64,000 nucleotides of DNA, taken from the NCBI RefSeq assembly GCF_008831285.2, contig NC_045144.1, positions 8,159,886 to 8,223,885 of the forward strand, in the 5' to 3' direction. Shown here in pieces: positions 1-64,000 of this stretch (positions are counted from its first letter, which is position 1; the number at the start of each line of letters is the position of its first letter). Both the position numbers and the translations under genes were made by a program. The DNA is from Nymphaea colorata (Eukaryota; Streptophyta; Magnoliopsida; Nymphaeales; Nymphaeaceae). The notes below the pieces were generated by a model. That model was not told where the DNA came from. It made no database searches and saw only the letters and a program-made list of their open reading frames with translations.

Positions 1-1038
1 GATCTAGATAAACGGCTCTCGGTGGCATGAGATCTAACCCCCTCTCTTCGTACGTCACGGTAGTCAGGTCGGCGAAGGATGAAATACTAAAATACCCTTC
101 TCGACGGCTCACCGAACCCAACTATTCGGACACACCACCATTTTTCTGTGGCCAAATTTTTGACCGTTTTTTCAAGTCAAAATTCGCCAATTAAATTAAT
201 TGGAGACTTAGATATTATAAGTTTCAAAAATGTCGTATAAAAATGTTCCCTAATATGAGATTTATGATTGTTCTAATTTGCATAAAAATTCAGTTGTGTA
301 TTGACCATTTTTTAGCTTATGAATTTGAACTTGGAGCCCAACTTAAGTATGAGGCTCAAATCAAAGAAATTTTTTAACTTCGACTGGATTGTTAAAAATT
401 AAATACTTCTTGTAAAAACACCATAAACTTTTGCTAAAAGTTTATACATTGTCGCATGTGTTGATGTCATTGTTTACAATGGACTCCTTAGTTTTAGCTA
501 TCCAACAACATTTAGCATCTCACATTTGATGAAAATATCTATAAACTAAAAGGGAAAACTTCAAAGTTGTACAAGTGTATCGTATCATACTCAACTATTC
601 TGATATGTAAATCTGAAATTACGTCGCTATTTTGGCATTAAAATCATCAAATTTCTTAAAAATAGTCAAATAAAATTGAAGTTGAAATTTTATTATTTTG
701 CAAATCTTTAAGAGGACTTTAATTGGTTTTCTTTCTCCCATCAGTATCAACACATAAAAAGTGATTTTAAAATGATAAAATAAAGGTATTTTATGAGTCA
801 TTAGATCAATAACTATGGAAACAAAATAACCATATTCTAAATTATGTTATAGTTAATGTACTTGAAAAAGAAGTAGCTTTCCAATGATTGCCCTAATTTA
901 TTTTCTAAAATTTCCAGTATTTAAAAAATGATAGGAGAATAAAGGAAAGAGGTTAGGTGCAAGGGAGAGATAGATATGATATTAATGACAATGAAAGAGA
1001 AAGAGAATCACCAATGGTACTTAGGAATTCAAACATGG

Positions 1039-1098
1039 CATTTTCTGTCAATACATTAATTTTACCAACATTTTCTGTCAATACATTAATTTTACCAA
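1039..1098. repeat. Perfect 2 x 30-bp tandem repeat
   Basis: A 30-bp unit beginning CATTTTCTGTCAATACATTA occurs twice with no mismatch and no spacer (1039-1068 and 1069-1098). The lack of divergence suggests a recent duplication. No function is apparent. Confidence 0.9.
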
Positions 1099-2334
1099 CT
1101 TTGCTCATACTTTTTTATTCTCCTCTAAATATCTTGGTGAACGAGAATTTAATAATCTACCGCCCATAAAAGATGCCTGAAGGCCCCTCATTTCCCGAGG
1201 TTTTTCCAATAAATATCAAGCTACTTACTCAACATGATGATTTAGATGCTTTCATATAGAATTTCGCAAAGTAGATTTCATTTTTTAAAATTTAAATTTA
1301 TTACATGGAGAGTACCTCATCAAGCTTTGATAAATAATAAGATACATGGTGGTATGAGAAAAATAATTTCCTATTAAAAAAGGTAGTTGCATGTTGGTAG
1401 TGAATGAAATACATTATATTTTATACATTAAATGCATGTCGTTACAAGTTTATTAGCTTTAATCTCATGTTTATGATGAAATAAGTGTGAGTAAGCTTGG
1501 GACAAGTTTCACCATATTTGTTAGATGAATCCAGGAATTTAAGGTAGGTGCAAATCTTATTTCCTAAAATAACATTAATGACAGCTTTTCCATGTACTTG
1601 GAATAGTTTTTCCCTGTGTTACCTCTTCTCTTTAATTCTCCTTCTGCCTTTTCATTTCTCTTTTTTCTTTCTCCTCTTCTCCCTTCCTTTTTCACGTTAG
1701 AATGATTGCTCCTTAGAATTAGAAATTTACTTGTATCTTCAAGATGATCATATGCTTTAGCTACTTTTAACTATATATGTGTGTGTGTGTGTAGTGATTG
1801 GTAGAAAGCAGATCAATAGGTTAGGGACAAAAACAAGACCCTGTAAATATGATGTTTAAAGTGTTTTTTGAAATCTAACCTTACCAATAGCATCTTAAGG
1901 ATAAAATGATGCAAAATATATATTAAGTTCATCATCTTTTGGGTCTTAATAGTGTTTTTATGAATAGCTCTCATAGCATCAATATTTGATAATAAAAAAG
2001 TCAATATTTTTTGTAAGAACAACTTGATTCAAAGAATTTTTATACCAAAATAGTTTTGGTAAATACATTAAGAAGTTTTGTATTTTATTTTAAAAAATAA
2101 AAACTATATATATAGAGAGAGAAAGAGAGAAGAAAAAATGAATGGTGACTGTAGCTTTTTAAACACACCCAACCATTTAAGTAGAACCATTTGATCTATT
2201 ATAATAGACGGTTAAAAAGAAGAATAAGGAAAAAAGGATTATGAGCATTTTTATTATTTAGTATTAATTCACATCTTTTCTTTATTTTTCACTCAACATT
2301 TATCTTTTTAAGATGCACGGCAAATAGCTGGATG

Positions 2335-2337
<3 letters not shown>

Positions 2338-2375
<38 letters not shown>
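2338..2375. repeat. (TA)n microsatellite
   Basis: About 18 uninterrupted TA dinucleotides. A second shorter TA run lies at about 2472-2494. Short ORFs encoding runs of isoleucine and tyrosine here are artefacts of this repeat. Confidence 0.95.
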
Positions 2376-2378
<3 letters not shown>

Positions 2379-3422
2379 TAGTGAGTATAGAATCACCCAA
2401 CTCACTCATAATGATCATTTGATTTATCACGATAAATGGTTGAGAGAAAAACAGCAAGAGAAAGATAATAGGTATATATATATATATATATATAAAGCAA
2501 TTGAAAAATGCCGATGTTAAATGTTGCCGGATGATCAACCAAAAAAAATGGCCGCTAAAAAGCAGCCACCATAAATTTATTGGTTTTGATGCAGCCGCTC
2601 GCGCCGGTAAGCTGTGGACGGCTTGTGCAGATGGGTAGGACCAAAGAAGCTGCCAGACCAGTCGAGAGGCGGATACTCTGCCGCCTGCCGGTGAGAGAAG
2701 TCCTCTCCGCAGACTAACTAGTTTTTGTCTGTGTTGATTTTTCCTTTCCTTTTTTAGGTACGATTGTGTGAATGCCCTACGTTTGTCTAGTTTTGGTTTG
2801 TTAGCTCTATGAGTTTGGTAAGCGTCAAAACAGTTGAAAAGGAATGATGAGTTAAACCATAGTCATAAATATCTTTTTTTCTTTTCATATTTCAAACATT
2901 TTTCTTGAGTTATAACATGATGAGCTTAAAAACAATGAAATAATGTGAAAATGAAAGTACGTTGAATTTTTAAAAAATATAAAAAAAATCTTAAAGTTAA
3001 GAAAGTTTAAATAAATGAGAAAAGAGAAAAAGCAACATCAAAACATAACTAAATAAATAACAAGTAGAAATTAAAACAAGAAATTTTACCATTAAAAAAA
3101 TGAATTCCAGTATAGATACTAATTTAACTAAACTATGTACATAGTATTATTACTTATTTGTTATTCAGTATCTTCTTTGAATTATAGTATAATATCTCGC
3201 TATGAAACCTGTGATTATTGCTTTAGTAATTCTTCTTTTTTCTTAAATTAGTTAGTAGACATTTTTATTCATATTTTTGTGATAAAACTTTCCTTTGAAC
3301 CCTTCAATTTTATATTTCACACGAACTTCATAAATGCTTAGAAGTAGTTAGTATTCTTAGAATTACTCTTTTCATGTCCTCTTCTTGTTTGACCCTAAAA
3401 TTGCCTTCTAGACTTCTAGCAG

Positions 3423-3426
<4 letters not shown>

Positions 3427-3479
<53 letters not shown>

Positions 3480-3531
3480 CGATATATATATATATATATT
3501 AGAGAGAGAGAGAGAGTGAGAGAGAGAGAGA
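3427..3531. repeat. Compound (CT)n-(TA)n-(AG)n microsatellite
   Basis: A CT run (3427-3477) is followed by TA (3482-3500) and then AG (3501-3530). CT and AG are complementary, so the tract can fold on itself around the TA centre. Confidence 0.95.
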
Positions 3532-6500
3532 TACCAGGATATGTAAAGTCAGTGTGTTAGTAGAATTTATAGTTAGGTTTAGGCTGTAAATAGTAATCAG
3601 AATAATTTACTTCCTTGGATCTGAAATTTGTTAGACTCCAGCTACATTCTGGTTACTTCCTCAGATCCTAGTTAGGTCATAAGATATAAATATAGTTAAA
3701 GATAACATAATTTAGTATTTAATAATTACGTCAATTTAATTTTAACTCAGTCTTAACATGTTTGTTTAGGAAATTAACTTACTTAGTCGTGCTATCTTGT
3801 TTGCTTTGCTGTAATTCAGTGATAACATCCATTGTTAGTTAGCCTGTAGATGTAGGCAATATAGATTAGTTATAGGAGCAAGTAGCTAGGTGTTTTTCTT
3901 TATTGATATTATTCCTTGCGTTTATTAATTCTTCTTCTAAATTGCTTCAGTGTCAATTTAATTTTTGTTCTCATTAATTTCATGTTGACTGTTACTTGTA
4001 TTGGAATTAATTTAGTTAGAACTAGAACATGAATAATCTATGTCCCTCAGGAAGTGGCATAGATAGGGTAGCTAGTTGAATTGGCTGGTTGGTGAGAGTT
4101 TGGTCGTCAGTTCTGTAGGTGTCTTGTTTTCCACACATGTCTCGAAGCAGCTCTGGACCCAGGAGCGAGAGAAAGTGAGGAGAGGCTTCAGCCTCTTTAG
4201 GGTATCTAAGAAAATAGAGGATTCTAAAGTTCCTCGATCTTGCATTCTCAAGATCTTGAGCATTGTTTGCCTTATTCTTAAGATCTTATGGGATTCAGGG
4301 CTAAGATAAAGCTTCTTTTGATTCTTTCAATTTACAAAATCCCTTTCTTTCTCTCTCCAGTATAGTTGGTCAACTGAGGGTACATAAAGTGGTAGCCTAT
4401 GTTCAATTGTGTGTGCCAAAGTCCACAAGCTTTGAATTTCAACAATTTTGACTCTTAAGTTTGCTTTTCAAGGGTCCACCTATTCTCATAATCTTGAATG
4501 TAGACCAAATATTTTTTTAATTTTGGCTATATAAGCCACAACAGCGGTCAAATAAGGGCCTACCTTCACCATTTTCATGCTAACCTCTAACTGAAAATAC
4601 AATTCATGATGAAGAAATCAATAGGGATTTGTTCCTTTTTTTTACAAACTGTAAAATGGTATTTCGCAAAAGTGAAAAAGAGATACAAGTATTAAGAAGA
4701 AACCAATAAACTTATAGACCTTTATTAGTTTGGGATATTTCACGTTCAATATCCACTTAAAACCTTTTAATAGTTTTAACAAGAAGTTGCGGGGTTAAGG
4801 TAGAGGGGGGCACAAAAAGGCCAGACTTAGGCAGGTCAGAAGCCCTTGTTGGCAGCCCATACTCCGACCCTCTTAGGCATCGGTCGAGCCGGCCTAATGG
4901 TTAAATTCACAGACACCCCAACTTAATCCCATTTAGGGCCAAAACCCCATGGTCAGGGCAGAGCTAGAAATTTTTCATGAGAGGGACAGAATTAAAGTTT
5001 TTTAATTTTCACTAGAACCGAAATATCAATTTTTAAAAATTTTATATAGAACAAGTGAAATTTTCTAAAATTTACATGTAAATTTTTAAAAAATTTGAAG
5101 TGAGGACAGGGTCGATGCCCGTGGTCAGCCAGAATATCCCTCTCCTCATCCGCCGGAGTTCTCGGCACCACACGCACACACTCACACAGACAAAGAGAGA
5201 GAGAGAGATTGAAAAAAAATTAAAATAAAAAAGTGTTGTCAAAGCAGCCTCTATTGAGCAGTATCAATGCTCCCTTGGGTTCCAATCATTTGAGAAAAAG
5301 GTACACATTTCCCTTTTTTTTTGGGGTTGGAAGAAGCCGACAAGGGCTGCTTAGAGAGAAAAGATGATTTTTGGATGTTCTCTTCTAGGTGAGCGAGAGG
5401 TTTATCCCTACTGCTTGGAGGAGTGAGACCCGAAGACCCCATGCCTAGGGGTGCACCTGTCTATAGGCCCCTAGCCCAACCAACTACTTTATGCTTCTTG
5501 AGGTAGATGTACTTTTAATTTTATTCACTTTTTAGGGTATTCCCATGTTTGGATTTGAATTCTGGATTCAAATATAGAATCAAATATGAAAGAAGAAAAG
5601 TTGGTACCATATCTAAATCTTTGGATATGAACTTAAATTTTCTATCCAAATCTGATTTTTAGATTTACAATCAAATACATAGTGTGGATATCTTGACTTT
5701 CACATTGATTTTTATCGCACTTTAATATATGAGATTAAAACATGCAACATGTTGAGGTTGTCAGAGACATTTTGTCTAAACGTCCCAAACACGCCTCAAA
5801 TTAAAGAAAGAAAGCAATGGTTTATGATTACAAGTCTTTTGAATTGATTTAGGATTTGGATGCAAAGGTAAGCTATCACATATCAAGAAAATAAGAAGCG
5901 TGAGATTCGTATTTGGGTTTATAACCAGAATGTGATCTCTTAAAGGAAAATTTCCTAAACATTTTTCTTTTGAATTACCCAACAGAAAAGGCTTGTGTGT
6001 TCTAGAGTTTGAATTTCTTTGTCATTGTTAGGTCGAAGGATCACCTCAGCTGCAACATTATGCACCAACAATTATTTGATCAAGCTACAGACCAACTATC
6101 CTCTTAATGAACAATTTCCCTAATTAATCTTTTTTTTTTTTGTCTTTAGTCAAAGAATGAAAGAATGCCCTAGCTAAAATAATGAACCACTTTGAGCTTT
6201 TGTCCAAATAGATTTATAAAATTTGGTTGACTACTCAATTAAAAAACAAAAACATAAATTTATTGTTCCACATGCCCTCTTCATGGGAACTTGGTAAATA
6301 TCCCATTCCAAAAATAGAAAGTTCGAAACAATTGGGAATTTGTCGGAGATTGGATGCAATTACTAATTCATGATCTGGCATGTCCAGAATGAAAACTTCA
6401 TTTTGTTTCTATGAGAATTTTTGTGAATGTGTTTCATGTGCTTCCCTTCAATGAAAGTTTTATTTTTCCAAAATGTATCTTAATTTTTAGCCTAATTGTT

Positions 6501-7444
6501 CTTTTGATGATCGATTTAACCTCTTATCAAAAAAATACACCTTGGCTATATTTCATTTCTTCCACAAGTTTAATAATGAGCATAACCGCCCTATTGTTTC
6601 AATAGAGAGAATAACCTATGATTAGCTTTTTGAGAAATTTCCAAACGAACAATTTCAACGAAATCTTTCAATTCCTTATTTTCTATCTCATCAAGCAAAA
6701 GAAAAATTTCAACAAAGCAGAATGAGTTTCTTAAGAACCAAAATCTACACCAAAAAAAAAAGATTGAGGCGATATAAATATGTAGCACCAATGCCTTCAA
6801 TCGAATCTGCTGATCAAAAATCAAAGGTTAAGGTCGATTAGAAACTGAATTCGACGAGCAAAATGCCCTAGTCGATGGATTAACTAGTGTAATTAACCGA
6901 GGGCTGTGATGCAGCTTGGGAGCAAAGGCTATAGGTGTATAAATATATGCAGAGTAGAGTATTTATAGGCTCTTTTGATGACTAGTTGTCAATAAAGGCA
7001 TAAATTCCTTGGTGGGTAAATCAACTTCTGCTTGCAACATAATAACAGAAAGAGCCCTGCTAGAGGTTCGCCTCCTGCCTTTATCATCCAAAAAAACCTG
7101 TGTTACTTTAAACATAGTGCAGAGAAAGAACAAGCTATGGCGCCGTACAAAAACGTCATCAGCAGCAACTTGGAAAAAAGGGAGAGCCATGAGAGATCAT
7201 GGAAAGGGAAGTTCTAAACCAGCAGCTTATCCATGCAAGAGGCCAACCACTTTCTGTTGATTTTTTCTCGAGGGCGACAACTACCAACAAGAAGGCGAAC
7301 GCTAAAAGTTCTACTCTCAAGTACGGGAGATAGATCTCTCTCTCTCTCTCAGTGTGAGGGCTCTTGCGACTTATACACAACGCATCTCAGGTTCAGTTCT
7401 TATGGGCATTACATGTTGGTGTCGAAGTAAAGAGACTGAGAGTC

Positions 7445-7446
<2 letters not shown>

Positions 7447-7494
<48 letters not shown>
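7447..7494. repeat. (CT)n microsatellite
   Basis: About 24 CT repeats. The open frame running through it is explained by the repeat alone. Confidence 0.95.
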
Positions 7495-7496
<2 letters not shown>

Positions 7497-8016
7497 GTGG
7501 TGGGGCTGCTGCCCAATCAACCATCCAGTTGGTGCATAAGAGCAATCACAAGCTCATTTTACTGTAGTGCAGAGTAGGTTGAGTGGTTGGCTTTGCATGT
7601 TTATGTACTTACCATTGATAAGATGGATCAACTTTTAGTTTTAAGAGGGCTTCAAAAGACACCTTGCAGATTGCTTACAGAAAATTTGTGTCAAGAAGCA
7701 ACCAAGAGAATCGCAGGTTGGATGACTGCCAAAATCTAAACTTTAGAGTGCATCGAATGACATGAAAACATTGGCCAAGTCTCAGTTCCACAAAACCTGG
7801 TTTCCAAAATGAGAATAAATAACTACCACCACATTTAACAAATTGAAGATGTTGCCCATTAATCAAAGCATCATCCTACCTCGGATCACATTTGCTGATC
7901 AAGTCAACAAAGATACGTGACCCAAAATTAAAAGAAATCATTAAACAAAAATTCATGAGTTCAACTCCCATACAGGCCAGATCCAACTTTGTACAAATAG
8001 GAAATTAGAAAAATGA

Positions 8017-11000
8017 TCACTCGTCCTCTTGGCTGCGCAGCCTAGCAAGTTTGTTTGTAACAACAACATCAAGTTGAGCAGCTCTCTCCACAATGGCTTT
8101 GCGCTTCAATGTAGAGACATTGTGTGCAATCTCCGCACAGAAAACCCTATATGAAGATGATAAATCAAATGTCACTGCCAGCTCATGACCCAAATAACCA
8201 CTAAACCTGAAGCAACGCCATGCTAGGACAAAACAATGATGGAGCAGATAGACAACAGTCACCTGTTATGCATCATCAGAAGATCCAGGTCACCGGGATT
8301 GTGCACAACAAACTTCTTGAAACCATTAGGAAGATAATGTCTCGTCTTCTTATTAGAACCATAACCAATATTTGGCATGAGAGTGCATCCTTTAAATTTC
8401 CTTCTCACACGTGAATCAATACCCTTGGGCCTTCGCCAATTTGGCTGTCAAAATGCATTTAAATGTCTTATAAGACAGATGTGGCATAAAAAGAACAAAA
8501 CCTCATGCAAGACATAGGAAAAGTTTGCTAACACTTGAATAAAGGCTTGGTAGAAAGTATGAAACTGAGATAGTCAACATTTTTTTCCCAATCAATGAAT
8601 CAAAGAATCGAATGCATAAAACATGCATAATATCAGTAAAATGTCCACTTGAATATAATTGGAAAGATATTTGGAACAGTAAAGCTGCATTTCCTTCTAG
8701 CCTTCTTTCTGCTTTAAATCATTTGCAGCTGTGGATATAGTCAGTAACCGTAAGAACTTGTCGTGGAAATATTGACCAAGACAAACCATTTCCTCCCAAA
8801 TTGATCATAACAGACACCATGCGAGAAATAATTGGATCAGTAAAATTTTTCTTTTGCTAACCACTATTGGTAAATGAAAGATTCCATTCCCTTTTCTTCT
8901 AACGTCATAATTCAACATACAATACAAGTACTGTATTTCTGTATTCTGTATGATATTTCTGGATTCTGCAGTAAGGTACTTGCATTCTGTATCTCTGTGA
9001 TAGAGACACATTTTGGAGAAAGGGAGCACCTGAAGTGCTTCGCTCTCTCTGAGAGAGAGAACATCACAAAACATAGGAGGCTGCATGTCGGTTTAAAGTC
9101 TTTAAATAAAGGAAAGATCAAAAAAGGGATGAATGCCTCACGTGATGGTTCAGAAGGTTGATTTTTTTTTAAGAAAATCCACTTTGGGAGTAGTCACTCA
9201 AGTGACTCAACGACTAATCCCCAAAGTGGGACCAGCAGACTAGAAGCTCGAGACTAGTCAGCTGACTAGCTCCTATCAGAACCAGACAACTAGGCAGACC
9301 AATTAGTCCCTATTTTGACAATTAAGGCACATAATGGACAAAAAAATAAATCGTCGGATGAGGCCAAGAATATATTTGGATCACATGGCTCCTAAAGATG
9401 GAAAGACCTACATATGAAGGGGGAAGGGATTGGAATGCATATCCTAAATGGACACTTTAGGTTTTTTGTAGCACTTAAGAAAAAAAACTGTTTCTGAAAA
9501 AGAAATAATTATCCATTTAAATATTAAAAACCAGTAAACGATCAGCAAAATTGGTTTTGGCTTCCCCCCTTCTCTGGGAACATAACGACTTCGGGTCTAT
9601 GGTTTCAGGCCTAACACTACCAACTACATGACAACCGGGGTTTCAGTTTGTATGATGTCTAGGCATTTTAGGGTGTCCATAAGGGAAGAATGATGCTAAC
9701 ATGAAAGGGCTGATTATAACCAAAGCCAAAAGCTAAAACTGCACAATCATGCTTTAAAGTACTATTTATAAGCATACTTTTTAAATTTTTGGTAAATTCT
9801 TAGTGAATAGTCAACATAACGAACTTTAATTGAATCCAATGCCTAATTCCAGCCTTAGACATAAGTCCCACGTAGACCTTAAGCGGCCACCATTTCGACT
9901 GGCCTGGACAAAAAATGCACCCAAGTGAAAAAAAAAAGTCATAAAAAGTTCTCCAAAAAAAATTCTTCTTCTTTTCCCCCTTTTCCTTCTTATTTTCCTT
10001 TGCTTTCTCCTTCTTTTTCCCCCTTTTTTTAGTTTTTTTTTTTTTGGCCTGTTTATGTCTCAGGCTGGTGTAGTCCTTTTGAAGGTCCATCACCTAGCAC
10101 TTTTGACTACTAAGATTCCAGGAGCAATATTCACGACTATTCCTCTAATCCTATTTAACTTGTTATTCCAGTTCCATTTCAAACTCAGTACCTATCTCGT
10201 GAATCTTGAAATTATTAAAAGGACCCACTTCCACATCAACCACAATGCTCCTCACTTACCTGAAAAATCAAGTATTCTATGCTTGCACCAACCAAAGCTT
10301 GAAAGGACCTTTTGATAAATAAGTACTAAGTCTCCAGCAGCAGCATTCATTATTATTCCTGTCATTTTATTTAACTTGTTCTTCCAGTTCCAATTCAAGC
10401 TCAATGCCCATCTTGTGAATCTTCTAGTTGTTAAAATGACTCACCGTTCACATCAACCATAAAGTTCCACTTGCCCGAGAAAACAAGTAATTCTAGTCCA
10501 GACCAACCAAAGCTTGAAGGATGAACACTAGCAATAAACTAAACCACCAGTTCTATCCCCAATCATATACACACAAGAGGGGAGCACAAATGAGCCTACT
10601 AGATCTGATCCAACTGAGCCCATGTAGGTGATGTACTGATTTCCAAGAAACAAAAACAGGACACAGAAAGAGTAAGGCTAAAATTAAATCACCTTCTTAT
10701 GGGCAGTGACTTTACAGTGACAGTACGTAGCCATGTTAGTATCACATACTTAGGATGACTTTCATGCATCTCAGGGCACTGCATCCAATAACTCCTCAAT
10801 GACCACAATGGAAATGCATAACCATCAAATATACCAGGAGGTCCAGGGCACAGCGACAATGGTTCTGCCAAGAACATTGGACAGCATCACCAAACAAGAA
10901 TTCACATAAAAGGAAATAGATTTGAAGATGGTAACTTGACAAACAATAAAACTACCTTCCTAAACTGTCTAAATCTATTGATCCCGAGGAAATGCATTCC

Positions 11001-12724
11001 GTGTGGGTTTGAAGATGGCAAGTTGAAAAACAAGAAACCACGTTTCCAAAAGCTATTTCCATCGACGCAGTCAAACCCTTGTCTCGATCTATTGTTCTTT
11101 TCTGCAACATAGATAAGACTTGACAGTGGACATAGGAGAGATTCACCAAACCCTTTTGAGAAAAACCAATACAGAAACATGCAACAATTCCACCAGCAGT
11201 AATTTCAAATTTCAGGCCTCTATTCAATTTATCATCATATGTAACATGGCCTTTCCGATTCAAACTCCTTCAGCAAATCCATGTGAAAATGCATTTCAGA
11301 ACAACAAATTAACTATCTGCTGCCTTATTTTCATGCAATCACCATTGCTTGTGAGTTGATGCTCTCACAGACCAACATCTATGTTAACCAACTGATATCA
11401 TGCGTCCATCTTGATACTTAAATAAATTTATTTTGACAGTATGCAGGTAAATTGTATATTTTTCTCAGTAGAACCTAGAGAAATATACATTAAAATGGTG
11501 ACCTATAGGCTATATTCTTGATATTTTCATGTGTGCTTCACTTTTACGGTGTCAGGCTTGAAATAAAGCTCTTAAAGAATCTCAAGATAACATTTCCGAA
11601 CCACCTCAAAAAAGCATGCAAGCAAGAGGCTTCCTTTCTTTCCTGCTCACATAAGTTACAAGCATTCTAGTACCCAAAAGGAGCCCATGTTTCGTAATAG
11701 GTCCTGTTCAGTTTTGACTACTAAGTACTAACAATGCAGTCAGAGACAGAAACATCTTTCCAGTTCATATTGTAACTGCTCTCACGTCTTTAACCTGCCA
11801 CAGTTCACAACCATTCACTAGTCACTAGACTCACTACCAACCACGTTATCAAAGATATACTATTTTTGTCCTACCAAGCAATAAAATCCAACCATTGCTG
11901 AGTTTTAGAATCTATGACGCATGTTTGCTTCCAAACCACTTTTACATGCCGTGCATGTGTCCGGAAACCTATATGCCGATGTTTGTTTTTTCTTCATATT
12001 GCCTTTTCGTCCTTTATCTGTTGCATTAGGTTCCTTCTTGCATCTATGAGGTAAACAGGTGTGGTCAGGGACTTGCATTTCACCAACTACGAGCTCTCAC
12101 CATTTAGCAGACCATCTTTACATACGTGCACTAACTGACTGGCCATTTAGCAACTACAAGACCTCACCATTTACCAAACCATCTGCTCAACTAAATGACT
12201 AACCAAACTGGTACAAGAAGCTTTTCCTACAGCATCATGTATAAACTGGTCTATAACAAACATAGTCTTTTCTCGTCGACCCCCATTTTCTCTACGTTAT
12301 GTTTTCTCGTGAATTGATGAAACTACTAAAATGGTTTTGCATTTACGCTTTAACACAGACCGCAGCGGAGCAGAAACCCCACAACCATCCCCTGCCATGG
12401 AAATAGCAAATTGGGCTTCCTTCCAAACACCGCGCATGTCTTTATTTGTGCTAAAACCTACCCACCTGATAAGTCCACTCAAACGGAAAAGTTTGTTCGA
12501 TTCTATGCCATTTTCTCAAGAAGTACATAAACTGAGTGTGGAGCAATTTGTCTCAAATCTGGGGGATAAAACTAGTAGAAGACGATCGAAACAAATAGAT
12601 AGAAATGGAAACACATACACACACACTCACAGACCTTGACGGAAATCTTGCGGTCGCTCTGCGGCCTCTTGAACTTCTTGACTCTCTTTTTGATGATCTT
12701 CTTGCTCAGTAGGGGAACCGCCAT
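8017..12724 (-). CDS. RPL32: 60S ribosomal protein L32 (eL32), copy 1
   Basis: The gene encodes a structural protein of the cytosolic 60S ribosomal subunit. The CDS has three minus-strand exons: 12635-12724 (30 codons, starts [20 protein letters not shown]), 8263-8444 and 8017-8146. It totals 402 bp and 133 aa, normal for eL32. Introns are GT-AG and phases agree: phase 0 after codon 30, and Arg91 split between exons 2 and 3. Family features are the lysine-rich N-terminus, NWRRPKGID (32-40), [19 protein letters not shown] (57-75) and the C-terminal ARLRSQEDE. Residue 31 is Pro, 81 Gly and 92 Val. Intron 1 is unusually long, 4190 bp, partly from a local duplication near 10.1-10.5 kb. The start is fixed by family alignment. 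This gene and the next copy downstream form a tandem pair. Confidence 0.96.
9179..9229. repeat. Short hairpin in RPL32 copy 1 intron
   Basis: CCACTTTGGG (9179-9188) pairs perfectly with CCCAAAGTGG (9220-9229), with further pairing inward. Sequence to about 9.33 kb is rich in GACTAG-type motifs. Similar motifs occur at 16.09-16.3 kb in the intron of the second RPL32 copy. It may be a small mobile-element remnant. Confidence 0.5.
10085..10535. repeat. Diverged tandem duplication, about 235 bp unit
   Basis: About 10085-10318 and 10320-10535 are direct copies. They share TTTAACTTGTT, TTCCAGTTCCA, TCGTGAATCTT/TTGTGAATCTT, CACATCAACCA and ACCAACCAAAGCTTGAA in the same order. The duplication lies within intron 1 of RPL32 copy 1 and helps explain why that intron is about 1.6 kb longer than in the second copy. 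Confidence 0.75.
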
Positions 12725-12797
12725 TGCCACCCGATCCCACTAGCCTTCCCCGCGCTTCGTTGCTGCTGCAAAGGGGATGATAGGAAGTGAAGTTCGT

Positions 12798-12805
12798 CAG
12801 GGTTT
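12798..12805 (-). promoter_or_regulatory. Degenerate telo box upstream of RPL32 copy 1
   Basis: On the minus strand this reads AAACCCTG, one mismatch from the plant telo box AAACCCTA, about 74 bp upstream of the ATG. Telo boxes are known near start sites of plant ribosomal-protein genes. The other two RPL32 copies have perfect matches. Confidence 0.4.
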
Positions 12806-14621
12806 AAGTGTTGTCTTTCTCCGTATTTATCTGTGACCTACGTGCAATAGGGGTATCCGGGCCTGTCCAAGGTTTTACATTTACAATTTTAAATCCAAAA
12901 CCATTCTTTTATTACCTTAACCATGATTAGCGGCTTATTGTATTGATGTAATTAACGAAAATGAATTTGAACATCGTGCAATTTTGTTAGCTCATTTAAT
13001 ACATACCCTGAGTCCCAGATATTCCTAAGAAGAAAAGGGACAGTGGGCACCAAATTTTTTTCCTAAGAATTTTACTAATGAGAAGCCAACGCCACAAATC
13101 TACATATTTAAAAGTGTTCTTGTAATCTCCATTCCTCTTACCTTCCGAGTTGTTGGTTGTATTAACATCACTAATGAAAGTGTTAGTTACTACACCTCCA
13201 TTTAAGATGCAAAGGCATAGTACCTATGGATATCAAGCTAAAAACACACTTCTTCACACATGCTCTTAATCTGACCAGCTAGTTAAGCCCTTTAATACAA
13301 ATTTTTATAATTAATTTCGCTTTGTTTCCATTAATTATGTTTGTTTATGCAGTTATTCTTGGATGTCGACCCATTTTTTTAACATAGAGTAACAATAGAA
13401 ATGCATTGATTTTTATTTTAATTGAACAAATACATATTTACATTGTATATACATTGTTTAAAAATGGCTTACATCACAACTAGTCATGACAACGCGTACA
13501 AAGTCTTCCAAGAGTATATATACAAAAACCAAGTTCACGGGACCAACACATTCCCTAGGTTTGGTGACAGAGAGAATATGCAGTGGCTATTAAGCTCCCC
13601 TATAAAGCACTTGCAATTTTAAAATAAATATCACCCTCAGCCCTGACGAGCAAAGCATAGTTGACCGAATTGGGAGCATAGGAATAAGGGTTTTGAAACA
13701 GTTCGCTTCCTACAGGCGCTATGATTTTGTAACAAATTGGGTGACAGTGTTAGACTAAGTCAACGGAATGTTGGGCCTATACCAGGCACCGGCATCACTG
13801 AGAAGTACTCCCTCTTCCCCAGTACAAAATTTTGTTCTCAAGTTGCAAATTAGGGTTTCTTTCATAGTCACAATTGGAGCTACTGCAGGCCGTATAACCT
13901 AAAACTAAACTCTTTAACTTATTCACTTTTTTTAAGTGCCAAAATGTCCGAATTAGGAAAGCGGTATGAGCAGATGGGCTCAGGCACAATAGAAATCCTC
14001 ATCTTCATGATAGGCAACAAAAAGCTCATATACGTGCAGAACCAACAAGTTTAAAACTGTTAATAACAGCAGTAAAATGAACTTCTTGCAGTGCATGATA
14101 CATAAATCGCACACTGGTTTGGGGTACAGCCCCTCTGTTTAGGCGCCACTCAATCATCTTAAATTTGATTTCATCAAAAAGCAGCAAGCACGTAAAAAGG
14201 GACCTGCACGGCTGCACAGACTTCATGCAAAACAGGCAGGAACAAACTCTTGATAGACATTGTTGCTTTATTTAAGCCCTGAAATGCCTTAAGTCTTTTC
14301 CAATATCAGCATTTGGATTGATTTATAGAATTGAAGTGGCCAAAATTAGATTGATTGAACACTCTGCAAATTTAATTTAAAAGGGAAAAAAATCAGATGC
14401 AATAATTAACCATCAAACAATGAGGTTAAATCACCATTCCTTTGACAAACTGAAAAAAGTTGACCACATAAAAGTATTATCCCACCGCAAATAGTATTTG
14501 CTAAGTTGTCGCCGAAATGATTCTAAACTGAAAAAATCATTAAACAAAATTCGCAAGTGCGCCCAAATACAAGCTGGAAACTTGGCTCGGTACAGAAAGG
14601 AAATAAAACAAAAATGTTGCT
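12806..14621. other. Spacer between RPL32 copies 1 and 2
   Basis: About 1.8 kb lies between the 5' end of copy 1 and the stop codon of copy 2. No coding exon is recognisable. The last hundred or so bases are the probable 3' UTR of copy 2. They share AAATCATTAAACAAAA with the sequence after the copy 1 stop, so the duplicated block extends past the coding region. Confidence 0.6.
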
Positions 14622-17600
14622 TCACTCGTCTTCTTGGCTGCGCAGCCTAGCAAGTTTGTTCGTAACAACAACATCAAGTTGAGCAGCTCTCTCGACAATC
14701 GCTTTACGCTTCAGAGTGGAGACATTGTGTGCAATCTCAGCGCAGAAAACCCTGTTTAATATGATAAACCAAATGTCATTGAAAGCTGGTGACCCAATGA
14801 GCAGCAAGCATGACTTGGCCAAAATCATGACAGGATAGATAGTCAACCATCACCTGTTATGCATCATCAGGAGATCCAGGTCGCTGGGATTGTGCACAAC
14901 AAACTTCTTGAAACCATTAGGAAGATAATGTCTTGTCTTCTTGTTAGAACCATAACCAATATTTGGCATGAGAGTGCATCCCTTGAATTTCCTTCTCACA
15001 CGTGAATCAATACCCTTCGGCCTTCGCCAATTTGTCTGTCGAATGCATTTAAATGTCTTGTAAGATGGAAAGCCACAAGAAACAAAGCCACATGCAAGAT
15101 ACCGGAAAATGTTTACAACATTTGCAGAGATGATTTGCAAAAAAACATCAACTTGAGATCCCCCCCAAATTTTTTCCCATCAAAGAATAAAATATAATGT
15201 GCACTTGAATGTAACTGGGAAAATGTCCAGAATGATAAAGCTGCAGTCCTTTGATTTTCTTTCTTCTTTAAGCCATTGGTAAATACTAGATACGGTTAGT
15301 ATTGCTAAAAAATTTGGTGTAGAAATGCGACCAAGGCAAACCTTTCCTCCTTAATCAATCATAACTGCTCAAACATTGTTAAAGTTTCCATTCCTTTTAT
15401 TACTGCTAGTGGTAAATGAAGGACCCTAGTTGTCTTCTTCTTCCAACATCTTAGTTCAAGTGACAGAAGCACTTCTAAGGGTTGCATCTCCACTAGTGTA
15501 CCGTACAAAGTCACGGTCATCAATCTCCAACATAACTAGCACGGTAAAAATCTCACAATGATGTAGGTGTCTTCACAAAGGCAGGTAAAAATCAGCGCTG
15601 AGAAGTGAAACGACTCTACAAGGTTTTTTGGAAAGAAAAAAAGATATCTAACACTTATAAGATATAATGAAAAGATTACGCAAAAGAAAAAGCTACATAT
15701 CTAAACTATAGACATTAAATGGCAAAGAAATTAAGTAACACTAAATATAACAAAGATATCATAATATTATGTGATTATTATGATAATCTCACCAAAATAT
15801 AGTTCCAAAAAGTGTAAAGTTATTTTTCCCTTCTAAAGCGCTCTGGGAGACATGATATTTTCAAAAAGAGAGAGAGAGAGAGAGAGAGAACTCGGCTGTT
15901 TGTGACAATGATCTTATATGCAAAATTTAATGAAACCCTTGTTAAATTTGTCCAAAACGGAGAGAGAACAGGACAATGGACAGATTTCGCAAAGCCTCTA
16001 AAGTGGACCAAAATCCAGCATGCAACAATTCCACCAACAGAAATTCGAATTTGCAACCACTCTTTGAATTATTATTATTATACATAAGACGTAGTTGCCA
16101 ACATCCCAACTAGCTGGTTACTATGTAACAAGCCAGTGACTAGTTGGTTAGAGATTTAGAGTAGTCAATCTAATCAGCCTAATTGTTAACTGACTAATCC
16201 CTGACATACAAATAATTAATTATAATTCATCAACTTAAAGAAACTGGTCCAGACTAGTTCCAATTAGCCCTTTCAGGGTTTTGAACAACCTGCCCAAAAC
16301 TTCTGATTTTGACAAGTTAGACAAAAGATGGCCATTCAAATTCAAACTCTTTAGAAAACTCCAAGTAAAACTGCACGTCGTGAAAGTTTAAATGCAATCA
16401 CTGCATTTTTGTCAATAGATCGTTACATAAACCAACATCCATCCTGACCGACTGACATCATGCATCTTGATATTTAAATTTCAATGTCTGCTGCAATTTT
16501 ATGGTGATTCAGGCTTACATAAAGTTTCTAAGGAATTGCAAGATAATATTTGCAGACCATTTTAACAAAGACATGCAACCAAGAGGCTTCCTGCTCACAT
16601 AAGTCATAAGCATTCCCAGTAGCCAAAAGGGATCATGTTTCAAGATAGGTTTTTCCTTTTCACTAATAACAGTGCAGCCAAATAGAGAAACATCTTCCCA
16701 CTTCATATCGTGACTGCTGTCACCCCCAGCCTCATACTGCTGTCAATTTCTTAAGGCTTAACCAACCACAGTTCATACCTATTCATTGGTCAATGCCTAC
16801 CACACGATAAAAGCGATGTACTTATATCCTACCAACTAACAAAATTCAAAGATTCTCGAGTTATACAATCTACGAGAGAACGTTGGCCTCTAAGCCTCTC
16901 CTATATGCATTGCATGCCTCTGCAAACTTGTACGCCACTGTCTTTTTTTTTTTTTCTTCATATAGCCTTTTCCCCCTTACTCTGTTATATTAGGTTCCTT
17001 CTTGCATCTAACTGGTACACAAATGCGCTAAATAACTTGCCATTTACTACTACAATACTTCACCATTTGCCAAAACATCTACTAAAGTACATGACTCGGC
17101 AAGCTGGTCATAACACCAGCGTTTTCTGTCGCATCAAACAGCAAATAGATCTACAATACCTTGATTCTTATCGAGGTTATATTTCCTTGTGAATTGGTGA
17201 AACTACTAACACCGTTTTGCTTTTTAAAGCCTTATCACAAATCACACAGGCACAGGTGCCCACCAATCATGTCCTGCTCATACAAATAGCAAATTTTTGC
17301 TAAGACCTACCCACTTCTTTAGTTCCTCTCAAACAGAAAAATCTATTGGCTTCCATCTCCTTTCTTGTTCGAACTTCTAGATAAATTGACCGTGGAGCAT
17401 TTCAAAGAGCTCCAATTTGTCCCAAATCTGGGAGATAAAATGCAACCAATCGGTTTACATATTCTACAACTCTACACTTGATTGGAATCTCCGATGTTGT
17501 TCATTCACAATCTGAAAAGCTCAATAAAGTCGGGAAGAAAACGATCCATACGAACACATAAAACAAAGTTAAAAGAGAGAGAGAGAGAGAGAGAAACCTT

Positions 17601-17687
17601 GACGGAGATCTTGCGGTCGCTCTGCGGCCTCTTGAACTTCTTGACTCTCTTTTTGATGATCTTCTTGCTCAGCAGAGGCACCGCCAT
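14622..17687 (-). CDS. RPL32: 60S ribosomal protein L32 (eL32), copy 2
   Basis: This is the second tandem RPL32 copy. Exons on the minus strand are 17598-17687, 14854-15035 and 14622-14751 (90 + 182 + 130 bp, 133 aa), with the same splice positions and phases as copy 1. Exon 1 protein is identical in all three copies. Residue 31 is Thr, the usual eL32 residue in the NWRR context, where copies 1 and 3 have Pro. Residue 81 is Ser and 92 Val. Intron 1 is 2562 bp. Several stretches align with the copy 1 intron (15.20-15.42 kb with 8.64-8.88 kb; 15.94-17.45 kb with 11.0-12.6 kb), so the whole gene was duplicated. A (GA)n run abuts the exon 1 donor. A perfect telo box lies upstream. Confidence 0.96.
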
Positions 17688-17763
17688 TGCCGCTTGATCC
17701 TGCTTGCCGTCCTCACCCTTCCTTGCCGCTTGTGGAAAGGGAGGGGAAGATAGCAAAGGATTC

Positions 17764-17771
17764 TAGGGTTT
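17764..17771 (-). promoter_or_regulatory. Telo box upstream of RPL32 copy 2
   Basis: TAGGGTTT on plus is AAACCCTA on minus, 77 bp upstream of the ATG at 17687. It is a perfect match to the telo box found in plant ribosomal-protein and translation-factor promoters. Confidence 0.6.
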
Positions 17772-18920
17772 AAAATTTGAGTATTTCCGTGTCCATCCTC
17801 AACTTATACACAATTGACACATCCATGCCTGCCCAATCTCACCTTTTTAACTTTTACATTTTCAAGGCCAATCTATTCTTGAATACCCTGTTGATTGGGT
17901 TGTTCAATGAGCAAGCCGAGCTTGACTCGTTTGAGCTCGTCTACATGACATCGACCTCTGCTCAAGTCGCATGTTACTCAAGTCCGAGTCGAGCTGTATG
18001 AGCTAACAAACTTAACTTGATAAACCGAGTTTGAACTTAAGATCGTCCACATGCAATGAGAAATCAGTGTAAACTCATATCTAGAGTCTCTATGTCAAAT
18101 TTCATTATTTAATCAAACAAACTACCCGCATTATCTCCCTTTGATGTACCCAACTGCCCATTAATATGGTCAGGGAAATATTCATTTGAGGAGAATGGGT
18201 CCACAAGGACAAAAGCAAATTCTACACCAACCAAATCAGAAGTAAGAAGTCTGTCTGTATTTAGTTTTGTTCATAAGGAAGCACATTGTGTCGATTTCAT
18301 AGTTTCTCTCCGAATAATAATATATAGTTTCAATAACTAACTTAAACCACTTTAAGAAAACGAGTGGATTTATCAGTAGCATTAAGTAAAGTATGAATTT
18401 TATTTTATTAATTTGAGAAGAGCCGTCTAAATTCTAATTTTGTCATATCATTATTAGAACCTAGAGGGCATGAGAAGGTATGAAGGGAGCCTTTCCCTCT
18501 CTCTATGATACGCAAGTGCATGTGAAGGAAGGAGGCTCCTTTCATTACTCCTCCTAACACGTAACTTGCTCGGTTCAAACAATTAAAGGTTATATATGAA
18601 GCCAAGTTTAGAGTCTACATACAACAATTAAAGGCACAGTAACAACATTGGAAAAGAGAGAGCGAGTCTATAAGAGATTATTTTTAGTATAGAAGCACAA
18701 ATTTTGGAACAAGCTTGCTTTGGCACCAAATAATGTGATTCAATATTAGCTGTTAGGGAATTAACAAATTAACCGCTGGTCAAAACAATGGAGAATATCA
18801 GTCTAAGTCAAATCAAATGGAAGTAATATTGAAGAAGATAAAATAAGTAAAACTACTTAAAACACATAGTTACTGTTACAGAGCGGTCCAAGCATTGTAT
18901 TTTTATGAAGAGGAAAATGG
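17772..18920. other. Intergenic region, RPL32 copy 2 to gar2-related gene
   Basis: No gene is seen. At about 17.9-18.04 kb lies a patch of GAGCTCG/GAGTCGAGCT-type motifs, repeated in related form at about 43.49-43.58 kb. Such motifs are common in plant MITE ends, but no clear termini are visible. Confidence 0.5.
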
Positions 18921-19280
18921 TCTGTGAGAAACAGAAACCGTGGCCTTGAAAGAATGCCTACAGCGACCGAGTTCGTTACTTCGGCCGCACCAACCTACAG
19001 TTTGTTTCTCTCCCGCTCTCTAAATTTGGCCATCTCCATCTGCATCCCCAGCACTTCTGCCTGTGTTCATCGAGAAGAGAAACAGCCTGCACATCTCCCC
19101 GACACCATTATTCACCTCTCTCCTTCTATCTTTTTCCACACGCCCTTTTCCTGTCGATCGGCACTGCAAGAAGCCCATCGATCGTCTCTTATCTCTTTCC
19201 ATTCCTCTTCATCTTCCGTTCAGGGATTTCTGGCCTTTTTAGTTTTATTTGGTAGGACGTCGATGTCGCAGCGCTAGAAT

Positions 19281-19936
19281 ATGGAGATTTTAGTGACTCG
19301 GGTGAGTTTGGCATCAGCCATCTTTCTCGTTCTTCCTTCCAATTCCTTAGCTCCACATTCCTCTTGGTGCTTTCTTGTACTTTCATGTTTTCAATCTGTT
19401 ATTCTCTTTTGCTTAAGAGTACAATTTCCCTTTCTTGGCGCAAGGGAATTCTATTCGCTCCACCATACATGGTTGACGATATCTTTCCAAAGGTTGATCT
19501 TACGGTTCTCACAATTATTATTTCCAAAGGAGATGTGCTGTATTCATAAGGCGAGGACAAACAACGACTAAGTGGTCTGAGAATTTGTATCTTCTATAAG
19601 ATTTTATGTCTACTTTAAGACAATTTTTACAGAAAATGACCTGCAATCATGGTTCCGTTTTTGGGGATCTAAACAATTCAATTCATTTTTCCTTTTTCAT
19701 AATATGCAAAGCAGTCGGTAATTGACTGAAGCCACTGAACCATGTTTTTGGTCTCTGTGGAGATGTTTGCTATAAGTTTTGAATCCTGCAAGATCTATTC
19801 CTACATAAGCCTTTAACTGTGGAGATTTGGCTAGTTTGTACATGATGCAGGCTAAATTGATTCCTTCCCTTTGCTCAAAGTTTATGAATGCTTAGTAATA
19901 ACAGAAGCTCATTTTTCTCTTATATAATGCAGCTAT
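19281..19936 (+). other. Possible intron-split uORF in the 5' leader
   Basis: An ATG at 19281 opens seven codons (MEILVTR) up to a strong donor (CGG|GTGAGT after 19301). A good acceptor at 19931-19932 (TAATGCAG) lies 63 bp before the main ATG. Joining them gives MEILVTRL and a stop. If this leader intron is used, an eight-codon uORF precedes the gar2-related gene. Transcript evidence is needed. Confidence 0.35.
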
Positions 19937-19995
19937 AGCAGACAGTGATTCAATTTGTACAATCATAGAATCCACCTTGCTTGGAGCCATCAGTT

Positions 19996-22429
19996 ATGGA
20001 GGCGACCAATGAAGCTGGCAAGCATCCAAATGGTCTAGAAGATGAAGGTGTGAAAGAAGATGCAATCTCGAAACCAACAGAAGATGCTAGAATGGCTACT
20101 ACATCCTCGTCTTCCTTCTGTTCTTCAGCTGATGGAGATGATTTCTTTCAACTTGAAACAAGCACGCTGGAAGAAGCTGCGACAAGCTTAGGCGGTGAAA
20201 GAATAGAATGTATGGAGAGTTGCAGAGTTGAAACTGACAAAATAGAGGTGAAGACTCTGAAGCAGAGCAGAGAAGATGAAGATGAGCTTTCTGCACCAAC
20301 TCAAACCGAGGATCGTCCGAATGAAAAGCCATGCATATCAGGCAGCATCTCTTCTGATTTTTCAGTTGGCGGCAATTCAGATGACAGAACTTCTGCAAAA
20401 TCCATGAGTGACTGCAGCCGAGAATTCGTGATTGATGAGAATATTGATGTTAACGCCGACATGACGTTCAAGTCAAACCACTCGGCACTGGATTACAGCC
20501 ATGTTTCTCAGTCAGAAAATTATAGCACCTACTTGGGATTTGCAAAGCAATCGCTTGCGAGCTATGGCAATGAAAAACCAGATGCTTACGACCCTATGAG
20601 AATCCCTGCGTCTATCTTCTCCAAGCCCCAGAGTACCATGGAGTGGAGTGTGGCTTCAAATGACTCGTCATACAACGTTCAGGTAAGAAGTTCAAGTTTT
20701 CCTCATAGTAAAAAAAATCTCCAACATTTTTCTCTACCATCGTCATTTTGAAAGCAGCTGATATTATTGGTCAAATATTGCGACATTTAGATATTACCAG
20801 CCAGCAAAAGCATCACGATACTATCAGAATATTATCCCAAGATATCTCTGTTAGAAGCTTCCAAAAGTCTCCATGTGGTTCACCTAATTGTCTCTTTATA
20901 TATCTTTACAAAAAAGATACTAGAGGACCTCTTGTCCCAACCTTATTTTCTGGTTTCTTATGCTTTAAAAACTTAAAAATTTTCTCAAAGAGAAACCACA
21001 TCTTTAAGGGAAAACTCCTGACAAAACCTTGTCGATAATGATAATGGCCGTGACCATGCTTTCCTTACAGGCCACCTTTTATTTTGACAAGTCCAGCAGA
21101 TTAAGACGAAATTGTCTTGCTTCTTCCCCTGCCCATTGGTCTTTCACCTGTGAAGGATCCATGGTTGCAGGCTTGATACTTAAGAGCTCGGAGATTCATG
21201 ATAACTCAAATGTGGCAATCTGCAGGGAAAACGTGTTGATGCACAGCAGAAACCGCCTGTTATTCTGGCTATTCCTCGTGCTAATAGCATGCCACGCCAC
21301 TCTGATGCCAGCGTCCGTTCCTTTGCATTTCCAATGTACTCTCTCTGTCTCTCTCGCTTTCTCTCTCTATAGATATATGTGGGCGTGTGTGCGCTTTTCT
21401 TGATATCTCACTTTTATATTGCTTTGTGGCATATAAATGAATGCAAAATGTATAAACTCATAGAGTTCGAAAAAATCATGACAATCAGATATGTTAATCA
21501 GGTTTTATGTATAAGCTTTTCAAAATTAATCATCTTAGGTAATTCAGTTTATGAAATCCAATCTTGATATGTTTACTATTTCTTTATTGTTATTTTCATT
21601 CATTATGCATCAACTTATATTATTTAGATTTGTAAAGCAAAAAAACATACTAAAACAGTGAGAGGCTCGTCTAAGAGGAACATTTAGGGGGGCATCATTT
21701 TTTTGCATAATACGAGCAGTTCCTTTTCTTTTGTCAAACACGTATAAGCACTCGAATCTGTGAGGAGTTTTATACCAATCAAGGCCGGCAAAATCATTAA
21801 CATTACTCCTTTTTCAACTCCGTGCATGCTCTTCTTTTGCTATATATATATAGGTAGTGGTTGGAGAAACTGCTGCTTTGGATTCATTGGTCTTGCTAAT
21901 GACAACTGTTACACAGAATCTGGATTATATTTTGCTGAAGAGATGAGGAAACCACCACTTTATACAGAAAATACAGACAAATAAGATCCATGAAGCTGTT
22001 TACCTTAAAGGGTTTGCAAAAGGCTTGACCATGCTGTTGGTGATTTTTTTTTCTTGGTAATACTGGTTGAAGGCCAACTTGTTTCCCCTACATGATCGTT
22101 AGTTAGACAATGGCATCCTTCTGTGTTCGTTATTAAATGCTTTCTCTTTTTCTTTCTCATTCCGCTTTTCATCCAACATCGAGTATTGATAACTTTGTCT
22201 CTAATACACACAGTTGCGCACATAGACACATACACATATGTAAATCATATATGCAGTCTTCCATGCTTTTGTATGAATTTGTAACTTCAATTTTATTTGC
22301 AGTTTGACAGCAGATGGACATAATGCGTCTCGCAAGGTGGAAGAAGAAAGCCAGGCTGTTCCCCAAGTGGATCAGGAGAAGCCAGGATTGCCTCCTCGTG
22401 CATGGTTCTCCTGCCTATTCTGTTGCTGA
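19996..22429 (+). CDS. gar2-related plant protein, function unknown
   Basis: Three coding exons, 19996-20682, 21226-21335 and 22303-22429, join in frame (924 bp, 307 aa). ATG 19996 is the first in-frame ATG; the upstream TTG is not a plausible start. The protein is acidic and Ser/Thr-rich for about 200 residues. It then has the block I recall from plant proteins annotated '18S pre-ribosomal assembly protein gar2-related': a SIF..KP segment, then EWSVASND (216-223). Exon 2 adds a Pro/Arg/Ser stretch ending SFAFP (261-265), continuing ILT across the last junction. The end is cysteine-rich, WFSCLFCC (300-307). There is no RNA-binding domain, so the 'gar2' name is only a label. Exon 2 is the least certain, as another exon could lie between 20683 and 21225. 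A 5' UTR intron (19302-19932) is likely. Confidence 0.68.
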
Positions 22430-25400
22430 CATCATGGGATAATATGCGCGCAAGCTTTCCTCAGGTGTGCCAAGCATTGCAGATGGATACCCTGAATCCA
22501 TTGACCCATATTTAAGGCCACTAGAGTCCACACCTGCTTCCTTTTTGTCTCTGCCGATCAGCCTGTTTCTGCTACATGTCTCAGTTGCGTCTGTAAGTAT
22601 TCTTGAAGGGGTCGGTAGATGTCTAAAGTGCAATATGCTTTGAACGTTGAGAGAGTGTGCAGGTGGTCGTTGTTGAAGTGGACTGCGTGAGCGGTGGCAA
22701 CTGGTTGCCGCTGCTGCTTGTTTTCCTGCTGTCCTCTTTCTCTCTTGTTGATTCTGTAAATTGTATTGTAAAAAATTCTACTGGTAGTGATTTTCGAAGT
22801 TCTAGTTCAGCATCGAGTTTTCGTTTTGGGAGCAAGGATCAGGGAAAATGATAAAATGTTGGAAAATAACATAGCATAACATTCTAAACTGGTATCTGGT
22901 GAGTGACGTCACGAAACTGTCAATTATTTCAGCAAGAGAGGGGGTGGTTTTATGTGGTCTTTGAAGTCTGTAGGATATCAAGTGCTCTTCATGTTATGCA
23001 GAAGCATGAATGTTCATGGAATGGTTTGGCCTTTGGGAGTGCTGACTTTTAGACAGAGATCTAGTTTAGGTATTTTAAAATTAGGTAAATATTGGGGGCT
23101 GTTTGGCGATTAGCACAGTTTGTCACTGTTTCATTAATCTGCTCCAAGACTGTATTATTGTAACAAGTTACTTACTTTGACAGTATTTTATGAATCTGCC
23201 CTAATCTTTGGGGTATGTCTATAGAATAATAACAAACTATTACTATTGCCAAACACCCTTACTCAAAATGAAAAACACTTAAATAACATTTTTTTTGTCA
23301 AGTCAGAATCGGATCCACTGCAGCCAAAATTTCCAAACTCCTTGTACCAAATTTGCGGGTCTGCAACCTAGTATCAATCTACCATTTGCATATGTATGTT
23401 TCACATGTTTTGTGTTATGACTTCTGAAATAACTTTAAAATTATGAACTTGAATTTGGCAAATAGAAATTTATGGAAGTTTCTCATATCTGCTTATCTGT
23501 GGTAGTTGTTTACCAGACAGTTATTCATTTAGGACTACTGCAACTTTTTTGGGTCAATGAAGGGAAATTATTTGGTGTTAGATTTCAACAGGTGGCATGC
23601 ATGTTTATCATAAGCAGGTTGCCCAAGCAATTGACATAATTGTGTTCATTAGCACTTTTGGTGCATTATTGTTATAGCTGTCTTTTCATATGAAACTGTT
23701 TGTTGCCTTTGATCCCTAACAATTATTTCTTACTTTTTGGGCGTACTCAACTTTTCTCTTAAAAACAATCAGTCGTTTTAATTTCGTGTAACTATGGTTT
23801 TGCATGTTTTGTATATATACAAATCAAATGCAATAGCTATTACAAGAAAATGGCAGAAATAAAAAGGGTTGAATGCATATTCTTTACGTAACCAAATCCT
23901 TCATTATCACATTTATGTTCCTTGTAGTTTTGAAGCATGTACCTTTTTCCTCATTCACTTCCATGTTCCTCACTTGAAACTCTGCATCCAGTTGAGATGT
24001 AGGTATTGAAATATTTTACCTACTTCTTGTTATTATTGGCAACTTACCTATTTAGTCTAGCACCTTTTAGATATCGTGTTACTTTTATTGTTATGCACTT
24101 ATTGCAATAACTCCTTTGATATATGTGTGTTGTGTGTGTTGGGGGGTGCATATATATATATATATTAGCAAGCTCATTATTTTCATGTTATTAATTTTAA
24201 TCACTCGACATGATAAAAACAGTCACCAAGACTCTCAAATTGTATAGTTATGTAGTCTTTATTTTTTTTCACTTAAACATATAATGTGTAACATTATTTT
24301 CCATATTGCATCCTAAGTTATAATACTAAGATACTTTCGTTTTTTCCTCGTCGAACAATGTATATATTTTGTTATCATGGCAATGCATTGTAACTATTTG
24401 GCATTTGTCGTGTAAATAATATTTGTGGCACTAGAATGTTCATTCTTGTTTACCTTTCATTTCTTTGAATCGTTGTGTCATTTACTTATTATTGTTGTTG
24501 ACTTCAATAATAATGTTCTTAATAGTGTGTGGTTAATAACAGTGAAAGTAATGCTAGCAAACTTTATAGGATCATAGCCTTGATAGGAGAAAATGTTATA
24601 AAAAATAGCATATACCAATAACTATAATAATCAAAGGAGAAAATAGGGTCATTGGCAATGAAGTTATATATCTCTTGATGTGATTGATGTGAGCATGAAA
24701 AATATTTCATCTAATCACTAGGTTACTAATCCCCCACTCTCTTGGAGTGTTAAGCCTGCTTTTGATGCATCATGTGACGTTTTTTATATGCTTCAACTTG
24801 CATGTCAGTGCTCCTGTTATCTATCCTTTTTATTCGTGTTTCCATTATTTATTTTGTATTTAATATTGTAGTCATTTTATTGTATTCAATTGGCATTATT
24901 TAAAGATTTCAAAAGTCGATGCCCTTTCTTATGTTAATCAGAGATTTTTCAAGGTATTGCAAAGATTATCCCCTAAAAGGTGGGTAACACTGCTTTGGTC
25001 AGGGGTTAGTAGGTGGCTAATCCGTTAGGAGCATCAACCTCTTATGCGACAAAAAGGGATTACTAGTGGGCTGCCAAAATCCTCCATATAAGCCGTTGGA
25101 ATTATTGTTTTCTTTAGAACTTGATTGCAAGGACCCAAAAAGAATGTAATATGGACATACGAAACAAATATGCATATGTTTTTCAATGTTTCATGATCAC
25201 ATACAAGTAAAAGAAAAAATTAGTTGGATTTGGGAGTTAGAAATCTGATTGAATTCTTATTCAACTTTAAACTTGAATGTTAGTGCAAGAGCCAGAATAG
25301 TGCAAGAGCCAGAATTGAGTTTGGTTTTTGTTTTCTCATACCCATACTTGGAACTGAATAATCAGTTTAATCAAGCTTCTCAAACACTTGGATCTGAACT

Positions 25401-25850
25401 ATGAATGATTTATGTTGCTTGAGAACTTAGCGTAATATATGCATTTTAAACAAGTAGCTATTAGACCCTCGTAAACCATATTGATAAGAAGATCAGATAA
25501 TAGAGAAGTCAGACTGGTTCTTCAAGAATCCAAAACACTCTTCAAATGAGGGGAGAGAGAGAGAGAGAGAGAGAGAGTCAGACAAATGGCTTTTCTTAAA
25601 ACTTATTAAAAACAACTTGACTTATATACACTAAAAAAAATGCAGTTCGGACCCAACAGTTGCGACATGAGATGTGAATCAACACGGATCCAACCATGCG
25701 TGCCTTCTATTTCTGTCCCAATCTGGAATATGGATCGTGTAACTGTCTGGATCCAATAGCATGACCAGGAACTGGGTCCAAAACCTCGAGCGAGACGATC
25801 CTAGTGGCGTTTGTGATATTTTTCGAGGAACTTAGGTGTAGAATGGTCAT
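22430..25850. other. Intergenic region with likely 3' UTR and a MITE
   Basis: The first few hundred bases are probably the 3' UTR of the gar2-related gene. Beyond that I see no gene: a candidate Tourist-like MITE near 23.1 kb, a TA run near 24.15 kb, a 17-bp tandem repeat near 25.28 kb (AGTGCAAGAGCCAGAAT twice) and a GA microsatellite at about 25.55-25.58 kb. The last 100 bases become GC-richer approaching the RPA1 promoter. Confidence 0.6.
23095..23272. mobile_element. Candidate MITE (GGGCTGTTTGGC ends)
   Basis: The left end GGGGCTGTTTGGCGATTAG and the reverse complement of the right end, AAGGGTGTTTGGCAATAGT, are similar inverted ends about 175 bp apart. Ends of the GGGCTGTTTGGC type are common in plant Tourist-like (PIF/Harbinger) MITEs. 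No clear TAA target duplication was found, so superfamily and limits are tentative. Confidence 0.45.
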
Positions 25851-25862
25851 TACGCAGCCATG

Positions 25863-25924
25863 GCGCCAAAAAATCGAAGAGCGCGGGAATCTCAAAATAT
25901 CGAAGCAAGACATCTCGCGGGAAA
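25863..25924 (+). promoter_or_regulatory. Cluster of E2F-like sites upstream of RPA1
   Basis: Three matches to the E2F/DP consensus TTTSSCGC (complement GCGSSAAA) fall within 62 bp. GCGCCAAA at 25863-25870 and GCGGGAAA at 25917-25924 are perfect. GCGGGAAT at 25883-25890 has one mismatch. They lie about 235-300 bp upstream of the RPA1 ATG (26160). E2F factors drive S-phase genes, and E2F sites are known near plant replication genes. The position fits proliferation-linked control of this gene. Confidence 0.7.
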
Positions 25925-26159
25925 TTTCAAGATAAAAGGGGAGGGAGCGAAATCCGTGAAAAGGAGGGAAAGTTTCGATATTTGTACGCCCACCGTTCGC
26001 ATGTTCGTCTTCTTCTTCATCGTGCTCTGTCTCTCCTTCCAGATCTAAGGGCAGGACCTTCTCTGCCTTCCCTTCTCTGACTTTTCTGGCTATTCTTCTG
26101 TTGCTTGTTGATCTGAGACGAGGGTGCCAAGGAGTAGAGAGAGTAGAAACGGGAAAAAG

Positions 26160-29100
26160 ATGGCGGTAACCGTGACACCATCCGCGATCTCAACCATCCT
26201 TTCAAGCCCCACGCCGGATTCGCCCTCATCCATCCCAGATCTCGTCATCCAAATCGTCGATCTCAAGCCAGTCGGGACCAGCAACACTCGATTCACGTAA
26301 GCTTATATCTCTTGTATGCATTTGTCTTCATACACCTTTTGTTTTTGGTGGGGAGGGCCGGGTGGGGGGGGGGTGGTGGTGGTATGGGGAAGGGAGGGGC
26401 TAGGGGATTGATTCTGCCATCTTATTCTTCATTGCCATTTTGGCCCTTTTTTCTTTGTTTTCTTTCTGTATTTCATCTTTATCTTATCTCTGGGTTTTTA
26501 CTTTAAAATTTTCCTTGTTGGGTAGTTCGGTTTATAAAGATGTGATCCTGTTTGGAATGGTAGAACCTTATGTGAATTCAGGCCATGAATGATTGATGTC
26601 AAGCTTTTTGTAGATTTATGGCGAATGATGGATCGATGAAGCTGAAGGCGATGCTGCCGACCTCGATTTCTTCTGAAGTTCAGTCCGGGGAACTCCAGAA
26701 TCTGGGGCTGATTCGGATTATTGACTACACCTGCAACGCGGTGCCCAATCAACCCCAAAAGTATGAAAACCTCGCACTTAATCTCAGTAATCTTCGTTTT
26801 TGTCAGTGTTGACTACGTTGCAAGAATACGAGTGGTGTTGTCTTTTTCATGAATTTAAGTTATAGGTAGCGGACGTGTTCGACGGGCCTGGTTTAGCCTG
26901 CAGTTTTTCTTGGTGTGACTCGAAGTTGGTTTCATCCTGTTGATGGGACTAAACCGGTCGACTTTGCTTCTGAAGGATTCTGAAAATTTGTTCAACATGG
27001 CAGATTCGTTTAACCTCAACTGCTGTTTAACATCCACGTCGATTTGTTCATTTATTGTTCTGATATTCAACCTTTTTCACCAATTGATCCTGGTTCCACT
27101 GTATATGCACCCTTAATCAATTAGAACTACGTGGGACTTGCGTTCTTTTTTTGATTAAACTACAAAGAAAAAACTGTATGTACTCTTAAGCAGCTCGCTG
27201 TATTCTATTTCGAGCTGGCTGATCTCTACCGACGTGTTCCCTTTTGGGTCAAATTGGATGGCGAGTCTTGCGCTTGGTCCCAATTAGTTGCATTTCGCTC
27301 ATAGTAATTGGAGTTGAAATTGCCTCTTGGGTATCAGTGGTTCAAGTTGCTATGCTCTTCTGAGATTAGTTTTCGCAATACTAATAATGCAGTGTTCATT
27401 GTTCAATTCTGGTCTGAGCCTCGGTGACCAGTTTCATCCGAAACTCGTGCCATTGAACAGCTGCCGATTTGGCAAGAACAATTGGCATCTTTTGGACCCT
27501 ATCGTATTGGGTTGATGCTTTTGAGTAGTGTAATGAAAAGTTGGCCGTATTCTGAAACGTTTAGCTCTTACTTTGGTGCAAAGACGATGCTAATCTATCT
27601 GTTTAAATTTGATTATGTGCAGAGTGTTGATAGTAACAAAATGCGAGGTGGCATCTCCACCGCTTGAAGAGGAGGTGAAGACTAAGGTGAAATTGGAAGA
27701 AGAAACGGGCATAATTTTGAGACCAAAGGAAGAAACGGGCATAGTTTTGAAGCCAAAGCTTGAAGCTAACGCAAAGTCTGCTGCTCAAATTATTAGAGAA
27801 CATCATGAAAAGTAATATTTTTTTTCCTATACAGTTAATATGATAACCATGTATTTTAAATGAAAGAGTCATGAAGAATATTGTTTAAGGAGTGGACTTC
27901 TAACATTGCATGCCTTGTGTGTCAATATGTAAAAGATTATTAGAATGAATTTATTTAAAGTTATGGCAGTATTTTTCAGTTCTGTTGCTCATCGTTTTAT
28001 GCTGTCACGTATCTGCAGTGCCCCTCCCACCTCTCGAATGGCTATGACAAGAAGGGTTCATCCTTTGGTTTCACTAAATCCATATCAAGGGAATTGGACT
28101 ATAAAGGTTCGGGTCACTGACAAAGGCATCATGCGCTCGTACAAGAACGTGAGAGGCGAAGGAAGTCTGTTCAATGTGGAGCTGACAGATGAAGATGTAA
28201 GCAACGAAATTAGAAACAAATGACTGTTTTCTTTACTGGTTCCTGAGCTTGTGCACGTAACAACCTTTGAAATATGAAAACATTTAAGTTATTGCATCAT
28301 TAATCTTTAGGTCCTGTCCAAATGATTTGTGTTATGTTGTTATTAAGATTAGTTTATGGTAATGAATGCTGTAAATCTGCTTTGGCTAAATTTGATTTTG
28401 GTTTAGAGTACTCTCGTAGTTTCTGTTGCAATTCATTTGGTCACTACTCGTGTACTGATTTTTCTGTTGCTTACATTTTCTGCATCGTCTTCTGCTCTAT
28501 TAAATTTGTTTTTCATTTAGGAACACAAATATCATTGAGGTACTATTTTAGCAAAATTTTAAATGTTGGATAGGCATGTATTGATATTGCTATTAATAAT
28601 GTTTCAGGGAACACAGATTCGGGCAACCATGTTCAACGAAGCTGCAAAAAAGTTCTATCCTAAGTTTGAGTTGGGAAAAGTGTATTACATTTCCAGGGGA
28701 ACTCTTAAACTTGCCAATAGACAATTTAAAACTGTTCCAAATGATTATGAGATGACCTTGAATGAGAACTCAGAAGTTGAAGAAGCCGCTGGTGAGGGGA
28801 TCTCTATCCCAGAGGTGAAATTCAACTTCACCAAAATTGATCAATTGAGTCAATACATTAACGGTAGAGAACTTATAGGTAAGCTCTGTTCTTTGTTTAA
28901 ATGATTTACCTGCTGATTTTATCATCCATTTGTTTACTTATCTTCCTTTCCACTATAGATGTTATTGGGGTGGTTCAACACGTTTCAAGTACTCTTAGCA
29001 TTCGAAGGAAAAGTGACAATAAAGACATCCCAAAGCGTGACATCACTATTGCAGATGAATCGTAAGTCTTTTGAATTCTCCTGGGTTGATGTTAAGTTTT

Positions 29101-31026
29101 GATCAGATAAAAATGTTGGCCACTCGGCTTCGACTAGTTTTGTGCCACGACTGCCCTTTGTCATGAAATTATGCAAATTGAATGTCTTAGTCCTTATCAG
29201 CTGAGCCCCAATTTCAAAGTTGATCTCTTAATGTAAAAAACAAACAAACGAGTAGATATAGAACAGACAAAGAAATCAAATTCTTTTTGTGAAAAACATG
29301 GATTGCATAAACATCGAAAGGTAACATGTATATTCTGCTTACAAGACTCACGTTTTCATGAGAAACAATTTGAGCTCTTAAATTACTTCAAACCACTGAT
29401 ACTTAAATGTGTGCCAAATACATGTCTTATTATGCATGTTTATCCTTCTTAGATCTGAAACAACTGAACTAAGAGTATCACTCTTAAAATTGTGCTTTAA
29501 GTAGCCCCTTCCTGTACTGCTCAAACAAGCTACAGCCTGTCAATCTGGAACCTTTTGTTAGTTGTGGTGCTGGTTTTGACCCGTCTAGCTAATGTCATTC
29601 ACCTGGCAGGTTTAGCTGACTCAGTCTCTTACAGTTGTGCTTGTTTAGCCATATCTTACTGAAGTTCTGAATTGTAGGAAGCGCACAGTTGTTGTCTCAC
29701 TATGGAACGATCATGCTACAAAAGTTGGACAAGAGCTTCTTGATATGGTAGATACTGCTCCAGTGGTAGCAATCAAGAGCCTCAAAGTAGGTGATTTTCA
29801 AGGTAGATACAGAATACTCAATCATTATAATATGCTTTTGTTTCATTTATCTGAATTAGATGCTGAAAATTTTCTATAAAATTTATAGGAGTTTCTCTTT
29901 CTACATTGATCACGAGTACAGTAGTCATAAATCCTGACACTTCTGAAGCAAAGAAGTTGAGGTCCTGGTAAGTGGGCTGTTTCTTCCATTAGCATTTGAA
30001 GACTAATATTGAAGTTAATATAACTTATGGTTTCCTTATGTCAGGTACGATTCTGAAGGTAAACAGTCATCCATGGCTTCTGTTGGGTCTGGCATGATCT
30101 CATCAAAGACAGGATCAAGATCAATGTACTCCGACAGAGTGTCTCTTTCTCATATTGTTGGGGACACATCCTTGGGGCAGGATAAGGTATACAGATTATG
30201 TCTTCTTCAACATAGATGAACTGCTTTACCTCTTGAATTTAGTGGGAATCTTCTTTTCCTTGTTGTTAATGGAAATTGATGAATGATGTTCTTTCATGGG
30301 CAGCCGGCATGGTTCAGTATTATAGGGTATATAAGCTTCATCAAGCCTGACCAGACAATGTGGTACCGTGCATGCAAAACATGTAACAAGAAGGTTACAG
30401 AAGCAATTGGGTCTGGTTATTGGTGTGAAGGATGCCAAAAGAATGATGTGGAGAGCTCTTTGAGGTAGGAATCATATTACTCATTTGGATGGCTCCAGTT
30501 CTTTGTTTCCAGGTTCATTAGCTTCATTGAACTTTGAACTTCTGCAGGTATATAATGGTTGTGAGAGTTACCGACTCATCTGGGGAAGCGTATGTTTCTA
30601 CTTTCAACGAACAAGCAGAAAAAATTATTGGTTGCACAGCGGACGAACTAGAAATGATCAAATCAGAGGTAAACATCTGCACTCATGCATCGGATGGTGG
30701 AACCTGTCCTTCGTTACGTCTTCTTTTTTCAGTTTAATTTCCTATATAAATAGTTTTCAGTTTGGAATATAGGAAGTTGATTTTTTTTTTTTTATTGGAA
30801 ACAAAGTCACTAATTTTCTGTGTGCAATTTCATTTTGAAGGATGAGAAATCCTATCAAAGCAAATTGAAGGAAGCCACATGGATGCCTCATCTTTTCCGA
30901 GTAAGTGTTGTGCAATCAGAGTACATGAACGAGAAAAGGCAGAGGATCACGGTGAGAGCTGAAGCTCCAGTTGATTGGGCAGCTGAAACGAAGCACCTTT
31001 TGGAGAAAATATCAAAGTCTAACTAA
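26160..31026 (+). CDS. RPA1: Replication protein A 70 kDa DNA-binding subunit
   Basis: This is the large subunit of the nuclear single-stranded-DNA-binding trimer used in replication, repair and recombination. Twelve exons join in frame with GT-AG introns: 26160-26296, 26614-26760, 27623-27811, 28019-28196, 28608-28878, 28959-29061, 29678-29802, 29889-29967, 30045-30186, 30304-30464, 30548-30668, 30841-31026. They total 1839 bp and 612 aa, typical for plants. Seen in order: N-terminal OB fold (about 1-100); acidic/basic linker (about 103-165) with a duplicated decapeptide; DBD-A from RRVHPLVSLNPYQGNW (about 170); DBD-B; and DBD-C with a C4 zinc finger, Cys481-x2-Cys484-x13-Cys498-x2-Cys501. 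All domains look intact. Start: first in-frame ATG after the E2F cluster, with family-like N-terminus. Plants have several RPA1 paralogues; which one this is cannot be settled here. Confidence 0.96.
27699..27758 (+). repeat. In-frame 30-bp duplication in RPA1 linker
   Basis: Two adjacent 30-bp units (27699-27728 and 27729-27758) encode EETGIILRPK (121-130) and EETGIVLKPK (131-140), with few differences. They lie in the flexible linker between the N-terminal domain and DBD-A, so a length change should be tolerated. Confidence 0.9.
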
Positions 31027-32400
31027 TTTTTAAATTTCTTTCTTACGTTCACGCTTATCTGTTTTCTGTCTCGTCATTTTGTTTTTTGGCCTTTCACCTC
31101 AAAACCGGGGAGGTTGTATTACATAGAAAAGTAGCATGTTAAAATTTCACAAATTAGTATTGTATATATGTTTCTAGCCGGTGTGATCCGAACTTACCAC
31201 TTTTTCTCTTATAGATTCTCGTTTTACTCAATCATACTCTGCTCTAAATGTACCTTCTCTTTGTAAGTCTTCTTCTCAAACATAGTCTTTCCTTCGTTAT
31301 AAAGCTAAAAAAGTAAAAGTGCTGTTATTATTACTTTTTTTTTTTTGTCAATGTCAATCTCCACCCATCCTGCAAGGCATAACGTGAACATCTTATTATT
31401 AAATTGCCCACTCATTGCAGTTCATGAGTATGAATGAGAGGGCATCTGAAGAACATTAAACCTTGGTTTGAATTCAAATTTAATGAGTTTTTGGGACATT
31501 CTTTTTCTACATCAAACCTGCTGGAGGGTCCCTCTATTTCAGGCAAAAAACCATTATATACAATATTATAAATGATTTTCAGATCATTTGTCAATCTCCA
31601 CCCATCCAGCTATCCTCATTGGCATAGTTTGGAATTAAGGTCTGAAATCTGCACATGTACTTGGTTTGAATTCAAATTTAGGGTCCCTCTATTTTAGCCA
31701 AAATTTTTTTGAGCCAACTAACTTATACGTGAAATCTCAATCAGGTTGGTGCTTGATCTTATGAGCAACAATATTTGAGTATTTTTTGGGTACACATACA
31801 CACAACATTGTTTGACCTGACCAACAATACAATCATGTTACATCATTTGATATTATAAACAGGTTTAACAGAAGTTCTTTTAAGAATTGTGCATTATTAA
31901 CTCAAAAATTGAAAGGCTTTAAAACAGACCCATAGGTTTGACCGTTAGTTTTTTCGTATGGATGAAAGAGGAAAAAAAACCATGATTGGGCATTTTTGTC
32001 TTAATATTAATTAGCAACTTTTTTTTTCCTTATGTCAAACATCTATTTGGAAATTATCACTGATTCGTATGATATTTGTGTTTTTGATCGATGCATATCG
32101 GCTAAAGTGTTGGGTTAAGCCCCTACCTAAGTCGAGGGAACCCATTACAACCTATACTTACATTTGGAAAAAACATGAACAAAAAGAACAAAAAGTTGGA
32201 ACCGACCGGAAAACAACCAATGATAAAGAAAAAACAACCAAGGATAAAACAGAATTCAGAAGAAGGCCATCTACATTTGGTCGACCTTAATTCAGACATT
32301 TCCAAAGGATGTCAATTATATTTGCAGGATCCAATAGACATGAAAAAGCTAGAACCACCATGACGAAGAGTGGTAAAATTAATGTTATGACTCACAAACA
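31027..32400. other. RPA1 downstream region
   Basis: The first few hundred bases probably include the RPA1 3' UTR. A short phrase TGTCAATCTCCACCCATCC recurs at about 31.35 and 31.59 kb. The Lys-rich frames at 32.07-32.36 kb are short, overlap one another and are not supported as a gene. Confidence 0.5.
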
Positions 32401-32408
32401 TTGAATTT

Positions 32409-32682
32409 TTGATGATAAAGAATCATAGCATACTTGTGAACCAAACATTGAGAAATAAATTTTGCAAATAAACAATATTAGAAGAAGATAGCACTCATAC
32501 AACACTACACCTTATTACAAGTTGCACATTCCCAATCACCTATTTATAACACTTAAAGAACTTAACCTTTGACCCATAACTTCCATCATAATAATAACAT
32601 AATTTATGACATAAATCATATTACATTCATGACATTAAAGAACGCATTAAAAAGAACATTGGTTACATTTTTATTATATTTT
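32409..32682 (-). repeat. 3' LTR of the copia relic
   Basis: Aligns with 36220-36510. Shared blocks include TGCACATT, TCACCTATTT, CCCATAACTTCCAT and CATTAAAAAGAACATT in order, with substitutions and indels. A purine-rich tract (minus strand AAGGGAAAGTAT) lies just inside at about 32683-32695, as expected for a polypurine tract. Ends are approximate. Confidence 0.75.
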
Positions 32683-35600
32683 AATACTTTCCCTTGATGC
32701 AAAACTAGATACTCCAAGAGATGACCTAAAGTTTATGAACTTTGAATGGTCGAATGCTTTCGTAAATCTGTCTACGACTTAATCATTTGTAGAACAAAAT
32801 TTCATTACTATCGTTTCATCAACAACACATTCACAAATAAAGTGATGACGTATTAGTTCTTCCAAGGATTACCAGTTTTTGTCACATTAATTGTTGCTTA
32901 ATTGTCACAAAATAATTTTGTTTCTTTGACTTGTTTTTTTTATGACAAGTCAAAATTCTTGGAATTCATATTGCTTGAAATGCGGATGTAGTTGTGGCAA
33001 CATACTCTGCTTTAGAAGATAATAGAGCCACAATTGCTTGTTTTTTGGACATCCACGACACAATCCCCGAACAAAGAGTAAAAACATACACAATTGTGTT
33101 TTTTCTATCATTAACAAAACCAGCCCAATTGCTGTCAAAAAAGCTAATTAGCTTACAATCATAATTAGATTAGTACCAAATCCCATAGTTGGTTGTTGAT
33201 TGGATGTAATGGAAGATATGTTTTGCTGTTCGAAAATGTTGTATCAATGGACAATGCATAAACCTTGAGATCAAGCCAATTAAGAAGACAATATCTGGGC
33301 ATGTCTATGTGAGGTACATCAATTTTCTAATCAAATTCTGGTATAACTTCTCATCAAATCTCACTATGCCATCATTTATATTTAACTTCTTATTAGTGTT
33401 CATGGGAGTTGAATATAGCTTGCATGATAAGTTTCTAAAGTGTATTTAAAGCATATTTTTTTTTTGAAAAATAAAAATACCATCATCAGTTTGTTGAACA
33501 TAAAGTCCAAAAAAATAATATAACAATTCCAAATCTGACATATCAAATTCACACATCATGCTTGCTTTAAAATTTTCAGTAATGTTACTAGAGATGAACA
33601 TATACAATAAAAACAACATTATTTGTTTCCCTCGCAGATAAAGAGGGTTCACTTTCGCTTATATGAAAACCATTACACATTAAGTATTACCAGGCTAGTG
33701 GTGCTTTCTTAAGGCCATAAAGAACTATTTTCAACCTACACACCTTTTCCTCTTGTCCATTAATAATAAATCCCTCTAGTTGGTAAACATATAGAAGCCA
33801 TTTAAAAATATTGTCTTCACATCAAACTGAAAAGTAACCATTTTATATGACCAACTAATGCCAAAATAATTTTAATAGTTTCAAAATGTGCAATAGGAGA
33901 AAAAGTTTGGAAAAGTTTCTAAAAAATCCACCCTATATTCTTGAGCATACCCTTTTATGGCAAGTCTTGCATTGTACTTTTGCATGCTTCCATCAACATT
34001 GTATTTTACTTTGTAGACCTATTTAACACCAATGACATTATGTTCATTTGATAGATCTACAAGTTTTCAAGTATCACTCTTTTCAATGGCCACTATTTCT
34101 TCTTTCATGGATTTCTCCAGTTCTTGTTTCCCACAAGGATCTTAGTAACACGTTGGTTCTATAACCATTAACACAAATGCACAATTATAAAGATCATCAA
34201 CTCTACATTTCTTGGAGGACTGTCACTGTTTATGGTATATCCAATATGTTGGTATCTTTGAGCTCTCTACGAAAATGATGTTGTTGGTGGAGGTTGGGAT
34301 GCATCATTTTAAAATTTATTTGGTTCATTTGAGTCATTTTCAATGACAAAATGTTCATATTTGTTATCCCATTTTCAAAAATTTCTTTTATCGAAAACAA
34401 CATCTCGTCGAACAATGAGTTTTTTGGTATCAGGGTTATACAACCTATGCCCTTTCATAACATCTAAATATAAAAAATATACATTTTTCATTTTTTTTGT
34501 CCAACTTTGTACTTTCACTTGAATCAATTAAAGCATATGAAATACACAAAAAAAACTTCTAAATTACTTACTTTATGTTTGTGTTTCCACCAAGCTTCAT
34601 ATCTTCTTACTATCAACTACTACCAAATTTCATTTTTTTTTGCAAAAATCATCAAAATCATTAGATAAAAATTCTCATACTCTGTTTGTATGCAAACACT
34701 TTATGACATGATTGCTGGTCTTTTCTACTAAAGCTTTGAACTCTTAAAATTTTTCTAAAACTTTTGATTTTTTAGGAAGAAAATATATCCAATTCATACG
34801 AATAAAATCATCAATAAACAATAAAAATATTTACTATTGTTTAAGGAAGAAGTACCCTTGGGCCTAAAGATGTCTTTATGGACTAGTTCAAAAGGCTTCT
34901 TGGCTCTCCATGCTTTTTTTTTAATTGAGAATGATATATGATGCTGCTTTCTATATAAACATCATTCACAAATTCTATCACTACATGTAATATGAGGTAA
35001 ACTCAAACTCATGTTTTTAGTGTTTAACAATTTCAAGCCATTATAATGTAAATGACCATACATCAAATGCTAAAACTAAGAGATTATGTCAACATCGCTA
35101 ACTAATGCAACTTTATTTATATCTGAAAATTCAAGTAGAAACATTCTATTTGGAGTCATTTTCACTGTAATTGAAAAACTTGCTACGTGACTGTTTTTTT
35201 TCTTGATTTCATAGGCTCCACCATTAAAATTAAGTAAATAACCATTTTCAAGCAATTGTCCATGCTCAATGAGTTGTAAGTTAAATCAAGTAGATAATAA
35301 ACATCATGGATTAGCCTTTTACTACCTGCTTTAATATTAATTTCAATAGTTAATTTGCCTTCATTTTGTACTTGCTTATTAATTTAGAGTCGTAGACATA
35401 TATTTACAAACTCGTCAATATGGTGGAAAAGGTTCCTTTCGCTTGTCTTATGGTTATTATAGTCAGTAACTAAAAACCATACATAATCGACCTTAACTTT
35501 TGAATGGGCAATAAAAAGGTTACCTTGACTACCTTCTTCCTTTTCTTCATTACATTGGCTTGCTTTTTTGCCTTCACTTAGTCCTTTGTCTCAACGTGCT

Positions 35601-36219
35601 TGTATTTTTGCAAAAATAACATTATTTGTCCCTCTAACTTGGTTTTTGATTACTACCATAGTCAGCATTCTGTCGGCCTCCACCAAATCTTCAATGGGTA
35701 CGGCCATGATCATGACCACGACCACCATAGCCACTTCTACTACTTCCTTTTTGCTATCTGACATACCTTCACCATCATTTTGCTTGTTTGAAATTTTTTC
35801 CCTAGCCTCAAATACAAGCACAATACCTTTTTTGTTGACATTCGTTGCTGCAATGTAAGGAAAAATATTTTCAGTCACAGCTTGTTACAAAACAAGAACA
35901 TTTGCATCCTTATTGCGTGTCTCTTTCGTTTCATTTGAAGATTCTATCACATTATTCTCAGCTAGATCCCAAAGATCATGTGATATAAAAGATGTTTTCA
36001 TTTTAATACTCCAAAATTCATAAGTTTCTCCACTAAAGATAAATACCAAAGTGTGTGAAAGGTTGAGAATAGTATTCAAATTCATACCATTTGATGACAT
36101 TTTCAATCAGTCGTTTACGAACAACCTTGAAAAATCAACTTCAAAAACAATCTTCACAACATTCTAATTTGCTTTGACAAATACACCTGACTTGATCGAG
36201 CTTGCACTTTGATACTGCA

Positions 36220-36510
36220 TTGCTGGATATAAACAATAATGGAACATTGTACCTTTTGTTGCACACAATAAAATTACAAAACAACTTCAGAATTGGAGGA
36301 AAAGAGTACTTATACTACTCATGACAACTACAATACCATTTTATTACAACTTACACTTGGTACAATATGCACATTTTCGATCACCTATTTGTAGGACATG
36401 AAGACCATAACCTATAACCCATAACTTCCATAACAATGGCATAACTCATACATAAATGACATTATATTCATAACATTAAAAAACACATTAAAAAGAACAT
36501 TAAAATATAA
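36220..36510 (-). repeat. 5' LTR of the copia relic
   Basis: Partner of the LTR at 32409-32682. Just inside it, 36204-36219 reads TGCAGTATCAAAGTGC on the minus strand, close to the initiator-tRNA-Met primer-binding sequence TGGTATCAGAGC. The two LTRs differ by many substitutions and indels, so the insertion is old. Confidence 0.72.
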
Positions 36511-39500
36511 GTTAAGAGTAGAACATAATGGCTATAACCCTTGGTAACTCATATTAACATAACTAGACCATATTAAAAAAATTAAAACTGCCACACAAAT
36601 GTAATACTTAATTTTTTAAACCCTTTTATGCATTATTGTGCATTATTATAGCATCAATTTAAAACTCCTTGCATGTTCATCCATTTACATCATATTTTAA
36701 TAATAAAGCTCTCTTCCTACTCTACTCTCAATGAATTAGATCTAGGTGAGATGTCTACTTTACTTATCATTGATTTTGGCCTAGCAAGATTGCATATCAA
36801 GTAACAACCCATTAATCTTGCAACAGGTAATTGAGATGATTTCATTGCTTACCAGTGCAGCTATTCTGTTCGACCATAATATCGTTTCCTTATTTCTTGA
36901 CATGTGTATGGCAGCCATTTTAGTACAATGGCCTAAACTTATGGGGATCCTTTGCAACAAATTTATTTTCCATCAACCTGACCAATTGTCGAGTATTTTA
37001 TTAGAATTACCAATAATTAAAATACCAATAAGATAAATCAACATGTAAGTAAAAGGTAAACTGGTTCTTTAAGACGGTTAAAGAGGGATCAAATATTTAA
37101 CTCTATAAAACCAAAATAGGTTAGGGTATTGCCCTGCTCTTGAAATCAACTCTGGTAGTTTATATAAGGTTATATGGAGACTTTTCAGTTTGCAAACATA
37201 TTTGAGAAATAAGGGTCCTCAAAATCTACCTTTTGGATCCAAAAAGAAAAGACATATACGTATATTTTGGGAATGTATTATCTTGGACATTGGGTAGCCA
37301 CATTTTTTGCATGAGAGAATCTGTTGCTAATCAAAATATGCTATAAAGCCAACGAATTGCCTTATCTATTGATGATTAATAGTGACAATAGAGTTGGAGC
37401 ATTGGAAAAACTACGCAACAAAGTAATGGTTTGTCTGTCATTGCCTTTTGAACAGGGTAAAATCTCTTAAATACCAGTCTTCTTCTTTCAAAAATATGAG
37501 AAAGCTTTGATATTTACGAGCCCATTTTCATGCTTCAATTTAAACTTTTAAACTGGTATTAACTATTTCAGGTTTTGAAGCATTAATAAAATTCTTTCAA
37601 ACTTAAAAATCAAATAAAAGTATGACAAAACAAAAGAAAAAATGAACGGAAGGCTTAATTTGACATGTCAATGATGGCATGCCTACATTTTGTGAATTTA
37701 TGTTCTGATGCCTAGTTAAGACATAGATTGTGAAAACTGCACCCTTAAATCTTACCTCAAATGTGTTTGCCACAATAAAGTCGGACTATTTCTAGAAAAT
37801 ATTAAATTAGTTGATGAGATGCTGCATGTTTGTCTAAATACATCAAACTTTAAGTTTTTTTTTTTTTTAAGTTTCTTCAAATTCTAAGCGCACATCTTTC
37901 AAAAGTTATAATTAAATCTTAGGCATGTTTATAGGCGGTTTTTACAATGTTAGACACACATGCTTATGAAAATCTTTTACAATTTAAGTGTTGTATTGAA
38001 ACATTTCATCAAATCACAAACATGTTTTTTAAAGTTTTTTTATAAGTTTAGTATTCATTTGAAATCAATTATAAAATCACTAGCAAGGTCGGTACTTTAT
38101 GTGGGCTTATTTGGGATTTCAAGTAAATAAATGGATATCTTCAAAAATACATCTTAATTATATATATGCTATTCAAGGCATTTGCATAGATGGATTTATG
38201 TGGTATTTTAACTGGATTTTCGTCCAATTTGAAGAATTAATTTCATGCACAAACCTTTAACTTAAAAGACGAGTATGTGCCTAAATCAAATTCCAATCAT
38301 GGATCTTAGTTTTGCTGTTTGATTAGCTCCAGATCTCACAACATCTAATTTGTGTTCCATGAATCTACTGTATTTTTTGGGGACAGATTTATAGGATAGT
38401 AACAATATGCTGCTATTTTCAAATGGCTTTAAATAGAGTTTTTGACTTGGGAGGTTGGTCAAAATTTATTGGAAAACCCTACTTTTTAATTGAAATTAAA
38501 ACACACTCAAACAACCCTGAAACTGCTAAAAAGAAGCTTGGCGTCAATGTGTAGTGGAAATATTGTAAACTTCCTTCACAAAAACACACATTGGATCTCG
38601 TTTTGGATGTAGATTCATGTCTTCATCTGATCCAAGGTCCACCATGTTCAATTTGGAGTGGATCAGTATCAAAATTCTCTTGCAAAACATATTCAGATCA
38701 CAAAGACATGCTGCACGATTCACTTATCTGAAGTCCGATTTTTGTGAAGCTTGGACCAATCATCTTGACGCTTAAAACAACTTAATGATGGGTTTTTTAA
38801 ACCAAAATTATAGATGAATGCATGTATCTAGAGAGGTTTACATTGTGATGCATTTTATGCAACATCCATTACTCCAAAAAATTCATAACTTGCAAGTTAA
38901 CCTCGATATGGCAAAGTCACAAAAATGTAAAATCACCATCAAAATAAGCTGATCTAAGATTGCGTTTTCAAGTTCTTTTCCTATGGAGATTGGATTATAA
39001 AATTAAAATTTTGAGAAAAACGGTGGAAATCACATTTTTGGGCAGTTAATGGAAATCGAGGATCGAGATCAGGTGGGGAATTAAAAACTAAGCTTTCATC
39101 GTTTCGTCTGTTCCAAATTTCTACCATACGGAAGGCAAGTGAAACGATGAAAAATTCCCAATTGTTTACTCTTTCTCCTTTTCTCTCTCTCTCTCTCTCT
39201 TTAAACTGTAGACTTCGGCACATCAATTTAACTTTTGGAAGTACAGATGAGTTTCGAGAAGATAAATTCATGCTTCTCAAGTTCTACAAATTATAAAATC
39301 TTGACCAAGCATCCTAAAGAACTGATGTAAAATCCTTTTTAGCTTCAACGAAATAAAAGCCCCGAAGGGTTCAAGGATGCATTACAACGTTTTCAACAAA
39401 GTGAAGACCATACGGCCTCCGTCCATGTCATCCGAACTCCAACCCAAATCCGACCACCATACTCTGCGACTGATTAAACCTACCAAGATTCTGATTTTTG

Positions 39501-40270
39501 TTCAAGATGCAAAGCACCACAGAGTTACCGATCATGTCGATTTTAAGCTACTGAATCCGGCTAAATCAATTTTGCTATCCCAAAAAAATGAGCTAAATTA
39601 GATAGAACTAAGTACCTCCGAAATTCCTTTAACTGTATTTCATCTCAATAATTTTCCCAAGATCAATGCCTCGAAGTCTTGAGCAAATCTTCCTTTTTAA
39701 CTAGATTGAAGATTAAAGATAAAAACACTATCAATATCGGTGGGACCAACGAACGGATACGCATGGTATTGCCAAAAAAAACGATAGAAAAAGGAGGCAC
39801 AGATATCGGCTGATATTGGGTGTGGGTGTCGACCAATTCAACCTACATCTACATGACCATATGAGCCAACATATTAACAGGATAATATTAAAAACTATTT
39901 TATAGTAAAATTTCATCTTCTATATGGCCTGATACAGGCCTACGTGTATCAAGAAGTATCAGATACTGACATCATATTCAAAACAATGCCATGTACTATT
40001 CTCATCAGCAAAACGTTTTGCAGCGGCTTAGAACACAACAGAAACAGTAGAACATTGGCCTCTTGAGACAATGGATGTCAAACACAGAACCACTCCACTC
40101 TGTATATAAGTAACCAATTTAGGCTGTCGTGCATGCAAAAACATTTCCAACTTCCTAAGTACAATTTTTCTGCAGCAGCCACCACCATAATCTCAAAATA
40201 AAGAAATATTAAACAACAAAAATTTAAGGGTTCATGCCTAAGCAAAAACTAAAGAGAGTTCAGAGAGAAA
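36511..40270. other. Intergenic region, copia relic to RPL32 copy 3
   Basis: No gene is supported. At 37.14-37.46 kb lies a diverged copy of the defensin-like promoter segment (separate entry). The rest is AT-rich, with a short CT run at 39.18 kb and a patch of degenerate repeats near 39.74-39.96 kb. Confidence 0.55.
37142..37460 (-). repeat. Diverged copy of the defensin-like promoter segment
   Basis: Shares an ordered series of blocks with 46.25-46.50 kb: CATATACGTATATTTTGGGAATG, GTTGCTAATCAA, AACGAATTGCCTTATCTATTG, GACAATAGAGTTGGAGCATTGGAAAA and CATTGCCTTTTGA. A TATA-like TATATAA on the minus strand sits near 37160. No signal-peptide exon follows it, so the promoter appears to have lost its gene. 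Confidence 0.65.
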
Positions 40271-40280
40271 AACTACTTGT

Positions 40281-42719
40281 TCACTCGTCTTCCTGGCTAC
40301 GTAACCTAGCAAGTTTGTTGGTCACAACGACATCAAGTTGAGCAGCTCTCTCCACAATGGCTTTCCGCTTCAATGTAGAAACATTGTGGGCAATCTCCGC
40401 ACAGAAAGTCCTATGAGAACAAGAATTGCATGCCATTCCAGTCAGTGAACCAACAAACTGTCACAAGCATGGAGCACCACCACATAAGAACAAAATATGC
40501 AGCACATGAATTGTAAGACGACATTACCTGTTATGCATCATCAGTAGATCCAGGTCGCTGGGATTGTGCACGACAAATTTCTTAAAGCCGTTAGGAAGAT
40601 AATGCCTTGTCTTCTTGTTAGATCCATAACCAATGTTTGGCATGAGAGTGCATCCTTTGAATTTTCTTCTCACACGCGAATCAATACCCTTGGGCCTTCG
40701 CCAATTTGGCTGTAATAAAGCAATTGATTCTCCATGTAAGATGTGTGTTACAAGTAAAACAAATTTAGTCCTGAACTAGAAATTCAAAAGTATTCCACTA
40801 ATTGTAAAATAGACAAACAGCCATTGGACAACAAATACACAGGAAGTCTGGATCGTATTGAGAAAATCCAGAAAACCACAAAGATATCAAACAAAGAAAA
40901 AGAAGGGAACAAAAATTTCCAGATATGAGAAACCAATACTCCTTTCAGACTAAGTACAGACATGACCAAGTAAGCGAACAACTAAAGCCATACATTTTTG
41001 CTTTCTTCTAGTTCTCAGCACGATAGATTATAATAAAAAAAATCATATTTTATTGTACAAACAAAATTCCTGCTTTTCCCTCAATAATCACAACAAAACA
41101 CAACCCAATAAAATGAGAGAAAAACGTAACAAGCAAAAGACAGCAAAAAATTTTCACCGAAGACAATGCTGGAATGTCAAAAAGATGATCCATTCCCTAA
41201 TAACTTCAGTATTTCGACTATAAAAGCTACGGCTGTTCATGAAATCAAACATAATTTTAACAATTAAAAAATTGTTGAAGTGGTAAAAATCGTTGAAGAT
41301 GGCATTAGTTTCATCATCTTGAAACATGTTAATGGCAGGAAAGCATCAAGGTAGACACTTAACTACAGAATCAAATCATACACACAAAGCCACATATATA
41401 CAAGCATTGACACTTACAGAAACAGGCTGACCCTTGGCCTTGATCAAACACAGACACTCAAGGGAAAAGCAGAACAAGAACGGTAACGGCGTACTTCTTA
41501 CGTTCAAAAGCTAGAAATAAGTATCTGAATAAGTATCACATATTTCTGTTAATAACTTGAACTCTAAAAAGAAAGTATCTGAATGATTATCCTGAAAATA
41601 CAAGCATGTCCAGTGCCCTACCAACTTCTTCCCATGCCCCATCAAATAAATGGATCAAGGGTCTAACTTTTCCAACAGGCCCTACATGAAATTCAGAGTT
41701 CCATCATACCGTTAGCACGTACATACGATGTCAATTGGATCCTCGACGTATGTTACCAACCAGACTTCTACATGCAGCCAGTGACCAAATGTAACTTTCA
41801 CTTCCTATGGCCTTTAAAATGTCTATCAAAAGAACTTACAGTTTTGCATCATAATGAGGTACCATATACATATTTCAGATATTTTCCCATCTCTCACGCC
41901 CTCCCTTCTCTCTCTATCTCTCCGCACTCACTACAACCCTCTAGGAACCAAGTAGAAGCAACTCCGGTTCAACATATGCTGCAAATACAGTTAAGGGTTT
42001 AATTGAGAACAATACATCATCAAAACTTGGATCCACTTCTCCACATATTTACTGTTTCTTCTAGCACTGCAGCAACTAGACAACTAAGGAATTGTTCTCT
42101 CAACCCAACACTTCCGAATTAAATATAACCCTTCGACCAATAATACACCATTCTGGTTACACCACCCCCAAATTAAACAATGTGCGCAAGTAGGTACCCT
42201 TTCGAATGAAATGGTGAGAAAAACTCCTATAGTTCCATTTTTCAAGCACGCATTCCTATCTGATTCCGCATCGTTCCAAGCATCAGAGTACCTTAAAGAT
42301 CCAACCGACCCCAACGCTGAAAAAGAAAACTCAAAATAGAGATTCAGGCAGTCCCCAGATTCCCGCGGCGATGTTTCTTCAATCCCTCTTTTAGGCCAGA
42401 TTTTCCACAGTCAAAGCTCAGGAACGATAACAATGCAACAAGAAAAGAACACACCCAAGAAACTCCAATGGACCATCTACCAAGCAAATGATAACGTTAA
42501 AACGGAGCAAAACCGAGAAAATTAAGTTGAAAAACTGACTCATAAATTTCTCGCCATGATGGGTTCCCCATCATGTGACACGCACCCAAATGCGTACACA
42601 CGCACTCAGCGAGAGAGATCGAGGGAGACCTTGACGGAGATTTTGCGGTCGCTCTGCGGCCTCTTGAACTTCTTGACCCTTTTCTTTATGATCTTCTTGC
42701 TCAACAGAGGCACCGCCAT
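40281..42719 (-). CDS. RPL32: 60S ribosomal protein L32 (eL32), copy 3
   Basis: Third RPL32 gene, about 22.6 kb from copy 2 and on the same strand. Minus-strand exons are 42630-42719, 40528-40709 and 40281-40410 (90 + 182 + 130 bp, 133 aa), with the same splice phases. Exon 1 protein equals the other two copies. Residue 31 is Pro, 81 Ser and 92 Thr, where copies 1 and 2 have Val. Intron 1 (1920 bp) has little obvious similarity to the other two, so this copy split off earlier or moved separately. A perfect telo box lies 58-65 bp upstream of the ATG, next to a (GA)n run in the leader. Nothing suggests a pseudogene: it keeps its introns and an open frame. Confidence 0.95.
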
Positions 42720-42776
42720 GGCCGCTCCCAGCAAGAGAGAGAGAGAGAGAAAAAGCCCGACGTCCCTAAGAAATGC

Positions 42777-42784
42777 TAGGGTTT
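42777..42784 (-). promoter_or_regulatory. Telo box upstream of RPL32 copy 3
   Basis: TAGGGTTT on plus reads AAACCCTA on minus, 58 bp upstream of the ATG. It is a perfect match, as in copy 2. Confidence 0.6.
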
Positions 42785-43904
42785 TATGGATGATGGCATT
42801 GTTGGATCTTGGACTTGGATCAGTAACACGTTCAGACCCAACCCACCTGAATCTGGTGAGGCACCGGTTGCCGATTAGGGTTGAAATAAATCGGATAAGG
42901 TCTTTTGGTTTTCTTTGCTGCCGAAGCCTTCAAACAAACCGACCCTCCCTCCGTCAATTTGTTTCAGGTTACCTTCATTTTTGGGTGCGGTTTGGAATTT
43001 TGATTCAAAAATGAAAATTTCAAAATCATAATTTCTCTTTCTAACTGAAATGGAGTAAAAAACAAAATACATTGTTTGTTTAATAATTCTATTTTTTTAA
43101 ACATTTGAGCATTTTGATTCTAAAATTTCATGATTCTCAATATATCAATGTCTTAGTAGTCATATATCTTGCCTTGGGTGGGCCAAGATTCATTCAACAA
43201 CAACCTTCCTTACCATTTCTATTCATCTTTGAGGCCAAGTTATTCAAGTATCAACTGAACACTTACACAATTCAAAGCCCTAAAACAAACCTTTGAAGTT
43301 GATCTAAGCAGTTTGCCAAACTGCCTAAAACACCAACTAGAATAGCGCCTTATCTTTTACAAGATCCAAGCCTCATTACCCAAAACTTGAACATTTTTAT
43401 TCCATCTCATCCACCAAATACTACACTTATGAGGTGTTTCATTACTTCAAATATAAGATCCAAGGCGATGTAGGACATCATATTTTAGGACTCAATGTGA
43501 GCTTCGACTCGATTCACAAATTGCTCAGCTCAAGTTCGAGTCAAGCTTTATGAGGCGAACTCAAGTCGATTTTAGACGGGTCAAGCTGGCCCCGGAGACA
43601 ACAACTGATAATATATCTTGCTCCAATTTAGAGACAAAGTTTTTATATCAGACCAATACATAACAATCAACCAGTATTTCAAAATGAAGCACATGAAAGA
43701 TTACGTTTGCCGGAGGAACACGTAGCTTTGGATCCAAAACTAGTTCGGAATTAACAAAATAGATCTAGATCACAAACAACTTTGGATCGACATATCCTAT
43801 GTATTTCTTAAACATATTCTAATATGCAAAACACATCTGGATCCAAAAAAATTGAATAAAGAAAATGTAGCCAGATCTCAAACAACTTTGGATCGACAGA
43901 ACCC

Positions 43905-44124
43905 CGTTAGACCGTTTGATTGCTGTCTGCTGGAACAGGATGGGCCGGATTTCTTCGGTGTTCCCCACACGATGATCCTGTCCCAGTGGACAAGGGCGGG
44001 CATTTGATTCGAATGTGTGGGGCCGTGGGCACTCCACCCAGAGCACCTAATATCTTCGGAACAAATACGATGCGATGTGGTGTGGGGAAGATATATGGAC
44101 ACCAATCAAACAGACGGCTGATCA
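43905..44124. mobile_element. Candidate MITE (TTTGATTG-TGTC ends)
   Basis: The left end contains GACCGTTTGATTGCTGTC. The reverse complement of the right end contains GCCGTCTGTTTGATTGGTGTCC, so the block has similar inverted ends about 215 bp apart. The interior is GC-richer than the flanks. The exact limits and a target duplication could not be fixed. Confidence 0.42.
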
Positions 44125-44363
44125 CACAAAAAGTTGGGTGTTGTTATGCCCCCTTTTCTTTTACCGTCATCATAGAACTTGCCCTATTTATTGTACCAAG
44201 CATAACTAGTCAGCTTCAGTGGCGCACTATTGACACATCCTCATGAAATGATGTACTATAGAACCACGTAGGTCTCGAAGCAGATAGATCTGAACCATGG
44301 GAAAGAAGGAAGACTTCACTTCACACTAGGGAGGTGGTTTCCCTCTTGCTCACCTGATTGTGC

Positions 44364-44640
44364 TTAGGGATGTCAACGGAACAGACATGCCTTAATCATA
44401 TCCGTTTTTTGGATATTCACATATTGAGATTCGAATTCAAATAAAAAAAAGTCGTATCCAAATCTGGTTTTATATTTATGTGTATCCGAATCTAATCAGA
44501 TGCCATTTATTAAATCTGAATCTTATCACATGCCATTTATTAAATCCGAGTCCGATCCAATTTCTTAATCTGATGTTAAATTTTTTTTCATATTTGATTT
44601 TTTTTTGGATTGGTTCCGTTGGATATCCTATTTAAATCTT
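44364..44640. mobile_element. Truncated hAT-type MITE (TAGGGATGTC family)
   Basis: Starts with TAGGGATGTCAACGG. Its interior carries CATTTATTAAATC, GATCCAATTTCTTAATC, GATGTTAAATTTTTTTTCATAT and GTTGGATATCC, matching the complete element at 51252-51633 in order. The matching right terminus is not seen, so it is truncated or decayed. Confidence 0.65.
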
Positions 44641-45266
44641 ATAATTTTGGAACTCAATTTTGATCCAACTAGCACATGATGCAACATCAATCATAGTAAT
44701 TGAGTTGAATATTTAACAGATTTCTGTTACATATAAAACATTGCATTTTGGGACTCAATTATGAAGTTGCATATATGGGAATCTGATTAGTAATTGAATT
44801 CGGCTTTCTTTACCAGATCCAACTGAACATTAATTTTGAAAATAAATCGGCAAACCTTGGGCATTAATTCATTGCATCCCCTATAATGTCCCCTCTCTCG
44901 ATCTCATATTTTAAGGAATCCGTTTTGTTATTCTAAAGTGATTAAAAAAAAAAAACAGTTACCAGTTACCTCAAACCCTTGAGGCAATCAAGCAATCAAG
45001 TTGCAACGATTATGAGGTAACCATCCAATACATTGGATTGGATTATATATATATATATATATATCTATATATCTATACACAACGATAATTAACAAGGCAA
45101 TAAAGTGCTGATTTCATTTTTTATTTCATTTGATCTGACCACACATCAATCCAAGAGTCCAAATGAGTCTTCTTGCTCTGAAAGCCATTAAATGGAGGAG
45201 TGGAGAAACAAGGCCGGAGGCCATGAGATATATAGTTTCCAGGGAAAAGAAGCCGACGGCCTCCGG

Positions 45267-46207
45267 TCACTTGCAGGGATAGGTGCAGAAGCAAGTGGTG
45301 GCGTTCAGACAATCGCCGACGCCACTATGCGCCTGTATACAAGAGTTCTGGCAGTCGCCCTCCGTGCAGTCCTGGCCCGTGACCGGAAGGAAATCGACGC
45401 ACGTATCCAGCGGCAGCTTCCTGCTGCCGGCCGCCCACTGTTCTCCCCCTGCACCACCGATTACTTGGATCGTAAATCACTTAGATCGCAAATTATTTAG
45501 ATCGAATGACTTGAAAGTAAAAGTTCATCGTCAAGCCGTATATTTAGCATTTTGCAGATCTAAAACAAGACAAAAAAGGAGATACAATGATTTTTAAGAG
45601 TATGTCTGAACAATAGTAATAAGTTGTTCATTTCTCATGAATCTAAGATTGAGATAAATTCATGAACTATAGTAACATGGTGTCCTATGAATCTACATGG
45701 GTCTTTGGGGCAAATTCACAGGGCTCTTAACAATTTGTTATTATTACAAAACATACTTAAATGTCTTTTCACTTCTCAAAATCCACCAACTTCTAGATAA
45801 AGAGATTAATGGTTGTGATTAAAGAGAGAAAAATTCTGACAAAAAAATAAAGAAGAGAATTTTGGTGATCAATTTTAAACTTGAGTTGATGGGTATACCA
45901 CTCTCCACCCAAGTCTTGATTAGCTATCAATTTAAACATGAAAGTTGGCAATCAATTTAAGTGAAAGATCAACAAAAGAAGTGAAATGCATGTCGTGATA
46001 AAATGACTATAAAGGGAGAGAAAATTGGCGATCAGTTTAAACTTGAAAAGAAAAACAACTAACAAGAAGGAAAAGATCGTTTTCTTGGCTGCCAACTTGA
46101 AATAAGCAGGTGATCGAAGCAAATGAGATTAGAGCAGAGGGTAGTTCACCATGAAAAGAGAAAGCCACCAAGAGCCCCAAGACTAACAGTGGAAGAAAGC
46201 CCTTCAT
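45267..46207 (-). CDS. Secreted defensin-like cysteine-rich peptide
   Basis: Two minus-strand exons, 46150-46207 and 45267-45448, join in frame (58 + 182 bp, 79 aa) by GT-AG sites; Gly20 is split by the 701-bp intron. Exon 1 encodes a signal peptide, MKGFLPLLVLGLLVAFSFH. Exon 2 encodes a mature peptide with eight cysteines at 36, 47, 52, 56, 66, 72, 74 and 78: C-x10-C-x4-C-x3-C-x9-C-x5-C-x-C-x3-C. The CxxxC (52-56) and CxC (72-74) pair fits the cysteine-stabilised alpha-beta fold, and GDC (64-66) begins a gamma-core-like motif. A signal-peptide exon followed by a cysteine exon is the usual DEFL layout. Such peptides act outside the cell in defence or in reproductive signalling; which applies is unknown. 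The frame is intact. Its promoter is copied repeatedly in this window. Confidence 0.82.
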
Positions 46208-46520
46208 TTTTCTGATTCCACACAAGGAGTGCCTTACAGGAGCGCTGTATTTATAGCCTCCTCCTCCACTCTTCCTATTCATTCATATTTCCTTTGACAA
46301 TAAATAAAAAAGGCATATACATATACTTTGGGAATGTTATCTTCGAGATTGTGAAACTAATTTTCTGCCTGTTTTGTAAAGGAATTTGTTGCTCATCAAG
46401 ATCTTATGAATCCAACTAATTGCGTTATCTATCGAGAGTCAATAGAGGCAATAGTTGTTGGAGAATTGAAAATGTTCAAGCTATTCAACAACCTGTAGCG
46501 GCGTATCTGTCGTTATTGCC
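46208..46520 (-). promoter_or_regulatory. Promoter segment of the defensin-like gene
   Basis: About 300 bp upstream of the ATG. This segment is the reference for related copies at 37.14-37.46 kb and, within the array, at about 53.01-53.34, 54.94-55.27, 56.82-57.14, 58.76-58.92 (truncated) and 59.96-60.30 kb. Shared blocks include GTATTTATAGCCTCC, AATTGC(C/G)TTATCTAT and GGAGGCAATAG. Repeated conservation of TATA and flanks is the basis for calling it a promoter; activity is untested. Confidence 0.6.
46248..46255 (-). promoter_or_regulatory. TATA box of the defensin-like gene
   Basis: The minus strand reads GGCTATAAATACAG, a strong TATA box, 41-48 bp upstream of the ATG at 46207, which implies a very short leader. 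The same TATA context recurs in the array units near 53.06, 54.99, 56.87 (mutated) and 58.81 kb. Confidence 0.7.
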
Positions 46521-47725
46521 TTCTCAGCAGTACGTGTAAAATCGATCTAACTATTCAATGCTAAAAAGTGAGGACCCTCGTTAATTGTTCGACCTTTTAC
46601 AGCGTCTAATCATTAACTAAATCATATATAGGAAAAGATTCGAATCAACAAATCGTATCCAGATCTGATCAAATGGACTTAGATCATTAAATCCTCAAAA
46701 AAAGAAAAAATAATAATAACCACCCATCATATTATTTTAGGAACATACCCATTAAAAAAATATCTAAAACCAAGATTCATGACCGAATAAAATTATGTTA
46801 TTATTGAGTGGCAGGGAACCCTTCTTTCTCTCTTCTCTTGGGGTTTAGAGCAGCACTTTAAGTCTTCTATGGTCTTATGATATACTCTTCAGCTCCAATG
46901 TCTCACATGATCCGTTTGTAGTTCAGAAAAATAACACTCATGAGAATCAAACTCAAAACACATCGACAACATATAACACTACAATACCATCATGTGTTTG
47001 TGCTCATGATAAAATATGTGTCAATGCTCATTGGGGAAGATTATGTTATTTGTGCGTTATACAATATTGATTAAAGCATGTGAACATGGACCATCATGAA
47101 TGAGCATATATATATGTATAGGCCTCATATCCAAAATTTAACATCCGTCTATCTTGTGCCACCCTGGGTTAAAGAGAGATCAAAGAGAAAAAGAAAAACA
47201 AAGAAAAGAAAAACTCACTCCCTTTTTTTGTTTCCTTTTATGAATGATCTCTATTCCACTTGGGGATGTAAATGGTAAAAATTCATGTTGGGTCGAGCGT
47301 TCACCAAATTCAACTTACTACTAAATTATGTAATTAAATCACAGATTCACACTCAGATCCAAACCTGCATTTCAATCCGATTAGCATAAGATCGTGCAAG
47401 AGTTATAGTAATTTAGTTATCATATATCAAACTTGGATGTGGGATTCAATTAGGAAGTTGCTGCACGAGTGAAGGTGCTCTCCCTTCCTCTCATCCCCAT
47501 ATGGTCTATGGCTGCTTTGGTACCTCGAGGTAGATCTCCTTTCTTTTGCAGTATAGATGGTTGACCCCATGGAAGATCGAAACGGAGGCTGGCCGCCTAC
47601 CAGCCCCACCCCAGCTGTTCCACCAAACCCCTTGGGGATTCTTGATTGTTGACTTTCATTATTTTTGTTTGTAAGTTGTGATGAGTTCCCATTTTGTCAG
47701 GTGCCTCACCATTTATTGTATATTG
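46521..47725. other. Intergenic AT-rich region
   Basis: No gene is seen. A possible decayed member of the TAGGGATGTC-type element family begins near 47.27 kb (GGGGATGTAAATGG), but its other end is not visible. Confidence 0.5.
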
Positions 47726-48012
47726 AGGGGTGGGCATCGGGCCGGGCAGCCCGGCCTGGGCCCGGCCCGATAGCCTGGGTTTCGGCCCGGGCCCGGCCCG
47801 ACCCGTTTAAAAATAAAAAACATTTTTTAATAATAAAATAATGTTTTTAAACATAAAATATATTTATTAATAATAAATATATATTATTAAAACAAAAAAA
47901 TTAATATATATATATATATATATTAAACTTAAATGAATTGAACCGGGCTGGGCCGGGCCGGGCTGACCCGGGCAGGCCTATCAGGCCCAGGCCCGGCCCG
48001 ACGCCCACCCTT
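47726..48012. mobile_element. hAT-type MITE with GC-rich ends (copy 1)
   Basis: A 287-bp element. Its ends are inverted: AGGGGTGGGCATCGGGCCGG on the left and AAGGGTGGGCGTCGGGCCGG as the complement of the right. The flanks GTATATTG and ATATATTG match at 7 of 8 bases and may be a target duplication. The ends are strongly GC-rich with extra GGCCCGGG blocks. The centre is almost pure A/T and shares AATATATTTATTAATAATAA with the copy at 62.2 kb. Non-autonomous, no coding capacity. Confidence 0.75.
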
Positions 48013-49841
48013 ATATATTGTTATTCAGCCTTGGAAAGTTCTCAATACAAGTCAACCCTTAGTTTAAACCATTATGACAGAAAAACACAAAAAAATGTGA
48101 TAAATTAAATAACCATTTAAAACTAAAAAAAACACATTTTTTCGAAAAAAATTTTAAACAAGAAAAAACACATTTAATGTGTCTTTTTGAATTTTTTTCA
48201 GTTTTTTTATTTTTTAATGTCAAACAGTTTTCTTTGTTTATTTTTTATTTGTTGTAAGTCTACTTATCTTTTGATGTTTGTATTATTAGTTTCTCACTTA
48301 TTTTATTTTTTTTTTAAATTTTAAAAACTTACCATATTTTTCCAGTGTTTTTTTCAAACTTGCCGTATTATACGTGAGAAAAATCTCACCGTTTAAAACT
48401 CCGAGACGTTATTTGTGACTACACTTTAATCTATCTTCACTACAGCAACTTGAGATCATACTTACCTCAATATAATGCATAGACAAGGTATTCAATGCAT
48501 AAAATCAATATCAAAACGATTATTAATCAAAACATTTCATGCGACCGTATATGAATATATGCATATGCATGCTTACATCAATTAATTAATATCTTTTCAT
48601 GGTTTTTACCGATTGGCATGCCAACTATAATATACGAAACTATGTGGCCGGTGACTCACTTTTGGCACATACATTTTCACACAACATATTTCTCTAATAG
48701 CGATTAACATAATCTTCCATATACATTGGTTCTTACGACAACCAACACGTGAGTAGATGCATCTGAACACGTTTGATCTATTATTACATCCATATTTACA
48801 TCTTTCCTTTCTGCTTAAGCATGTTCGCATTCTTGCAATTATCATTTATTTTAGTACCAACAATTGAACTCATGAAATTTGATTGTATGAACCAAACCAA
48901 GTTGCAATTAAACCAACACACATGAAGAAGGTATTGAAAGGTAATTCCTCAAAATTATAATTTTTAAATGGGGAAAGTATGTCACAAATGCCCCTAGTAG
49001 AATTTCAATTAAATATGCAACACAAGATAACTTTTTAAACAAAAGAGAAAGGTGACTTGAGTGTTTGGGCTGTATTGCGTGCATTCCATAGTCACAGTGT
49101 GAAATACACTAACAAATAATTTCTCATCTTGTACAAAATGGGAAAGAAGCCTCCTTTTACAATTATTCTAAGAAATATATGGTGACATCAGAATATTCAA
49201 AACTATAATCTGTTTTACGAAGGCATCATCAATTATGCAGGTGCTTTTAAAGTTGCAATCTTCTTTCTTTAAATATTTGAACGACGAGGTAAAAGCCCAC
49301 TTTACATGTTAGGCGGCCAACACATTAAACCGAGGGCACATTAAGGGTATTTTAGTCTTTCTATAGGGGACCATAGTTGAAAGTATGAGCAAAAAAGCGG
49401 GGCAGTTTTGATATTGTCTTGTAAGAGAGGAATAAAAACCACTCTTCCCTCCATTTTTCCTCATTTCCCTTTTATTATTCTCTCTCATCTCTCAGGCCGA
49501 CGGTTTCTCAGTCCATTTTGGCCATCTCCGGCCTCTGGTTGTTCCGATGGCCTCCGACCACCCACCGGCAACTGCATATATAGTCCCAACTCAAGATGAG
49601 TTTTTCTTTTCCCTTCTATCTTCTATTTTTAGTGTTGGAATCCGGCAATTGTAGTGTCCATTTTTAGGTATGATGAAATAACGAGTGGAAGATAAAAATT
49701 GGGGTATAAAATAATGACAGAGTTATGATATAAAGACATATTTTATGCACATGTAATGTTAAGGACTTAAAGTAAATATACACCATCACCTTACGCTTGT
49801 TATGTATAAGGAGCTGACATACAAAACTCATTCTCTGCTCT
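48013..49841. other. Intergenic AT-rich region
   Basis: No gene is supported. A frame starting ATGGCCTCCGACCACCCACC at 49.55 kb follows a CT-rich leader-like stretch. It could be a short 5' gene fragment, but it ends after about 35 codons without recognisable homology. Confidence 0.5.
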
Positions 49842-50066
49842 TTACTTTCGTTCTCCTTTCTCTTGGTGTTCATAGAGGTCAAGTATTTCATCGTTCACGC
49901 ACTTAACTAAAGCCAAATAGGAGATCATTTTGCAATCTTGGCACCCTGCTAGGTTCTCTTCTTCTTCTTCTTCTTCTTCTTCTTCTAAGCCGAAGTAAAA
50001 GCATACCGGAAGAAGACAGAGAACTATTAAAAACACGGACAAAAATGGAGAGGAGGAGGAGGCCAT
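49842..50066 (-). CDS. Possible small secreted acidic protein
   Basis: A single 74-codon frame with a true ATG (50066) and TAA. Residues 1-26 (MASSSSPFLSVFLIVLCLLP then VCFYFG) look like a signal peptide. Then come a run of ten Glu residues, GCQDCK, and a tail with one more Cys. I recognise no family. The Glu run is encoded by a (GAA)n microsatellite at about 49962-49986, which could maintain an open frame by chance. A (TTTA)n run just upstream could serve as an AT-rich promoter element. For: ATG, good signal-peptide shape, cysteines. Against: microsatellite, no homology, no splice partner found. Treat as a candidate only. Confidence 0.38.
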   Translation of the reverse strand: MASSSSPFLSVFLIVLCLLPVCFYFGLEEEEEEEEEENLAGCQDCKMISYLALVKCVNDEILDLYEHQEKGERK

Positions 50067-50864
50067 GTGAGTCTAGCCGCAGGATCTTCTCCTCTCTTTT
50101 TATTTATTTATTTATTTATTTTGTAGCTGTGTAATAAGCAGAGCCACATTTGGTCCCGAAGTTTGGCATAAATTGACAACGTATGATTCATGCGCATAAT
50201 AGTCTAGCACGCCAAGCAATGTAGGTAGTTATAACGTGCAATATGCAAGAGCAGATATCACACATTTCCATGTCATGCTTATAAGAATATAAGTTTCCCA
50301 CTAATATAGATTCTACTATTAGTCATTTGCATATGCTTACACATGTATTCTAAAAAAAAAAAAAAGAATCAGATTTTTGGCTTTATGGTGTTCTTCTAAT
50401 CGCTTCATGATCTTCTAACATCAAATGATCAAAGAGCACAAAAATAATATAGTTGTTCCGATAAAGCAGAACTACAGTGGTTATATCCAGCACCACTATA
50501 GATCGCAGGCTAATTTAAACCCATTTTTTTTAAGAAAAATTAAAAAATAAAATGTGCAACGGGAAGGCCGTTACCTCCACCTATTATTAATTTTTAATGT
50601 CATAGGAGCACTTCATTTTTTTATAACTGGTAAAACATTGTAAACTTAAAAAATGATTAACTTGTAAAAAAAATATTGTTAAGTTCATATCCCATATGGT
50701 TAGACCAATCCATTTTGAGGAGTTGTTTTTTTTTTGGTCCCTAACCTTGTGGCTTGAGGTCTATGTTATATATATCCGGACTCATTGGCGCTTCAAAATT
50801 TACCTATTTAATTTTTGGTAGAGAAAGTGGAGAGAAGAAGTTGGTCTGAAACTTTCTCATACAA

Positions 50865-51060
50865 TTAGAAAGGGAGAGAGTAACGATCAATTTAGGCATG
50901 AAGAAAGAAAGAATACAAATGAAGACCGCTAACGTTTGCTAGCTTACCACAAAATGTCACCTTAGAATGACGGATGAAGCAAGTAATTAATTAAGGGTAG
51001 AGGGTGGTTTACCATAGAAGGCCAAAGCCATCAAAACACCAAAAATAAAAGTGGAAGACC
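50865..51060 (-). pseudogene. Relic of defensin-like exon 1 and intron start
   Basis: 51001-51060 aligns with 46138-46197 of the intact defensin-like gene (AGGGTGGTTTACCAT against AGGGTAGTTCACCAT, then AAAGCCATCAA against AAAGCCACCAA, AGTGGAAGA in both). On the minus strand this is most of the signal-peptide exon plus the donor GT. The intron side stays similar to about 50.87 kb (AAAGGGAGAGA, CGATCA.TTTA). The start codon is missing: at 51060 the homology stops and the first array arm begins in opposite orientation. Confidence 0.6.
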
Positions 51061-51251
51061 GCTAAGGTTTGCTACCTTCTCTTTTTCTCTCTCCCACCTA
51101 GGGCTTCTTTGATCCAGAGCGTTAGTTATCCATTTCTGATTTGGAGTTTTCGTTTCCCTACATCATCATTTCGTTTTGTTTGCAATTAGGGGATTTACAG
51201 TTTTAAGTTTCTGTGAAGGAGCTATCTGTCATTGTGTTTACTTGTTGTTTG

Positions 51252-51633
51252 TAGGGATGTCGGATTCGGATCGGATACATCTTTAACCATATCTGCTTTT
51301 TCGGATATTCATATATTTGGATTCGGATTCAGATTCGGATTCAAATAAAGCAAAGTCATATCCGAATCCGAATATGAAATCCGATTTTACAATCCGAATC
51401 CGAATCCGAATTTTGAACCGGATTTTGCCATTTTTCAAGTATTAGATAGAGGATATTTGTTTAAAAATGAATTCGATCCGAATCCGTATCCGATCGGATG
51501 TCATTTATTAAATCCGAATCCGATCCGATTTCTTAATCGGATATTAAATTTTTATTCATATCCAATTTTTTCGGATCGGATCGGTCGGAATCGGTCGGAT
51601 ATCCAATTCAAATCGGATATATTGACATCCCTA
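51252..51633. mobile_element. Complete hAT-type MITE with perfect 8-bp TSD
   Basis: A 382-bp element with perfect 10-bp terminal inverted repeats TAGGGATGTC...GACATCCCTA, flanked by GTTGTTTG on both sides (51244-51251 and 51634-51641). An 8-bp duplication is the hAT signature. It sits inside the unit 0 left arm. Sister units show the uninterrupted site (TTGTTGCTTG then TGGTTTAGGATTTC), confirming insertion. The interior repeats CCGAATCCGAAT/ATTCGGAT motifs. It has no coding capacity. Confidence 0.92.
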
Positions 51634-51701
51634 GTTGTTTGTGGTTTAGGATTTCTTTTTCTGTTTTCAGCCTTCCGGTTGGTCATTTGTTTGTCAGCCT
51701 A

Positions 51702-51925
51702 GGGGGGAGAGAAACTTATGTGCATAGGGTGCACCATGCAGAGTAAAGGTGAGAAGGACATTTTGATAATTTATTAAAAAGAAATGTCTTTGATAGTTTT
51801 TTTTTTTTACTTTTTTCCATTTTTCATTTTATCTTTAAAAAAAGTTTTATTTTTCAGTGTGAATTAAGGGTATTTAGTCATTAATTATACTAACGCACGA
51901 AAAATCGTGCACCTATAACCAGGTT
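51702..51925. repeat. Inverted copy of a 210-bp array block
   Basis: This block is the reverse complement of about 53585-53795, sharing AAGGACATTTTGATAATTTA, CTTTTTTCCAT and TTTTTCAGTGTGAA in order. It interrupts the left arm of unit 0 between CAGCCTAG and GCCCAAGGCATGC. GGTGCAC-like inverted motifs near both ends suggest a small mobile element, but no target duplication was confirmed. Confidence 0.6.
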
Positions 51926-52365
51926 CTGCCCAAGGCATGCTTGGATGGAAGCAAAAAAAAAGGTAAGCCACAAACATTATGAATATGATAGGTTATGCCA
52001 CCTCCTATACATAAGACTTTGTAGCAACCTTCTTGTCCATATCCCAAGTACTCTGAAAATACTAGCTTTCCTTCACCTACATTGGTGAATGGTAAAGTCG
52101 GCATGAGGAGCAGAATCATGTCTCCTCGGGGAAGCATTCCATGTCTTTGTCTTCTTGTCATTAAAACACTCACTGGTGCAGGTGAAGAAGAGGAAGTATT
52201 CTTCGACTATTTGGGATATTGATGAGAAGCTTCTTACAAATTCTTATGTATGGTGAAAATGAAGAAGAGGAAGTATTCTCCAACTATTTGGGATATTGAT
52301 GAGAAGCTTCTTACAAAGTCTTATGTAGGTGAGGTGGTCAGACCTATCTCATTTGTAGCCACTGT

Positions 52366-52530
52366 TAAGCCTGGGCATCGGGCCAGGGCTCACGCCAAAA
52401 AAAAAAAAAAAAACCAGGCGGGCCCGGGTGGGCCTGACTAAGACAGGTTCTTCCCGATAAAATTTTCTATTATTTTTATATATAATTATATAATTTATTA
52501 TAATTAATTGTATTTATATATTATTATGTG

Positions 52531-52573
<43 letters not shown>

Positions 52574-52708
52574 TTTTAACAAGTCTGGTCGGGCCTAGGC
52601 TTGGGTTTCGGGTGTGGGGCCAGGCCCCAGTTCGGGCTCAGGTTTCTGGTGTCTGGCCACGCCCACCCTCAGGTTTCGGGAGTCTGGCCGGCCTGATGCC
52701 CAGGCCTA
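52366..52708. mobile_element. hAT-type MITE with GC-rich ends (copy 2)
   Basis: Ends TAAGCCTGGGCATCGGGCC and, as the complement of the right end, TAGGCCTGGGCATCAGGCC. The interior has a long (TA)n run (about 52529-52570). It splits the right arm of unit 0 where sister units are continuous. The flanks GCCACTGT and ACCATTGA could be a degraded 8-bp duplication (5 of 8). Confidence 0.72.
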
Positions 52709-53891
52709 ACCATTGAAGCTTATGTTTCTCCTTCCATTCATAGCACACCTTACGCTGTCCCAAAAAAAAAGCACAAACCCAAAAGCCAACAGGAAAACAT
52801 AAATGAAATCCAAAACCACAAGAAACAAGTCACCGCAATGATAAATTGTTTCTCCACAAGAAACTTAAAACTGTCAAACCCTAATGACAAGCAAGATAAA
52901 ATAACAATACAACTAAAGAGCAGAAAGGGATAACCAATGCCATGTATCCTAGAGACCCTAGGTGGGAGGGAAAAGAAGAAGAAGAAGGGAACCAAATAGA
53001 CCCTCGCAGTCTACCCATTCATGGTTTTTATTCCACAAATGGAGTGGTTTAGAGGTGCTATTTATAGCCTCCCATACTCATCATGTTCTTTCATATTTGT
53101 CTGAAAAAAGAAAAAAGTATAGTTATATATTTTGGATTGCATTTTCTATGAGATTGTGAATTTATATTATTTGCTCACTTTTGAAAAGAATTTAATGCAT
53201 ATCAAAATGGTAGAATTCAACTAATTGCCTTATCTATTACAAAGTTAATGGAGGCAAAAGCAGTGTTGGAAAAACTTGGCCACACTGGTCTTTAAGTAAT
53301 GGCATCTATTATTGCTTTCATTTACATTGTAAAATCTCTTCAACAGCTGCCTTCTTCATGTTAACTTTGCCATGTATGAGTCAATTTCCTTGTTTGAGTT
53401 TAACCCTTAATTTATGGTTCAAACCACGAATCTGTAGTTTTCATATGGTAATACAAATTTAAGATCCCAGTTGGGAAGTGTACAGTTTGTTTAAGGAGTG
53501 GATTTAATCTAACATAGGTGATATACATAGGTTTAGCAAACACCGTTATCTCAAAACCAAGGATTTCAAATCCTCGATGGGCACCATACTGGTGCATGAT
53601 TTTTCACACACAGTATGGTTAATGACTAAAATACTCTTAGTTCACACTGAAAAAGAGAACTTTTTGTAAAGACAAAATTGGAAATGGAAAAAAGTAAAAA
53701 GACTGTGGAGGCTATTTTTTTTATTAAATTATCAAAATGTCCTTTCCTCCTTTACTTCACACAGTGCGCCCGACACACATAACTTTCTCTTGGGAAGAAT
53801 CCATTGTTTTATGATTGGACGCCTATCGATCTGTTGCAAAATTATTGCGGAAGCAACACCGGCTAGCATGAACCAACCATTGCCTCAACCA

Positions 53892-53937
<46 letters not shown>

Positions 53938-54067
53938 GAGGAGGAGGAGGAGGAGCAGAAAGAGGAGGATGAGGATTTGGAAAAAAGAAAAGGTAGCCGA
54001 GCAATGACTAGTGCCATCGCGGCTGAGGGCCGAGAGAAAGCTGAGAGATATAAAGAGAGTGAGAGAG

Positions 54068-54878
54068 GGTGTCAGTTATCCTTTATTAATTCAGAGTTTT
54101 CCCTTCACTATATTGTTAGCTATACTTCCTTATCTCTTTGGTCTCACAGTTCTAGGGTTTTTGTGGAGAAGCGATTTATCATTGTGTTTATTTGTTGCTT
54201 GTTGTTTAGGATTTTTTTATTTCTGATGTCAGCTTTCAGGTTGATGCTTCATTTATCAACCCAGGGCCTGGTGTGGATAGAAGCAAAAAGGTGAGCCTTA
54301 GAGATTATGAACTTGATAGGTTTAGCCACGTCCTCTACATAAGAGTTTGTAGCAAGCATCTTGTCCATATCCCAAATAATATGGAAATACTTCCTCTTCA
54401 TCACCTACACTGGCGAGTCTTTGGGTGTTGCAGGAGGTGGATAATGGTGAAGTCAACCATGAGGAGCATAATCAAGTATCCTCGTGGAAGCCTTCCATGG
54501 CTTTGTCTTCTTGTCATTAAAACATTCACTAGTGTAGGTGAAGAAGAGGAAGTATTCTTTTGACTATTTGAGATATCAACGAGAAAGTTCTTACAAAGTC
54601 ATATTTAGATGAAGTGGTTGGACCTATCTTATTGGTAACTCCTGTGACTCATGTTTATGCTTCCATCCATAGCCCGCCTTAGGCTGCGAAATATAGCACA
54701 ATCCCAAAAGTCAGTAGAAAAAAATAAATAAAATCCAAAAATACAAGAGAAAAATAATCACAATGATAAATCAATTCTCCACAAAAAAACTTTAAACTGT
54801 CAAACCCAAATGACAAGCAAGACAAAATAACAATATAGCGAAAGGGACACTCCAAAGCAGAGATGGATAACCAATGCC
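54068..54878. repeat. Array unit 1 palindrome
   Basis: Left arm about 54068-54422, loop about 54423-54519, right arm about 54520-54878. Example of pairing: GAAATACTTCCTCTTCATCACCTACACTGG on the left against the complement of CTAGTGTAGGTGAAGAAGAGGAAGTATTCT on the right. A TATA-bearing promoter segment follows at about 54.94-55.27 kb on the minus strand. Confidence 0.8.
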
Positions 54879-55805
54879 ATGTATCAATGAAACCATAGGT
54901 GGAAGGGAACCAAACAAACCCTAGAAAATCTTCCCCTTCATGTTTTTTATTCCACAAATGGAGTGGTCTACAGGAGCCTTGTATTTATAGCCTCCAATAC
55001 TCATCATGTTCTTGTATAAATGTCTGAAAAAAAGAAAAAAATATAGTTATGTATTTTCGATTACGTCTTTTAGGAGATTGGGAAATTATATTTTTGCCCA
55101 CTTTTGAAAAGAATTTAATGCATATCAAAACTTGTTAAACATGAAACTAATTGCCTTATCTATTACAGAGTTAATGGAGGCAATAGCAGTGTTGGAAAAA
55201 CCTGACCCCACTGGTCTTAAGTAATAACATCTATTATTGCCTGTATTTATACTTTAAAATCTCTTCAACAACTGCATTCTTCATGTCAACTTTGCCATGT
55301 AGGAGTCAATTTCCATGTTTGACTTTAACCCTTAATATATGGCTCAAACCACAAATCTGCAGTCTTCAGATAGTAAAATAAATTTGAGATCCCAGTTGGG
55401 AACTGTTTGTTTAAGCAGTGGATCTAATCTAACATACATTTGAAAGCATTTGAAGTTGAATTTTAAGGTGATATCCATAGTCTTAGCAAACATCATATCT
55501 CAAAATCAAGGATTTTGAATCCTCGATGGGTACATGGCTATATGCTATACTGGTGCACAATTTTTTGTGTGCTAGTATGCTTAATGACTAAAATACTCTT
55601 AGTTCACACAGAAAAAAGAAAACTTTTTGTAAAGACAAAACTGGAAATAAAAAAAAGTAAAAAAGACTGTAGAGGACATTTCACGTAAGTTTCTCTCTTG
55701 GGGAATCCATAGTTTTGAGATTGGATGCCTTTTGATCTCTTGCGAAATTGTTGTGGGAAGCAACACTGGCTAGCAAGAACCAACCATTGCCTCAACCACA
55801 AAGAA

Positions 55806-55837
<32 letters not shown>

Positions 55838-55934
55838 GGATTAGGAAAAAAAGAAAAAGTAGAAGAGCCTTGACTAGTGCCATCCCGGTTGAGGCACGAG
55901 AGTAAGCTGAGAGAGATATAAAGAAAGTGAGATA

Positions 55935-56725
55935 GGGCATTAGTTATCCTTTTCTAATTCGTAGTTTCCCCTTCACTATATTATTATTTCGCCTTCCTTG
56001 TCTCTACGGTTTCACAATTCAAGGGTTTGTGTGGAGAAGTGATTTATCATTGTGTTTATTAGTTGCTTGTGGTTTAGGATTTCTTTTTCTATTGTCAACC
56101 TTCAGGTTGGTAAATTGTTTATCAGCCCAAGGCATGCTATGGACTGAAGCAACAAGGTGAGCCTCTAAGATTATGAACGTGATAGGTTTAGCCATCTCCT
56201 CTACATAAACCTTTGTAGCAACCATCACATCCATATCCCAAATAATCCTTCCTCTTCTCCACCTACACTGGCAAGTGTTTGGGTGTTGCAGGAGGTGGAG
56301 AATGGTGAAGTCAGCCATGAGGAGCATAATCATGTCTCCTCGTGGAAGCCTTCCATGTCTTTGTCTTCTTGTCATTAAAACATTCACTAGTGCAGGTGAA
56401 GAAGAGGAAGTATTCTTTGACGATTTGGGATATCAACGAGAAAGTTCTTACAAAGTCATATGTAGAGTATGTGGTCGAACCTATCTCATTGGTAACCGTT
56501 GTGACTCATGTTTCTACTTCCATCCATAACGCACCTTAGAATGCCAAATATAGCACAAACCCAAAAGCGAGTAGGAAAAAATAAATAAAATCCAATGCCA
56601 CAAGAAACAAGTTATCACAACGATAAATCTATTCTCCACAAAAAACCTAAAACTGTCAAACCCAAACGACAAGCAAGACAAAATAACAATATAGCAGAAG
56701 GGAGACTCCAAAGCAGAGAGGGATA
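55935..56725. repeat. Array unit 2 palindrome
   Basis: Left arm about 55935-56282, loop about 56283-56376, right arm about 56377-56725. The promoter segment at about 56.82-57.14 kb has a mutated TATA context (TATTTATTGCC instead of TATTTATAGCC). On the minus strand its ATG follows with MKG, as in the defensin-like gene, then diverges. Confidence 0.8.
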
Positions 56726-57733
56726 ACCAATGCCATGTATCAGAGAAACTCTAGGTGGGAGGGAGAAAAGGAAGAAGAAGGGAACGAAATAAACCCTAGT
56801 GATCTTCCCCTTCATTGTTTTTATTCCACAAATGGAGTGGTTTATTAGAGACTTGTATTTATTGCCTCCAATACTCGTCATGTTCTTCCATATTTGTCTG
56901 AAAGAAAGGAAAAATGCAGTTATATATTTTGGATTGCATCTTTTAGGATTTGGGAAATTATATTTTTTGCCCACTTTTGAAAAGAATTTAATGCATATCA
57001 AAACCTATTAAAAATGCAACTAATTGCCTTATCTATTACAAAGTTAATGGAGGCAACTGTAGTATTGGAAAAACCTGGCTACACTGGTCTTAAGTAATGG
57101 CATCTGTTATTGCCTTTATTTATACTTTAAAATATCTTCAATAACTGCCTTCTTCATGTGAACTGTGCCATGTAGGAGTAAATTTCCATGTTTGAGTTTA
57201 ACCCAAAATTTATGGTTCAAACCACAAATCTGCAGTTTTCATATGGTAATACAAATTTGAGATCCCAGTTGGGAAGTGTACTGGTTTTTTAAGCAGTGGA
57301 TTTAATCTAACATACATTTGAAAGCATTTGAAGCTGAGTTTTAAGGAGATATCCATAGTTTTAGCAAACATCATATCTCAAAACCAAGGATTTGATATCA
57401 TCGACGGGTACCTGGTTATATGCGCTATACTGTTGCACAATTTTTCTTGCACCAGTATGGTTAATGATTAAAATACTCTTAGTTCACACAAAAAAAGAAA
57501 ACTTTTTAGTAAAGACAAAATTGAAAATGGAAAAAAGTAAAAAGACTGTGGATGACTTTTTAATAAATTACCAAAATGTCATTCCTTTCTTTACTGCACA
57601 CGATGCAACAATGCATCTAAGTTTTTCTATAGGAGAATTTGTGGTTTTGAGATTGGACGGCTTTTGATCTCTTGCAAAATTGTTGTGGGACGCAACACTG
57701 GCTAGCAGGAACCAACCACTGCCTCAACCACAA

Positions 57734-57775
<42 letters not shown>

Positions 57776-57876
57776 GAGGATTAGGAAAAAAGAAAAGGGA
57801 GCCGAGCCTTGCATAGTGCCATCAGTATTGAGGCCGAGAGAAAGCTAAGTAAGAGAGATATAAAGAAAGTGAGAGA

Positions 57877-58682
57877 GTGCATTAGTTATCCTTTTCTAAT
57901 TCGGAGTTTCCCCTTCACTATATTGTTTTCTCGCCTTCCTTGTCTCCGTGGTTTTACAGTTCTAGGGTTTTTGTGGAGAAGCGATTTATCATTGTGTTTA
58001 TTAGTTGCTTGTGGTTTAGGATTTCTTTTTCTGTTGTCAACCTTCAAGTTGATGATTTGTTTATCAATCCAAGACATGCTATGGATAGAAGCAAAAAGGT
58101 GAGCCTTAGAGATTATGAACGTTTATAAGTTTAGCCAACTCCTCTACATAAGACTTTGTAGTAACCGTCACATCCATATCCTAAATAATCGAAAAATACT
58201 TCCTCTTCTTCACCTAGACTGGTGAGTGTTTGTGTGATACAGGAGGTGGAGATTAGTGAAGTCAGCCATGAGCATAATCATGTCTTCTTGTGGAAGTCTT
58301 CCATGTCTTTGTCTTCTTGTCATTAAAACATTCACTAGTGCAGGTGAAGAAGAGGAAGTATTCTTTGACTATTTGGCATATCAACGACAAAGTTCTTACA
58401 AAGTCAAATGTAGAGTATGTGGTCGAACCTATCACATTGGTAACCATTGTGACTCATGTTTCTACTTCCATCCATAGCACACCTTAGACTGCCAAATATA
58501 GCACAAACCCAAAAGCCAACAGGAAAAAATAAATAGAATCCAAAACCACAAGAAACAAGTAATCCCAATGATAAATTGCTTCTCCACAAAAAACCTAAAA
58601 CTGTCAAACCCAAACAACAAGCAAGACAAAATAACAATATAGCGAAAGGGAGACTCTAAAGTACAGAGGGATAACCAATGCC
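57877..58682. repeat. Array unit 3 palindrome
   Basis: Left arm about 57877-58231, loop about 58232-58326, right arm about 58327-58682. The following promoter segment is cut short at about 58.92 kb by a deletion joining directly to the next unit's GA-rich leader. Confidence 0.8.
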
Positions 58683-59077
58683 ATGCATAAGAGAAACCCA
58701 AGGTGGGAGTGGGAAAAGGAAGAAGAAGGGAACCAAATAAACCCTAGCAATCTTCCCCTTCACGGTTTTTATTCCACAAATGGAGTGGTTTATAGGAGCC
58801 TTGTATTTATAACCTCCAATACTCATCATGTTCTTGTATATTTGTCTGAAAAAAGGAAAAAAATATAGTTATATATTTTGGACTACATCTTTTAGGAGAT
58901 TGGGAAATTATATATTTTGCCCACTTTTTTGCCCAACCATTGCCTTAACCACAAAAAGATATATATAGAGAGAGAAGGAGGATTAGGAAAAAGGAAAAGG
59001 TAGCCGAGGCAGGACTAGTGCCATCTTGGTTAAGGCCTGAGAGAAAACTAAGAGGGATATAAAGAAAGTGAGAGAGG

Positions 59078-59875
59078 ACGTTAGTTATCCCTTTTTAATT
59101 CGGAGTTTCCCCTTCACTATATTGTTATCTTGTCTTCCTCGTCTCTATGGTTTCACAGTTCTAAGGTTTTTGTGGAGAAGCGATTTATCATTGTGTTTAT
59201 ATGTTGCTTGTGGTTTAGGGTTTCTTTTTCTATTGTCAGTCTTCTGGTTGGTGCTTTGTTCATCAACCCAAGGTATGCTATGGATGGAAGCAAAAAGATG
59301 AGCCTCAGAGATTATGAATGTGATAGGTATAGCCACGTCCTCTACATAAGACTTTGTTACAATCATCACATTCAAATCAAAATAATCCGAAAATACTACC
59401 TCTTATTCACTTACACTAGCGAGTGTTTGGGTGTTGTAGGAGGTGCAGAATGGTGAAGTCAGCCGTGAGGAGAATAATCATGTCTCCTCGTAGAAGCCTT
59501 CCAAGTCTTTGTCTTCTTGTCATTAAAACATTCACTAATGGCAGGTGAAGAAGAAGAAGATCTATTTGGGATATCAACAAGAAAGTTCATACAAAGTCAT
59601 ATGTAGACTAGGTGGTCGGACCTATCTCATTGGTAACTGTTGTGACTCATGTTTCTGCTTCCATCCATAACACACCTTAGGTTGCCAAATATAACACAAA
59701 CCCAAAAGCCAGCATGAAAAGAAAAAATAAAATCCAAACCACATGAAACAAGTAATCACAATGATAAATCGCTTCTCCACAAAAAACCTAAAACTATCAA
59801 ACCCAAACGACAAGCAAGACAAAATAACAATATAGCGAAAGGGAGACTCCAAAGCAGAGAGGAATAACTAATGCC
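59078..59875. repeat. Array unit 4 palindrome
   Basis: Left arm about 59078-59429, loop about 59430-59526, right arm about 59527-59875. A promoter segment follows at about 59.96-60.30 kb. The unit ends in the last CACTGCCTCGAATG block with an (AC)n(AG)n tract at about 60651-60700. Confidence 0.8.
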
Positions 59876-60668
59876 CATTTGTTAGAGAAACCTTAGGTGG
59901 GAGGGAGAAAAGGAAGAAGAAGAGAACCAAGTAAACCCTAGCAATCTTCCCCTTCATGTTTTTTATTCCACACATGGAGTGCTTTACAAGAGCCCTTTAC
60001 TTATAGCTCCAACACTCATCATCTTTTTACATATTTGTCTAAAATAAGGAAAAGTATATTTATGTAACTTAGGGTTGCATCTTTTAGGAGATTGGGAAAT
60101 TACATTTTTTGCTTGCTTTTGGAAAGAATCTAATGCAGATCAAAACTTGCCAAAAAATGCAAGTAATTACCTTATCTATTACACAATTCATGGAGGCAAT
60201 AGGAACGTTGGAAAAACTTGGCCACACTAGTCTTAAGTAATGGCATCTGTTATTGTCTTTATTTATACTTTAAAATATCATCAACAATTGCCTTCTTCAT
60301 GTCAACTTTGCCATGTAGGAGTCAATTTCCATGTTTGAGTTTAACCCTAAATTTATGGTTCAAACCACAAATCTGCGGTTTTCATATGGTAATACAAATT
60401 TGAGATCCTAGTTGGGAAGTGTACTGTTAGTTTAAGCTGTCGATTTCATGTAAGGCCCATTCAAAATCATTTGAAGCAGAATTTTAATGTGATATTCATA
60501 GTTTTAACAAACATCGGATGTCAAAACCAAGGGCTCCAGATCTTCGATGGGGGGAAATTCTTCGGTTTTGAGATTGGGGCCCCTTTGATCTCTTGCAAAA
60601 TTGTCAATGGAAGCACCACCAGCTAGCGGGAACCAGCCACTGCCTCGAATGCACACACACACACACAA

Positions 60669-60700
<32 letters not shown>

Positions 60701-62242
60701 GTTTTTTGGTCAAACTAAAACACTCACCTGAGACTCTTGTCAAGGGTTTTTAGTCTAAAACCCTCATCAAGGGTTGTGGAACCCTCGACCCAGCGAACAC
60801 GAGAGAAAGAGAGACTAACCATCAAGGTTAGCTTCCTCTTTGTGGTTGTGTGCTGATAACCACAGAAAATGGAGGAGTCTCGACCACCATGGCTGTCCAG
60901 ATTGTTAGGTTAGGGTGGGGGACAAAGTGAGAGAGAGTGGGAGAGAGAACGAGAGCCAATAAAATGAGAATGCATAACAAAATTTAGGGACAAAAAGACA
61001 CCTAGATACAAGAACAAGCCGCAAAAACAAGACAGAAGAATGAAATATACAAGACAACAACACAATAAAGTAGAGTAAAAGGGAGAGGGAGGAGAAAGGA
61101 GATAGACAGACAGTAGAGTTACACAGCAGTGAGCCAAAGATGGTTCTCTAGCCGAATAGTAAAGATGTCTAAAAGCAAGATGATATAAGCCATAGCTTCT
61201 AGACGTGACAGAAAAAAAAGGACAGGTGGGGGGAAGGACGTTAAAAAAAAAAGAAAGCGAATAAAGGGCGGGTCTGGAAGGCTACGAACAATGGAAAACC
61301 ATGTAGAGGTAATAACACTATAAAAGAAATGACATAAAATTAAAAAGGTAAACTTGAAACTTAGCCATGGTGGGACATAAAAGACACTGGTTAGCTAAAC
61401 TAATGCCAAGACATCAAACCATGCTTTTAAAAACTTCGGTTTTCAAGATATTTGGATATTAAATCAGCTGCATACTATCAAATGCTACCTAACTTTTTAA
61501 ACTGCTACTAAATACTTCATGAATTAGCAAATTCTTTCAAACTTAAAAGGATGAAGCAAAAGGGAACTTTTGACTTAGAGTGGCTTGGGTGCCCTAGTCT
61601 TCAACTGTGTGAAGGGAAGATTATTTTGGTCTGTTTTAGGAAAAAATAACTTCTTCAATATTATTTTTGTCCATATTAAGGGATTTTTTCCTTTTTAATA
61701 AGAAGTGTACTTTTAATCATTTTCAGACCCATAAAACACTCCCATGCAGCAAAATTTCTTGGTTGAAGGATACTAATTTTTAAAAAACTTAAACCTTTTA
61801 AATATATAGGAGAATGATTGAGGGTAAATATGCAATGTTCCACCAATATGTAAATATGGTTGCATTTGATTCCCTCGGATATTGGATTCCAGGGGTTTTC
61901 ACATCCTCAGTTCTGAGTTCCAAGGATTTCTACCATTGGCCCAACCAGGGTCCCCTCACCAATGAAAGGTGGAGGGAGCCAGGAGCTGCGGTCGCTGCCA
62001 GTGGCTGCTAAAGAGAGATAATGTTCAAGATCTGAACCATCCAATACTTGAGCGGCTGGTTTGTGTTGGATTTTGATGTCTTGTTAAAAAAATAAAAGAA
62101 AAACAACTCTGGATGCTTTGAGAGTCGAGCGTCGGAGGGAGAGCCGTCTCCGACTCTCCTTACCCTGTTTGAGATGGCCTATCGTATTTTTTTTGAACGA
62201 TCGTTAAAGCCCAAAAAGAAATAAATAAAAGGGGGCTGAGGG
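60701..62242. other. Region right of the array
   Basis: No gene is supported. It holds purine-rich GAGAGA-type sequence at 60.78-61.15 kb and a short AAATTCTTTCAAACTTAAAA phrase near 61.53 kb also seen near 37.59 kb. A 65-codon frame at 61.81-62.01 kb has no recognised homology. Confidence 0.5.
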
Positions 62243-62446
62243 TAAGCCGGCCTATTTAAAATTTAAAAATAATTTTAAATTTTAAAGTAATTGTTTAAAT
62301 ATAAAATATATTTATTAATAATAAATATATATTATTAAAATAACAAAAATAATTTTTTAATGTAAACGGGTTTAACTGGCCAGGTCGGGCTCGGCCCTGA
62401 CCAGGTTTTTTTCGACCCAATCGGGCCGGGCCGACGCCCAGGCTTA
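62243..62446. mobile_element. hAT-type MITE with GC-rich ends (copy 3)
   Basis: A 204-bp element flanked by perfect 8-bp duplications GCTGAGGG (62235-62242 and 62447-62454). It begins TAAGCC and ends GGCTTA; the right end complement reads TAAGCCTGGGCGTCGGCCCG, while the left end is shortened (TAAGCCGGCC). The AT-rich centre shares AATATATTTATTAATAATAA with copy 1. The 8-bp duplication supports hAT. Confidence 0.88.
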
Positions 62447-62681
62447 GCTGAGGGAGGGGAGGCCGTCGCCTCCTCCGGTCGACGACCTCTCTTGCCCTGC
62501 CCTCGCCGGCGGTAAAGAAATTACTTTCTCTTTCAGTTACCAATTGTTAAAGTAAAGAAAGTGACCCCAAGGAAAAGAAAATGAGTGAAAGAGAGAAAAA
62601 GTTAAAAGCCTTATAGTTAGACCGGATGAAGTTGTTCCTCTCATATAAGAAGCTTAACGATCAATTTAGAAATGAAAAAAA

Positions 62682-62733
62682 AAGGCTAAAAGGAAGAAAA
62701 GACTTTAGAGTTAAGCTTCTTCCTTTTAGCCTT
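62682..62733. repeat. 17-bp perfect hairpin
   Basis: AAGGCTAAAAGGAAGAA (62682-62698) and its exact complement TTCTTCCTTTTAGCCTT (62717-62733) are separated by 18 bases. The upstream CGATCAATTTAGAAATGAAAA resembles intron sequence of the defensin-like gene. It is not followed by a T tract and is too short for a typical plant miRNA precursor. Confidence 0.8.
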
Positions 62734-64000
62734 AAAAGAAAAAAAGGCTAAAATTATTCCAAAACTTAAGAGTCCTGATTTTTTATATCAAACAGATCAT
62801 GTGAGGTAATCAAGCACTTACTAAAATGCATATTTTTCTGTAACCTGTCCGCCCATGGAGCCAGATAGATCATTCCAGCAGTGACATGGTGGATCCAGAC
62901 ATGGAGCCAGATAGATCATCCTCATCTAACCCAATTTTGTGAAAACTCGGTTTTATAATAACTAAGTTTTTTTAATGAGTTTCAGCCCCTTTTTTTTATG
63001 ACACGCTCTAATTCTAATTTTTGGATAATATAAAGGATGCTAGGTTTTTTTACTTCCCTTTTGTAAAACCAGGTTTTGTAAAAAATAGGTTTTCTTTAAT
63101 CCTGATTTTGATGCACCCAAATACTAAAAAAACCAAGCTTTGGTAGCAAAACTAGTTTTGTTCCTAAAACCAAGTTTTTGAGGGTCATCCAAACACTGGC
63201 CCCCATGATAGTTCAGGAACTATCTCCATTGAACATCAAAACTGGAAGACAGTAAAGGGAAGTAGTCAATGTTGCAATCAGGTGGGATCGAAGCAACTGT
63301 CAGAATTAGGTAAGACTGCAGTGGAACATGACAAGATCCTGCTCTACATGGACCCTTTTGCAGCCTAGACAGGAAATTAACGAGACAGAACAAAGCAACC
63401 TCTGGGCAATAAAATATCTTTTCTAGCAGCTACAAGTGTTCAAGTTAGGGGGGCATTGGATTTTAGGGAACTCCAGATTTGAGAACTATGAATTTGAGAT
63501 CTTCGTTGTTCCTTAATTTTATGGAATTTTATAAAGAGGAGAGGTTGAATATGAAATCTGTGGTTGAAAGGATACGTGATAATCTTCCAAGTAGGAATGC
63601 AAATGGATAGAATTTAAGGCGAACTTCATGTGGGACATGCACATGTTTGAATCAAATGTTAATTAAGAGGGAATCCCACCATCCGGGTGAAAAGCTGAAG
63701 CCTCCTCCTCCTTTCCCCTGCCCCGATAGTTCAAAGTGAGTCAGTATCTAGGTGGTTCTATGGTAGACCCTTCAAATCGAGTGCCACACATGCCACCATT
63801 TGCAATCCAGAGTAATACCACCCATGAAAATCGAATTGAGAACACGCTGTCAGCATGCTACTCAAACCGACTAGCTATACACCCCTTGGGGTAAGATCCA
63901 TTCAACATTAAAACTGTTAGAACATATCATAAACACAGATTTTTCAAGCATCCGATTAGAATCAAGTATCTAACAGGGCTCGGATCCGGTTAGTCTCATT
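62734..64000. other. Terminal intergenic region
   Basis: No gene is seen. At about 62.93-63.20 kb there is a MITE-like block of AAAACTCGGTTTT and AACCAAGTTTTTGAGG phrases, ending GGGTCATCCAAACACTGGCCCC, a style of end common in plant MITEs; its other end is not clear. A short direct repeat, ATGGAGCCAGATAGATCAT, occurs twice near 62.86 and 62.90 kb. Confidence 0.45.

Follow-up and report, generated by a model that had tools for sequence, protein, structure and literature searches.

Inverted duplication as an origin of MIRNA and siRNA loci was reportedly set out by Allen in 2004. In Mimulus, the YUP siRNA locus is said to use an inverted gene fragment as its siRNA source, as demonstrated experimentally; the array described here likewise carries an inverted gene fragment, but it is a candidate recognized from its sequence. 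According to PMC1790633 and PMC3237417, inverted-duplication MIRNA and siRNA loci have arms derived from a protein gene, a long imperfect foldback, and retained similarity to the founder, all of which the array shares. Arabidopsis MIR163, as portrayed in PMC5388894, is an inverted duplication of target-gene sequence that captured part of its founder's own promoter. The array, too, combines an inverted duplication of candidate target-gene sequence with a captured promoter, but this promoter comes from a defensin-like (DEFL) gene and not from the founder. The inverted repeats of Populus ARR17 and the OGI/MeGI system of persimmon produce small RNAs and a sex phenotype, as summarized in a review (PMC7843427), and the array resembles them in having partial gene copies or a hairpin RNA (here predicted) with a candidate target elsewhere. 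From the inverted-duplication MIRNA and siRNA loci (PMC1790633, PMC3237417) the array differs in its eight promoter-plus-hairpin units, a promoter from an unrelated gene, and a scrambled two-piece stem; from the Populus and persimmon systems (PMC7843427) it differs in that its small RNAs are only predicted and its candidate target is CDKG.

The window analyzed is a stretch of 64,000 nucleotides of Nymphaea colorata DNA. At 51.06-60.65 kb it contains five tandem units (U1-U5) in head-to-tail orientation, each with a palindrome of about 815 bp and a loop of about 94 bp. The five head-to-tail units that the original prediction had placed at 51061..60650 are real, as U3 aligns to the other four with 81-88% identity in pieces of 1.16-1.94 kb (the interrupted left part of U1 matches U3 at 76% over 355 bp). 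Arms facing each other across a loop of about 95 bp, as it had also described, were seen as well: in U4 the inner arms of 107 nt each enclose a gap of 94 nt, and U3 aligns with its own reverse complement at 66.7% over 832 columns, across 55928-56742. Copies are spaced 1.86-1.95 kb apart, except for U4-U5 (1.19 kb) and the left parts of U1-U2 (2.3 kb, with insertions present in U1). Three further units (V1-V3) lie at about C7:8235217-8240264, 11 kb past the window, so that promoter and palindrome occur in eight units split over two clusters. The scrambled order A-C'-B-C-A' is common to all eight. The palindromes in the window, with no strand assigned, are:

51061..52995, unit 1 palindrome: A, C', B, C (C duplicated in tandem), A'; interrupted by three insertions, borders by eye
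54066..54908, unit 2 palindrome: A 54066-54329, C' 54325-54427, B 54423-54517, C 54510-54612, A' 54648-54908
55928..56784, unit 3 palindrome: A 55934-56190, C' 56191-56285, B about 56286-56375, C 56368-56466, A' 56471-56784
57876..58756, unit 4 palindrome: A 57876-58137, C' 58134-58237, B 58243-58323, C 58316-58414, A' 58419-58756
59075..59950, unit 5 palindrome: A 59075-59336, C' 59332-59433, B 59423-59523, C 59563-59615 (shortened), A' 59611-59950

A CDKG-type (CDK11-like) kinase gene located on a different chromosome is the source of the arms, which are made up of pieces from its 5' UTR and early coding sequence. The kinase domain of this donor is nearest to CDK11 (CDK11B, 1.8e-64, vs 2e-35 for the next kinase), and we take CDKG to be the plant name for this CDK11/PITSLRE-type kinase. 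With two facing arms, a short loop, and arms from a protein-coding gene elsewhere, the array is a hairpin locus in its layout. Arm sequence was searched against the plant's own genome for target genes, as had been proposed, and CDKG genes were matched. Every first-look candidate was scored; 20 of 23 and 21 of 23 listed matches (counts that are lower bounds) fell on the array locus and the others at CDKG genes. No related loci beyond the array and the CDKG genes were found among the matches listed in these searches, which speaks against the arms being an ordinary dispersed transposon, the outcome that the original prediction had named as contradicting it. A shallow search of the open-access literature showed no description of such a locus among the papers listed.

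Beside the palindromes, DEFL-derived sequence recurs. The DEFL gene in the window comprises a signal-peptide exon (assigned by eye) and a Cys-rich exon, as expected of a defensin-like gene; its joined exons match Pfam PF07333 (SLR1-BP, E 1.3e-8), with the Gamma-thionin family reaching an E of 0.16 only. The relevant features, all on the minus strand, are:

45270..46207, minus strand: donor-type DEFL gene, exon 1 46207-46148, exon 2 45449-45270 (placed by tblastn, exon borders by eye)
46200..46465, minus strand: segment with the DEFL start codon, 5' leader, TATA box, and proximal promoter, which recurs beside the array palindromes
53015..53273, minus strand: unit 1 DEFL promoter copy, 72.9% identical to 46200-46465
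54934..55199, minus strand: unit 2 DEFL promoter copy, 70.1%
56808..57056, minus strand: unit 3 DEFL promoter copy, 71.3%
58756..58817, minus strand: in unit 4, only the DEFL start, leader, and TATA-like stretch, 79% over 62 bp
59950..60202, minus strand: unit 5 DEFL promoter copy, 70.2%
50999..51058, minus strand: leftover DEFL exon 1 beyond the array, matching 46136-46196 at 77% over 61 bp

Similarity to the DEFL promoter is thus 70-73% over 258-274 bp in U1, U2, U3, and U5; U4 has no DEFL promoter match farther upstream than its start-proximal 62-bp piece. As predicted, a minus-strand DEFL-type leader and promoter is aimed into every palindrome, that of U4 retaining only these 62 bp. The distance from start codon to TATA-like stretch is 48-49 nt in U2, U3, U4, V2, and V3; the DEFL gene itself has 48 nt. 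A scripted TATA-like pattern search had no match in U1, U5, and V1, where by eye the sequences at the TATA position read CTATAAATA, CTATAAGTA, and CAATAAATA, respectively; by the same inspection, the TATA box has changed in several units. The suggestion that the array was born from a defensin-like locus holds for the promoter and leader, which are of DEFL type, but not for the arms, for which a DEFL origin was ruled out by their match to the CDKG 5' end.

The V1 cluster carries an equivalent DEFL exon-1 remainder (80%), and the exon is split at both clusters, with a 3-bp gap between the aligned DEFL halves. Since DEFL exon-1 sequence lies on both sides of the array, a DEFL copy apparently received the palindrome in its exon 1, directly after ATGAAGGG. 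A Foldback or Pack-type transposon with captured gene fragments would also leave a palindrome of gene pieces within a host exon; we consider it highly improbable, given the lack of copies outside the locus among the matches listed and the 3-bp gap that the aligned DEFL halves leave between them.

The reading we favor, with a probability of roughly one half (0.52), is an inverted-duplication hairpin locus: a palindrome of CDKG fragments that landed in a DEFL exon, was amplified, and is now mostly silenced and decaying. Fragments of the CDKG 5' end would have been assembled as A-C'-B-C-A' and, as the split homology indicates, inserted just after ATGAAGGG, which would place the palindrome directly behind the promoter, TATA box, leader, and start codon of the DEFL copy, all reading into it. 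Promoter and palindrome would then have been amplified to eight units in two clusters. Firing of the DEFL promoter would yield a minus-strand transcript folding into a long hairpin, from which Dicer-like enzymes would cut mixed 21-24-nt siRNAs. Some of these could pair with CDKG mRNA in the 5' UTR and around codons 121-132; they could also direct methylation of the array, which today would be mostly silenced and in decay.

A strong hairpin is predicted, in line with the proposed folding check. The minus-strand RNA of U3, the unit chosen for shuffling, folds at -343.5 kcal/mol vs -202.7 +/- 8.7 in 20 shuffles (z -16.2). Minimum free energies, window matches, pairing tests, and context counts cover the six uninterrupted palindromes of eight (U2-U5, V2, V3); energies range from -305 to -355 on both strands. 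Each of these palindromes contains 11-68 CDKG-matching 21-nt windows per strand at a penalty of <=3, and a single such window appeared in 2 of 60 shuffles at a looser cut of 4. Many 21-nt stretches still resemble the CDKG mRNA, and some match it perfectly over 22-35 nt. Identity between left and right arms is 65-76%, a divergence of about 30%. Among the six uninterrupted units, segment C is alike at 92.5% vs 79-89% for other segments, a difference of untested significance from a unit alignment that lacks the left arms of U1 and V1.

A perfect 22-nt match to CDKG -112..-91, present in five (U2, U4, U5, V2, V3) of six units examined, raises the alternative of a mature MIRNA-type family, in which the stem at about -112 to -91 would give a single 21-22-nt product regulating CDKG under selection. 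The best 21-nt window in both arms vs CDKG reached a permutation p of 0.035, but this value carries no correction for the four window sizes used, of which the other three gave 0.10-0.40, and conservation within the array at that window is unremarkable (rank 42/232 left, 68/233 right). An alifold-based test kept pairing in 81 of 190 changes vs 69.2 expected (0 of 2000 simulations as high) and, on the plus strand, in 63 of 179 vs 53.9 (p 0.007). It was set aside because its structure was picked from the same sequences and the unbiased tests were null: transitions at sequence-paired sites in the six palindromes were pair-keeping in 44 cases vs pair-breaking in 38 (p 0.58, counting changes carried by at most two of six units), and double changes showed no excess (2 observed vs 4.3 in shuffles). 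Change is rarer at Watson-Crick sites than at mismatched ones (0.054 vs 0.112; 0 of 5000 permutations as large). We read this as unequal rates among sites, given that a mismatched site must have changed before; weak constraint is possible. Selection for the stem or for a conserved mature region was not detected by window ranks, transitions, or double changes. Rfam gave five matches at E<=1 over 50.5-61.5 kb (best 0.036), none of them near its gathering score, so that membership in a known miRNA family was rejected for this region. We regard a MIRNA-type family as unlikely. Two sub-threshold Rfam matches lie in inner stem and loop sequence, MIR6426 at 54390-54552 and MIR6445 at 56239-56419.

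The reading frames bear on a chimeric secreted-peptide gene, translated from the DEFL start into CDKG leader or from a small plus-strand ORF. Frames of 66 aa in U3 and 63 aa in V2 from the DEFL start, as well as plus-strand ORFs of 69-78 aa in U3, U4, and V2, would suit such a gene. However, frames from the DEFL start measure 3, 6, 66, 35, 29, 3, 63, and 23 aa in U1-U5 and V1-V3, the start of the 35-aa frame in U4 having changed to GTG; plus-strand ORFs vary from 26 to 78 aa over the eight units, with different ends; and two U3 frames tested against Pfam hit no family above cut-off. A shared coding function was rejected on these grounds, and a peptide gene seems very unlikely.

The composition of changes points to silencing. 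Transitions in the six uninterrupted palindromes were found at 23 of 28 CG and 23 of 36 CHG vs 64 of 270 CHH sites, a CG/CHG hypermutation patterned as in methylated repeats. The CHG excess was absent from the array flank (five of six overlapping flank pieces covered) and within the unit was not specific to the palindrome (p 0.53). An inert silenced repeat, i.e. a methylated, untranscribed fossil (or one with low, scattered 24-nt siRNAs) that leaves CDKG unaffected, would fit this pattern, the lack of pairing constraint in unbiased tests, and the DEFL-derived segments being 85-87% identical between units, as diverged as most of the unit. The long perfect CDKG matches and the TATA-to-start spacing still kept in five units argue against it; it is a tentative alternative, at odds short of even. 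A silent repeat was also among the outcomes that the original prediction had named as contradicting it, and both the hypermutation and the null pairing tests lean in its direction.

We continue to favor the amplified, decaying hairpin locus. By its anatomy the array is a candidate hairpin-RNA (proto-MIRNA/hpRNA) locus, probably silenced or weakly active, and resembles a gene-silencing cassette of natural origin, now decaying. Weighing against a function today are the divergence of the arms, the null result of the unbiased pairing tests, the unlike frames of the units, and the CG/CHG hypermutation; the altered TATA boxes and the CHG hypermutation not confined to the palindrome also count against the favored reading. 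Strong present-day regulation of CDKG by the array is possible. We are doubtful that it acts as an eight-copy natural RNAi cassette silencing the unlinked CDKG in cells with an active DEFL promoter, possibly reproductive ones. In Arabidopsis, fertility at high temperature requires CDKG1 (PMC7683410), and PF07333, the Pfam match of the DEFL gene, is a pollen-coat family. Such an RNAi cassette, if real, would regulate dosage in trans or modify fertility. A single place displays the steps leading from gene fragments to a hairpin locus: where the fragments came from, how the palindrome is laid out, where it entered the exon of another gene, how it took over the promoter, and how it was amplified and decayed. 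A new hairpin, this suggests, can acquire its promoter by inserting immediately downstream of a small gene's start codon. The locus also yields an exact prediction open to testing: a single target, CDKG, whose sites are named.

Self-comparison recovered the five tandem units that had been proposed for 51061-60650, at 51.06-60.65 kb (U1-U5), in a window on chromosome C7 (C7:8159886-8223885) of the 407.8-Mb plant-type genome. Three more units (V1-V3) lie beyond it; coordinates past 64000 are given as ext x (C7:8159885+x). Each unit contains a palindrome, ~815 bp long where uninterrupted, with a central loop of ~94 bp. In long matches, U3 is 81-88% identical to the other units; against the left part of U1, which is interrupted, identity is 76% (355 bp). 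The expected folding was borne out: minus-strand RNA of U3 forms one long stem at -343.5 kcal/mol (20 shuffles, -202.7 +/- 8.7), and the six uninterrupted palindromes of the eight (U2-U5, V2, and V3) reached -305 to -355 kcal/mol on both strands, with 228-285 long-range pairs. Anatomically, the array has the form of a hairpin RNA locus.

A search of the genome with the arms, suggested in the original prediction as a way to find target genes, yielded kinase genes on C3 and C2 and, among the matches listed, otherwise only the array locus. For the left arm, 20 of the 23 listed matches fell at the array locus (including V1-V3), and for the right arm plus leader 21 of 23; all first-look candidates were scored (11 and 8, respectively), and the counts are lower bounds. 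The off-locus matches among those listed were C3:1573139-1573850 (two per search) and C2:6664142-6664207 (one, left-arm search only). The C3 site corresponds to the 5′ end of an open stretch of 508 aa (L025, a piece of C3, minus strand, ATG at 4579), whose protein has a protein kinase domain (Pkinase, 8.4e-26). Among solved relatives, CDK11B (1.8e-64) is far ahead of CTD kinase alpha (2e-35) and CDK12 (3e-34), and the gene was therefore named a plant CDKG-type kinase, CDKG being the plant name for this CDK11-like kinase. The C2 site carries a CDKG paralogue (read by eye). Aligned to C3 CDKG, all eight units have the same segment order, A-C′-B-C-A′.

Segments of the palindromes, with positions relative to the CDKG ATG
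A, left arm: about -199 (-238 in U1 and V1) to +57, sense
C′: about +440 to +338, antisense
B, the loop: about +116 to +217, sense
C: about +333 to +440, sense
A′: +57 to an outer end at -227 to -271, antisense

Given this layout, the stem combines two parts of the kinase gene that are not adjacent there, and CDKG is the founder gene of the arms.

The promoter copies are likewise present as anticipated. Beside each palindrome, a minus-strand segment matches the start codon, leader, and promoter of the defensin-like gene DEFL (45270-46207, minus strand) from 46200 on; in U4 the match is 62 bp long, in the other seven units 258-274 bp. The DEFL protein matches PF07333, a pollen-coat defensin-like family (1.3e-8). 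The rest of a DEFL exon 1 is found to the left of the first unit in both clusters.

Remainders of DEFL exon 1 (= 46136-46196)
50999-51058: 77% identity, left of U1
ext 75230-75289: 80% identity, left of V1

Mapped onto the DEFL reference, homology on the promoter side stops at base 63, and that on the far side restarts at base 67, in U1 and V1 alike; the border is approximate, being taken from local alignments. As the simplest reading, this split homology indicates that the palindrome was inserted into the first exon of a DEFL copy, directly behind ATGAAGGG.

Other DEFL-like sequence
C7:8242418-8242707: another stretch resembling the DEFL promoter and exon 1 (72% to 46029-46319), largely absent from the corresponding flank in the window
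37241-37485: DEFL-type promoter fragment, 74% to 46302-46472, no recognised gene beside it

That the units encode a shared peptide is unlikely, since the codons read from the DEFL start number 3 in U1, 6 in U2, 66 in U3, 35 in U4, 29 in U5, 3 in V1, 63 in V2, and 23 in V3, the ATG of U4 is changed to GTG, and plus-strand ORFs vary between units (26-78 aa). A separate minus-strand ORF at 49842-50072, with a signal-peptide-like start (MASSSSPFLSV...) and an acidic run, perhaps encodes another small secreted peptide.

The units have multiplied. The promoter and palindrome would have been amplified together after the insertion, and a block including the right flank of the array would then have been duplicated. 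The latter step is suggested by one inserted element common to the left arms of U1 and V1 and by matching flanks (60.35-64.0 kb and ext 80.5-84.0 kb; six pieces, 80-97%). Both of these arms hold a copy of a ~210-bp dispersed element, which occurs in at least 31 further places outside the array locus (40 of 770 candidates scored).

Inserted and duplicated elements
53582-53791: ~210-bp dispersed element
51708-51911: the same, inverted
55573-55662: the same
57434-57628: the same
51253-51631: ~379-bp insertion in the U1 left arm, GGATGTC/GACATCC ends (by eye)
52183-52332: tandem duplication of segment C (77 bp) in U1
52381-52700: insertion splitting U1 between C and A′, CATCGGGCC-type ends (by eye)
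about 47720-48030: insertion, CATCGGGCC-type ends (by eye)

The ~379-bp insertion was looked for in the left arm of V1 and is missing there, which suggests that it is probably younger than the block duplication.

Targeting of CDKG was predicted by scanning 21-nt windows from both strands of the six palindromes against the C3 CDKG mRNA, using a plant-style mismatch penalty. Per palindrome and strand, 11-68 windows paired at a penalty of <=3 and 30-103 at <=4; at <=4, shuffled controls (n = 60) gave one window in 2/60 and none in 58/60. Perfect 22-nt matches occur at about -112..-91 in U2, U4, U5, V2, and V3. At about +362..+396, the plus strand of V2 has a 35-nt perfect match and that of V3 one of 22 nt. 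BLAST matches to the C2 paralogue were restricted to segments C and C′.

In the arm tree, the left arms group together (support 0.956); a further split sets the right arms apart from the left arms plus CDKG (0.998), and CDKG branches off between the two sets. Identity of left to right arms is 67-74% inside single units for the six uninterrupted ones and 65-76% across every left-right pair (arms and CDKG, 74-80%); hence, no mutual correction of the arms is visible. Compensatory change was not in excess (2 double changes vs 4.3 in shuffles), and a separate count in the six palindromes found it in 2/307 pairs. An earlier pairing test was positive (81/190 changes pair-keeping vs 69.2 expected) and biased, its structure having been picked from the same sequences; a test free of structure choice detected no selection on pairing (44 pair-keeping vs 38 pair-breaking transitions, p = 0.58). 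Change rates were 0.054 at Watson-Crick sites vs 0.112 at mismatched sites. The best 21-nt stretch of both arms against CDKG, -111 to -91 (uncorrected for the use of four window sizes, permutation p = 0.035), had no special conservation within the array. By raw identity, the six units agree at 92.5% in segment C vs 79-89% in the other segments.

Transitions in the six palindromes affected 23/28 CG, 23/36 CHG, and 64/270 CHH sites (excess over CHH: Fisher 1.4e-9 for CG, 2.4e-6 for CHG). Transversions there showed no CHG excess (7/36 vs 45/270 CHH, p = 0.64), and those at CG were somewhat raised too (8/28). For arm cells compared with CDKG, the CG, CHG, and CHH values were 0.34, 0.25, and 0.18 for transitions and 0.21, 0.09, and 0.11 for transversions. 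The duplicated flank lacked a CHG excess (logOR -0.02); it differed from the palindromes at p = 0.05 by pairwise counts and at p = 0.01 vs the eight-unit count. Its CG transitions were raised (0.147 vs 0.093). The remainder of the unit had a CHG excess similar to that of the palindrome (difference p = 0.53), except in its distal part (CHG 6/17 vs CHH 28/101). This methylation-type footprint thus marks the array as a silenced-type repeat; alone, it is no proof of siRNAs from the hairpin.

We rank as most likely, with a probability of roughly one half, that the locus produces, or once produced, some siRNAs at least; an inert fossil ranks second, as a lesser but substantial possibility. Transcription would start from the DEFL promoter, the hairpin would be diced, and CDKG may be silenced. 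According to the cited passages, 16 Arabidopsis MIRNA loci bear signs of inverted-duplication origin from gene sequences, and large new foldbacks near a functional promoter may at first yield mixed siRNAs (PMC1790633); Arabidopsis MIR163 captured part of its founder gene's promoter (PMC5388894); small-RNA action on targets located elsewhere is reported for the ARR17 repeats and OGI (PMC7843427); and Arabidopsis CDKG1 is required for high-temperature fertility (PMC7683410). Hairpin loci are thus an already known kind; compared with the inverted-duplication loci as described there, what sets the present locus apart is its array form and its promoter from an unrelated gene.
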